From: Nanobdellota archaeon
Lineage (GTDB): Archaea; Nanobdellota; Nanobdellia; Pacearchaeales; GW2011-AR1
Direction of reading: 5' to 3'
Assembly: GCA_018815925.1 (NCBI GenBank)
Contig: JAHIWS010000011.1
Span: 1 to 51,752, forward strand
DNA length: 51,752 bases
Position numbers and translations under genes: made by a program
Shown here: positions 1 through 51,752 of the stretch, piece after piece
Numbering within the stretch: position 1 is the first letter of the stretch
How the letters are laid out: each line of letters begins with the position of its first letter
The notes under the pieces: generated by a model
What the model was told of the DNA's origin: nothing
The model's database searches: none
The model's input: the letters and a program-made list of their open reading frames with translations, nothing else

Positions 1-2
1 AG

Positions 3-1055
3 AAAAGACGTCAAGGCAAGGGTTTATTCTGTAAGCACATTAAAGCCATTATTTTATTTGAAAAATTAAAGAACGCTTACGAAGTGGAAGAAAGCCCAGT
101 GAGGAAAGAAGTAGAGCTATTGATAGAAAAGCCACAAGAAGAGTTATGCCCTTTCTGTAATTCTGAAAACTTAGTAAAAAGCGGAATAAGGAAAACTCAA
201 ATAGGAGATAAACAGAGATATGAATGTAGGGATTGTAAGAAAAGATTTGTTTTAGAACCAATAAAATATCTTAAAGGAAATGCTAAACTTATCTGTTTGG
301 CTATGGATTGTTATTACAGAGGATTATCTTACAGAGATATAAGCCACCAATTCCAGCAATTCTACAACTTAAATATTTCTCACGTCACAATTAGAGAATG
401 GGTTTTAAGATTTTCAGAAGTAATGGAAAAATACAGCGAAACAATACAACCACAGATTAAAGGTGTTTGGAACGCTGATGAAACTTTAATTTTAACAAAG
501 AGAGGAAAAGACAAGAAAAACCCTAATGTAGAATTTGATTATGTTTGGAATGTTATGGATAACAAAAGTAAATTCCTTTTGGCTTCAATAAATTCTGGTC
601 GTTCAAGAAAATCCAAAGATGCACAAAAAGTTTTCACAGAGGCATATAAACAAAATGGAAAAATACCTTTTCAGATTATAGTGGATGGTTACAAGGGTTA
701 TGAAGATGGTTGTAGAAAAACTTTTAGAAATTGGGGCAACGAACGAAAAGTTAAATTTACTTCAATCGTAGGAAAAAGAAAAGTTGTAAATAACAACGCA
801 ATAGAAAGCCATCACAAACAACAAAAAGAATTTCATAAAGTAAGACAAGGAGTTAAAGAAGTTCAGAAATATCAGGATGGCTTTAAGATATTCCATAATT
901 TTGTTAGAAAGAATGCAAGACAAGGTTTAACTCCTGCGAATAAAGTTGGAGTTGGAATAAACGGAAATGCTTGGGAAACTATGCTATTGAATGGAATTAA
1001 ATTACAAAAAGCCACGAGTTTGACAGCGGAGGAAAATATGATGATAAGCCACTAA
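3..1055 (+). mobile_element. IS-type DDE transposase (IS6/IS240-like), 5' end truncated by the window edge; upstream in-frame sequence looks like the end of a SWIM zinc finger
   Basis: Zinc-ribbon CPFCNSENLVKSG..YECRDCKKRF followed by a DDE-like core (VWNADETLI, IIVDGYKGYEDG, NNAIESHHKQQKEFHKVRQG). The frame is open upstream of the annotated GTG at 84: KRRQGKGLFCKHIKAIILFEKLKNAYEVEESP. Confidence 0.8.
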
Positions 1056-1121
1056 ATCTTGACACTCGCATTGGAAATTCATTATCATAATCCTTAAAAA
1101 GACATACAGGTTTTTTACTAA

Positions 1122-2072
1122 ATGTTTCAGGGAAATTATGAAAAAATTCTTGAAAAGATTGCTAAGACATCTGGTTTGGAAAAAGAAGAAATTGAAAGAA
1201 GAGTTGAAGCAAAAAGAGCAAAACTTTCTGGGTTGATAAGTCATGAAGGGGCTGCACAAGTTGTTGCTGCTGAGCTTGGAATAAGTTTTGATGATGTTAA
1301 ACTTAAAATAGAAGAACTATTGCCTGGGATGAGGAAGGTTAATGTTGTTGGAAAAATTATTAATTTATTTCCTGTAAGAACATTCACAACCAAAAAAGGT
1401 GATGAAGGAAAAGTATGTAATTTTTTCATGGCCGATGAGACTTCAAATCTTAAAGTTGTTTTATGGGATACAAATCATATAGGTTTAATAGAAAGTAATA
1501 AGATTCAAGAAGGTAGTGTAGTTGAAATAGCAAATGCGAGCATGAGGGATAATGAACTTCATTTAGGAAGTTTTTCTGAATTCAAACCTTGTGAAGAAGT
1601 TCTTGAGAATGTTAAAACAGAAAAAGTAGTCAAGGAAAAAAATATTGTTGATTTTAGGGTTCAGGATAGTGTAAGTTCAAGAGCTTTTATTGTTCAGACT
1701 TTTGAACCAAGGTTTTTTTATGTTTGTTCTGAATGTGGGAAAAAAGTGGTTTCGGGGGATAAAGGGTTTGTGTGTGCAGAACATGGAGAAATAGCAGCTG
1801 AAAAAAGAGCTCTTATTAATTTGGTTTTAGATGATGGAACAGAATCTATTAGGGCTGTGTTTTTTCATGAGGCTCTTTCAAAGTTAGGGCTTACTGAATT
1901 AGAAGATTCAGAAAGATTATTGAGCCAGAGAGAAGATCTTTTAGGTAAAGAAATGGTGTTCAGTGGAAATGTTAGGATGAATAAATTTTTCAATAATGCT
2001 GAGTTTATTGTTGATGGAGTTAAGGTTGTTGATATGGATGAATTGATTGTTGGGTTGGAAAAGAAGGATTGA
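1122..2072 (+). CDS. Replication protein A-like OB-fold ssDNA-binding protein with zinc finger
   Basis: MRKVNVVGKIINLFPVRTF..GDEGKVCNFFMADETSNLKVVLWD OB fold plus C-x2-C...C-x2-H zinc-binding region. Confidence 0.8.
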   Translation: MFQGNYEKILEKIAKTSGLEKEEIERRVEAKRAKLSGLISHEGAAQVVAAELGISFDDVKLKIEELLPGMRKVNVVGKIINLFPVRTFTTKKGDEGKVCNFFMADETSNLKVVLWDTNHIGLIESNKIQEGSVVEIANASMRDNELHLGSFSEFKPCEEVLENVKTEKVVKEKNIVDFRVQDSVSSRAFIVQTFEPRFFYVCSECGKKVVSGDKGFVCAEHGEIAAEKRALINLVLDDGTESIRAVFFHEALSKLGLTELEDSERLLSQREDLLGKEMVFSGNVRMNKFFNNAEFIVDGVKVVDMDELIVGLEKKD

Positions 2073-2125
2073 TTATGTGTTTTTTGAGAAAATAGATTTA
2101 TTAATAGTAAAAGTTTTTCTAAATT

Positions 2126-2575
2126 ATGTTACTTAAAACACATCTTGCAATAACACTTGCATTTATTTTGTTATTTATTAATTCTGTTGAATCCAAGTTG
2201 GTTTTTGTTATTGTTGCTTTAATTGCAACTTATATTCCTGATGTGGATTCCAGATATTCTACTCTTGGAAGAAAAAAAATAAATAGGATACTTCAATTAT
2301 TTACAAAACATAGGGGGATGATTCATAGTTTTAGTTTTCTTTTAACAATTACTTTATTTTTGATTTTGTTTTTTCCTGTTTTGGCTTTTGGATTTTTTCT
2401 TGGATATGGGTTGCACTTGTTTGCCGATAGTTTCACTAAAGATGGGATAAGGCCTTTTTATCCTTGGAAAAAAAGAGCTTATGGATTTGTAAAAACAGGT
2501 GGAAGAATTGAGGTTATTATTTTAGTGGGTTTTGTTATTGCTGATATTGCGCTGGTTTTTTTAAGAATTTTTTGA
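2126..2575 (+). CDS. Membrane-bound metal-dependent hydrolase, YdjM/DUF457-like
   Basis: Multi-TM with YIPDVDSRYSTLGRK, HRGMIHSF and GYGLHLFADSFTKDGIRPFYP motifs. Confidence 0.75.
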   Translation: MLLKTHLAITLAFILLFINSVESKLVFVIVALIATYIPDVDSRYSTLGRKKINRILQLFTKHRGMIHSFSFLLTITLFLILFFPVLAFGFFLGYGLHLFADSFTKDGIRPFYPWKKRAYGFVKTGGRIEVIILVGFVIADIALVFLRIF

Positions 2576-2628
2576 TGATTATGTTGAATTCTATAAATCC
2601 TTATAAATAATAAGGTTTTTGGTGTTTA

Positions 2629-3633
2629 ATGGTTATAAAAAAAGATGAAGAAAAAGTTGAAAAAGAAATAAAAAAAGATATTCCTAAAGAACCAGAGCTT
2701 ACTGATTTACCTGGAATTGGACCTGCTGTTGCTGCTAAACTAGAAAATGCAGGGGTTTTTGATATGATGAGTTTGGCTGTTATGAGTCCTGCTTCTTTGT
2801 CAGATGCTGCTGGAGTCAGTAGTGCTGTAGCAAGAAAAGCTATTCAGGCTGCTAGAAATATGTTGAAACTTGGTTTTACAGATGGTGTAGAATTTGCGCA
2901 GAGAAGAGTTAATATTTCTTATATTACAACAGGAAGCAAAAATATTGATGAACTTCTTGGGGGAAAGGGAATTGAAAGCAGGGCCATTACAGAAGCTTTT
3001 GGGGCTTATGGAAGTGGAAAAACACAGTTGGGTTTAACTTTAGCAGTTAATACTCAGTTGCCTGTTGAAAAAGGAGGGGCAAATGGTAAAGCAGTATTTA
3101 TAGATACAGAAGGAACTTTTAGACCCTCAAGAATAAAACAAATTGCAGAACATATTGGTGCTAATCCTGAAAAAATTTTAAAAAATATTTTAGTTGCTCG
3201 TGCTTTTAATAGTGATCACCAGATTCTTCTTTTAGAAAAAATAACAGAGATGATTAGATCTGGAGAAAATATTAAATTAGTTATTATTGATTCCTTAACA
3301 GCTCATTTTAGAGCAGAGTTTGCTGGAAGAGGACAATTAGCCGATAGGCAACAAAAACTGAATAGGTACATGCATGATTTAATGAAATTATCAGAAACCC
3401 ATAATCTTGCTGTTTATGTTACCAATCAGGTTATGGCTAATCCTGCTCAGTTATTTGGAGACCCAACAACAGCTATTGGAGGTAATATTGTTGGACATGC
3501 TAGTACTTACAGAATGTATCTTCGTAGAGGAAAACAAGGAAGTAGAGTTGCAAAGTTAATTGATTCACCTAACTTGCCTGATAATGAATGTATGTTTTTT
3601 GTAACAAGTGATGGGGTTGTTGATAAGGCTTAA
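2629..3633 (+). CDS. radA: DNA repair and recombination protein RadA
   Basis: N-terminal HhH (LTDLPGIGPAVAAKLENAG), Walker A GAYGSGKTQLG, Walker B LVIIDSLTAHFRAEFAGRG, VTNQVMANP. Confidence 0.97.
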   Translation: MVIKKDEEKVEKEIKKDIPKEPELTDLPGIGPAVAAKLENAGVFDMMSLAVMSPASLSDAAGVSSAVARKAIQAARNMLKLGFTDGVEFAQRRVNISYITTGSKNIDELLGGKGIESRAITEAFGAYGSGKTQLGLTLAVNTQLPVEKGGANGKAVFIDTEGTFRPSRIKQIAEHIGANPEKILKNILVARAFNSDHQILLLEKITEMIRSGENIKLVIIDSLTAHFRAEFAGRGQLADRQQKLNRYMHDLMKLSETHNLAVYVTNQVMANPAQLFGDPTTAIGGNIVGHASTYRMYLRRGKQGSRVAKLIDSPNLPDNECMFFVTSDGVVDKA

Positions 3634-3634
3634 G

Positions 3635-3847
3635 ATGGTGAACACTAGGTTTTATGAGGTTAAATATGAAGATAATGAAAATTTAAGTTTTATTAAATAT
3701 CTTGTTAGGCATGTTTGTGATGCTTCTTCTCCTTTATATTTTAAAATGCTTGCTGTTCATGGAGCAATTGGAAAAAGTGACAGGGCTATTTTCCATGGAG
3801 AAGATGCACAATTGTTTCTGATTGCAAACAAGAAGAATCTAGAATAG
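3635..3847 (+). CDS. Hypothetical protein, likely frameshifted; coding-like sequence continues in the -1 frame to 3933
   Basis: MVNTRFYEVKYEDNENLSF...AQLFLIANKKNLE*. The overlapping -1 frame gives ..ESRIAIVGEIEDIPRAKSLLEKVARIKLLEDD* ending at 3933. Confidence 0.5.
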   Translation: MVNTRFYEVKYEDNENLSFIKYLVRHVCDASSPLYFKMLAVHGAIGKSDRAIFHGEDAQLFLIANKKNLE

Positions 3848-4020
3848 CAATTGTAGGAGAGATAGAAGATATTCCTAGGGCTAAATCTTTATTAGAAAAG
3901 GTAGCTAGGATAAAATTGCTTGAAGATGATTAAAAATATTTTATTATTCTCTAAACTATATATAATAGCTAAACAATCTTTATAAAAGTAAGTTATTTTT
4001 AGATTAAATTAAAAGAAAAA

Positions 4021-4386
4021 ATGGAAAGAATAACAATTGATATTAAAATTATTGATGGAAAGGATTATAATCTTATTTGTGAAGAAGACATAATTCAATG
4101 GGAGGGTAAACCTGGAAAACTTGAATTAGTTACTTCTACATATTATGATCCTGATGATGGAAGCTATATTGTTTCTGCAGTTATGAGGGAGGGAGAAGAA
4201 TGTGTAAAAAGATTTTACAGCAATAAAATTTCTGATGTTGGAAAAAATGATTTGAGATTACTTCCAGGACTATCTGGTGTAATCGGTCCAAGTAAAGAAA
4301 CAACTTTTTTGGGAGATCCTATTATAGATAAAGAAAAAGTGTCTTATGAAGATTTAGATAGGCAGTTAAAGGGAAAGGGGTTATAA
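4021..4386 (+). CDS. Hypothetical protein
   Basis: 121-aa ORF with TATA-like sequence upstream (tctttataaaag); co-directional with neighbours. Confidence 0.6.
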   Translation: MERITIDIKIIDGKDYNLICEEDIIQWEGKPGKLELVTSTYYDPDDGSYIVSAVMREGEECVKRFYSNKISDVGKNDLRLLPGLSGVIGPSKETTFLGDPIIDKEKVSYEDLDRQLKGKGL

Positions 4387-4388
4387 AA

Positions 4389-4673
4389 ATGGAAGTTAAG
4401 GGTAATGTCTTTTTATTTGGAACCTTTTATGATGCTGGTAAAAGAGATTTTACTAAGAGCAGAGAATCTTATGATATTATTCTTTATAGAGTTATTTCTA
4501 GTTTTGAAAGCAGAGCTATTGGTTCTTTAGGGGGTCTGTTTGCTTCTTCTTTTTCAAATAAGGATATTTTTAGAGATAAGTATAATTTGGTTGTTGAGAG
4601 AAAGAAAATTAAAGAGTTTGAAAAAATTAATAAAGGTAAATTTCATTTTTTTTATGTTGAAGGTGAAGAATGA
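4389..4673 (+). CDS. Hypothetical protein
   Basis: 94-aa ORF tightly packed between 4021-4386 and metK. Confidence 0.6.
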
Positions 4674-5818
4674 AAAAAACATTTATTACATCAGAGTCTG
4701 TGACAGAAGGCCATCCTGACAAAGTTTGTGATCAGATTAGTGATGCTATTTTAGATAATCTTATTGTTCAAGATCCTTTTTCAAGAGTTGCTGTTGAATG
4801 TTTAACAACAACAGGCACTGTTCATGTTTCTGGAGAAATTACAACAAAGGGTTTTGCAGATATTCAGTCAATTGTTAGAAGAACTTTAAGGGAAATAGGG
4901 TATACTGATCCAAGGTTTGGATTAGATTGTGAAGATGCAGGGGTTTGGGTTAGTGTTCATGGTCAGAGTGTTGATATTGCTCAAGGAGTAGATAAAGAAG
5001 GAGCAGGAGACCAAGGAATGATGTATGGCTATGCTTGTAATGAAACACCCGAGTTAATGCCTTTACCTATTGTTTTAGCACATAAGTTAACAAGGAGAGT
5101 TTCAGAAGCTAGAAGAAATAATGAGATAAGAAATATTGGTCCTGATGGAAAAAGCCAGGTAACTATTGAATATAATAATGGAAAACCAATAAGGATAGAT
5201 GCAGTTGTTGTTTCTCAACAACATAAAAAAGATATTTCAGAAGACGAATTAAAAAATGAAATATTAGAAAAAGTAATTAAGCCAATTTGTGGAAATTTTA
5301 TGGATGAAAATACTAAAGTTCATATTAATCCTACTGGAGCTTTTGTTATTGGGGGGCCAGAAGGAGATACTGGTTTAACCGGAAGGAAAATAATCGTAGA
5401 TACTTATGGTGGAGTTGGAAGACATGGGGGTGGGGCTTTTAGTGGGAAAGACCCAAGTAAAGTAGATAGGAGTGCGACTTATATGGCAAGGTATGTTGCA
5501 AAGAACATTGTTGCTGCAGGTTTAGCAGACAAATGTGAAGTAGGTTTGAGTTATGCTATTGGAATTGCAGAACCAACTTCTGTTGATGTTGATTGTTTTG
5601 GCACAAATAAAATTGAAGAAGAAAAAATTTCTGAGTTAGTAAAAAAACATTTTAGATTAACTCCAAGAGGAATAATTGAGAGTTTAGATTTAAGACGTCC
5701 TATTTATAAACAGACAGCTAGTTATGGGCATTTTGGAAGAAATGAGCCTGGTTTTACATGGGAAAATATAGATAAAGCTGAGATTTTAAAAAGAGAAAGT
5801 GGATTGGTTGGGAATTAA
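4670..5818 (+). CDS. metK: S-adenosylmethionine synthetase, bacterial-type MetK
   Basis: [79 protein letters not shown]. Confidence 0.97.
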
Positions 5819-5830
5819 TTGTTTGGTTTT

Positions 5831-6175
5831 TTATCTGAGAGGTTTTGCTCCAAAATATTTTTTGGTTGTGTTTATTACTTCTTGGACGTTGTGTTTATTC
5901 ACTGCTCTAATTTTTGGATTTTTAAGATTAAAGTTAGATCTACAAATATTTGGGGTATACCCTATTGGAGTACAAGAAATGTGAACCAAAGAAAGTACAA
6001 CTCCTTCTAAATAACCAATTTCTATGAAAGGATGGATTTTTGAAGGTTTTGGGTTTTTGTCCTATATTTCTATCCTTATTTGATCTCCTTTAGAGAGGGG
6101 ATTATCAAAAGGTACCCTAAAAAATTCATATAGGGTGTTATTAATTTCTACTTGAAAATTATATAAATATTCTTT
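5831..6175 (-). pseudogene. Possible decayed small gene (in-frame TAG, no obvious start)
   Basis: The minus strand reads EYLYNFQVEINNTLYEFFRVPFDNPLSKGDQIRIEI*DKNPKPSKIHPFIEIGYLEGVVLSLVHISCTPIGYTPNICRSNFNLKNPKIRAVNKHNVQEVINTTKKYFGAKPLR*. Confidence 0.4.
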
Positions 6176-6250
6176 TTTTATATATTTTCAATAAATTTCT
6201 TATTTTTAATGATTGTTATAGTGTACTAAATAATTAAGTAGTAATTAATT

Positions 6251-6772
6251 TTATTCTTCAAAGCAAATTATATCATGAGCTGTTTTGTAACTGTGCATTT
6301 CTTTTTCATTAAACCATAATTTTATTTCTATGTCTGCATTTTTTTTGTCTTTTGATGCATGAATAAGATTTCTTACCATTACATTTTTTGCATTTGCAAA
6401 ATCTTTTGAAATGTGTGCAAAATCTCCTCTTATTGTTCCAGAAGGAGATTCATTAGGATAGGTTGATCCCACTATTTTTCTTGTGACTTTTATTGCATCT
6501 ACACCTTCTAATATTATTGCAATTACTGGGCCTTCTTTAATATATTTTACTAATTCGTTTCTTACATTTCTTCCATATTTTTTTTCAACTTCTTTATATC
6601 TTTCATCTAGTTCTTCTCTATAATGTTTTTTTGCAAAGTCTTCATCTGCCCAAACCATTTTCATCCCAATTATTTTTAATCCTGCATCTTCAAATCTCAT
6701 TATTATTTTTCCGACGAGGTTTCTAATTACACCATCTGGTTTTATTAAAATTAATGTTTTTTCTTTTTCCAT
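6251..6772 (-). CDS. ndk: Nucleoside diphosphate kinase
   Basis: EKTLILIKPDGVIRNLVGKII, STYPNESPSGTIRGDFA, VRNLIHASKD. Confidence 0.95.
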   Translation of the reverse strand: MEKEKTLILIKPDGVIRNLVGKIIMRFEDAGLKIIGMKMVWADEDFAKKHYREELDERYKEVEKKYGRNVRNELVKYIKEGPVIAIILEGVDAIKVTRKIVGSTYPNESPSGTIRGDFAHISKDFANAKNVMVRNLIHASKDKKNADIEIKLWFNEKEMHSYKTAHDIICFEE

Positions 6773-6875
6773 TTTTTAGTTTTGAATTGATTCTTTATAA
6801 ACTTTTATAGTTATGTCGGAATAGAAAAACATTTATAAAGTTAAAATATGTATTTAAGATATATAAAAAGGGAAA

Positions 6876-8447
6876 ATGGATAAAAGAAGAGTGTTTTTTT
6901 ATGGGTCTTTTTTCTTAATAGTATTTTCTATTTGTTTTGTTTTGGGATTAGAGGTTTTTCAGACAAGTGGGGGAACTCACATGAATCCAACAGAAGATGT
7001 TTCATATATTTTTAATTTTACTATTAATAATACAGAGGAATTTGGAGATATAGTTAATATTACCCAGGTGAATGTTACTCTTCCTAGTGGATTTACTCTA
7101 AATTTAGATGTTTCTAACGGTTCTAGTGCTGCAGGAAATTTTTCTGCTACTTCAAATATTTTGACTTGGTATAATAATTCTGGGGTGCAAGGATTTTTGA
7201 TTAATGGAAGTAATACTTCAAGATATTTTTGGTTTAATGCTACTGCTGCTAATCCTGGATTATATAATTTAACTATCCAGGTTCTTGTTAATGGCTCTAG
7301 CACAAATATGCGAAATATTTCTATTACTGTAAATGATACAACTTCTCCTAATGAAGTTAATTTTACTAGTGATACTTTTGCAAATTATTCAACTGAACTG
7401 GTTATGTTTAATGTTTCAGTTATAGATCTGGGAACAATGTCAAGGGTGTATTTTAATGTGACTAATAGTTCTGGAGATCAAAATTATACAGCAACTAATG
7501 CTTCTAATCCTTCTAGTTACTATTGGAATGCTAGTATTAATGTTAGTATGCTTGCCGAGGGAAAATATAATGTTACTGTTTGGTCAAATGATACATATGC
7601 TAATGAAAATAATACAGGGATTACCCAGTTTACTGTGGATAGGACTATCCCTGTTGTAACTTTAACTCAATCTGAATCTGGGACAGGAAAGCATAATATG
7701 TATATTGATATTGCAATTACTGATTCTGGGAGTGGAATAGGACAAGATTGCACTGTTAATGTTGCTAGTGAGGGGGTTACATTTACAGGAGGGTCAGATT
7801 CAACCCAAACAATGAATCAAACTGGGTTAAATTGTGGGGCTTCTTATAGTTATATTATAACCTGTATGGATCTTTCAGGAAATTCTGGATCTTCTCTTTC
7901 TACAACATACTCTACAGATGCTTGTGGTGATGCGGGGAGTGGTGCAGGTTCTTCTGGAGTGAGTTCAAGTACATGGATAAATACTTATGATTATTCAGAT
8001 AATGAGTTTTCTAATAAAGATTCTTTAGCTAGGAGTTTTTCTGTTAATAATAGGGTTAGACTAAGAATTGGGGGAGAAAGCCATTATGTTGGAATAAAAT
8101 CATTAACTTCTTCAACAGCTACAATAGAGGTTTCATCTACACCTCAAACAGTAACAATGAGTGTGGGAGATTTAAAGAAGTTTGATGTTACTGATGATGG
8201 TTATTATGATATTTCTGTGAAGCTTAATTCAGTTTTAAATAATAAAGCAGATATAACTCTTTTATCAATTCATGAGATGGTTTCCCCTGCTTTGGCTCCT
8301 GAAGAAGAAACAACCTCAGATGTAACAGGAGATAACGAGACAATTATTGAAGAATCTACAGAAAAAAGTGTAACTTGGTTATGGGTCGTAATTGTTTTAG
8401 TAGTAATTTTTATTGCATGGATAATTATTTCTAAAAAGAGAAAATAA
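6876..8447 (+). CDS. Secreted, membrane-anchored surface protein with Ig-like repeats
   Basis: N-terminal signal sequence, many N-x-S/T sequons, C-terminal TM WLWVVIVLVVIFIAWIIISKKRK. Confidence 0.7.
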   Translation: MDKRRVFFYGSFFLIVFSICFVLGLEVFQTSGGTHMNPTEDVSYIFNFTINNTEEFGDIVNITQVNVTLPSGFTLNLDVSNGSSAAGNFSATSNILTWYNNSGVQGFLINGSNTSRYFWFNATAANPGLYNLTIQVLVNGSSTNMRNISITVNDTTSPNEVNFTSDTFANYSTELVMFNVSVIDLGTMSRVYFNVTNSSGDQNYTATNASNPSSYYWNASINVSMLAEGKYNVTVWSNDTYANENNTGITQFTVDRTIPVVTLTQSESGTGKHNMYIDIAITDSGSGIGQDCTVNVASEGVTFTGGSDSTQTMNQTGLNCGASYSYIITCMDLSGNSGSSLSTTYSTDACGDAGSGAGSSGVSSSTWINTYDYSDNEFSNKDSLARSFSVNNRVRLRIGGESHYVGIKSLTSSTATIEVSSTPQTVTMSVGDLKKFDVTDDGYYDISVKLNSVLNNKADITLLSIHEMVSPALAPEEETTSDVTGDNETIIEESTEKSVTWLWVVIVLVVIFIAWIIISKKRK

Positions 8448-8450
8448 TTT

Positions 8451-8482
8451 TTCTCAAGTTCAGTAAAAAGAGAAAAAGTTGA
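8451..8482. repeat. 20-bp dispersed repeat (copy 1 of ttctcaagttcagtaaaaag; second copy 29588-29607), here within a terminator-like inverted repeat
   Basis: Exact 20-bp match by eye; TTTTTCTC...GAGAAAAA arms in the first copy. Confidence 0.55.
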
Positions 8483-8533
8483 GTAAGAATAAATAATTTT
8501 TATAGGTGGTTAAAAGAGGTTGTTTTTTAATAT

Positions 8534-10417
8534 TTAGCACTTTGCTATCTTTATTGGTTCTGTAATACAATTATTGCTTTTTAATATCATTGTTTTAAGT
8601 TTTAAGTTTTCTTTTTTTAATTCTATAAAATATGTTTGAATTCCTTTTTCAAGGATATCACATTCTTCACAGGTTTTTCCACAAGTATAGATTTGTGTTT
8701 CTTCTGTTGTTTTTATTATGAAATCAAGGAAATCTAGTTGTTGAGTTTCACTTCCTTTAAAACTAGTTATTTCTAGTTTACCTGATTCTTCATTATAACA
8801 AGATCCTAGGATTTTTAAGGGGAGATTTTTTCCTGATTCAATACAAGGAGTTGTTAGCATGCTTTCTGTTGTCAAACCTTTGAATATGCATGCATCTTCT
8901 TGGCATTTGTAGTTTTCAGGGCATGTGTTAAGGATTTTTTCTAAGATTTGTGTTCCTGATTTTTGTGAACAAGAATATTGAAACATTTGTTTTTCATTTA
9001 TACATATATCAGGATAATTGTATTCTATGTTGTAAAGATTTAATCCTTGAGCATATCCCTTAGCAAATAGGTTGTTGGTTGGATCTGTGTCTGTGCATGT
9101 TAAAACTTCTGTTGTTTCTAGAGTAGATTGTTGGGTAAGTTGTCCTACTAAATTTTCACAAACATTATTCTCGTCTATGAACCCATTACAATTATTGTCT
9201 AAACCATCACATATTTCAGGTGCAGAAGTAATTTCTCCTACACAGTTTCCCCATTCTTCATTAGCACATGTTTGTAATCCTTGTTCACATTCTCCTAATT
9301 CTTCTCCACATGCTTGAACATCTCCATTTATACAATTACAATCCTCGTCAGTATATTCGTCACAGTCATTGTCTAATCCATCGCAGATTTCTGGTTCTGG
9401 GGTTGTTTGACCAATACATTCTGTCCATGTTCCTGCAAAACATTGAATTATTCCTTCACTACATTGTCCAATATTTGATCCACATACTTGATATAAAGGG
9501 TTTTCATATTGGTTTTCGTCAAATAATCCATCACAGTCATTATCTAGGTTATCACAGATTTCTGGTTCTGGACCTTTTTCCCCTACACAAATTCCTGTCC
9601 ATGTTCCATCTAAACCACAAGTCTCTTCTCCAGAATTACATTCTCCTATATTTTCCCCGCAGGGTCTTGTTTGTCCCGGGTCACATTCACTACACCAAGT
9701 ATTACAATCAATATCTCCACAATCCACATTTCCATCACAATCATTGTCTAATCCATCAGAACATTTTAGAAAGCTTGTTTCTATTCCTGGTTCAATAATT
9801 CCCTCACAACTACCCCAATCATCATTTATACATGTTCTTGTTCCTGGATCACATATTCCTGTGTCAAGGCCTTCACAGATTTGGATTTGTCCTTCTGTGC
9901 ACCCACCACATCTTCCATTATTACATGGGAGACTATAAATTTCTTGACAATTTACAGAGGTTGTAGAAGAATATACACTTGATGGAGGTGATGGTACTGA
10001 TGGAGGAGGGGTTGGTGGTGGAGGGGTTGTATCATCTCCTGTGCTACTATCTCCTGTTGTTGTAGGGGTTGTTATATCTGGAATGGTTGGTACTGAGCCT
10101 GGGTTTGTAGGATTAAGTATGGCTTCTCCTGTTCCTACAGGTATATCTTGGATACAATAATAATCATAAGCAGTATCTCCTATACAATAATCTTCATAAA
10201 TTCCAGATTCTCCTTCTACTTGAACAAATCCTGTTTCTAAAAAATTATTGGGTCCGTCTGAATCAGTACAAAAACCTATTACCTCTTTTCCACTTATTTT
10301 ACCTAAAAATTCATTAATCCAATTAGCAGAAATAATAGATAATAACACAAAAAATAATATTAACAAGCAAGTTGATATAATTAAACTCTTTTTTATTTTA
10401 TGTTTACTTTTTTCCAT
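8534..10417 (-). CDS. Secreted protein with MopE-like metal-binding repeats
   Basis: Signal/TM N-terminus; repeated EICDGLDNDCDG-type motifs and Cys-rich GEECNSGEETC-like units; Pro/Thr-rich linker. Confidence 0.75.
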   Translation of the reverse strand: MEKSKHKIKKSLIISTCLLILFFVLLSIISANWINEFLGKISGKEVIGFCTDSDGPNNFLETGFVQVEGESGIYEDYCIGDTAYDYYCIQDIPVGTGEAILNPTNPGSVPTIPDITTPTTTGDSSTGDDTTPPPPTPPPSVPSPPSSVYSSTTSVNCQEIYSLPCNNGRCGGCTEGQIQICEGLDTGICDPGTRTCINDDWGSCEGIIEPGIETSFLKCSDGLDNDCDGNVDCGDIDCNTWCSECDPGQTRPCGENIGECNSGEETCGLDGTWTGICVGEKGPEPEICDNLDNDCDGLFDENQYENPLYQVCGSNIGQCSEGIIQCFAGTWTECIGQTTPEPEICDGLDNDCDEYTDEDCNCINGDVQACGEELGECEQGLQTCANEEWGNCVGEITSAPEICDGLDNNCNGFIDENNVCENLVGQLTQQSTLETTEVLTCTDTDPTNNLFAKGYAQGLNLYNIEYNYPDICINEKQMFQYSCSQKSGTQILEKILNTCPENYKCQEDACIFKGLTTESMLTTPCIESGKNLPLKILGSCYNEESGKLEITSFKGSETQQLDFLDFIIKTTEETQIYTCGKTCEECDILEKGIQTYFIELKKENLKLKTMILKSNNCITEPIKIAKC

Positions 10418-10572
10418 TTGATTTATGTTATTTTAAAATGAAAGTATGGAGTAAATTTTATTTACTCTTTTTCATTATTAAGAATAGGAAACAAGATTTT
10501 TAAATATTTTTAGTTTGGGTTTTTGTGGATTTTGGAGGATAACAAGTTTTTTATACTTCTTAATGATTATTT

Positions 10573-11973
10573 TTGCAGTTTAAAATGAAAAAAGATTTTA
10601 TTGTTTTGATTGGAGTTTTAGTTTTAGTTTTAAGTCTAACATTTGTGTTGAGCTTAGAAAAACAAGTTCTTAAAGAAAAAAATGTTTATTTACAAGAAAA
10701 AGAAATTATTAAAGAAAATTCTTATGTTGAAGAAATTGATTTTAAAGAATTTAAAAATTTTATTGAAAACCAAGTATCTAATAGGGTATGGGTTGATTTA
10801 TCTTATGCTCGGTTTAATGTTCATATAGACCAAGATTATTATAATTCTAATACACCTGACATTGATAATTTTTTTGATTTGTTTGAAGAAAGATTTGAAG
10901 TTTTAGAAATCACTACTGGTTGGAGTGCTGAAAAATTTTATAATAAAAAACTTGATATTTATGTTATTGAAACAACTGGATGTTATGGAGGGGGAGGAGA
11001 TTTTGGAGATGTTTTACTTAGATTTTCTAACCCTTTATATAAATCTAATTGCTTAAAATCTGGTGGTCTTGGAGGATTAGGAAATAAATGGCCATATATG
11101 GGTGTTGCTATGCATGAAACAACTCATGCTATTAATCCTTTTGAAATATCTAACCGGCTTTGGTTAAGAGAGGGGTTTGGAAAATATAATGAGTACAATA
11201 TTTTAAGTTTATATGGAGATATAAGCCAATCAACAGCAGATTTTTTGATATTTCAGGGAGATAGTGGTTATAATTGGGAGGATTATGTTAATAATGATTA
11301 TCGTGATACTCATGTGGTTTGGAATGGAACTGATTGGGTTCCTGATTATAAAGAGATCCAGGAGAGTGAAGGATATGATATAACTGCCTGGATGTTTTCA
11401 ATGTTGAGGGGTGATTATGGTTTAAATTGGCAGAATTTTTATGATTTAATGAGTAATAATTATGAGACTTTACAAAAAGCAGGAGAATTAGGAGACTATT
11501 ATGTTGATATGTATATTATTGATTTATTTGGTCGTTCGCTTGGATTGAATTTTGGTGATATACAAGAAGTGTTTAGATATGATGGTCCTAGTGGACCTGG
11601 TTGGGGTGTTAGGCAGTGGGTGGATTTGGGTTGGTATGCTGATTTAGTTCCTAGTTTGAGTTCTTCAAGCATGGTTCCTTTATCTGATGGAACAGTTGAA
11701 TTAACTGCTGTTGTTCATAATATTGGAGATGTTGATTTAGAAGATGTTTCTGTTAGGTTTTATAATGGAGAGATTATGATTGAACCAGAATATTTTATTG
11801 GTGTTTCTGGTAGAGGGGATTATATTATGGATGTGGCATTTGCTTGTGATAGTGGTTGTAATATAAGAATGGTTGTTGATGAAGATAATCTCAAGATAGA
11901 ATCAAACAATTTAAACAATGAAGCTTTTTTTATTTCCCCTGTTTGGAATCAAAATAATAATAATAATTTTTGA
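10573..11973 (+). CDS. Secreted putative zinc metallopeptidase-like protein (HETTH motif) with C-terminal CARDB-like domain
   Basis: Signal sequence; GVAMHETTHAINPF; C-terminal VELTAVVHNIGDVDLEDVSVRFYNGE. Confidence 0.6.
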   Translation: MQFKMKKDFIVLIGVLVLVLSLTFVLSLEKQVLKEKNVYLQEKEIIKENSYVEEIDFKEFKNFIENQVSNRVWVDLSYARFNVHIDQDYYNSNTPDIDNFFDLFEERFEVLEITTGWSAEKFYNKKLDIYVIETTGCYGGGGDFGDVLLRFSNPLYKSNCLKSGGLGGLGNKWPYMGVAMHETTHAINPFEISNRLWLREGFGKYNEYNILSLYGDISQSTADFLIFQGDSGYNWEDYVNNDYRDTHVVWNGTDWVPDYKEIQESEGYDITAWMFSMLRGDYGLNWQNFYDLMSNNYETLQKAGELGDYYVDMYIIDLFGRSLGLNFGDIQEVFRYDGPSGPGWGVRQWVDLGWYADLVPSLSSSSMVPLSDGTVELTAVVHNIGDVDLEDVSVRFYNGEIMIEPEYFIGVSGRGDYIMDVAFACDSGCNIRMVVDEDNLKIESNNLNNEAFFISPVWNQNNNNNF

Positions 11974-13098
11974 CTAAATTTTTTTACAAGGCTTGTTTTT
12001 TACTTCTATTGGGATTTCTTTTAGATTAATCTGAGATAATATTAAATTATCTTTTTTAATTTCAAGTAGTTTTGGTTTTTGAGGTATTGGTATTTTTAGA
12101 TAAAAGTCTTGCCCAGTTGCATCAAATACCTCACCTGTTATATATTCTTTTCCTGATTCTTGAACATCTGTAAAAATATAGCTTGGATTAAATTTTTCAT
12201 TTATTTTTTGATTATCTTCTGTGATTATTGTGTAGTCAAAATCTCCTGATCCTAAGCTGCTCATACACCCTTGTTCTATTTTTTTATCTTTTATAATTAT
12301 TTTTCCATTTTCATATCTTGCATGAATAAGATAATACATTTGTTGTGAACAATCTGTTTCTGTGACAGCACTTCCTGTTATTCCTGAAGTTCTTTCTTGG
12401 ATTACTTTTTCTATTTTGTCTAGAAAGATTTTAACATTAAAAATACCATATTTCTTTGAGGTAAGAGTTCTCATTATTCCATTTTCTATTGATCTGAAGT
12501 AATTTGCTTCAGAACACCCTTGATAACATCCATCTTTTATACCAAATTTATTACAATTGTCTACACAATTTTTTGCATTTTTTGGAAGAGGGGCTGGAAC
12601 ATATTCTTCTGCAAGGTTTACAAAAACATGTCCAAATTCATGGGCTAGGACAGTCAGGGTGTGTTTTGAATTAATACTCATAACATTCATATAAGCTGAA
12701 CTTCTTATATTTGAGTTTGATTCTTGAATAACAGCTATAAAATCATTAGGGCAAGAAGCAGCTTTTTTAATCATTTCTTTATCATAACAAAGAAGGGCTT
12801 TTTCTTGATAAATTTCACATTCAGGAATATAAGAATCTATATAATAGAAATTAAAATTTTTTTGGTGGGTGTTAAATGGATCTATTGTTAATAAGAATTC
12901 AGAATATTTTTGTGCATCTGTTTTGTCTGAAAAAAATAAAATATTTACTGCATCATTTCCTTTGTAGTCTAATATTTTACATTCTTCTAATTCCGAAGGG
13001 TTAGGACTAGATAAAAAATTTAAAGAGAAATTAGAAAATACTATAAAAGAGACCATTATTATATTTAAAATAATTAGCACTAATATTTTTTTGTCCAT
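11974..13098 (-). CDS. Membrane-anchored secreted metallopeptidase, possibly M64-like
   Basis: N-terminal TM; TVLAHEFGHVFVNLAEEYVPAP (HExxH with downstream E), conserved Cys. Confidence 0.6.
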   Translation of the reverse strand: MDKKILVLIILNIIMVSFIVFSNFSLNFLSSPNPSELEECKILDYKGNDAVNILFFSDKTDAQKYSEFLLTIDPFNTHQKNFNFYYIDSYIPECEIYQEKALLCYDKEMIKKAASCPNDFIAVIQESNSNIRSSAYMNVMSINSKHTLTVLAHEFGHVFVNLAEEYVPAPLPKNAKNCVDNCNKFGIKDGCYQGCSEANYFRSIENGIMRTLTSKKYGIFNVKIFLDKIEKVIQERTSGITGSAVTETDCSQQMYYLIHARYENGKIIIKDKKIEQGCMSSLGSGDFDYTIITEDNQKINEKFNPSYIFTDVQESGKEYITGEVFDATGQDFYLKIPIPQKPKLLEIKKDNLILSQINLKEIPIEVKNKPCKKI

Positions 13099-13177
13099 TT
13101 TTAATTAAAGTTTCTTAAGTTTAAAAGGTTTATTTATATTTAGAAATAAATAAATACTCTTTTGTTTCTAAATTTTT

Positions 13178-14404
13178 ATGATAAATGAAGATTTTATTAT
13201 TGCTGATTTACATATTCATTCTAGGTTTTCAAGAGCTTGTAGTAAAAATATTACTTTTGAAAATCTTGTTAAATATGCAAGAATAAAAGGTCTTAATTTG
13301 CTTGGTACTGGAGATTTTACTCATCCTGAATGGTTTAAAGAAATAAAAGAAAAATTTATTGATAAGAAAAAAGGAATTTATTATTACAATGATTTTCCAT
13401 TTCTTATCACTGGGGAAATAAGTTTAATGTATACTCAGGGTCATGGTCGTAGAGTTCATTTAGTGGTTTTGGTTCCTAATCTTGAAGTAGCTGAAAAAAT
13501 TAATTCTTATTTAGATACAAAAGGAAGAAGAGATTATGATGGCAGGCCTATTTTTAAGATAAGTTGTGAAGAGTTTGTTAGAGAGATGAGAAGAATTTCA
13601 GAAAATATTGAGATAATTCCAGCTCATATTTGGACTCCTTGGTTTGGAATATTTGGTTCAAGGAGCGGTTTTGATAGTTTAAGGGAAGCATTTGGGGGTC
13701 AAGTTGAACATATTCATTCAATTGAGACTGGAATAAGTAGTGATCCTCCTATGAATTGGAAAATAAAAGAATTAGATGGTAAATCTATTGTTAGTTTTAG
13801 TGATAGTCATAGTTACTGGCCTTGGAGAATTGGAAGAGAATCAACTATTTTTAAAAAAACAGATTCTTATTCTGAGATAATTAGGCAAATCAGGGAAAAT
13901 GATTTTATTGCAACTATTGAAACAGATCCTGGTTATGGAATTTATCATTATGATGGGCATAGGAATTGTAATTTTTCTTGTTCTCCATCTAAGACTAAAG
14001 AGCTAAATGGAATTTGTCCTGTTTGTAAAAGAAGTTTGACAATTGGAGTAGAATATAGGGTTGAAGAATTGACAGAAAAAAATAGGCAAGAAGATTTTAA
14101 ACCAGAAGGTGCAAAACCTTATTACAAATTATTGCCTTTACATGAATTGATTTCTTTAGCAATAGGAAAAGGTATTGAGACTTCTGGGGTTTGGCAGATT
14201 TATAATCATTTAATTAAGGAATTTGAAAATGAATTTAATGTTTTATTAGATGTTAGTAAAGAAGATATGATGAAGATTGGGATTAATGATGAACTAATTG
14301 AATTAATTTTAAAGAATAGGGTTGGCAAAATAAAAGTAAAACCTGGTTATGATGGGCTTTATGGAAAAGCTATAATGGGTGAGAAGCAGGTTAAATTATC
14401 TTAG
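13178..14404 (+). CDS. Endonuclease Q-like PHP-domain DNA repair protein
   Basis: IADLHIHSRFSRACSKNITFENLVKYARIKGLNLLGTGDFTHPEW, IIPAHIWTPWFGIFGSRSGFDS, SDSHSYWPWRIGRE, CxxCxxxC zinc region. Confidence 0.85.
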   Translation: MINEDFIIADLHIHSRFSRACSKNITFENLVKYARIKGLNLLGTGDFTHPEWFKEIKEKFIDKKKGIYYYNDFPFLITGEISLMYTQGHGRRVHLVVLVPNLEVAEKINSYLDTKGRRDYDGRPIFKISCEEFVREMRRISENIEIIPAHIWTPWFGIFGSRSGFDSLREAFGGQVEHIHSIETGISSDPPMNWKIKELDGKSIVSFSDSHSYWPWRIGRESTIFKKTDSYSEIIRQIRENDFIATIETDPGYGIYHYDGHRNCNFSCSPSKTKELNGICPVCKRSLTIGVEYRVEELTEKNRQEDFKPEGAKPYYKLLPLHELISLAIGKGIETSGVWQIYNHLIKEFENEFNVLLDVSKEDMMKIGINDELIELILKNRVGKIKVKPGYDGLYGKAIMGEKQVKLS

Positions 14405-14773
14405 TTTACTTTGTAGAAGCTCAAATCCTTTGTTTGTTAAAATGTCTGTTAGTTCTTTTTGGGGGTTTTGAGCAGGCATGGTTCTTATCTCTACTTTTCT
14501 GACATATTTTTCACTACTTCTTCCTGCGTAATTGTAGGGGTGTTTAGCAGTTATAATAATTTCACTTGTAGAATTTTCTGTTGCTAATAAAAATTGAGAA
14601 AACTCGTCACTTCCCCAATTGTTAGTTTTAAGGTGTATACAAATCTTGATTAGGTCATTAATAATTCTATCTTCTTTATTATTTTTGTACACCTTTTTTG
14701 TTACTCCTGAGTTCATCTCCTCGTAAAAATCAGGCACAAATTTTTTTTGATAGGTTGTTTTATTAATAGCCAT
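14396..14773 (-). CDS. Hypothetical protein
   Basis: 125-aa ORF, no recognised motif. Confidence 0.55.
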   Translation of the reverse strand: MAINKTTYQKKFVPDFYEEMNSGVTKKVYKNNKEDRIINDLIKICIHLKTNNWGSDEFSQFLLATENSTSEIIITAKHPYNYAGRSSEKYVRKVEIRTMPAQNPQKELTDILTNKGFELLQSKLR

Positions 14774-14800
14774 AATTTTCCTAGATCAATTTACTTTAAA

Positions 14801-14932
14801 TTAATTATTGTTTTGAGAAACATCTTTTACCTTAACAAATTTATAATGAGCAGATTTTGTTTGTTTTTTGCATTTAGGACAAGTGTCTTTAAGAGTGTAA
14901 GTTGAGCAAGAAGGACATTTTTTGAGTTTCAT
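14801..14932 (-). CDS. nop10: Ribosome biogenesis protein Nop10-like zinc ribbon (43 aa, not in the ORF track)
   Basis: MKLKKCPSCSTYTLKDTCPKCKKQTKSAHYKFVKVKDVSQNNN*. Position near aIF2-alpha matches the conserved archaeal eif2a-nop10 neighbourhood. Confidence 0.7.
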   Translation of the reverse strand: MKLKKCPSCSTYTLKDTCPKCKKQTKSAHYKFVKVKDVSQNNN

Positions 14933-14992
14933 TTTATTAGCCTTAAGCGTAATTTAAAGGAAGATTCATAAAAAAAATCTTGGTGTTTTTTA

Positions 14993-15406
14993 TCACTTTA
15001 AATTCATAATATATTCCTTAAGTCTTGGGTGGAAAGAAGTTGTAAAAAGGGTTTCTAATTCTTCAGGGTCTGCCCATTTTAATTCTGTTATGTCTTCTCC
15101 TGCTTTTTCTTCTCCTTCAAATACTTCGCATAGGAAAAATACAGTCATTAAATCTTTTTGTTCAGGATAAACTTTAGAGAAGATTGTCCCAAGGTTTTTT
15201 ATTCCATATCCTGTTTTATTTTTTATACTTTTTTTTAAGACTTTGTCTATATCCTCTCCGTGTAATAGTTTTCCTCCTGGGAAACACCAGGTTACTCCAG
15301 GAAGGTAAGAGTCATTGTTCTTTCTTCCTATTAGGATTTTCTTTTTTGCTGGATCAAATATTACACCTGCGTAGAATACTTTGAAATGGGTGTTTTTGTT
15401 TTCCAT
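14993..15406 (-). CDS. NUDIX hydrolase
   Basis: Nudix-like WCFPGGKLLHGEDIDKVLKKSIKNKTGY. Confidence 0.75.
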   Translation of the reverse strand: MENKNTHFKVFYAGVIFDPAKKKILIGRKNNDSYLPGVTWCFPGGKLLHGEDIDKVLKKSIKNKTGYGIKNLGTIFSKVYPEQKDLMTVFFLCEVFEGEEKAGEDITELKWADPEELETLFTTSFHPRLKEYIMNLK

Positions 15407-15482
15407 ACAATTTAATCTGAAATTGGGTATTTAAAGTTTGTGTGTCATGAAAAAAACAACAAGAAAATTTTTGATTATTTTT

Positions 15483-16202
15483 TTACCTCTCCTTAATACT
15501 AAAAAACATATCTTTTTTTTTGGCTTTCTTTTCAATTTCTTTTAAGATTTCTCTTAATTGATTGTCTGCTTTTTTAGGGTCATTATCCTCTGTTTTTATA
15601 GTGTATTTTCCTGCTGAAAGATATTTTATCTTTGCATCTTTTATTTTTCCTAAAATTTCTTTGATTATTTTTAATCCATTTGATTTAGTGCTTGTTAGAG
15701 TTATCTCTTTTTTTACTATACATTTTTTTTGTTTTTGAACTAAAAGTATATCTAGTATCTTTTTAGAATTTTCTTTTCCAACTGTTTTTTCTAAGATTTG
15801 TGGGGATTCTTTTGCTTTTTCTAAGAAGTCATAAAGAGTTTCCTGTTTTATAATTTTTTCAATTATGGATTCGGCATTTTTTTCCAACACACTTTTTAAA
15901 ACACTTTTATAACTTTTTTCTGATTTTTCTTGTTCTTTTATTTGTTTTTGTTCTTTTTGAGTAACTCTTCTTAGTGAAAGATCTATTCGGTCTCCTGAGA
16001 TTCTTAAGACTTTACAAATTATTCTTTTTTTTGGAACAACATAATCTCTGAGATTACGTATTCTTCCAGGAGCAACCTCACTTAAAATTATACTTCCTTC
16101 TAAATCTTTTCCTGGTTGATGTATTTTGACAAATACAACTGTTCCAGCTATTCTTTCAACAGTGCATAAAACTATTGCTCCTACTTCTAATTCAGGTGTC
16201 AT
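15483..16202 (-). CDS. Translation initiation factor aIF2 subunit alpha
   Basis: S1 domain GAIVLCTVERIAGTVVFVKIHQPGKDLEGSIILSEVAPGRIRNLRDYVVPKKRIICKVLRI; archaeal eIF2-alpha architecture. Confidence 0.9.
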   Translation of the reverse strand: MTPELEVGAIVLCTVERIAGTVVFVKIHQPGKDLEGSIILSEVAPGRIRNLRDYVVPKKRIICKVLRISGDRIDLSLRRVTQKEQKQIKEQEKSEKSYKSVLKSVLEKNAESIIEKIIKQETLYDFLEKAKESPQILEKTVGKENSKKILDILLVQKQKKCIVKKEITLTSTKSNGLKIIKEILGKIKDAKIKYLSAGKYTIKTEDNDPKKADNQLREILKEIEKKAKKKDMFFSIKER

Positions 16203-16226
16203 AAAATATCTAGAAATAATGAGGTT

Positions 16227-16826
16227 TTAAAGGTTACTTAAATCTAGAGGCTCTCTTTGGTTCCTGTTTTTAGCTATTTCTAAAGCTTTTTTTATTATTT
16301 CAATATTGGTCCCATCATATCTTATTGCATTTGGGTGGTGGAATTCTTTATTCCATGTTTGAGCTGGAATTATAACTAATCCTCTTGGTCTATTTTCTAT
16401 CCATCTTTTTATGTAAGCTGGCCAATCATCAACTAATACTTTTCCATAAACTAATCCCTTATCTTGGGTAATTGTTAATATTTGTGCATCTGAAACATGT
16501 TTTCGTACCCATATAGATTTTTCAGTCCATGCATTTGGAGCATGTTTTGGAGCTTTTGTTAAAATTCCTATACTAAATCCTATTTCTCTTGCTACATTTA
16601 ATATATCGAAACCTATTTTTAGTGGTTCAAGATTTTTCCACCAACCAGGTTGATTTACTATTATTCTTTTTCTATTTTTTAAATAAGGATTCTCTTCGTC
16701 TATAAAATCTTGAAATTCAGGATCGTTTGGGCTTTTTAGTAAATTATAATCTTTTTTCATCGCTTTGCTATAATCACATAAAGTGCTATCAAGATCAAAT
16801 AAGGCAATGTTTTCTAGTTCTGACAT
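16227..16826 (-). CDS. HAD-family 5'-nucleotidase-like protein
   Basis: NIALFDLDSTLCDYSKAM, VLVDDWPAYIKRWIENRPRGLVIIPAQTWN. Confidence 0.75.
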   Translation of the reverse strand: MSELENIALFDLDSTLCDYSKAMKKDYNLLKSPNDPEFQDFIDEENPYLKNRKRIIVNQPGWWKNLEPLKIGFDILNVAREIGFSIGILTKAPKHAPNAWTEKSIWVRKHVSDAQILTITQDKGLVYGKVLVDDWPAYIKRWIENRPRGLVIIPAQTWNKEFHHPNAIRYDGTNIEIIKKALEIAKNRNQREPLDLSNL

Positions 16827-16864
16827 TTTAATTATTTTGTAAAGAAAGTATTTAATAATTTGTA

Positions 16865-18199
16865 TTAAATTTTTACTAATTCAATTTCTAAGTTCTTTTT
16901 TAAGAGGTCAATAAATTCTTTTTCATTTTTTCTAGAAATATTGCATCCTGCTGCTTGTTTGTGACCTCCAACTTCTCCACCTATTTCTTGTACAACAGAA
17001 GCTAAAACTTCTCTAACATTACGATCTGTGTTTCCAACACATCTAGAAGATATTTTTATTTTATCCCTGTAATAAGCTAAGGCCGTAATAATTGTTCCTT
17101 CTTCATAAAGTGAAGATTTAGAAAGAATACTTGTGAGAGTTCCTATTATAGTGTCTTTAATTGAATCTTTTGCATTTATTATCAGGAAGTTTTTTCCTTG
17201 TATTTTTTCTATTTTAGCTATTTGTTTAAGGCCAGATACAATATGTTGCCTGTATCTTACATACATTGCTTCTGCTTTTTTCTTTGCTTGTGGATTTTCC
17301 ATTAAAAGTTGGATTGCTAAACCACTTTCCCCTAATCTTGAACAAGCATTAACCATTGCACTCAGTTCTCTTGCGTCTTCGAGTCTATTAAAAAGATTTA
17401 TTAAAAAAATATCCCCAATTATTTGGTTATTTTTTGTTTTAGGATTTTTTAACATTATTGCAGTTACTAATTTTGACATTTCTTCTTGATTTAGTTCAAT
17501 TAGACTTTGATATTTTCCATTTTTAGGTTTTAGCCCTATTTCCCTTAAAAATTCTCGGACTCCTTTTTGATTCCCTGTTACTTCTGGAATATAAGGGTTT
17601 GAACAATATTCTAGTGTTCTATTTAGAGGCCTAGTTGAAGGATAAATAAGAATTCCTCTTTTTCTTTTTATTTCCCCCTCTTCTAAAATTTTATTATTTA
17701 ATTTGTCTATTTCTTTTTCTAACATATCTCCAATCATTCCTAAAATTCCTAATTTTGCTAGTTCTTTTGATGCAGGGTAAAGTTTTTTACAAAAAAGATA
17801 AGTAAGGCAAGATGCACTCATCTTTTGTTTTTTATCTAGTTCAGAACTTATTATGTTTATGTCCTTAGGTATTTCTTGGGTTATTTCATGATGATCAATA
17901 ATAAAAACATTTTTTAGTCCAGATTCTACAATGGAATTTAGATTCCCGGAACCTAAATCTAAGAAAATAGTTATTTTGTTTTTTGGAAGATCATAGATAA
18001 ATTGTTCTTCAAGGGACTTGACAATTTTTAAGGAAAATTTTTTATCTAGTTTTTTTAGGGTTTGGATCATAATTGTTGCAGAAGAAATACCGTCTGTATC
18101 AAAATGACTTATTACTTGAATTTCTTTGTCAGGATTTTCATTAAATTTTTGAACTAAATTATCTATTTGTTTTTCTAAATTAATTCCCTCTTTTTTCAT
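16865..18199 (-). CDS. RecJ-like single-strand exonuclease, DHH/DHHA1 family
   Basis: VISHFDTDGISSATIMI, FIIDHHEI, GGEVGGHKQAAGCNI. Confidence 0.9.
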   Translation of the reverse strand: MKKEGINLEKQIDNLVQKFNENPDKEIQVISHFDTDGISSATIMIQTLKKLDKKFSLKIVKSLEEQFIYDLPKNKITIFLDLGSGNLNSIVESGLKNVFIIDHHEITQEIPKDINIISSELDKKQKMSASCLTYLFCKKLYPASKELAKLGILGMIGDMLEKEIDKLNNKILEEGEIKRKRGILIYPSTRPLNRTLEYCSNPYIPEVTGNQKGVREFLREIGLKPKNGKYQSLIELNQEEMSKLVTAIMLKNPKTKNNQIIGDIFLINLFNRLEDARELSAMVNACSRLGESGLAIQLLMENPQAKKKAEAMYVRYRQHIVSGLKQIAKIEKIQGKNFLIINAKDSIKDTIIGTLTSILSKSSLYEEGTIITALAYYRDKIKISSRCVGNTDRNVREVLASVVQEIGGEVGGHKQAAGCNISRKNEKEFIDLLKKNLEIELVKI

Positions 18200-18253
18200 T
18201 TTTAGTTAAAGATGTTGCAAATTTTATATTTGCTTTTTTATTTTAAAAATAAA

Positions 18254-18616
18254 TTATTCTTTAAAATATTTCTTGAGCTTTCTTAATTGTGCAAAAATCC
18301 TATCTTTTTCTTTCTTAGCTCTTTTATCTTGTTTGTTTGTTTCTGAATGTTTTTTTATTCTTTCTAATTTAGTTTCTACATTTTTTAAATCTGGATTAAT
18401 GTATGTATTGTTTTCTTTTAGAATTTTTGATATTTTTTTAGAATATTCTTTTGGATGTACTTCTTGTTTTTTGAGGTTTTCCCCTATTTTTTCAGCTGTT
18501 AGCCCTTTTTTAGCTAGTTCTATGACTTTTTTCTCAAATTCTGTTTGAGATATTTTTTCAGCTTTCTTTGTTTTTGGCTTTTTTTCTATTGTTCGAGATT
18601 CTGATTTTTTTGGCAT
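18254..18616 (-). CDS. Ribosomal protein S15 (divergent)
   Basis: FEKKVIELAKKGLTAEKIGENLKK and YINPDLKNVETKLERIKKHSETNKQDKRAKKEKDRIFAQLRKLKKYFKE; adjacent to the RecJ-like gene, as is common in archaea. Confidence 0.75.
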   Translation of the reverse strand: MPKKSESRTIEKKPKTKKAEKISQTEFEKKVIELAKKGLTAEKIGENLKKQEVHPKEYSKKISKILKENNTYINPDLKNVETKLERIKKHSETNKQDKRAKKEKDRIFAQLRKLKKYFKE

Positions 18617-18691
18617 CTTATTGAAAAAGGATTTGTGTTTTTAAAGGTTGCTGTTAAAAAACTATTTAAATCGTGCTTGACTGATCTTTTT

Positions 18692-19489
18692 ATGGGAAAA
18701 ACAATTGGGGTGGTGTCTTTAAAAGGGGGTGTTGGGAAAACTTCTGTTGTGTCTGCTTTAGGAGGGGCTATAGCAAATTTAGGTAGAAAAGCACTTTTAA
18801 TTGATGGAAATTTTTCAGCTCCTAATTTGGGTTTGCATCTGGACATTATAAATCCTGAAAAAACAATCCATGATGTTTTAGGGGGAACAATTCATATGAA
18901 AGATTCTATTCATGAAATTGGGGAGTTGCTCCATCTTATTCCTGCTTCTGTTTCACATAAATCAGAGATTAATCCTTTTAAGTTAAAAGATAAGGTTAAG
19001 AGTGTGAAAAAAAATTACGATGCTATTATTTTAGATTCTTCACCTTCTTTAAATCAAGAAACTCTTGCAGTAATGCTAGCTTCTGATTATATTTTAGTTG
19101 TCACAACTCCCGATTACCCCACTTTAAGTATGACTCTAAAAGCAATAAGTTTAGCTAGGCAAAGGGGCACCCCTATTGCAGGTCTTGTTTTGAATAAAGT
19201 TTATAATAAGAATTTTGAATTATCTTTAGATGATCTTGAAAAAACCTCAGAGGTTTCTGTTATGGCTGTTATTCCTCATGATGTTAATGCTTTGAGAGCT
19301 GTGTCTGAAGCAACACCTTTTACATTCTATAAACCAAATTCTAAAGGAGGTAAGGAGTATAGAAAACTTGCATCAACCTTAATTGGAGAAAAAGAAAAAC
19401 CAGTTAAGCTGAAAAGATTTTTTAGATGGGTAAGCCCCAATAGGCCAGAAATTAACAGGGAAATTTTTTATGACAGGGTTTTTAAATAG
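18692..19489 (+). CDS. ParA/MinD family ATPase
   Basis: MGKTIGVVSLKGGVGKTSVVSALGGAIANLG deviant Walker A; YDAIILDSSPSL Walker B. Start moved to 18692. Confidence 0.88.
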   Translation: MGKTIGVVSLKGGVGKTSVVSALGGAIANLGRKALLIDGNFSAPNLGLHLDIINPEKTIHDVLGGTIHMKDSIHEIGELLHLIPASVSHKSEINPFKLKDKVKSVKKNYDAIILDSSPSLNQETLAVMLASDYILVVTTPDYPTLSMTLKAISLARQRGTPIAGLVLNKVYNKNFELSLDDLEKTSEVSVMAVIPHDVNALRAVSEATPFTFYKPNSKGGKEYRKLASTLIGEKEKPVKLKRFFRWVSPNRPEINREIFYDRVFK

Positions 19490-19498
19490 CCCCGCCCG
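19486..19498. repeat. Direct repeat of tRNA-Gln 3' end (candidate distal att site), copy 1 of atagccccgcccg
   Basis: 13-bp exact match to 21204-21216, which is the 3' end of the minus-strand tRNA-Gln; GC-rich in an AT-rich context. Confidence 0.75.
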
Positions 19499-19509
19499 TA
19501 TCGCAGACG

Positions 19510-19525
19510 TTTATTTATAAATAAA
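19510..19525. repeat. Perfect 16-bp palindrome TTTATTTATAAATAAA
   Basis: Self-reverse-complementary; sits between candidate att and the bipartite repeat. AT-rich, so could be TATA-related. Confidence 0.6.
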
Positions 19526-19526
19526 A

Positions 19527-19554
19527 CTCGGAGAATGTATGTTAAATGTTAAAC
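19527..19554 (+). promoter_or_regulatory. Bipartite repeat box, left copy: CTCGGAG-N13-TGTTAAAC
   Basis: Same boxes and identical 13-nt spacing as 21115-21142, with partial spacer conservation. Confidence 0.6.
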
Positions 19555-19601
19555 AATTTCATAATCCAAATCTTTATATTTGCATGTTTTTTCTCTTTTT
19601 T

Positions 19602-20129
19602 ATGGTTAAGAGACCTCTTGTTTATGGTTTATCTTTATTGTTGTCATATGTTCCTTTGGCTTCTAGTGTTCAGGCTAATGATGATTCAAAGCCAGATTCA
19701 TTGTTGGAACAAAAGGTGGATGAATCCCTAAAACCAATAACTCTTGTTGAATTCTTAATGTTGGATCAAGCGAATAAAATGATTGAGTTTTATAATGAGA
19801 TGCCTGATGAACTATATGTATCACAATCTTCTTTGGATGATACTACTTATGCAGACTTTTCTGTTCAACCTATTTGTTTGGAATATGTGGGTTTGGAGAA
19901 GCTTAGAGAAGCACACAAGGAACCTATTCGATTAGAGGGATATCAAAGTGAAAATCTTCAACGGGACGCACATGAGTTATTCATGGTAGCATATAAGAAT
20001 TTCGTTAGTAATGTTTTGGATTCATTAAGGACTGATGATAAGGCAATTGATTTTAATATTATAAATTTTGAAGGGGAGGATATAACTTTTATTAGCAATT
20101 ATCGAACTGTGATCTCCCGACCAAACTAG
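19602..20129 (+). CDS. Hypothetical secreted protein in the sigma-factor island
   Basis: Start chosen at internal ATG: MVKRPLVYGLSLLLSYVPLASSVQANDDSKP (signal-peptide-like); TATA-like tttatatt ~25-30 nt upstream. ORF track start is 19539. Confidence 0.65.
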   Translation: MVKRPLVYGLSLLLSYVPLASSVQANDDSKPDSLLEQKVDESLKPITLVEFLMLDQANKMIEFYNEMPDELYVSQSSLDDTTYADFSVQPICLEYVGLEKLREAHKEPIRLEGYQSENLQRDAHELFMVAYKNFVSNVLDSLRTDDKAIDFNIINFEGEDITFISNYRTVISRPN

Positions 20130-20154
20130 TCCTTTCACGACTTTTTAGTAATAA

Positions 20155-20162
20155 TTATATAT
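20155..20162 (+). promoter_or_regulatory. Archaeal TATA-like element upstream of the sigma factor gene
   Basis: ttatatat ~26-33 nt upstream of ATG at 20188, compatible with a leaderless transcript. Confidence 0.5.
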
Positions 20163-20187
20163 GCTTGTTTTTTCTCAGGTGCTAAAT

Positions 20188-21039
20188 ATGGATTACTCAA
20201 AACGAACAGAAGCATACTTTGCAGAATCAGGTAAATACAAACCGCTGTCTTTAGAGGAAGAGCAAACACTAGCTAGACTCATAATGCAAGGTGATGAAAA
20301 AGCCAGAGATAAGCTGGTAAGGCACAATTTGAGCTTTGCAAATTCTGTAGCAATCAATACTGCTAGACAAAGAAACGCTGAATCACATATAGATGACCTA
20401 GTTCAAGAAGCAGGTCAAGGAATGTTTGAAGCCGCAAAAAGGTTCGAGCCAAGAGGATACAAATTCATCAGTTATGCTGTGTGGTGGGTTAACAGACGTG
20501 TTAACGCATATCTTTCTGAGAATAAACTGATAAGAAAACCTTCAAGCCAAAACAAGGCTGCTTCCGAAATATTCCAAGCAAAAGACCATCTTGAAAAAAA
20601 TCTTCAAAGAACCCCTAATTCTGATGAAATCGCAGACTACCTTGCCACTCAAAACGAAAAGGAATACACATCTGCCCAAATTGATGCAGTTTTAGAATTG
20701 TATCGTACAACTTCAGCATTGTCCATGGATGCAGAATACTCTGATGATGACAGAACATTAATAGAGACAATTGAAGACGTTGGTGCAGAGTCCGTAGAAA
20801 CATTAACTCATAATAAGAATAGAAAACAATTACTTGACAAAGTTATTAACAATATTCTTCCGAAGGTTGAACGGGAAATAATTGAACTACACTACTGGCA
20901 AAACTTATCACTATCAGAAATCGCAGAACAACTTAAGCTCCCAAGAGAACAAGTAAGACAAAAAAAAGACTTAGCACAAAGAAGAATCAAAGCAAGTTTA
21001 AGCCACGAAGAAAGGCAAAAACTAAACTCATACATCTAG
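20188..21039 (+). CDS. RNA polymerase sigma-70 family factor (bacterial-type)
   Basis: Region 2: ARDKLVRHNLSFANSVA..HIDDLVQEAGQGMFEAAKRFEPRGYKFISYAVWWVNRRVNAYLSENKLIRKPSS. Region 3: EKNLQRTPNSDEIADYLA. Region 4: LPKVEREIIELHYWQNLSLSEIAEQLKLPREQVRQKKDLAQRRIKA. Start 20188 preferred over 20161. Confidence 0.9.
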   Translation: MDYSKRTEAYFAESGKYKPLSLEEEQTLARLIMQGDEKARDKLVRHNLSFANSVAINTARQRNAESHIDDLVQEAGQGMFEAAKRFEPRGYKFISYAVWWVNRRVNAYLSENKLIRKPSSQNKAASEIFQAKDHLEKNLQRTPNSDEIADYLATQNEKEYTSAQIDAVLELYRTTSALSMDAEYSDDDRTLIETIEDVGAESVETLTHNKNRKQLLDKVINNILPKVEREIIELHYWQNLSLSEIAEQLKLPREQVRQKKDLAQRRIKASLSHEERQKLNSYI

Positions 21040-21114
21040 TAAATATATTTTGTTACTTCCTTAACACACAACATAATTAAAAATTCTCAAGACTGCCATA
21101 ATACAAATACAAAT

Positions 21115-21142
21115 CTCGGAGTATGTTCGTGTTTTGTTAAAC
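21115..21142 (+). promoter_or_regulatory. Bipartite repeat box, right copy: CTCGGAG-N13-TGTTAAAC
   Basis: See 19527-19554. Confidence 0.6.
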
Positions 21143-21203
21143 GAAATGAAGAAAAAAATGCAGTGACACCATTTGAAAGCTCTGTGATGTCACGCATTGG
21201 TGT

Positions 21204-21216
21204 ATAGCCCCGCCCG
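21204..21216. repeat. Direct repeat atagccccgcccg at the tRNA-Gln 3' end (candidate proximal att site), copy 2
   Basis: 13-bp exact match to 19486-19498. Confidence 0.75.
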
Positions 21217-21313
21217 GATTCGAACCGGGGTCTTATGCTCCAAAGGCATAAATCCATAGTCCTTTATGTATTTTTTATAACACAATAAAGTTTGACCGCT
21301 AGACTACGGGGCT
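21205..21313 (-). tRNA. tRNA-Gln(UUG) with ~36-nt intron in the D arm
   Basis: Spliced model AGCCCCGUAGUCUAGCGGUCAA|GGAUUUAUGCCUUUGGAGCAUAAGACCCCGGUUCGAAUCCGGGCGGGGCUA folds as a 73-nt cloverleaf; intron ~21256-21291. Confidence 0.85.
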
Positions 21314-21350
21314 CTGAAAATCAGAGTGTATTTTTCTTTTTAAAGTTTTG

Positions 21351-21953
21351 TTAATGTTTCTTATATCTACCTCTTTTTTCTACTGCTTTTAAACGTTCTA
21401 GAATTTTTTTAGATTCATTTGAAGTTTTATAACCTGATTCAACAGCTTTCCAAAGTTGTTTATAGTGTTTGTAGTGCTTTGCTTCTAGTGCTTGTTTTAA
21501 AAGATGAAGATCTACTGCTTTGTCTTCAATTTTATGAGAAATGTATCCAAGGCCAAAGTCAATAAAGAAGATTTTGTCTTTAACTAAAATCATATTACTT
21601 GTTGTGAGATCTCCATGAATTATGTTATGGTCATGAAGTTTTGCAATGTCTTTTCCAATTTGTTTACATACTTGGAGTTTGTTTTTTAATTTGTCTAAAT
21701 GATCTGAGAGTTTTTTACCGTCGATAAATGGTATATGGATCATTCTTCCTTGTCCAGGATCTGCAAGAGGAATTGGACAGTTAATTATTTTAGAAGCTTT
21801 TACTAAAAGTTTATTTTCTGATTTTGTTCTTTTTTGTCTTATTTTTAGATCAAGTTCAGGAAGCCTATATTTTTTTAGAATTCTATCTTTTACTATTTTA
21901 TTTCTGATTTTTATTATGTTTGCTTCTGCACCTTGAGCTATGACTTTAGTCAT
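21351..21953 (-). CDS. Bud32 (KEOPS/Kae1-associated) serine/threonine kinase
   Basis: IAQGAEANIIK, KDRILKKYRLPELDLKIRQKRTKSE, NIIHGDLTTSNMIL, FFIDFGLGYIS. Confidence 0.93.
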   Translation of the reverse strand: MTKVIAQGAEANIIKIRNKIVKDRILKKYRLPELDLKIRQKRTKSENKLLVKASKIINCPIPLADPGQGRMIHIPFIDGKKLSDHLDKLKNKLQVCKQIGKDIAKLHDHNIIHGDLTTSNMILVKDKIFFIDFGLGYISHKIEDKAVDLHLLKQALEAKHYKHYKQLWKAVESGYKTSNESKKILERLKAVEKRGRYKKH

Positions 21954-22003
21954 GATTATTTTAAATTAGTAAGATTTAAAAGAGTTGGGTTTTAAGGATT
22001 TTT

Positions 22004-22456
22004 ATGGTAGAAGAATTACTTTATACAGGAGACTTTAATTATGTAATTGATCATGAAAATGATGGAAATGGGCATTTAAAGTGTTCTAATTATTTTGATT
22101 ATACTGAAATAGCTAGACATGATTGGCTTGATATATTTGGTTGGAGTGATGAAGAATTTAATGAGAGGGGAGTAGCTCAAAATAGAATACGTTGGGAAAA
22201 TCCTGCTCCAGAGCATTGTTTACCAGTATCTAAAGGAGATAATATTAAAGTTAATATTGGGGTTGTGTTACAAGGTAGTAGAAAGTTTAATATGATTTTT
22301 AGATATTATAATTCAAAAGATAAATTGGTTTTTAATACAGGAAGTACTAATTGTTTTGGGGGTGTTAATTCTTCTAATACTGGAAAATTAACTAATATAA
22401 TAAGGATTCCTGATTTTTTCTTAAAAAAATTAAGAGCTAGTAGGGATAAAGGTTAG
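22004..22456 (+). CDS. Hypothetical protein
   Basis: 150-aa ORF; no recognised motif. Confidence 0.55.
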   Translation: MVEELLYTGDFNYVIDHENDGNGHLKCSNYFDYTEIARHDWLDIFGWSDEEFNERGVAQNRIRWENPAPEHCLPVSKGDNIKVNIGVVLQGSRKFNMIFRYYNSKDKLVFNTGSTNCFGGVNSSNTGKLTNIIRIPDFFLKKLRASRDKG

Positions 22457-22480
22457 TTATTAAAACATTAATTTTTTGCA

Positions 22481-22918
22481 TTAAGAATGATTTTTAAGGT
22501 ATTTTTTAGATTTTAAATATTTATAAATTTCTTTTAATAATTCTGAATCTCCTGGATTCATTTTTAGATTAAAACTTTTTTCAATATCAATTACTATTGC
22601 TTTTCCTTCATGAATTTTTAGATTATTTAATTCAGGTATTTTTGCTAAATATGTTGATCTTTTTATTTTTTTATCCCATTCTTTCACATAATTATTAAAT
22701 TGTTTAAAAAATTCTAAGTTTTCTAAATCATCTGTGTTTATTTCTAACTCTTCTTTTAATTCTCTTTTTAGTGCATCTTCTGGAGTTTCATTATTTTCTA
22801 TATGTCCTCCAAAAAAACCATATTCTTCTCCATGTTTGGATATTTTTCTTCTATCTTGAAAAAGGATTTTTCCTTGTTCATCATAAGGGAGAATTATAGC
22901 AACATTACTTATTTTCAT
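22481..22918 (-). CDS. NUDIX hydrolase
   Basis: GFFGGHIENNETPEDALKRELKEELEI Nudix box. Confidence 0.88.
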   Translation of the reverse strand: MKISNVAIILPYDEQGKILFQDRRKISKHGEEYGFFGGHIENNETPEDALKRELKEELEINTDDLENLEFFKQFNNYVKEWDKKIKRSTYLAKIPELNNLKIHEGKAIVIDIEKSFNLKMNPGDSELLKEIYKYLKSKKYLKNHS

Positions 22919-22919
22919 T

Positions 22920-24296
22920 TTAAAACTTCAATTTTTTACCTTTCATAAATTTCTTTGCCATTTTCATCATTTGTTTTTGGCTCATGCCTTTTTCAGGGTC
23001 AAATTCTGTTTGACTTTTTATCATTTCATTAAGCATATCATATTGTTTGATTAAAGACCTAATATCAGAATTAGCTACCCCAGCTCCTTTTGCTATTCTG
23101 TTTATTCTAGAATTTCCTGTTTTTGAATCTTTTAGAAGGTCTGGATTTTCTTTTTCTTGTTTAGTCATTGATTTTAAAATATGTTCCCATTTTGCTATTT
23201 TAGTTTCTTGATTTTCAAGTGCATTTTCTGGAATTTTTGCATTTCCTAATCCGGGAACCATTGATTTAATTTTATCAAAACCACCTAGAGAATTCATTGA
23301 TTTTACTTGCTCAATAACATCTTGTAGAGAGAGTTTTCCTGACTCAAGGGCTTTTTGCATTTTTTCTTGTTCATCTTTTCCTGTTGCTGATTTTATTTTT
23401 TCTATTAAGGATTCTAAATCTCCCATTCCTAGAAGTCTAGATAAAAATCTTTCTGGGTTAAATTCTTCAATATCATTTATTTTTTCTCCTGTTCCAATAA
23501 AATAAACTGATGCTTGTGTTTCTGCACAAGCTGTTAAAGCCCCTCCTGCTTTTGCAGTTGAATCCATTCTTGTGATTATAACTCCTGAAATATTTATAAC
23601 ATCTTTAAACTCTTTAGCTTGTTTTTTTGCTGCTTGTCCAATATCTGCAGGCATGACTAAAATAGATTCTGTGGGTTTAATTTCAGAAGAGAGTGATTTA
23701 ATTTCATTTAAAAGTTCTTTGTCTAGCATGTGTCTTCCTGCTGTGTCAACAAGAATTAAATTGTATTTTTCTAGTTCTTTTTTATTGTTTTCCCAGATTT
23801 TTAAAGCATCTTTTTCTTCTAAATCAATAAAATAATTTAGTTTGTTTTTTTCAGCTAGTTGCTTTAGTTGTTCAGAAGCAGCTGGTCTGTGAACATCAAG
23901 ACCTACTAAAGCTACTTTATTACCTCTTTTTGCAAAATAATTTCCAAGTTTAGCTATTGTTGTTGTTTTCCCTACCCCATATAATCCTAAGAAGAGGATT
24001 ATATTTTTTTCTTTTTTAAGTTTTAGAGGTTTATATTCTCCCAGAATATTTATTAATTTATCATGAAGGAGTTTGATAATATGTTCTTTTTTTTCAATTT
24101 CTTTAATTCTTTCATCAAGAGCTGTTTTTTTTATTTTATCAGTTAATTCTTTGACCAAGAGGGTATTAATATCTGCTTCTATTAGAGCTCTTTGCAAATC
24201 TCTGATTATAGTATCCACTAGATTTTTGTCTAAAAAAATAGCATTTGCTATTTTATCTGTTGCTTTTTTAATTACTTGGCCTAGACGTTCTAACAT
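22920..24296 (-). CDS. Signal recognition particle protein SRP54
   Basis: FLGLYGVGKTTTIAKLGNYF, VDTAGRHMLD, GVIITRMDSTAKAGGALT, Met-rich C-terminus. Confidence 0.97.
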   Translation of the reverse strand: MLERLGQVIKKATDKIANAIFLDKNLVDTIIRDLQRALIEADINTLLVKELTDKIKKTALDERIKEIEKKEHIIKLLHDKLINILGEYKPLKLKKEKNIILFLGLYGVGKTTTIAKLGNYFAKRGNKVALVGLDVHRPAASEQLKQLAEKNKLNYFIDLEEKDALKIWENNKKELEKYNLILVDTAGRHMLDKELLNEIKSLSSEIKPTESILVMPADIGQAAKKQAKEFKDVINISGVIITRMDSTAKAGGALTACAETQASVYFIGTGEKINDIEEFNPERFLSRLLGMGDLESLIEKIKSATGKDEQEKMQKALESGKLSLQDVIEQVKSMNSLGGFDKIKSMVPGLGNAKIPENALENQETKIAKWEHILKSMTKQEKENPDLLKDSKTGNSRINRIAKGAGVANSDIRSLIKQYDMLNEMIKSQTEFDPEKGMSQKQMMKMAKKFMKGKKLKF

Positions 24297-24459
24297 ATGA
24301 AAATAACCTCGCGGTTTTTTTTGATTTTTCCTTTTGTTGCAGAGGACGATTTTTTAAAATGCCTCTGATGAAAACTGTACAATAGAAAGAGTAAATTGAG
24401 AGTTATTAAGTTTTTGGGTTTGAAGAAAGTTTTTTAAATGAATTTGTTATTGTTTTTTT

Positions 24460-24687
24460 ATGGTATTAGATACTTACGATATGTTTACTCAGCAACAAAA
24501 GGTGGTTTATAGGTTGGCTAGAGGATTTAATCTGATAAATACATCTGAAAATTTAGCTAGTATAGATGACATTGATATTAAAAGATATAGAGAAGGTAAA
24601 GTTACTGCAAAAGAAAAAAGAGTTATGGAAGAGGCATTAACTATTGCAGCTTCTTGTCAGAGATCTTTAATTCCTAAGCTTTTTTAA
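24460..24687 (+). CDS. Hypothetical small protein
   Basis: 75-aa ORF with own upstream region. Confidence 0.5.
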   Translation: MVLDTYDMFTQQQKVVYRLARGFNLINTSENLASIDDIDIKRYREGKVTAKEKRVMEEALTIAASCQRSLIPKLF

Positions 24688-24689
24688 TT

Positions 24690-25826
24690 CTACAATCCTA
24701 ATTCTTTGATAAATTTGTTTTTGTTAAATACAATTATATCCTTATATTCTTGACCTGTACCAAGATAAAGAATGGGTTTTTTAGTGACATAACCTACACT
24801 TAGAGCTGTTCCACCTTTTTCATCTGTATCTGCCTTAGTTAGAATTATTCCATCAATTCCAAGTTCCCAATCAAAAGTTTTTACTTGTTCTATTGCATCA
24901 TTTCCTGTTATTGCTTCCCCCACAAATATTTTAAGATCAGGTTTGCATATTCTTGATATTTTTTCTATTTCCTTTAATAAATTTTTAGAAGTGTGTATTC
25001 TTCCTGCTGTGTCAATCAAAACACAATTAATAAAATTCTTTTTTGCATATTTAATTGCATCAAATCCTACTGATGCTGGATCAGACCCATATTTATTAGC
25101 AATGACTTTTATTCCTAGTTTATCTCCATGTTTTTTTAATTGCTCAATTGAAGCAGCTCTAAAAGTGTCTGAAGCAGATAAAACACAGGAGATATTGTTT
25201 TTTTTAAGGTAATCTGCAATTTTTGCAACTGTTGTTGTTTTTCCTGTTCCATTTATTCCACAGAATAAAATAACATAAGGATCTTTTGATTGGTCATAAT
25301 ATTTTTCTTTTATTTTTTCAACAACATCAAAAGGATCAATTAGTATTTCTTTGATGATCTCTTTGAAAACATCTGTAATTTCCGACTCAACTTCTTTTTT
25401 TAGAAATTCTTTTCCAATTATTTGGTCTTTTAAATTTTGGATTATTTTTTCAGCAACTTCTAAAGCAACATTGTTTTCTAGAAGAAGCATTTCTAGTTCT
25501 TCTTTGTATATTTCAAATTCTTTTTCTGAAATTTTTAGTTTAAATGGAGGGATAATTTTTGCAAAAAAACCTTGTTTTTCAGGTTCCTTTTTTTCTTGTT
25601 CTTTAGTTTTCTTTATTTTTTCTTGTAGTTTTTCTAAATCTGGTTCAAATTTCTGAGTTCCTGGTTTAAATTTAGTAGGAATTTGTATTTCTCTTCCTGG
25701 TTTTTTTGATTCTTTTGTAATAACTTCTTTTTCTGGAATTTCCTTTATTTCTTTTTTTTCTGAAATCTTTTTTGTCCAGTTTCTTAGTTTTTCTTTTAGT
25801 TTTGAAAACATATCATTGTTAATCAT
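24690..25826 (-). CDS. ftsY: Signal recognition particle receptor FtsY
   Basis: LFCGINGTGKTTTVAKIADYLKK, SDTFRAASIEQL, LIDTAGRIHTSKNL, GIILTKADTDEKGGTALS. Confidence 0.96.
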   Translation of the reverse strand: MINNDMFSKLKEKLRNWTKKISEKKEIKEIPEKEVITKESKKPGREIQIPTKFKPGTQKFEPDLEKLQEKIKKTKEQEKKEPEKQGFFAKIIPPFKLKISEKEFEIYKEELEMLLLENNVALEVAEKIIQNLKDQIIGKEFLKKEVESEITDVFKEIIKEILIDPFDVVEKIKEKYYDQSKDPYVILFCGINGTGKTTTVAKIADYLKKNNISCVLSASDTFRAASIEQLKKHGDKLGIKVIANKYGSDPASVGFDAIKYAKKNFINCVLIDTAGRIHTSKNLLKEIEKISRICKPDLKIFVGEAITGNDAIEQVKTFDWELGIDGIILTKADTDEKGGTALSVGYVTKKPILYLGTGQEYKDIIVFNKNKFIKELGL

Positions 25827-25894
25827 GTGATATTTATAAAGATGTTTTTTTTAATTATCTAAATTTTTATAAAGATAGGATTTTACCTAAATAT

Positions 25895-27217
25895 ATGAAA
25901 GGTATGTTAGTGATTATTGATGGGATGGGGGATCTTCCTAATAAGCAGATAGGGGGAATGACTCCTTTAGAAGCAGCAGAGATGCTTAATTTAGATTTTT
26001 TAGCCACTAGAGGTGAGATGGGTTATATGTTTCCTGTTAAACCTGGGTTTATTCCTGAGTCAGACGAAGCAATTGTATCTATTTTTGGTAATAGTTTAAT
26101 GTCAAGTACTCGTGGGCAACTAGAAGCAGCTAGTACTGATCTTAAAATTGTCAGAGGGGATTTAGCTTTAAGAGTTAATTTTGCTACAATTGATTCTTTA
26201 AAAAAAGGAAATATAATAGATAGAAGAGCAGGAAGAACACTAACAACTACTGAAGCAGAATTTTTGGCTAAGGATTTGAATAATAAACTTAAACTTCCTG
26301 TGAAATTTATTTTTGAACCGACAGTTCAGCATAGAGGTGTTTTAATTTTTAGAGGGGGTTTTTCAGATAATGTTTCTGGAAATGATGCAACTTATTCTCA
26401 AGGAAAGTCAAATGACTTAAATAAAATAAGGGTTTGTAAACCACTTGATGACGAGGAAAATTCCCAGTACACTGTAAATATCTTAAATGAATTTATAGAA
26501 AAATCACATGAAATTTTAAATAAACACCCTATTAATCTTAATAGGAAAAAAAGGGGTTTATTGCCTGCAAATTATCTTTTTTTAAGAAGTCCTGGAGCTG
26601 AAATTCCTAAATTAAGACAATATAGTAAATGGATTTCCCCAAGTTATATGCCTTTGGAAATTGGATTTTCAAAATTAAGTGGAATGAAGGTGGTTGGGTT
26701 TGAGTACCCCAAATTAAAAAATTTAGATGCTTATGGAAATCTTTGGGATGGCTTAAAAAAAGAATGTAAATTTTGTATAAAAACAATTAAAAAATACTAT
26801 AAGAAGTATGATTATGCTTATATCCATATAAAAGAAACAGATCTTCCAGGACATGATAATAAACCTATTGAGAAGAAAGAGATGTTGGAATATATAGATA
26901 AAACCTTTTTTAAATTTTTAAGAGGGTTTGTTCCTCAAAATAAAATTAAGGTGGTTGTTACTGCAGATCATTCTACTCCATGTAAACTTAAAAATCATTC
27001 TGCAGATCCTGTTCCTGTTTTGTTTTATAATGATTCTATTCCAAAAAAGAACCCTTTTTTCTCTGCAATTTCAAGAATAAATGAAAAAATTCATTTTAGA
27101 GAGAATAAAGAGCAACAGCATAAGGGAGTAAAATTTTGTGAAAAAAATGCTAGAAAAGGTAGTTTGGGAAGCATGATGGGGAATGAGCTATTGGAAAGAG
27201 TTGGGTTTGATAAATGA
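25895..27217 (+). CDS. apgM: 2,3-bisphosphoglycerate-independent phosphoglycerate mutase, archaeal type
   Basis: VIIDGMGDLPNKQIGGMTPLEAA, SDEAIVSIFG, YIHIKETDLPGHDNKP, VVTADHSTPCKLKNHSADPVPVL. Confidence 0.95.
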   Translation: MKGMLVIIDGMGDLPNKQIGGMTPLEAAEMLNLDFLATRGEMGYMFPVKPGFIPESDEAIVSIFGNSLMSSTRGQLEAASTDLKIVRGDLALRVNFATIDSLKKGNIIDRRAGRTLTTTEAEFLAKDLNNKLKLPVKFIFEPTVQHRGVLIFRGGFSDNVSGNDATYSQGKSNDLNKIRVCKPLDDEENSQYTVNILNEFIEKSHEILNKHPINLNRKKRGLLPANYLFLRSPGAEIPKLRQYSKWISPSYMPLEIGFSKLSGMKVVGFEYPKLKNLDAYGNLWDGLKKECKFCIKTIKKYYKKYDYAYIHIKETDLPGHDNKPIEKKEMLEYIDKTFFKFLRGFVPQNKIKVVVTADHSTPCKLKNHSADPVPVLFYNDSIPKKNPFFSAISRINEKIHFRENKEQQHKGVKFCEKNARKGSLGSMMGNELLERVGFDK

Positions 27218-27230
27218 GATGAGTAGAGAA

Positions 27231-27434
27231 ATGAACAAAGACGTTAAATTATATATTGCTAGAGATCCTTGTAATAGAGATTTGTTAATTAAGATTCTTA
27301 AGGGAGTTGGATTAGATGTAGGTGTGATTGAAAGTGCTAGCAGATTAGCTGTAGTGGAATATAATAACAGATTTTATGAGGGCAATAGGAAGATAATAAA
27401 TCATTTTGACCCTTTAGCTAAACATTATTTTTAA
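27231..27434 (+). CDS. Hypothetical small protein
   Basis: MNKDVKLYIARDPCNRDLLIKILKGVGLDVGVIESASRLAVVEYNNRFYEG; start inferred inside the ORF. Confidence 0.5.
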   Translation: MNKDVKLYIARDPCNRDLLIKILKGVGLDVGVIESASRLAVVEYNNRFYEGNRKIINHFDPLAKHYF

Positions 27435-27714
27435 AATGATAGAAGGGTAATTAAGGGTTGGTTTTGAAACAGAAGCATACAAGGAGATAAAAAAAGAAAT
27501 TGATTGTAGGGGATGGAATCTCGAGTTTTTAGATTCTGGCTCCCACATACCTTCTTTTATTTTGTATGAGGTTGGAAAAAATATCTATTGTATTGGTAAG
27601 ATATTTTAGAAGGTATTGAAGCAAGAATTAAAGTTTATTCTGTTTTTGTGAATCTTAGAAATTGATATTTTAAATGATAGCAATCATTAAAAACTTCTGA
27701 TTTATTGAGCTTTT

Positions 27715-28269
27715 ATGATAACCTATAATGATATTTATGAAGCTGCTAGAAAAGAAAGATATTCCGAGCAATTGCAGAAATTACCTAAAAGTTTTGTTGG
27801 AGATGTTGCTGATTATTTGAAGGAGAAAAAACAAGTTTCATTAAAAGAAGATGATGTTTTTTCTGATTTGATTCTTAAGACAAAAAAACAACTTGGAAAT
27901 GCTGTTACTTTGTTTAAAGAGCTTATGTTGAGGAGAAGAAAAAAGATTTTAACTTTAGTTTTAATTGCTGCTGAGACAGGGATTTCAAAGCAAGATTTTG
28001 AAAATATGCTTGATTTTGAGAAAAAATTATTTGAAGAGTTTATGAAATCTATAGATATTTCTGATAAAGAGCTGAGTAATCTTTTGAGTGATAGAAAAAA
28101 AGAAATACAAAAAAATGAATTATTACTTTTTAAGACAGATGTAGAGGAATTTGTTGGGTTAGAGGGGGAGAAGATGGGTCCTTATGAAAAAGGGCAGATA
28201 GTTAATATTTCTAATGAAATAGCCAAAATTCTTGTTGATGATGAAAAAGCTGAATTAGTCAGTGAATAA
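27715..28269 (+). CDS. GINS complex subunit (Gins51-like)
   Basis: MITYNDIYEAARKERYSEQLQKLPKSFVGDVADYL...LMLRRRKKILTLVLIAAETG. Confidence 0.8.
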   Translation: MITYNDIYEAARKERYSEQLQKLPKSFVGDVADYLKEKKQVSLKEDDVFSDLILKTKKQLGNAVTLFKELMLRRRKKILTLVLIAAETGISKQDFENMLDFEKKLFEEFMKSIDISDKELSNLLSDRKKEIQKNELLLFKTDVEEFVGLEGEKMGPYEKGQIVNISNEIAKILVDDEKAELVSE

Positions 28270-28295
28270 AATTTAAAAAGGGAGTTTTTTAACAA

Positions 28296-28805
28296 TTGTA
28301 TATGGATTTTGAATTTGATGAAGAAATAAATGAAAAACAAAAAAAAAGGCTCGAAAAAATAGCTAAAAATTATAATGGGGGTGGAAAATTTCATACTAAA
28401 GCATTATGGTTTTTGCCAGCAGTTTTAGTTGGAGGGGCTGTTCCTAAAAAATATCAATTGTGGTTTTTAGACAGATTGGGTTGGGAAAATAAAGATCCTG
28501 CTATTTTAACAAAACTTAATATTCCCCTTGGATTAGGGATGTCTTTAGTTTATTATTATGGGAGTGAAGCAGCATTAAATGGGCTTTCACAGGTTATTAC
28601 TTCAGGAGTTGCTGATGTTTTAAATATAACAGCTAAGGCAGTTATCCAAGGATACGGAATTTATAATGCTGGTCAGAGTTTGTTTAGGGCAGGTTATGTT
28701 GCAAAAACAAAACAACCAATAATGTCTTTTTCTCTTGAAGGGTTATTACTTTCTGTGGGTTTTTCTACTGGAGGAAAAATAAAAGATAAATTTATTAATC
28801 CTTAG
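28296..28805 (+). CDS. Hypothetical protein
   Basis: 169-aa ORF with hydrophobic segments. Confidence 0.55.
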   Translation: MYMDFEFDEEINEKQKKRLEKIAKNYNGGGKFHTKALWFLPAVLVGGAVPKKYQLWFLDRLGWENKDPAILTKLNIPLGLGMSLVYYYGSEAALNGLSQVITSGVADVLNITAKAVIQGYGIYNAGQSLFRAGYVAKTKQPIMSFSLEGLLLSVGFSTGGKIKDKFINP

Positions 28806-28819
28806 TTTTTGTTGTTAAT

Positions 28820-29011
28820 ATGAATAAAATAAGCAGGACAATTACAGGATTAGTTATGATTGTTCTAGGAATATTTTTGATTGTAATTGCTATTTTAAAA
28901 GCAATTTTTATTTTAATTTATGGGATTCCTATTTTAATTATAGGTTTTTTTATATTTTTTAATACTAAAGAAGATCATATTGAATTAATTAAACATTCTG
29001 GGAGGAAATAA
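28820..29011 (+). CDS. Hypothetical small membrane protein
   Basis: 63 aa, two predicted TM stretches. Confidence 0.55.
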   Translation: MNKISRTITGLVMIVLGIFLIVIAILKAIFILIYGIPILIIGFFIFFNTKEDHIELIKHSGRK

Positions 29012-29012
29012 A

Positions 29013-29336
29013 ATGGCACAATTGATTGTAACAACAGGGAATGAAGTTCCAGGTAAAAAAATAGTTGAAGTTATTGGTATTGTTAAGGGAAGTACTGTTA
29101 GGGCTAGAAATATTGGAAGAGATATTGGTGCTGGTCTTAAGAATCTGGTTGGGGGGGAAATAAAAACTTACACAGATATGGCAAATGATGCTAGGGACGA
29201 AGCATTTAATAGAATGGCTAATCAGGCAATAGAAATTGGCGCAAGTGCAGTTATTGGAATGAGGTTTGCAACTTCAATGATAATGCAAGGAGCTTCTGAA
29301 ATGGTTGCTTATGGTACTGCAGTGAAATTGAAGTGA
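29013..29336 (+). CDS. YbjQ/UPF0145 family protein
   Basis: TTGNEVPGKKIVEVIGIVKGSTVRARNIGRDIGAGLKNLVGGEIKTYTDMANDARDEAFNRMANQAIEIGASAVIGMRF. Confidence 0.92.
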   Translation: MAQLIVTTGNEVPGKKIVEVIGIVKGSTVRARNIGRDIGAGLKNLVGGEIKTYTDMANDARDEAFNRMANQAIEIGASAVIGMRFATSMIMQGASEMVAYGTAVKLK

Positions 29337-29423
29337 TCTGAATTTATTCAAACGAGTTTACGAGCATATGAAAATCTTTGATTTGATTATAGTGTTGTTG
29401 TTAAAGTAAAATAGTAAAAAAAA

Positions 29424-29564
29424 ATGACAGAAGATAAGTGTATTTTTCCAAGATGTCCAAAATGTGAAAAAGGTTATTTGCTTCCTTTTTCATATAAAGA
29501 AGATGTTTTTGAAAAATGGAAATGTTCAAATTCTGAGTGTAATTTTGTCGTACAAAAAAGATAG
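29424..29564 (+). CDS. Small zinc-ribbon protein (46 aa, not in the ORF track)
   Basis: MTEDKCIFPRCPKCEKGYLLPFSYKEDVFEKWKCSNSECNFVVQKR*. Confidence 0.5.
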   Translation: MTEDKCIFPRCPKCEKGYLLPFSYKEDVFEKWKCSNSECNFVVQKR

Positions 29565-29636
29565 AATCAAAAACACTTCATGTTTCCTTCTCAAGTTCAG
29601 TAAAAAGTAAGATGTTTTTGAAAAATGGAAATGTTC
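29500..29636 (+). repeat. 28-bp direct repeat pair aagatgtttttgaaaaatggaaatgttc (29500-29527 and 29609-29636)
   Basis: Exact duplication by eye; the second copy looks like a fragment of the zinc-ribbon ORF. Confidence 0.75.
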
Positions 29637-29667
29637 TGAAGGGAGGCATACTATTCAGAAGAGATAA

Positions 29668-29862
29668 TTATTTATATCTGTCTTCTGGATTTTTAGGTTT
29701 TTTTATTCCTACTTTTTCTCCATAAGGACCAAAAGAAAAATCACAATTATATCCAAAACCTATTTGGTATGTTGGTGGAACTTCTCCCGCTTCTTCAAAT
29801 AAGTTTTGAACTAGTTTAGAAATTCTTTTGTTTTTTTCTTCTGAAGTTTCTTTCATTTTCAT
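29668..29862 (-). CDS. Hypothetical small protein
   Basis: 64-aa ORF. Confidence 0.4.
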   Translation of the reverse strand: MKMKETSEEKNKRISKLVQNLFEEAGEVPPTYQIGFGYNCDFSFGPYGEKVGIKKPKNPEDRYK

Positions 29863-29904
29863 AAAAAGTTAATCATGAACTCAAATCAAAGATTTGGTTT
29901 CATT

Positions 29905-29928
29905 CTTTGAAAATTTTAATTTTCAAAG
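29905..29928. terminator. 24-bp inverted repeat abutting the tRNA-Thr 3' end
   Basis: CTTTGAAAATT-TT-AATTTTCAAAG, 11-bp arms. Confidence 0.45.
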
Positions 29929-30039
29929 CCTGTGGAGGGATTTAAACCCCCGACCTACTGCTTTCCTATGCAAGAGCGTAGGAATAAGATTCATGATCTT
30001 GCTTACAGGGCAGCCGCTCTATCACTGAGCTACACAGGC
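29927..30039 (-). tRNA. Intron-containing tRNA, best read as tRNA-Thr(UGU) (C33; Tyr(GUA) not fully excluded), ~41-nt intron in anticodon loop
   Basis: GCCUGUGUAGCUCAGUGAUAGAGCGGCUGCCCUGUAA[intron]GCAGUAGGUCGGGGGUUUAAAUCCCUCCACAGGCU; discriminator U. Confidence 0.7.
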
Positions 30040-30079
30040 TTATAATTTATTTAGAAGAAAATGCTTTAAAAAGCTTTTT

Positions 30080-30619
30080 TTATTCTTTTTTATCAATCAC
30101 TTTCAGAATTCTTATTTCACATAAGGAAAGAGGATATATTTTTTTGAGTTTAATGCTTAAAGATTTTTGAAGTTGGTTTTTTAAAATTTCTTGAAAAATA
30201 TCTTCTGAGTTTTTATTTTTGATGTATTCAATAATTTCTTCTCTTGCTTTTTCTCTAAGTGCTTTTCTAACTGCTCTTGATACTTTTCTTCTAGTTATTA
30301 AAAAAGGTTTAATTTTTAATTCAGTATTTTTACATTTAGCTGAAAAGGAATCTTCTACGTAGTTTGTTCCTTTTCTCATCATTCTTTTTAAAAAATAAGG
30401 TAATAATTTTATTTGTCTTGGAATGCTTGTTGTTTTTTCTTCTGTGGTTTTAACTTTTAATTGCATTAACATACTTTTTCCTCTTAAAATACGGGTTAGA
30501 TCATAAGTTATTAATTTTCCTTCTAATTCTTTTAATTCATATGCTTGAAGTTGAGTTGTTTTGTTTACTATTGGAATTTCAACATCAAAAAATTTCTTTT
30601 TCTTTTTTGCTAAGACCAT
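30080..30619 (-). CDS. Ribosomal protein S3Ae
   Basis: KKKKKFFDVEIPIV...LKELEGKLITYDLTRILRGKSMLMQLKV; ends SLCEIRILKV. Start moved to MVLAK. Confidence 0.88.
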   Translation of the reverse strand: MVLAKKKKKFFDVEIPIVNKTTQLQAYELKELEGKLITYDLTRILRGKSMLMQLKVKTTEEKTTSIPRQIKLLPYFLKRMMRKGTNYVEDSFSAKCKNTELKIKPFLITRRKVSRAVRKALREKAREEIIEYIKNKNSEDIFQEILKNQLQKSLSIKLKKIYPLSLCEIRILKVIDKKE

Positions 30620-30620
30620 T

Positions 30621-30938
30621 TTATTCTTGTAAGATTTTTCCTGTTCGTTTATTTCTTCTTGACGTTCTATATTTGGATTTCCCACATACAGAACAAGTAT
30701 ACATTATATTTGTTTTTTTAGTTGTTTTGGCTTTTCTTTTATTTTTTGTAATTGGGGGTTTTGATCCCCATTTTCCTTTGTTTCCTATTCCTTTTCCAAG
30801 TCCTCTTTTTTTAGCTCTGGATATACTTCCACGGGTTAAAGTTCCTCTTTGAAAACCTGTTCCTACTAATTTGATTTTTTGTTCTGTTTTCTTTTTACAA
30901 TATGGACAAAAACGATTTGTTTTTTTTGGTAGCTTCAT
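30621..30938 (-). CDS. Ribosomal protein L44e
   Basis: MKLPKKTNRFCPYCKKKTEQKIKL...RGSISRAKKRGLGKGIGNKGKWGSKPP..CSVCGKS. Confidence 0.92.
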   Translation of the reverse strand: MKLPKKTNRFCPYCKKKTEQKIKLVGTGFQRGTLTRGSISRAKKRGLGKGIGNKGKWGSKPPITKNKRKAKTTKKTNIMYTCSVCGKSKYRTSRRNKRTGKILQE

Positions 30939-31029
30939 GAGAATGAAAGAAAATTTGAGTTTTTAAAGTTTGTTGATAGGGTGATTCTACCCAGGATTGG
31001 GCTCATAGTTATCTGATGTTCAATCTGAA

Positions 31030-31052
31030 TTTCAAAATCAAAGATTTTGAAA
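31030..31052. repeat. Perfect inverted repeat, 10-bp arms, 3-nt loop, downstream of tRNA-Val
   Basis: TTTCAAAATC-AAA-GATTTTGAAA. Confidence 0.7.
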
Positions 31053-31076
31053 CGACAAATCAAGGTTCTATCTATA

Positions 31077-31190
31077 TGGTCCTGCCCAGGATCGAACTGG
31101 GATCTCATCCATTTTGAGATACATTCCAAAGTTTTTTGCAAAGATTGCATTCTCGTCAAGGATGTGTCTTAACCACTGGACTACAGGACC
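31077..31190 (-). tRNA. Intron-containing tRNA, best read as tRNA-Val(GAC)
   Basis: GGUCCUGUAGUCCAGUGGUUAAGACACAUCCUUGACGA...[intron]...GGAUGAGAUCCCAGUUCGAUCCUGGGCAGGACCA; acceptor and T arms pair; exact splice sites uncertain. Confidence 0.65.
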
Positions 31191-31244
31191 TTATTTTTAA
31201 AAATTTCCCGAAATATTTAAATATACTGCTTTATAATCTTATTT

Positions 31245-31436
31245 ATGAGAAGCATGGCAAAGATGATTATTTTTGTAGTGTATTTGTTCTTTGGAATTTA
31301 TTTTATTAATTATCCTTTTGAGATTGTTAAAATTCCAGCTTTTATTTCAACAATGGAATCTTGGCTTTTGTTTATTGGGGGAATTTTGATAATTATTGGG
31401 GGAATAAATTTCTTTAGAGCCAGTAGAGGTTATTAA
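31245..31436 (+). CDS. Hypothetical small membrane protein
   Basis: 63 aa, two TM stretches. Confidence 0.5.
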   Translation: MRSMAKMIIFVVYLFFGIYFINYPFEIVKIPAFISTMESWLLFIGGILIIIGGINFFRASRGY

Positions 31437-31550
31437 TTTCTTTTACAAAAAGATTTATATATGTTTCTTACTTAGTATTACTTAATATACTAAATATATT
31501 TTGTATTATGAAATATATTTAATAAGATAAAGTAAGAGGGAGTAATATTA

Positions 31551-31691
31551 ATGAAAGAAAGAGTATCTGCAACAATAGATAGTTCAACTATGAATCTAAT
31601 CAAAATTCTGTTAAAAAAAGGAACATACAGAAATAAATCTCATGTTATTGAAGAAGCAATTAAATTATTAGAGGAAAAGAATGAAAAATAA
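31551..31691 (+). CDS. Ribbon-helix-helix DNA-binding protein (46 aa, not in ORF track)
   Basis: MKERVSATIDSSTMNLIKILLKKGTYRNKSHVIEEAIKLLEEKNEK*; TATA-like sequence upstream; overlaps the start of the next ORF. Confidence 0.7.
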   Translation: MKERVSATIDSSTMNLIKILLKKGTYRNKSHVIEEAIKLLEEKNEK

Positions 31692-33510
31692 ATTTGGCCA
31701 GGCAACTGTTTTTATTATAATTGCAGTTCTTATAGTAGGTATTATTGCAATTTATTATACTACTAAAAATGGAGTTAGTGTCACAGGCGTTCCTGCAAAT
31801 ATAGAACCTATTTATTCTAGTTTTTTATCTTGTTTAGAAAATGAAGTGGGAGTGGGTATTAGTATTTTAGAGAGTCAGGGAGGTTATATTGAATTACCTG
31901 ATTTTGAGCCAGGTTCAACATATATGCCCTTTTCATCTCAACTGGATTTTTTAGGAAACCCAATTCCTTATTGGTATTATGTATCTGCAAATAATATTCA
32001 AAAAGAACAGGTACCTACTTTACAAGAAATGCAATTTCAATTAGGGAATTTTCTTGAGGACAGGGCAAGAAATTGTAGATTCGAAGAATATTATAATGCT
32101 GGTTTTGAGATTACTCAAGGAGAAGCAAAAGCAATAGTTTCTATTAAAAATAATGAAGTTGATGTTAGTTTTAATATGGAGTTTAATGTTGTTAAAGGAG
32201 AAGATACAGCTGTTTTCAGAGACCATAAAATTGTTGTTGCTTCAAGGTTGGGCAAACTTTATGATTCAGCAATAGAAGTTTATAATAAAGAACAAGAGGA
32301 ATTATTTTTAGAAGGTTATGGAGTTGATATATTAAGAAGTTATGCTCCTGTTGATGGTGTTGAATTAACATGTAGTCCTATGGTTTGGAATGCTGATGAA
32401 GTCTTTGATGAACTTGAAAATGCTATTGAAACAAATACTCTTGCTTTAAAAACAGGAAAAAACAATGATTATTTTGCAGTGGATTTAAATATTGAATCTG
32501 GTGTTGATGTGCGTTTTCTTAATTTTAAACAATGGCCTCATGGTTTTGAAGTTGCACCAAGTGAAGGGCCTGTTTTAATTTCAAATCCTATTGGAAATCA
32601 GCCTGGAATTGGAATCTTAGGTTTTTGTTATGTGCCTTATCATTTTGTTTATAATGTGAGATATCCTGTTTTAATTCAGGTTTCAGAAGCAGATGAGGTT
32701 TTCCAGTTTCCTGTTGCAATTGTTTTACAAGGAAATGTTCCAAGACAGGCATTAGATGTTAGTTCTATTGAGTTAGGTATTCCTGATTTTTGCAAGAACA
32801 AAAATACACTTATTGAAGTAGGGGTTTATGATACTAATTTAAGACCTGTTGATGCTGATATTTCTTATGAGTGTTTAGGCACAAGATGTAATATTGGAAA
32901 AACTTCTTCAGGTTACTTAGAAACAAATTTTCCACAGTGTGCTAATGGGGTTGTTACAGCAAAAGCACAAGGATTTAAAGATGCAAAACAAATTTTTTCT
33001 ACAATTCAAGAGGGGGGTGTGGATATTATTTTAGATAAAATTTATGGATTAGAAATTGATTTGAAATTAGATGGAAAGAGTTATGATAAAGAAGCAATCA
33101 TTAGTTTTATTAGTGATGATAATTCAAAAACAATTGTTTATCCTGATACTAAAATAGTAGAATTAAGTGAAGGCCAATATGAAGTTAGTGTTTATGTTTA
33201 TAAAACTTCTAGTTTGAAAATACCTTCTACAACTCAAGAGCAGTGTGTAGAAGTTCCTAGGTCTGGTTTAGGAGGTTTGTTTGGATTAACACAACAAAAT
33301 TGTTTTGATATTGAAATTCCTTCGCAAGATGTTTCAAATGCTCTTGCAGGAGGAGGAAAACAAAATTATTATCTTTTAGAATCTGAGCTTAGAAATTCAA
33401 ATATTGTAGAAATAAATGCAGATAGTTTAACAACCCCAAAAACTCTTGAAGAATTACAGAATAATTATTTTTTATTTGATGGTAAAGGGCTTGACATAGT
33501 ATTTAAATAA
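31681..33510 (+). CDS. Large secreted/membrane-anchored protein
   Basis: N-terminal KNKFGQATVFIIIAVLIVGIIAIYYTT; first of three co-directional secreted genes. Confidence 0.7.
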   Translation: MKNKFGQATVFIIIAVLIVGIIAIYYTTKNGVSVTGVPANIEPIYSSFLSCLENEVGVGISILESQGGYIELPDFEPGSTYMPFSSQLDFLGNPIPYWYYVSANNIQKEQVPTLQEMQFQLGNFLEDRARNCRFEEYYNAGFEITQGEAKAIVSIKNNEVDVSFNMEFNVVKGEDTAVFRDHKIVVASRLGKLYDSAIEVYNKEQEELFLEGYGVDILRSYAPVDGVELTCSPMVWNADEVFDELENAIETNTLALKTGKNNDYFAVDLNIESGVDVRFLNFKQWPHGFEVAPSEGPVLISNPIGNQPGIGILGFCYVPYHFVYNVRYPVLIQVSEADEVFQFPVAIVLQGNVPRQALDVSSIELGIPDFCKNKNTLIEVGVYDTNLRPVDADISYECLGTRCNIGKTSSGYLETNFPQCANGVVTAKAQGFKDAKQIFSTIQEGGVDIILDKIYGLEIDLKLDGKSYDKEAIISFISDDNSKTIVYPDTKIVELSEGQYEVSVYVYKTSSLKIPSTTQEQCVEVPRSGLGGLFGLTQQNCFDIEIPSQDVSNALAGGGKQNYYLLESELRNSNIVEINADSLTTPKTLEELQNNYFLFDGKGLDIVFK

Positions 33511-33511
33511 A

Positions 33512-34987
33512 ATGAAAAAAGTAAATAAAAACAAAAAAATTAGAATATTTTTAGTATTTGGAATTTTGATTGTATTTTTTATGTGTTTTATTTCAGCTGA
33601 ATATATTCGTTCAGGTGTGCAATATATGTCTCCTGGAACTAATTTGGGAGGAGGAAGTTCTGCACAGACAATGTGTGGTGATGTAGGGCAAGATTTTATT
33701 ATTCAAATAGCTCCTTTTGGTTGCTCACCTGCTGTTGTCAGAAGTGATTTACTTGAGGAGCAAAATGTTCCTGTATTTTGTCAGTTAGCTGCTACTAAAA
33801 TAAATCCTTTAATAGATGTTGAGGCAATTGATAGTATTTCTTTTTCAGGACAATATCCTAAAGAAGTTTCTGGAATAGGTTTTCAACCTGCACAAGCTGC
33901 CTTAGGAGAATTAGGGGGAAAATTAAATTCACCTGTTTTAAATAATATTGGTTATGCTGTCATAGTGTTAAAACAACAAAAAAATGCTTCTGCAATGCCT
34001 GATTATGTTGAAGGAACTTTAACAGCAGATATAAAATATGATATTCAAAATGCTTTTGGAATAGGAAAAGCAAGTTTTTATCTTCCTTTATTAAATGATG
34101 ACAAGTGGGAAGAAAGTAAAAAGCAGTATGGTTTTTGGAATGGAAAAGCTTATCTTAAAGTAGATAGGATTGGGGAAAATGAGGCAACAGTTTCTCTTTA
34201 TGATGGTGTGAGAAAAATTTCAGGAGTAAATCTTGAAAAAGGAAAAAGTTCTGACACTATTTATATTCCTGGATTTGATTGTCTTGCTGGTTTAAAATTA
34301 AGATTAGAGGGGTTAGTAAATCCTGCTACAAGAGCGAAGTTTAATGTTAATGGAGATATTGTTGAAGTTGCAAAAGGAGATACTTTTTTAGATAATAAGT
34401 GCAGTATTTTAAATATTGATAAAAAAGGACTTTATAAAAAAGTTGATTTAAGATGTGATACAGATGAAAAAAGAGGAAATAGTTTTAGTTTAATTATTAG
34501 TCCTAAAGTTAAGTTAAATATTAATGGTGAGGAAGGAGAATATGAACTTGGAGATAAATTACCTTATGGAGAAAGAGAAAAAAATGTTTATATAGGTTAT
34601 ATTGGAACAAGTAAAAATTCTGAAAAAGAAAATGATATTTATGTTAGATTTTTGCAAGCCCCTCCTGAAACAGGGGATAAATTAAGTAATGCTGATTTAT
34701 CTGATATTGCTAAATATGATAGTTTCTTTAAAGTAGAAAAAGGGTCTGTTGTGAAAAGAGCTAGTGTAGGAATAATAAAATATTTTGCTGAGAGTATAGC
34801 TATGGATTGGAATTATTTGGTTGATGGGGAGTATTATAAAGTACTTTCTTTTGGAAATGAGAAAGATATTTTTGGAAAACAAATTGAAATACTTGGTTTT
34901 GCAGGTCCTCAAAATGCAGAGCTTAAAGATGCAGAAGGAAATTATGTAAGTGCAGAAAAAGATTATGATGAAATTCTTAGAAAATAA
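33512..34987 (+). CDS. Secreted protein, N-terminal part of a gene interrupted by in-frame TAA (34985-34987)
   Basis: Signal sequence; C-terminal AEKDYDEILRK* continues in frame as SNEINEGEEEFGESTLYNKILLAKATEQKRTMVELCDEF. Confidence 0.75.
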   Translation: MKKVNKNKKIRIFLVFGILIVFFMCFISAEYIRSGVQYMSPGTNLGGGSSAQTMCGDVGQDFIIQIAPFGCSPAVVRSDLLEEQNVPVFCQLAATKINPLIDVEAIDSISFSGQYPKEVSGIGFQPAQAALGELGGKLNSPVLNNIGYAVIVLKQQKNASAMPDYVEGTLTADIKYDIQNAFGIGKASFYLPLLNDDKWEESKKQYGFWNGKAYLKVDRIGENEATVSLYDGVRKISGVNLEKGKSSDTIYIPGFDCLAGLKLRLEGLVNPATRAKFNVNGDIVEVAKGDTFLDNKCSILNIDKKGLYKKVDLRCDTDEKRGNSFSLIISPKVKLNINGEEGEYELGDKLPYGEREKNVYIGYIGTSKNSEKENDIYVRFLQAPPETGDKLSNADLSDIAKYDSFFKVEKGSVVKRASVGIIKYFAESIAMDWNYLVDGEYYKVLSFGNEKDIFGKQIEILGFAGPQNAELKDAEGNYVSAEKDYDEILRK

Positions 34988-37900
34988 TCAAATGAAATTA
35001 ATGAAGGTGAGGAAGAGTTTGGAGAATCAACTCTTTATAATAAAATACTTTTAGCAAAAGCCACAGAACAAAAAAGAACAATGGTTGAGTTATGTGATGA
35101 GTTTAAAGAAAGTTATTCAAATTCAAAAAAAGATGTGGGTTTTTGCGAAGGTTATAGGTTGTCTAGTTCTGAAATTTCAATTAGGGACATTGTTATTAAT
35201 TCAAGACTTAAGACTATTTCTTTTGAAGGAGTTTATGAACCTAATATTGATGATTATAGTGTTAAATTAAGAATAAATAAGGAGGATGTGGATTTAGGAT
35301 TAAATGATGTTTTTTATATGGGTGATTTTGGAACAGGAGTAGGAAGTGAAGGAGGAAATTGGAAAATAGATAGGGGTCCTGATGAGATAAAAACTATTCT
35401 TAAAAAAACTTCTGGTTATTCTGATTGCATAAAATATATTGATGATGTTTCTGCAGCTGGTAAAAAATATGAAATTGATCCTTTATTGTTGTTTGCTTTA
35501 ATGAAACATGAGAGTAATTGTAATTCTGATGCTTCAAATACTAATAAAGATAAAAAAGGAAATCCTATCTCTCTTAACATGGATATTGGTTTGATGCAAG
35601 TAAATACAAAAGCTCATTGTGGTGAGAAGAGAGATGGAGAAGAATTGTCAAGTGATTTTCGTAATTGTGTGGGTGAATTATATGATAAAACTAGAAATAT
35701 TTATGTTGGAGCTGATATTTTAAAAACAAGTTATTTGGCTACAAAAAATGGAAAAGAGTATAATGTGTGTGGAAGAAATATTCTTTATTCTGGGTGGGAA
35801 GCTGCTTTAAGAGGTTATAATGGTTGGGGTTGTTATCCTGGGCAAGGATATTATGTTGAGGATGTTACAAAACTTTTTAATGATTTAGGAGGAGGTTTTT
35901 CTGCTTCTACTATTACTGGTGATCAAGGTTCAGAATATATTAAATTAACAGAATTAACTGAGAATTATGCTAAGTTTGATATTCATGTTAAGGAATCAGA
36001 AGTTAAAGAAACAGTGTGGAAAACAGATGCAATGACTCTTGATTTAAACCAGTTTAAGACAGTTGGAAATTATAATTTCAGGCTTATTGATATTAATTTA
36101 AAGAAGTTTGCACAAGTTTCTGTTATACCTAGTATTGATTATGCTGGGACAAAAGCTAATTTTAGTTTTAGGCTTGGAATTGAGCAAAGAACTTTTAAAC
36201 TTACTCCTGAAAAAACAAAAGAAAAAATAAGTGTTTTAGATAAATCAATTTCTGATTTTGAATCCACTACTGAAGAATTAGGCAAATTTGTTAAGACAAT
36301 GAATAGGGCTTGTGTTGTAACAGGAACAGGGTTGATGTTAAAAAATCTTGTTAATAATGCAGGAGGAAAAGCAATTGCAAGAAAACAAGTTATGAGGAGT
36401 GAGGGGGGGTGGTATCAAACATGTGCTGATTTAGTTTCTAAGGGGACATATAAAAATGTGGATGTGTGTTTAGCTGATAATTCAGATGCTATTGAAAAAC
36501 ATGTTGAAAGATATTATAATGACATGAAATTACAGGAACAAGAGTGTGCAGATATACAAGATAAATATACTAAAAAAGGTGTATTAGGGCAAAGAACTGT
36601 TGATGATGAAGCATATTTAAAAGAGTGCATAGCTAAAACTAAGCTTAGTGTGTTGAATAATTTAGAAACTATGTTTCCAAATGGTGTTCCTTATGAGGGG
36701 GGAATGATTTCAGCTCAACAATTTGTTAATACTATTAATGAGAACACCACTACAATTGAAGAATGGAGGGATTTATCTTTAAATTCTAGATTTAATAATG
36801 ATGAAGGTTTATTAAGCAATATGGCAAAGAAAAGTGCTCAGAGTTCTATTAATGATATTTACAAGACTTCAAGTTTGATTAAAGAAACAGAAGATGCTAA
36901 AGTTAATATAGATGCAAATTCAAATTTGAAGAATGTTGGTTTGACAGTTGTTAGTTTACAGAATACTCAAATATTTCCTTATGAGGGGGGGGAAGTTGTT
37001 GTTTCTAATTTTGGAAATATCTCTGTAGATTCTAAGATTCAAAAAGTTTTGTATGAGGGGAATGTTTATACTCTTAAGTTAAATGAGTTTGAGACTAATA
37101 AATATAGGGTTGAAGAAGTTTATAATGAGGATGGTTCTACTATTCCTTTGGTTGCCTCACGAGAAATTTTATCACGTAGAGACAAAATTAAACAAACTTT
37201 AGTTTTTGAAAAAGTTGATGCTTCACGTTATGAAAATAAATATCTTAATCCTGTTGTGAGATATTTTGAAACAGAGCCATATAAAGGTGAGCCAGCTCTT
37301 GTTCCTGTTGATGTTAAAAATGGTTGGTATGTTGTTATGAAACAGACTCTTCCTGTTCTTGGAAACATACAAACTTATGATGCTTCTGGAATTCCAAGGA
37401 GTTTTTATTTATGTAATGTTGGGAAAAATGGAAATGAAGAAAATAGAAAATATCCTGATGATGAGTGTGGGTTAATTAATTTTGGAACAGGTCAGCCTGT
37501 AGATGAGTTTTCAGGACTTAGTAAGGAGAAGGCAAGTGCTCTTGTTTCAGAAGCTAGAAAAGCAATTGAAGATGCGCAAAAAGCTCATAAATCAGGAGCA
37601 AGGAGTGTGAGTATTAAAGGTCAAACAATAGAAGTTGGAGAGCCAATGGCAGATATTCCTGATATACAGTGCCAAGATACTATGTCTGCTTCTGATTGTA
37701 AATTGCTTTTTAATGTTTGTGACCCAGTTGTTTGCCCTTCTTCAAGATGTAACTTAGGTGGAAAATATAATGTTGAGAATGTTATTCAATCTGGAATAAC
37801 AGGTGGTATTTTCTTGTGTGCTCCTAATTTTATTGGATTTGGAGGAGATGTTGTTATTCCTGTTTGTTTGTCTGGAATTCATGCTGGATTAGATGGTTGG

Positions 37901-40309
37901 GTTCAGATTCAGAAATCTTATAGAGATTGTTTGCAAGATAGTTTAGACACAGGACAAATGACTGGAATTTGTGATGAAATCTATAGTTTACATGGTTGTG
38001 AGTTTTTATGGAGGCAAGGAATTCCTGCAGCTAAATTAATTATCCCTAAGTTTCTTGAAGTGATTACAGGGCAAAATGTTAAAGGAGGAGGAGAATATCT
38101 TGGAATGCAGACTGCTTTGAAAAATGCAGGTGATTCTGTTTCTTATTTTACAAATTATTATGCTAAAAATTCTTTTGCAGCATTTAAAGCAAGAAGTACT
38201 GAAGAAGTTGGAAGTGTTTTTTGTAAAAATTTTATTTCAGGAACATTCCCTAATTTTGATAGTGTTATGGATGTTTTAACAGAGCCTGTTTCTCCTGTTC
38301 AGTTTCATGGAAGATTTGAGGAAATTCTTTATACTACAGCTACAAATCCTCCAATGTCTCAGTATAAGGTTTGGTATTTTATTTATGCTGGAAAAGATAG
38401 TGGCTCTTATTACCAAGTTTATTTGACAGGAGCTCCTGAAACTTCTTATTATCAAGACACAGGACTTAAGAAAATTATTGCTTCTGGATATTTAAGTGCA
38501 GGGGAAAGAATAGATGAGGCACCTGACTTACTTGCTACTTCTGGTTATCAGCAATTGTGTATCAGAGTTAATGAACAGGAAGAATGTGGGTTTAAACAAG
38601 TTTCAACAGAATTTGGAGTTACTTATGTTAAGGACTTGTATATGAAAGAGCAGGCATCTCAGGAAAATATTAAGACAGAAAAAAATTGTATTGCAGGAAC
38701 AGCTAGTTTGTATAGTTTAGCTTCACCAAGTGGTGAAGGGGCTGCAGATGAATTACTTAATCCTTCAATATACAATAGGGGTATTATTAGAATTTGTGCA
38801 ACTAATAATCCTGGAAAATCAACAGATGCAAATTGGCAAGATCCAGAAAAATCAAGATGGAAAGATGTTGGTTATTGTGATGATAATACTATGAGGTGCT
38901 GGCTTGATAAAAAGAGTGTTGAAAATGTTATTGAAAATCAGGCTTTTGAAGATGAAGTTCTTGAAAAACATGCACAAAATCAATTAGATATTTTAATAAA
39001 TCAGGGAGGATATTTTAGTGGTTCTGAATTTACTCAAGCTGTTACTAAACTTAAAGAATTAGAAAATAAAAAATCTTATTCTGAAATAATAAGTAGTGTT
39101 AATTCTATTTTTGAAAGAGCTTTTTTAAATAATCAAAAAGCCAAATTATTATTTTTAAGAGGAAATGCTTTTGCTGAGTTAGCTAAGGGTTTGTTTAAAG
39201 GGGTTGTTGATGAGAAAGTAGGTGTTGCTGGAATAGGTTCTTCTTCAACTCAAGCAGGAAGAGAAATGGATGGTTTTGATGAACAAATAGTTAAAGGAGG
39301 TCCTGGTTGTTGTAATTATAAGACAGCAAGTATGAAAGAATCAGTTTGTTCTGTTGAGAGAAGTAGTTGTGATAGTGTTCAAGCTATGTGGATAGAAGAG
39401 GGGGGATGCATAGAGAATAATAAAAAATGTGTTTCTAGAGAAGAATTTGCTGCAGCTCAAAAATGTTCTGATGTTTGTGATGGGTTATTAAATACTTGTG
39501 ATATTAATGAGTGTCATGAACAAGATGGTTATGGTTTAAATTGTTTTTTTGTTGATTCCTTGTCTGATACTTGTGTAGATTGTGATAATCTTGCTTTTTG
39601 TAGTCAGCTTTCTGATGATAATGAGAAATGTTTAGATTCTAGGTGCGGAGGAAAATTAGGTTGTGTTTGGGAAAGTAATGGGTGTGTAAAAAAGGGATGG
39701 GAAGTTGTTCAAGTTAATGTTAAATTGACTTTGGAAAAAGCAATTGAAGAAACAAAAACCAGAAAAGGAAAATATTCAGAAAATAAAGATTTTGTAGATC
39801 AACTTTATAATATCAGTATTTTGACAGAAGAAGAGTATGTTGAAATTAATGGGAAAGGATTTTGGGATGTTTTTAATGTAGAAGAAGATATGAATTATTT
39901 GTTGAAAATATTATTGCTTAAATTAGCTACTCAAAGAAAAGCTGAAATAGACCAATCTTTTTTAGATATAGAGAATGAACTTGAGTATGATCTTGAAGTT
40001 CAAAATATAAATGAGTTTGTTGAAATTAGATATGTTCTTAATCAGACTTCTACTTTTCCTGACCTTTATTTTGGATATTATGAGAAAACAAGTCCTTTGA
40101 GGTGGGTGTGGACTATTGATTCTGGGTTAGAAAAATGGTTTGCTGTTTCGACTATTGATGAAATGCTAAATAATCCTCAGAAAAATAATCAATTAAAATA
40201 TTTATTAGGTGATGTTAATTCTAAAACAGATTTAATTAGGAGTTTGCAAGGAAAAGATTATGATTCAGGAAAGATTTTGGTTCTTAATGCTGGTGGAAAA
40301 GGATTGTGA
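34988..40309 (+). CDS. Giant Cys-rich protein with lytic transglycosylase (SLT)-like domain; probable continuation of 33512-34987
   Basis: SDCIKYIDDVSAAGKKYEIDPLLLFALMKHESNCNSDA...NMDIGLMQVNTKAHC...RNIYVGADILKTSY...AALRGYNGWGC. First ATG is at 35081, open frame from 34988. Confidence 0.75.
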   Translation, partial: SNEINEGEEEFGESTLYNKILLAKATEQKRTMVELCDEFKESYSNSKKDVGFCEGYRLSSSEISIRDIVINSRLKTISFEGVYEPNIDDYSVKLRINKEDVDLGLNDVFYMGDFGTGVGSEGGNWKIDRGPDEIKTILKKTSGYSDCIKYIDDVSAAGKKYEIDPLLLFALMKHESNCNSDASNTNKDKKGNPISLNMDIGLMQVNTKAHCGEKRDGEELSSDFRNCVGELYDKTRNIYVGADILKTSYLATKNGKEYNVCGRNILYSGWEAALRGYNGWGCYPGQGYYVEDVTKLFNDLGGGFSASTITGDQGSEYIKLTELTENYAKFDIHVKESEVKETVWKTDAMTLDLNQFKTVGNYNFRLIDINLKKFAQVSVIPSIDYAGTKANFSFRLGIEQRTFKLTPEKTKEKISVLDKSISDFESTTEELGKFVKTMNRACVVTGTGLMLKNLVNNAGGKAIARKQVMRSEGGWYQTCADLVSKGTYKNVDVCLADNSDAIEKHVERYYNDMKLQEQECADIQDKYTKKGVLGQRTVDDEAYLKECIAKTKLSVLNNLETMFPNGVPYEGGMISAQQFVNTINENTTTIEEWRDLSLNSRFNNDEGLLSNMAKKSAQSSINDIYKTSSLIKETEDAKVNIDANSNLKNVGLTVVSLQNTQIFPYEGGEVVVSNFGNISVDSKIQKVLYEGNVYTLKLNEFETNKYRVEEVYNEDGSTIPLVASREILSRRDKIKQTLVFEKVDASRYENKYLNPVVRYFETEPYKGEPALVPVDVKNGWYVVMKQTLPVLGNIQTYDASGIPRSFYLCNVGKNGNEENRKYPDDECGLINFGTGQPVDEFSGLSKEKASALVSEARKAIEDAQKAHKSGARSVSIKGQTIEVGEPMADIPDIQCQDTMSASDCKLLFNVCDPVVCPSSRCNLGGKYNVENVIQSGITGGIFLCAPNFIGFGGDVVIPVCLSGIHAGLDGWVQIQKSYRDCLQDSLDTGQMTGICDEIYSLHGCEFLWRQGIPAAKLIIPKFLEVITGQNVKGGGEYLGMQTALKNAGDSVSYFTNYYAKNSFAAFKARSTEEVGSVFCKNFISGTFPNFDSVMDVLTEPVSPVQFHGRFEEILYTTATNPPMSQYKVWYFIYAGKDSGSYYQVYLTGAPETSYYQDTGLKKIIASGYLSAGERIDEAPDLLATSGYQQLCIRVNEQEECGFKQVSTEFGVTYVKDLYMKEQASQENIKTEKNCIAGTASLYSLASPSGEGAADELLNPSIYNRGIIRICATNNPGKSTDANWQDPEKSRWKDVGYCDDNTMRCWLDKKSVENVIENQAFEDEVLEKHAQNQLDILINQGGYFSGSEFTQAVTKLKELENKKSYSEIISSVNSIFERAFLNNQKAKLLFLRGNAFAELAKGLFKGVVDEKVGVAGIGSSSTQAGREMDGFDEQIVKGGPGCCNYKTASMKESVCSVERSSCDSVQAMWIEEGGCIENNKKCVSREEFAAAQKCSDVCDGLLNTCDINECHEQDGYGLNCFFVDSLSDTCVDCDNLAFCSQLSDDNEKCLDSRCGGKLGCVWESNGCVKKGWEVVQVNVKLTLEKAIEETKTRKGKYSENKDFVDQLYNISILTEEEYVEINGKGFWDVFNVEEDMNYLLKILLLKLATQRKAEIDQSFLDIENELEYDLEVQNINEFVEIRYVLNQTSTFPDLYFGYYEKTSPLRWVWTIDSGLEKWFAVSTIDEMLNNPQKNNQLKYLLGDVNSKTDLIRSLQGKDYDSGKILVLNAGGKGL

Positions 40310-40310
40310 A

Positions 40311-40436
40311 TGCGGGAGAAAGGATTTGAACCTTCGCAAGCACTAAGCTACCAGGTCCTAAGCTTGGCCTTCTTATAAAAGATTATGAAAATGGTCTACA
40401 AGAATCTGGCCCGTTTGACCACTCCGGCACTCCCGC
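40311..40436 (-). tRNA. tRNA-Leu(UAG) with ~40-nt intron, apparently in the anticodon stem (30/31)
   Basis: GCGGGAGUGCCGGAGUGGUCAAACGGGCCAG[intron]GCUUAGGACCUGGUAGCUUAGUGCUUGCGAAGGUUCAAAUCCUUUCUCCCGCA; long variable arm. Confidence 0.75.
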
Positions 40437-40655
40437 ATGAGAATGTGAAGATTTTGGGGTTTAAAAGATATATCATAATATTCTTTTTGATATTAATACT
40501 AAGGATAGCTTCTATTCTAATTAATACTCCCAATATTATAAAAAGATTGTGTTTTATTGACTTATTGCTTTTTCAATACCTCTTCCTAGAATTTCCCTAA
40601 TGTTAAATATAATAGTAGATTTTGTTTATATTTTTTAGTAATTCTTTAACTTAAG

Positions 40656-41582
40656 CTATTTCTTCTTACTCAACTCTTTTTCCTTTTGTTTTATTTTGTC
40701 TTCTAATTTGAGTTTTTCTATTAGTTCTTTATATCTGTTTCTTATTGTGACTTCTGTTATTCCTGCAATATCTGCTACTTCTCTTTGTGTTTTCTTTTCA
40801 TCGTTTATTAGAGCTGCTACATATAATGCGGCTGCGGCAATTCCTGCAGGACCTCTTCCTGAAGTAAGTTCAACATCTTCTGCTCTTTTTAAAACTTTTA
40901 ATGCATCATTTTGTGTTTTTGGAGAGAGTTTTAAGACACTAGAGAATCTTGAAATATAATCTTTTGGAGAGCTTTGTTTTACTTTAATTCCTAGTTTTCT
41001 TATTATAAATCTGTAAGTTCTTCCAATTTCTTTTCTTTCAACATCTGATGCTGTTGCCATTTCATCTAGAGTTCTTGGAATATTATAAGAACGACATGCA
41101 GCATATAAACAAGCAGCAATTACAGATTCCATTGATCTTCCTCTTACGAGTCCTCTTTGAAGTACATAGTTGTAGATTCTTGATGCTTCGTCTCTGACAA
41201 CATTTGGAAGATTAAGGTAGGAAGCGATGACTCTTAGTTCTGCCATAGCAAGCCTGAGATTTCTTTCAATACTTGTGGATACTCTTTCTTGCCATTTTTT
41301 GAGCCTTAAAAATTTTCTTGTTTGTTTTGGTTCTAATCTGTAAATATCTGAGATTTCCCCAACATTGGTTGTTAAACCTTTATCAAATTTTTGCATACTT
41401 GTTGGGGCTCCACCACGTCCTTTTTTTTCTGATTTATCAAATTTACCTTGCAAATCAATTCCTGTGTCTACCATTTTTTCTTCAACAACAAGGCCACAAT
41501 CATTACATATAATTTCGCCTAAGTGGGAATCAAAAGTGAGGTTAATACTTCCACATTCAGGGCATTTTTTTATAAAAGACAT
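40656..41582 (-). CDS. tfb: Transcription initiation factor IIB (TFB)
   Basis: CPECGSINLTFDSHLGEIICNDCGLVVEEK; cyclin repeats; TSGRGPAGIAAAALYVAALI. Confidence 0.97.
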   Translation of the reverse strand: MSFIKKCPECGSINLTFDSHLGEIICNDCGLVVEEKMVDTGIDLQGKFDKSEKKGRGGAPTSMQKFDKGLTTNVGEISDIYRLEPKQTRKFLRLKKWQERVSTSIERNLRLAMAELRVIASYLNLPNVVRDEASRIYNYVLQRGLVRGRSMESVIAACLYAACRSYNIPRTLDEMATASDVERKEIGRTYRFIIRKLGIKVKQSSPKDYISRFSSVLKLSPKTQNDALKVLKRAEDVELTSGRGPAGIAAAALYVAALINDEKKTQREVADIAGITEVTIRNRYKELIEKLKLEDKIKQKEKELSKKK

Positions 41583-41745
41583 GTTTTGGTTTTTTTAGAA
41601 ATTTTTATATCCATTAGCAAATGGTAAGCTTTATAAAGGTTTTGTATTTATAAACTTTTTGTTTTTTATAATTATGCAAAAGGGGTGAAAGAAACTTAAT
41701 TATTAGTATATAAAGATTTTTATAGGACTTATTTTTTGAAAGAAT

Positions 41746-42147
41746 ATGAAAAATATTTTAAATAAATTGTCTGTTTTGCTGTTTGGATTTTTATTTGTTC
41801 CTCCTGTTCTTTCAAATATACCTAATGAAAAGATAAATTATACTCTTACTAAGGAAAATGTTGTTTGTAAAGAAAAAGGAGTTGCAGAGTGTTCTGATTA
41901 TAAACCACCTATACCCTTATATTATCATAGGAAGCTCGAATTTTCTAAGGGTAAAAGCAATGGGAAAATGATTTATGTTGATTCTGTTGAAACAAAAGTA
42001 AATTTCTGGTATTTTCCTAGTGTTGATTCTGCTGTTATATCAACAAAATCTTTTGAAGATACACTTACTAGAAAACAAGCTATAAATTTACTCAAAATTT
42101 ATTTTCCAGAGGATAGTATTATTCAGAATTATTCTTCTGATAAATAA
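41746..42147 (+). CDS. Hypothetical secreted protein
   Basis: Signal-peptide-like N-terminus LSVLLFGFLFVPPVLSN. Confidence 0.55.
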   Translation: MKNILNKLSVLLFGFLFVPPVLSNIPNEKINYTLTKENVVCKEKGVAECSDYKPPIPLYYHRKLEFSKGKSNGKMIYVDSVETKVNFWYFPSVDSAVISTKSFEDTLTRKQAINLLKIYFPEDSIIQNYSSDK

Positions 42148-42149
42148 GT

Positions 42150-42500
42150 TTATTCATTAACTAAAACACCATTTATCATACCTTCTTGAGAAGGGCGGTT
42201 GGTTATTTTGGCTTTTCCAAGCTCTGTTTCTATAATTGTTCCTTTTGTAAGAATATTTTGTCTAGCTAGAAACCTGTTTGAAGGGGTTTCAAGAACATTT
42301 TTTATTTCTATTTTTCTTTTTCCAATGTTTATGAATTTTGATTTTAGATTAAATGTTTTTTTGTTTCCGCCTCTTGTTCTTACAGATTTTCTTTTTTCTT
42401 CTCCCAGTTTTACAGGAATTTGGTGCCCTGGCTTTTCATATGCTTTCTTTTTTCTTCTTTTAATATATTTTCCACCAGATATTTTTCTTCCTAATTTCAT
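42150..42500 (-). CDS. Ribosomal protein S8e
   Basis: GRKISGGKYIKRRKKKAYEKPGHQIPVKLGEEKRKSVRTRGGNKK. Confidence 0.93.
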   Translation of the reverse strand: MKLGRKISGGKYIKRRKKKAYEKPGHQIPVKLGEEKRKSVRTRGGNKKTFNLKSKFINIGKRKIEIKNVLETPSNRFLARQNILTKGTIIETELGKAKITNRPSQEGMINGVLVNE

Positions 42501-42590
42501 AATAAGAAAGGATTATTTTGGTTTAAATAGGTTTCTGTTGATGTTTTTTTTAATAGAAATTTTTTTAAACTAGGGTAGGGATTTTTCTTT

Positions 42591-42992
42591 ATGAGTTGTT
42601 ATGAATATTCTGTTCTTGTGGATTTTGATTTTCCTGATATTTCTTTAGTTTATGATAATATTAATGAATTTGGAAGAATTCCTCTTAAGATTCAAGAAGT
42701 TTATTTTACTGTAAAAGAAAAATATTCTTCTTTAGCAATAGGGCATACTAAAAGAGGAGAAGGAGATTTTATTATTTATGTTTATTCTAAAGATCCTTTA
42801 AAAAGAGAAGATATTGAAAAAGATTTAGAAAAAAAATTAAAAGGTAGTGATAAAAAAATAAAAATAATTGACTTTAAAATAGGACATAGTAATCTTTTTT
42901 ATCCTTGGATAAAAAATGTAAAGCACAAGATTGTTGCTAAAAAGTTTCTAAAAAAAGATTTTGAACTTAATTCTTCCTTGCGAAATGTTTAA
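42591..42992 (+). CDS. Hypothetical protein
   Basis: 133-aa ORF. Confidence 0.55.
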   Translation: MSCYEYSVLVDFDFPDISLVYDNINEFGRIPLKIQEVYFTVKEKYSSLAIGHTKRGEGDFIIYVYSKDPLKREDIEKDLEKKLKGSDKKIKIIDFKIGHSNLFYPWIKNVKHKIVAKKFLKKDFELNSSLRNV

Positions 42993-43016
42993 AAACTAAT
43001 TCAACAAGAGTATTTT

Positions 43017-43268
43017 ATGGTTAATGGTATTGAGAGACCACTTGATTTATTGAACAACTCTAAAGGAAAAGAAGTTCTTGTTCACCTAAAAGGTGATAAG
43101 CAATTTGTTGGAACTCTTTTAGCTTTTGATATACATATCAATTTGGTGTTGGATAACATAAAAGAAATGCAGAATGGCGAGATAAAGCGAAACCTTGGAT
43201 TGACTTTTCTAAGAGGGGATACAATTATTTTTATTTCTCCGGCTTCAACAGCCTTAAAGGAAGAATAA
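43017..43268 (+). CDS. LSm/Sm-like archaeal protein
   Basis: RPLDLLNNSKGKEVLVHLKGDKQFVGTLLAFDIHINLVLDNIKE...RGDTIIFISP. Confidence 0.93.
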   Translation: MVNGIERPLDLLNNSKGKEVLVHLKGDKQFVGTLLAFDIHINLVLDNIKEMQNGEIKRNLGLTFLRGDTIIFISPASTALKEE

Positions 43269-43381
43269 GCGTTTACCTGTTAAATTTTCGCAAGGTCTAG
43301 TGTTTTTTATTAGTTGGGACTTTCGTAGTTTTTCCAAAAACTTTATATATAATTAATGTATAATTAATATATAGAACTAAA

Positions 43382-43609
43382 ATGCAAGAACAATCAACTA
43401 TTCTTTTGAGGAAAAATGTAATTGAACAATTAAAAAAAGCTAGAGAACATCCTAGGCAAACATACAACGAGCTTATTGAAAAAATGATTTCTCTTTTTCT
43501 TGCTATGAGGCAGACAAATCAGTATGATGAGTTTTTACATAAAATTCAACAACCTAAAATGAAAGAACTTTGGGATAATAAAGAGGATGAGATTTGGGAA
43601 AATGCATAG
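43382..43609 (+). CDS. Putative antitoxin
   Basis: Short ORF (IEQLKKAREHPRQTYNELIEKMISLFL) overlapping a MazF/PemK-like gene. Confidence 0.65.
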   Translation: MQEQSTILLRKNVIEQLKKAREHPRQTYNELIEKMISLFLAMRQTNQYDEFLHKIQQPKMKELWDNKEDEIWENA

Positions 43610-43904
43610 GTTTGGAGAAGTTGTTTTAGCTTCTGTTCATTTTACAGATACTTTTGAAATTAAAAAAAGACCTGCTTTAGTTCTTTTTGAGGAACAAGGA
43701 AATGTTGTTGTGGCTGGAGTAACTTCTAATTTGAATATGAAAGGGGTTTATTTAAGGAAAAAAGAAGGTGCAATTAGGGATAGCATAATTAAGTTAAATT
43801 ATCTTTTTACTATTTCTGAAAAAATGGTTGAAAGAGTCTTATTTTCTGTTTCTAAAGAAAAAAGAGCTATGATAAAAAAAGAGTTGTTTAGAAAAATTAA
43901 TTGA
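43602..43904 (+). CDS. MazF/PemK-like toxin
   Basis: MHRFGEVVLASVHFTDTFEIKKRPALVLFEEQGNVVVAGVTS...DSIIKLNYLFTISEKMV. Confidence 0.75.
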   Translation: MHRFGEVVLASVHFTDTFEIKKRPALVLFEEQGNVVVAGVTSNLNMKGVYLRKKEGAIRDSIIKLNYLFTISEKMVERVLFSVSKEKRAMIKKELFRKIN

Positions 43905-43958
43905 TTTTTTGTCTTAAACTATAATAATTTTTATAGGGTTAATTTGTTATATTGGTTT

Positions 43959-44384
43959 ATGAAAGTTCTTTTTGTGTTTAAGGATAATGTGGGAAGAAGC
44001 CAAATGGCTGAAGGTTTTTTTAATTATTATTTTCCAGATCATTGTGCAAAGAGTGCTGGAACAAAAGGTAGAGACTGGAGTGACAAAGTTTTGGGAGAGG
44101 AATTGGCTTGGGATGTGGTTAGATGTATGCTTGAGAAGGGAATTAATCTGAATGGAAAAAGGCCAAAGCAATTAGATAAAAAATTGTCTCAAGAGGCAGA
44201 TAAAATTATTTGGATTGAAGATATATTAGCTGTTCCTTATTATATTGGTAAATCAAAAATTAATTACTGGAATGTTATGGATCCTAGATATAGTGATTAT
44301 GAAGGGCATTGTAAAGTTAGAGACCATATAAATTTTTTAGTTAAGAGACTTATTGATAGTTTGAATAATTCCAAACAATTATAA
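43959..44384 (+). CDS. Low-molecular-weight phosphatase/arsenate reductase-fold protein lacking the catalytic Cys
   Basis: MKVLFVFKDNVGRSQMAEGFFNYYF: family P-loop C-x5-R reads F-x5-R. Confidence 0.75.
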   Translation: MKVLFVFKDNVGRSQMAEGFFNYYFPDHCAKSAGTKGRDWSDKVLGEELAWDVVRCMLEKGINLNGKRPKQLDKKLSQEADKIIWIEDILAVPYYIGKSKINYWNVMDPRYSDYEGHCKVRDHINFLVKRLIDSLNNSKQL

Positions 44385-44406
44385 ATTAATTCTTCTTCTA
44401 TAATTT

Positions 44407-45312
44407 ATGACAGCAAAGATTAAAATAATTATGTTGGGAACAGGAAGTCATATTCCGAGTGTGAAAAAGAATCATACAGCTGTGCTTTTATGTTATGAAG
44501 GAGAAAATATTCTTGTTGATTGTGGAGAAGGAACTCAGAGGCAGTTCAGATATGCAAAATTAAATCCCTGTAAGATTACTAGGCTTTTGATTACTCATTG
44601 GCATGGAGATCATGTTTTAGGAATTCCTGGAATTTTGCAGACTCTTGCCTTGAGTGATTATAGGAAAACCCTTTTTATTTATGGTCCTAGTGGAACTAAA
44701 TTATTAATGAGGGCTTTGCTGAATTTATTTAACTTTAAACAGAAGTATAAAATAAAAGTTGAGGAGGTTGATAAAGGAAAGTTTGTTGATGAAAAAAATT
44801 TTTATTTAGAATCTGAGAAAATGGAGCATGGTATTTCTTGTAATGCCTATTCTTTTGTAAAAAAAGGACAGGTGAGGATTGACAAAGAAAAATTAAAGAA
44901 AGCTAAGTTAGATCAAGGACCACATTTATCTAAATTAAAACAAGGAAAAGATATTAAATATAAAAGTAAAAAATACTTGGCAAAGAATTTAACCTATACT
45001 GAAGGAGATAAAAAAATTTCTATTGTGATGGACACCTTGGATAATAAAAAAATAATTCCTTTTGTTAAGGGTGCTGATTTGCTTATTTGTGAATCTTCTT
45101 TTAATGATGCCTTTAAAGATAAAGCAAGAGAGTACCACCATTCTACTGCTAAGCAAGTTGCAAATAATGCTAAAAAAGCTAATGCAAAAAAACTTGTTTT
45201 GACTCATCTTAGTGGTAGATGGGATAAAAATCCACAAAAAATTTTAAATGAAGCTAAAAAAGTTTTTAAGAATTCTGTTTTAGCTAAAGATTTAGATGTT
45301 TTTGGGGTATAG
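44407..45312 (+). CDS. rnz: Ribonuclease Z
   Basis: LGTGSHIPSVKKNHTAVLL, LVDCGEGTQRQF, LLITHWHGDHVLGIPG, YHHSTAKQVANNAKKANAKKLVLTHLSGR. Confidence 0.95.
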   Translation: MTAKIKIIMLGTGSHIPSVKKNHTAVLLCYEGENILVDCGEGTQRQFRYAKLNPCKITRLLITHWHGDHVLGIPGILQTLALSDYRKTLFIYGPSGTKLLMRALLNLFNFKQKYKIKVEEVDKGKFVDEKNFYLESEKMEHGISCNAYSFVKKGQVRIDKEKLKKAKLDQGPHLSKLKQGKDIKYKSKKYLAKNLTYTEGDKKISIVMDTLDNKKIIPFVKGADLLICESSFNDAFKDKAREYHHSTAKQVANNAKKANAKKLVLTHLSGRWDKNPQKILNEAKKVFKNSVLAKDLDVFGV

Positions 45313-45356
45313 AAAGATTTTAAATATGATTTTTTCTTGATTTATTTGGGTTATAG

Positions 45357-45449
45357 GCCCCTGTAGCTCAGTCTGGATAGAGCGACTGCCTTCTAGATTT
45401 AGAAGATGAAGAAAGCAGTAGGTCGCAGGTTCGAATCCTGTCGGGGGCA
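45357..45449 (+). tRNA. tRNA-Arg(UCU) with ~18-nt intron at canonical anticodon-loop position
   Basis: GCCCCUGUAGCUCAGUCUGGAUAGAGCGACUGCCUUCUA[intron]AGCAGUAGGUCGCAGGUUCGAAUCCUGUCGGGGGCA. Confidence 0.9.
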
Positions 45450-45460
45450 TGTTTTTTATT
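45438..45460 (+). repeat. 23-bp direct repeat overlapping tRNA-Arg 3' end, copy 1 (ctgtcgggggcatgttttttatt)
   Basis: Exact match to 45770-45792. Confidence 0.9.
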
Positions 45461-45529
45461 TGGGTTGTGGTTAGTTAAATATTTAAACTTGTATTCGTTA
45501 TTAACAAAGATGCAAAAAAGGAGGTAAAG

Positions 45530-45709
45530 ATGAATAACAAAAAAGTAATAGTTGGTGTGATCTCTGCGGCTGTAGGAGGAGTCGCTGGATCTTATATTGG
45601 TGGATTGGTTGGACAAGAAGTTTTATATAGAATAATTGGAGCTGGAATCGGGGCAGTTATTATAGGAACAATCATTCCTGTTTTAATCTTTAAAAAAAAG
45701 AGGCAATAA
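45530..45709 (+). CDS. 59-aa Gly-rich membrane protein between tRNA-Arg 3'-end repeats (not in ORF track)
   Basis: MNNKKVIVGVISAAVGGVAGSYIGGLVGQEVLYRIIGAGIGAVIIGTIIPVLIFKKKRQ*; preceded by aaggaggtaaag Shine-Dalgarno. Confidence 0.7.
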   Translation: MNNKKVIVGVISAAVGGVAGSYIGGLVGQEVLYRIIGAGIGAVIIGTIIPVLIFKKKRQ

Positions 45710-45769
45710 TCATAAAAAGATGAAAAATCAAAAAATAAATAATTTATATCCCATTCGGTAGCTCTGCTT

Positions 45770-45792
45770 CTGTCGGGGGCATGTTTTTTATT
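45770..45792 (+). repeat. 23-bp direct repeat of tRNA-Arg 3' end, copy 2 (candidate distal att site)
   Basis: Exact match to 45438-45460. Confidence 0.9.
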
Positions 45793-45830
45793 ACAATAAT
45801 TTTTAAATAAGGAAAGAATTTTATTATGAA

Positions 45831-46400
45831 ATGGTGAAGTTGGAGGAGACTGTTCTTGTTTTAAGAGAATTTGGAGAGTGGGTTAGAGCCCCGTGGGATT
45901 GTGAAAAAGATAATTATAATCCAAACCATTTTATTTATCTTGTTCAAAGCTTAGCTTTTGATATGGGTTTTAGATATGCATGGTGTGGTTATCCATATAG
46001 TGATACACTAAATGAATTATATTATGAGTATTATGAAGATAAAAATTATGTTGACGAATCAATAATAAGTAATGGTTTGAAGTTAACTAAATCAGGAATA
46101 AAAAAACTTTCTAAAGTTAAAGAGATTATAAAACCCCCTAAAAATATTAATAAAGATAAATGGTTGGAAATGCTATCAACCATTCATTATTTTAAAAATA
46201 TTTGTTATGTAGAAGAATTTGAAAAAAGAAAAATGGAGATTAATTTAAATAATACTTTTTTATTTCTTGATGAAAACAGAGTTACTCTTACTAGGACAAA
46301 TCCTGATAGAAGATTTAGTTTAGAGGAATTTAAATTAGCATGGAATTGTCTCACAGAATATGGGTTATTAGATAAGAAACATAATAGACCTACTTCTTAA
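45831..46400 (+). CDS. Hypothetical protein
   Basis: 189-aa ORF directly beyond the tRNA-Arg repeat. Confidence 0.6.
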   Translation: MVKLEETVLVLREFGEWVRAPWDCEKDNYNPNHFIYLVQSLAFDMGFRYAWCGYPYSDTLNELYYEYYEDKNYVDESIISNGLKLTKSGIKKLSKVKEIIKPPKNINKDKWLEMLSTIHYFKNICYVEEFEKRKMEINLNNTFLFLDENRVTLTRTNPDRRFSLEEFKLAWNCLTEYGLLDKKHNRPTS

Positions 46401-48361
46401 TCATTATAATGATTCTCTTGAAATTCTTGTTGTTTTCTTTTTTCTATCAATAATAAAGTAATTAAGATTATCATGAAGACTATTGGAATTATTATTGCAA
46501 GCATATAGACTAATTTAGGATATGGTTTTTCTAGAGGAGATAAAAAGAAATCGTCGCTTGAGCTTCCAATTTGTCCTTCATACAATACTTTTACGTATAA
46601 AATATATTTTCCAAATTCAAGGTCTTTTGGTATTTTAAAAGATTTTAAAAAACTTATTTTATTTTGCAAAGTTATAATTTCTTTATCTAGAAAAATTTCT
46701 TTTCCTGTTTCATCTAATATAGCATATTCTAATAGAACATTGAATTTTTCATTTGTTTCTTCTAAGCTAAACACGGTTATATTCGCAATAACATTTTTTC
46801 CAGGAGTTAAAGGTAAAAATTCTTCTAGTATTTTAACTTCAACATCAAAGAGAGGTGTTTTTGTTTCAACTTCAATTGTAACAGGGATTTCTTTTCTAGT
46901 ACCTCCTGCATCTACAAATATTTTTCCTAAGTAAATATTTGGGATAGTATTTTCTTGAGCTGTAAAATCAATAATTATTTTTTTCTGTTCTCCTGGTTCA
47001 AGTTTAAAATTTTCTTGGCTTATTACTATAAATTTTTCAAGGTCTCTAGAAGAAATACTAAAAGAGAGGTTGTTTTTTTCATTATTTGTTATTGTGATTG
47101 TTTCAAGTTTGCTTTGTCCTTGTCTTAAAGTGATTCCAATATTTGTTTTATCAATAGAAAAATTTTTAGGTTGGATTGCAACCCCCCCACCTCCCCCAGG
47201 AGTTGTAGGAATGGAACAAGCAATATAACTTACAGTTATATTCCACTGAGCAGAATTATTTAATTCACCATCTGTTATTTCTGCTTTGATGGTGTGGTCT
47301 CCTGAAATTCCACATCCAAAATTATAATTAAATTCATCAATTGAATTTCCAGAATCATATTCCACAAAACCATTATCAACATACCAGTAAGTATCTGGAA
47401 TTGTTAAATCAGGATCATTTTTTGTTATATTGAATTCTAGAGCATTTGTACTAGTAGTGTTTATTGTTAAATTATTTGGATAATGATCTATAATATTAGG
47501 GGCCCTATTTTCGTTTGTTATTGTTAAGCTAAAATTAGTGCAAGCAGTTCTAGAACTTCCATCTTGCCCACACAACTCAGAAATATTTGTATGAGTTGAT
47601 GTTAGCCCTGAATCATTGACACAAATAGTTATATTATAGACTCCTAGAATAGTTGATAAATCTGCAGTGAAATTCATGATTCCTATAGAACTTATGTTAA
47701 ACAAATTTACTGAATCTTCTGAAGAGTTTGTAATACTAATGTTATAATCTAAAGTTCCAAATCCCAAGTTATATTCTGTGTCAGTTACTGAGAGTTCTTT
47801 ATAAAAGGTTGAGTTTTCTCCTATTGACCAGATTGTTTGAACACCTATATTTTCAATTATTGGATCATTGTTTATTTCTATAACAGAAATATTTGTAATG
47901 GCTGTATCTGAGCAACAAGTAGAATTATATCCATCTGTTATTGTGATATATATTTCATATAATTTTGATCCTGTGTTTACACTTCCTATATGTGCTTTAC
48001 TCATGACACCAGAGATTATATTTGCATTTATGTGGGTTTCTCCATTTGTAAAACTTGAAGGATTTAGATAAAAAGGACTTGTTGGAGGGGCAATATGAAT
48101 TTCTAAATCATCTCCATCAACATCTGTTGCATTAAAAGGGTAATTAAGAAAAGCTCTTTCACAAATAAAAATTGAATTATTTATAGGCCCTAAAATGGGG
48201 GCTGAATTATTTGTTATTGGGGCTATAAAAAGGGAAACATTTACTGGCCTATTACTTGCTTGACCTGTTATCGATTCTCCTGTAATTTCTCCTTTTATTA
48301 TGAAGATAAATAATAAAATTATTACTAAACACATTAGTATTAAAAATATCCTCTTTTTCAT
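46397..48361 (-). CDS. Membrane-anchored surface protein with cadherin/Ig-like repeats
   Basis: N-terminal signal, Asn/Thr-rich repeats, C-terminal TM KLVYMLAIIIPIVFMIILITLLLIEKRKQQ. Confidence 0.7.
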   Translation of the reverse strand: MKKRIFLILMCLVIILLFIFIIKGEITGESITGQASNRPVNVSLFIAPITNNSAPILGPINNSIFICERAFLNYPFNATDVDGDDLEIHIAPPTSPFYLNPSSFTNGETHINANIISGVMSKAHIGSVNTGSKLYEIYITITDGYNSTCCSDTAITNISVIEINNDPIIENIGVQTIWSIGENSTFYKELSVTDTEYNLGFGTLDYNISITNSSEDSVNLFNISSIGIMNFTADLSTILGVYNITICVNDSGLTSTHTNISELCGQDGSSRTACTNFSLTITNENRAPNIIDHYPNNLTINTTSTNALEFNITKNDPDLTIPDTYWYVDNGFVEYDSGNSIDEFNYNFGCGISGDHTIKAEITDGELNNSAQWNITVSYIACSIPTTPGGGGGVAIQPKNFSIDKTNIGITLRQGQSKLETITITNNEKNNLSFSISSRDLEKFIVISQENFKLEPGEQKKIIIDFTAQENTIPNIYLGKIFVDAGGTRKEIPVTIEVETKTPLFDVEVKILEEFLPLTPGKNVIANITVFSLEETNEKFNVLLEYAILDETGKEIFLDKEIITLQNKISFLKSFKIPKDLEFGKYILYVKVLYEGQIGSSSDDFFLSPLEKPYPKLVYMLAIIIPIVFMIILITLLLIEKRKQQEFQENHYND

Positions 48362-48419
48362 AATCCAAGGAAAAGAAAGATGTATTTAAAATTTGTTGAA
48401 TTTGATTTTTTACACTTTT

Positions 48420-48944
48420 TTATTTTTGGTTTCTTTTTCTAGTAATTAAAATTATAATTATTAGGATTATTAGTATTCCCATTATTATCCCAAGAGTAAT
48501 CCAAGGTATTTTTGTTTCTGCTATTTCTTCTGAAACAATTACATCAAAAGAGATAGTCATTCCTGTACCCAAACTAACTCCTCCTGTTTTTCCTGGAGAG
48601 ACTGTTTTGAATTCTACTGTGACTCTTGTTGTTTCTCCTGGTATTGTTTCTTTTGGGATTTTTATTTTTAAGGGAGCCATAGTGTCATAGGTTTGTGCTT
48701 TTACTTCAAAAAGATCTTTTTCTAACTCTACAATTTCATGACCTTCAATTAATTCTGCTTTAAAAGTTAAGTCACCTTCTCCTACCATGTTTTGAATATT
48801 TAAATTAACTATTCTAATTTCTCCCCTAGCTAATATTAATGGTTTGTCTGGAAGCCAAAAAGGAGAACTAACTCCAGAGGCATTTATTATTGTTGAAAAT
48901 AATATGGTAAAGATTATACTTATTGCTATTTTTTTTGTTTTCAT
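48420..48944 (-). CDS. Membrane-anchored secreted protein
   Basis: Signal peptide and C-terminal TM (IPWITLGIIMGILIILIIIILITRKRNQK). Confidence 0.65.
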   Translation of the reverse strand: MKTKKIAISIIFTILFSTIINASGVSSPFWLPDKPLILARGEIRIVNLNIQNMVGEGDLTFKAELIEGHEIVELEKDLFEVKAQTYDTMAPLKIKIPKETIPGETTRVTVEFKTVSPGKTGGVSLGTGMTISFDVIVSEEIAETKIPWITLGIIMGILIILIIIILITRKRNQK

Positions 48945-48945
48945 T

Positions 48946-49875
48946 TTAATATGCTATTATCCAACCTCCTGATGAGTTTGTAGAGTAAGTTTGTGATGAA
49001 ACATAGGGTACATTTGGAATACACCAAAATATTTTTTCTTGACCTGTTCCAGAACCTATTGATAAATTACCTCTATTTGCAAATGTATTATTTACTGTCA
49101 CTGCAGTGTTGTTTATTAAATAACTTGCAGTTACACCTGTTATATCACATTCATTTGTTGAACCTGCTGTGAAATTTGAAACATTGATTGATTCTGTTGT
49201 AATTGTTTCCCCATATATGTTTATCCCTGTTACATTTATTGTGCTATTGTAATTTCCTGTGTTGTTAACAAATGTTTCATTACTTGCTTTTGCATTTGTT
49301 CCTCCTGGATTTACTGTTACCCATGTTATTAATAATGGGTTTATTGTGAGTGCTTTTAAGATACCTAATGATAAATTTGTTTCCGATATATTGTGAGTAC
49401 GAACTTTAGTTCCTAAGTCTTCTCCGCTTGCACTTACATTCCATACACCTTGTATGTCCCAATACCACATAGAAATAACACAAGAATAGTTTGCTCTTTG
49501 TGCGTCTAGGTCTCCAAGATGAACACATGAAGTGTTGCTTCTAGTTATTCCATCTGCTGTATTAGATATATTTGCTTGAACACTTGAGTCATTTATATCA
49601 TTAACACCATCTGTGTCATTTAAAACAACATTAATAGTAATATCTTTACCTTGACCTTCTATCAAAGTTATGTCTGGATACCCTACAACACGAATACTTT
49701 CTATTATTACATCATTTGTCCCTGAAATAGTAACTGAAACATTTGTTGGAAGATTGGTTGCTTGACCTGTTATTGTTTTTTTAAACCAATCAATAAAACC
49801 TGCAGAGGTTAAAGGGATTATTATCATTAAAATTATTCCAATTAGGATAAATATCTTTTCCCCTTTTTTTTTCAT
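48946..49875 (-). CDS. Secreted surface protein
   Basis: Signal sequence and Asn/Thr-rich repeats similar to the next ORF. Confidence 0.65.
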   Translation of the reverse strand: MKKKGEKIFILIGIILMIIIPLTSAGFIDWFKKTITGQATNLPTNVSVTISGTNDVIIESIRVVGYPDITLIEGQGKDITINVVLNDTDGVNDINDSSVQANISNTADGITRSNTSCVHLGDLDAQRANYSCVISMWYWDIQGVWNVSASGEDLGTKVRTHNISETNLSLGILKALTINPLLITWVTVNPGGTNAKASNETFVNNTGNYNSTINVTGINIYGETITTESINVSNFTAGSTNECDITGVTASYLINNTAVTVNNTFANRGNLSIGSGTGQEKIFWCIPNVPYVSSQTYSTNSSGGWIIAY

Positions 49876-49915
49876 GTTAATAATAGTTATATCTTCTTTT
49901 TAAATATTATTATTA

Positions 49916-51700
49916 TTATTTTGACTTTTCTTTTGCTTTTGAGTAAATTGTCCAAATGTTTCTTTGATTTCTATTTAATAATTTTGCTATTTCAACATAT
50001 TTAAATTGTTTTTGTTTCAAGTATAACACCAGTGCTTCTAATATTGTTAATTTTTTGTTTTGGAATATTTGCATTGGCATTTTAATCACTTTTTGTTTTA
50101 TTTTGAATTCTAATTTATATTTTTCTAGTGATTTATTATATGCTGTCCAAATAGTTCTTTCATTTTTATTTAATCTTTCTGAAATTTCTTTGTAAGACAT
50201 CCCTAGGTTTTCTTTCATATATTTACTGATTGTTTCTAGTGCTCCAAGTTTTGTTGAGAATATGTTTAGAGGGATTCTTATTTCTTTTCTGACTTCAATA
50301 GTTTCGAATATTTCTTTGTTAGTTAGTCTGTATTTGTTTTTGATTTCTTTTATTAGGAGGTTGATTATTGTTGCTTTATCTTTTGAATAATCTTTTTCTA
50401 ATTCACTTGCTAAAATATTTAGTGCTTTGAGAAGTTTGTTGTTCTTTAATTTCTTTTTTCTTCTGAAGCTTATTGCTACTAGGAGTATTCTAATTGCCCA
50501 ACTTCCTGTCGTAGTTGTGTTATAGGTTCCGCTGGGAATTGTTGATGGTACTTTTGTTAAACAAAAATAAATTTGTTCTTGTGCTGATTCCCCTAGGGAA
50601 AAATTTCCTGCTTCTAAAATAACTGTTGTCATTGTAACATTTGTCGCATTTTGAAGAGTAAATCCATTACATTCTGCTGGAGGGGTCCCTCCTGTGTCAG
50701 TATCTACTGTGAAATTACCCACACCTAAAAAATAGCTTCCTGAATAGAGGTCAATTCCTTCAACATTAATTTTTGCTGTTGTGTTATAATTACCTGTATT
50801 ATTAATTGTAATAGGGTTGTCAGCAGTTTGATTTGTTGCACCTATTGCAACTGCAAAATTTATTTCTGTTGGGGAAAAAATAAAAGATTTTAATTGATTG
50901 TAGGTAAAACTTGTAGAAGTATTTGTGGTTGCTTCTTGATTATTATCTTCTGCATAAATACTTATATTCCAGTCTCCGTTTTCATCCCAATACCACATAG
51001 AAATTGTACATGAAAAATTTTGAGAAGTAGTTGTAGTTTCTCCCGATATATTAATACAACTTGAATTTATTCTTGTTGTTTCTCCTGGTCTTGAAAAATT
51101 AGCTTGAATACTTGTATCATTTATATCTCCAAATCCGTTAGCATCATCAACAGTTATTGTAAATTCTATTTCACTAAATGTTCCTTCAACAGGATTTTGA
51201 GCAGATATTGTTTCTATATAGGGTATTGTTGGAGCTGTGTTTACTTCTTCTCCTCCAGTGATAGTCACATTCCAAGTAGAAGTTATATTACCTATTGACA
51301 TATTAGAAGTCATATTTGCATATGCAAAAAAAGTATGATTTGTATTTGCAGTTCCTGTTGCATTTACCCAAAAGACAAGAAGCTGACCTTCATCTTTATC
51401 TAAACTAATATTCCAGGGGTTATTAGATGTATTTGTGTAAAATGGTGTTGTTCCTGTAACTATACTGATTAATCCTGATTTTGTTGATGAGGCATTTTCT
51501 TCACTTCCAAATAAAACATAAGTTGCTTGGTTAGCTACTACTTGGTAGGATTGGCTTATCCATTCCGTACTTTTCACACTACTTGAAATTCTTACTTCAT
51601 CCATTATACCATCTATAGGACCATTTTCTGTTCCTATTTGGAAGTTATTATCTCCTACTGGTCCTAAATTAGAATTTTCAGAATCTCGACAACCTGCCAT
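49916..51700 (-). CDS. Surface-type protein fused to C-terminal tandem HTH-like repeats (upstream part may extend past the window)
   Basis: Ends SWAIRILLVAISFRRKKKLKNNK...MSYKEISERLNKNERTIWTAYNKS...KYVEIAKLLNRNQRNIWTIYSKAKEKSK*. Confidence 0.65.
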   Translation of the reverse strand: MAGCRDSENSNLGPVGDNNFQIGTENGPIDGIMDEVRISSSVKSTEWISQSYQVVANQATYVLFGSEENASSTKSGLISIVTGTTPFYTNTSNNPWNISLDKDEGQLLVFWVNATGTANTNHTFFAYANMTSNMSIGNITSTWNVTITGGEEVNTAPTIPYIETISAQNPVEGTFSEIEFTITVDDANGFGDINDTSIQANFSRPGETTRINSSCINISGETTTTSQNFSCTISMWYWDENGDWNISIYAEDNNQEATTNTSTSFTYNQLKSFIFSPTEINFAVAIGATNQTADNPITINNTGNYNTTAKINVEGIDLYSGSYFLGVGNFTVDTDTGGTPPAECNGFTLQNATNVTMTTVILEAGNFSLGESAQEQIYFCLTKVPSTIPSGTYNTTTTGSWAIRILLVAISFRRKKKLKNNKLLKALNILASELEKDYSKDKATIINLLIKEIKNKYRLTNKEIFETIEVRKEIRIPLNIFSTKLGALETISKYMKENLGMSYKEISERLNKNERTIWTAYNKSLEKYKLEFKIKQKVIKMPMQIFQNKKLTILEALVLYLKQKQFKYVEIAKLLNRNQRNIWTIYSKAKEKSK

Positions 51701-51752
51701 TTCTGATCCGTTTCTATAAAAATAAACATTGGTATGGTCATAAACCCAAACT

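Follow-up and report, generated by a model that had tools for sequence, protein, structure and literature searches.

The gene with which this report is mainly concerned is on the forward strand at positions 20188 to 21039 of the window (the whole 51,752-nt stretch of DNA that we analysed), and codes for a 283-amino-acid sigma-70 family factor with regions 1.2, 2, 3 and 4, as identified through Pfam, PDB, tree, AlphaFold, Foldseek and alignment results. The mechanical ORF call extended from 20161 to 21039. We prefer ATG 20188, as did the preliminary description, because an AGGTG resembling a Shine-Dalgarno sequence and, at -32, a TATA-like element precede it, and both are missing at ATG 20161. 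Regions 2, 3 and 4, which the same description had found recognizable and proposed for comparison with the Sigma70 profiles, each scored above the curated gathering cut-off of Pfam, as did region 1.2: PF00140 for region 1.2 (E = 2.4e-5), PF04542 for region 2, the core-binding and -10-melting part (2.1e-9), PF04539 for region 3 (4.8e-9) and PF04545 for the region 4 HTH (4.7e-11). Matches to PDB sequences were to RpoS and SigA, with E values down to 1.9e-22 over residues 6-271, and NCBIfam and PDB searches together gave RpoS/SigA as the nearest characterized proteins. An AlphaFold model, based on an alignment of 29 sequences, had a pLDDT of 87, and its best Foldseek matches were again SigA and RpoS (E = 2e-11, nearly full length); owing to flexible links between the domains, TM-scores for the whole chain reached only 0.3-0.4. 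Presence of region 3 rules out an ECF sigma, which has regions 2 and 4 only. Repeats of TFB can give weak Sigma70_r4 scores, but four regions above curated cut-offs, together with the PDB matches and the domain order and fold of sigma-70, refute the identification as a generic HTH protein and leave a negligible chance that such a protein, or a TFB-like one, was mistaken for a sigma factor. We regard it as confirmed that this ORF encodes a true, complete, bacterial-type sigma-70 protein in a DPANN-type archaeal genome.

Alignment with other sigma factors gave a mixed answer with regard to the residue losses that had been named beforehand as evidence against the initial reading. The aromatic residues of regions 2.3-2.4 are kept (GYKFISYAVWW), as are the R, E, R and Q positions of region 4.2 (PREQVRQ). 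On the other hand, EGN in region 2.2 is altered to EAG, and the region 2.4 equivalent of Q437 is R. The roles that we give these residues, melting of the -10 element by the GYKFISYAVWW segment, reading of -12 by Q437 and the role of region 2.2, are those of E. coli sigma-70.

The sigma gene is located within a foreign insert of 1,718 bp (19487 to 21204), which is defined by its border repeats, its absence in syntenic relatives and its foreign codons, and which is flanked on either side by a copy of a tRNA-Gln 3' end, TAGCCCCGCCCG. The conserved left neighbour, on the forward strand at 18692 to 19489, encodes a ParA/MinD-like ATPase (Pfam AAA_31/ParA; synteny), and the left repeat begins with its TAG stop codon. 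This repeat, detected in a repeat search at 19486 to 19501, is an attL-like copy of the tRNA 3' end, ATAGCCCCGCCCGTAT; its attR-like counterpart at 21204 to 21219, ATAGCCCCGCCCGGAT, belongs to the tRNA-Gln gene itself (21205 to 21313, reverse strand) as its 3' end. The conserved right neighbour, on the reverse strand at 21351 to 21953, encodes a Bud32/RIO-type kinase (Pfam RIO1; synteny). The insert left the tRNA-Gln intact and duplicated 12 nt of it. The exactly repeated part is short (12-13 nt), and the sequence TAGCCCCGCCCGNAT occurs twice in the whole 0.93-Mb genome; likewise, the direct repeats ATAGCCCCGCCCG(T/G)AT at 19486 and 21204 have no other copy in the 0.93 Mb. The preliminary description had suspected a chimeric join at about 19.5 or 21.2 kb, and both of these boundaries turned out to be tRNA-derived direct repeats; the compositional borders look like those of an integration site and not like an assembly join.

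The tRNA gene carries an intron, and its anticodon was assigned as TTG by alignment with the tRNA-Gln(TTG) genes of relatives; ARAGORN, when introns are allowed, calls it Ile-tat, and the tRNA-Gln of one relative, G032, has the same intron. The intron-like insert, of about 30 nt, lies in the D-arm region in both genomes. The gene is overlooked by ARAGORN with default settings and at the Rfam gathering threshold.

A difference in codon texture between the sigma gene and its neighbours, noticed in the preliminary description, was evident in our measurements as well: the codon usage z-score of the sigma gene was -7.8 (genes of the window: minimum -4.5, median -0.2) and its GC3 was 0.29, versus 0.08-0.26 for window genes. 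The other gene of the insert, at 19602 to 20129, is also foreign by this measure (z = -4.4). According to the ORF list and Pfam searches, the insert has no more than two ORFs of substantial size, and an integrase is not among them; we therefore refer to it as a tRNA-site insert rather than as a complete integrative element; the integration enzyme presumably acts in trans or was lost. The insert resembles archaeal tRNA-targeted integrative elements in its duplicated tRNA 3' end, the intact tRNA, the existence of occupied and empty sites and its location at a hotspot (see below), and differs from them in its size of only 1.7 kb, its lack of an integrase gene and its short repeat. A pair of CTCGGAG(A/T)ATGT sequences, at 19528-19539 and 21115-21126 of the window, is situated about 40 nt inside the left border and about 80 nt inside the right one, and may represent a terminal element or chance.

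The gene at 19602 to 20129 (forward strand) encodes an orphan protein of 175 amino acids, with a signal-peptide-like N-terminus that we read by eye as MVKRPLVYGLSLLLSYVPLASSVQA followed by ND. No match to this protein was found in Pfam, PHROGs, NCBIfam, IMG/VR or 180 genomes of the family, and structure prediction gave no usable model (pLDDT 34). A 22-nt box, TTATATNTGCNTGTTTTTTCTC, precedes both genes of the insert and has no other mismatch-free copy in the genome. Each copy includes a TATA element like those of the host: in copy 1, TTATATTTGCATGTTTTTTCTC (19574 to 19595, forward), its centre is at -27 relative to ATG 19602, and in copy 2, TTATATATGCTTGTTTTTTCTC (20155 to 20176, forward), at -32 relative to ATG 20188. 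In a promoter model derived from 173 host genes, the TATA element had its centre about 27 nt upstream of the start codon, in the style of leaderless archaeal genes. Both insert genes have host-type BRE/TATA sequences upstream, which ranked at the 62nd and 69th percentiles of the 173 host promoters and among the best-scoring 2-3% of random stretches. A smaller model, built beforehand on 29 genes of the window, had pointed to an absence of host-type promoters, a result that the larger model reversed. Since the insert promoters score like those of the host, the insert genes look adapted to transcription by TBP/TFB, and we consider the host TBP/TFB machinery most likely, on the basis of this promoter model, to transcribe both of them. 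The portion of the box downstream of the TATA element might represent promoter sequence that was duplicated, or else a binding site. We also considered TAnnTTTG, which we take to be the consensus of the Bacteroidota-type -7 box, and rejected it: one copy of the shared box fits and the other has one mismatch, and such matches are frequent by chance in AT-rich DNA.

Comparisons with relatives showed that the gene order DHH - orf120 - ParA - tRNA-Gln - Bud32 - SRP54 is conserved, in agreement with the archaeal neighbourhood (ParA, Bud32, SRP54) originally described for the sigma gene, and that the ParA / tRNA-Gln / Bud32 order is kept by relatives in dozens of genera. Where the tRNA has the same orientation as in the window, ParA and the tRNA are -2 to 4 nt apart in genomes G005, G115 and G122 (1-4 nt in the last two), as compared with 1,716 nt in the window; in G032 the gap is 20 nt. 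In G005, the three bases of the ParA stop codon, TAG, are also the first ones of the tRNA 3' end, and exactly this arrangement results when the insert is removed from the window sequence. An empty site is thus seen in G005, G115 and G122, and, with its 20-nt gap, in G032. Among the 46 loci that contain all three genes, the 3'-terminal 15-mer of the tRNA is directly repeated between ParA and Bud32 in 10, including the window; by contrast, control 15-mers from the anticodon or D-arm regions are repeated in this interval in 0 of 46. The tRNA 5' end is repeated in 2 of 46 intervals, and none of the repeats is inverted. The ParA-Bud32 interval also contains different genes in different genomes. The recurrence of 3'-end repeats, with no such repeats of the control 15-mers, argues that this site is a hotspot with varying cargo. 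Across the family (19487-21350 in the window; loci L088-L179), the orientation of the tRNA flips and the cargo differs, and includes, as named by eye, a two-gene HTH/nucleotidyltransferase-like pair, LAGLIDADG-like ORFs, secreted proteins and transporters.

Transcription start factors differ between the domains, being TBP and TFB in archaea and sigma in bacteria. The contig that bears the sigma gene is 120,617 bp long and also carries genes for TBP and TFB, the latter at 40656-41582, where Pfam agreed with the earlier assignment. The only large RNA polymerase subunit of this genome is archaeal, a single Rpo1 in which A' and A'' are fused. Its clamp coiled coil is of archaeal type, and equivalents of R275, E295 and A302 of E. 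coli beta', which we take to be the known sigma-docking residues of bacteria, were not found there. Bacterial-style docking of sigma is therefore unsupported; the finding that the host core polymerase lacks these residues bears on the partner of the sigma factor and not on its family membership. The same genome contains a second sigma, ECF-like with regions 2 and 4 (L072:8866-9429; contig C28, at about 41.9 kb), whose gene is located in the RNA polymerase operon of the host, directly 3' of rpoB, fused rpoA and nusA. Counterparts in G013 (36% identity) and G088 (28% identity) precede the same nucleotidyltransferase gene, which we rejected as a dedicated partner of the ECF sigma: it is present in 92 of 94 genomes, with a sigma gene adjoining it at only 3 of 30 loci checked. 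Elsewhere in the window, a 1,742-codon ORF (35081-40309) has a transglycosylase SLT domain, which is odd for an archaeon, where bacterial peptidoglycan is not expected, and a 93-nt tRNA (45357-45449) was called as Pyl(cta) under one intron setting and as SeC(tca) under another.

No close homologue of the window sigma was found: the best matches were 38% identical in G372 (another family of the phylum), 36% in IMG/VR and 32% in Hymenobacter plasmids, and the gene is an orphan within its genus. A phylogeny of the kind suggested at the outset placed it, in a FastTree tree with many open forks, inside a clade with 99% support that comprises Bacteroidota primary-type sigmas, phage sigmas and some DPANN sigmas. 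As judged from this tree and the searches, the cargo sigma-70 was shown to belong to the Bacteroidota/phage primary-sigma lineage. The short RpoD/SigA proteins of Bacteroidota (plasmid copies in Hymenobacter and Bacteroides) have the same architecture and length, also without region 1.1; a primary-type protein of this group is 32% identical to the window sigma (E = 8e-32) and falls in the same clade. The motif KFISYAVWW is common to the Bacteroidota sigmas and the window sigma, whereas the other bacterial sigmas that we aligned have FSTYATWW. In place of the WWIRQ and the region 2.2 EGN of Bacteroidota, however, the window sigma has WWVNRR and EAG, and unlike them it has extra residues in regions 2.1 and 3 and an archaeal host. 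Phage sigmas, of PHROG 351 and of T4-like phage contigs in IMG/VR, are also similar (PHROG 351, E = 1e-40), and the nearest rows in the tree are sigmas of phages, with a support of only 80. One such contig (L221) contains phage structural and nucleotide-metabolism genes, of which the insert has none. No close relative was found in IMG/VR, and we rejected an archaeal virus as the source; the few contigs with distant viral sigmas that we inspected showed no sign of archaeal viruses, and one family was clearly T4-like.

Sigma factors were reportedly encountered in archaea in the single-cell study of Rinke and colleagues in 2013. Among 94 sampled genomes of the family, Sigma70 region 2 is present in 29, in very divergent proteins, which makes several independent acquisitions likely. 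These numbers, and the second sigma of the same genome, weaken the exceptional status that the preliminary description had given to the gene. The DPANN sigma-70 genes reported previously (fam00359) are likewise bacterial-type and occur in small archaeal genomes with TBP and TFB; they are prevalent in Woesearchaeota, and mis-binning was ruled out for them (Castelle et al., 2021; PMC8204110). That report established presence and left the mechanism open; here, the genomic vehicle, the empty site and the promoters are resolved. Since DPANN sigmas had already been described, the novelty is in the mobile setting, and none of the literature that we searched described an archaeal sigma gene inserted at a tRNA. 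A general tie of DPANN sigmas to tRNA genes was considered and rejected, as it held in about 4 of about 18 lineages, near chance by an estimate from tRNA density. In genus g45 (loci L074, L082, L083 and L084), the sigma genes of several species share a place beside intron-bearing tRNA-Ile and tRNA-Glu genes, and one species has two sigmas in tandem; another tandem pair is near tRNA-Ala in G268 (L288). Among DPANN sigmas, the one most closely related to that of the window (G372, L283) is encoded between S10/EF-1alpha genes and a tRNA-Lys.

In the aggregate, we are highly confident that the sigma gene entered by insertion at the 3' end of tRNA-Gln. The preliminary reading of a bacterial-type sigma with foreign codon usage thus stands, and is refined in that the gene is cargo of a small tRNA-Gln insert, next to the gene for an orphan secreted protein. 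In the explanation that we favour, to which we assign as a whole a probability of roughly 0.4, a small mobile DNA segment would have inserted at the tRNA-Gln 3' end, leaving the tRNA intact, and brought two genes, for the putative secreted protein and for a full sigma-70 belonging to the Bacteroidota/phage primary-sigma lineage. The sigma factor, keeping its DNA-melting and -35-reading residues, would regulate transcription for its element. It would bind to promoter DNA and contact the archaeal RNA polymerase, either in a non-bacterial way or with TFB, and might alter initiation at the box shared by the two insert genes. Such a function on archaeal polymerase is plausible, and we predict it tentatively; the shared box may, against this explanation, be only a duplicated TATA promoter, and the missing integrase, the shortness of the repeat, the clamp of the host polymerase and the altered positions in regions 2.2 and 2.4 of the sigma also count against it. 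A bolder version, in which the protein is a working alternative initiation factor that directs the archaeal polymerase to the box of its cassette, and in which cassettes repeatedly bring sigmas into DPANN, appears to us unlikely.

The gene might instead be a recently captured passenger, integrated and transcribed through a TATA-like sequence of the kind easily found in an AT-rich genome, with no partner and destined to decay. Its foreign codons, its orphan status within the genus and lack of close homologues, the archaeal-type clamp without bacterial docking residues, and a scattered occurrence in which the sigmas differ from genus to genus would all suit this view. Yet the reading frame is intact across 283 codons with all regions present, the promoters of both insert genes score like host promoters, and a related sigma keeps its place beside tRNA genes in several g45 species, from which it follows that some DPANN sigmas persist; we therefore find it doubtful, though deserving of serious attention. 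Alternatively, the protein could serve a mobile element or virus by blocking TFB/TFE at promoter DNA or at the clamp, so that host transcription falls, without initiating transcription itself. The retained DNA-contacting residues, opposite a polymerase that is not bacterial, and the phage sigmas among its best relatives are compatible with such a silencer, but viral genes are absent from the insert, and we think it quite improbable. Finally, the differing codon usage and the origin of the sequence in a metagenome assembly could suggest that the assembly is chimeric, or that bacterial or phage DNA contaminated it. We rejected this as very improbable: TFB and TBP are on the same 120-kb contig, archaeal genes in conserved order directly adjoin the insert on both sides, the borders fall exactly at tRNA 3'-end repeats of which similar ones occur at the same site in other genomes, host-type BRE/TATA sequences precede both genes, and mis-binning was excluded for DPANN sigmas (Castelle et al., 2021; PMC8204110).

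Bacterial sigmas in archaea have been listed before; the locus described here adds a concrete route of entry, insertion at the tRNA-Gln 3' end. Its borders are defined, an empty site is available to compare it with, and it has promoters that are candidates for study, so that one may ask in a well-delimited in vitro experiment whether a sigma factor can work with an archaeal polymerase.
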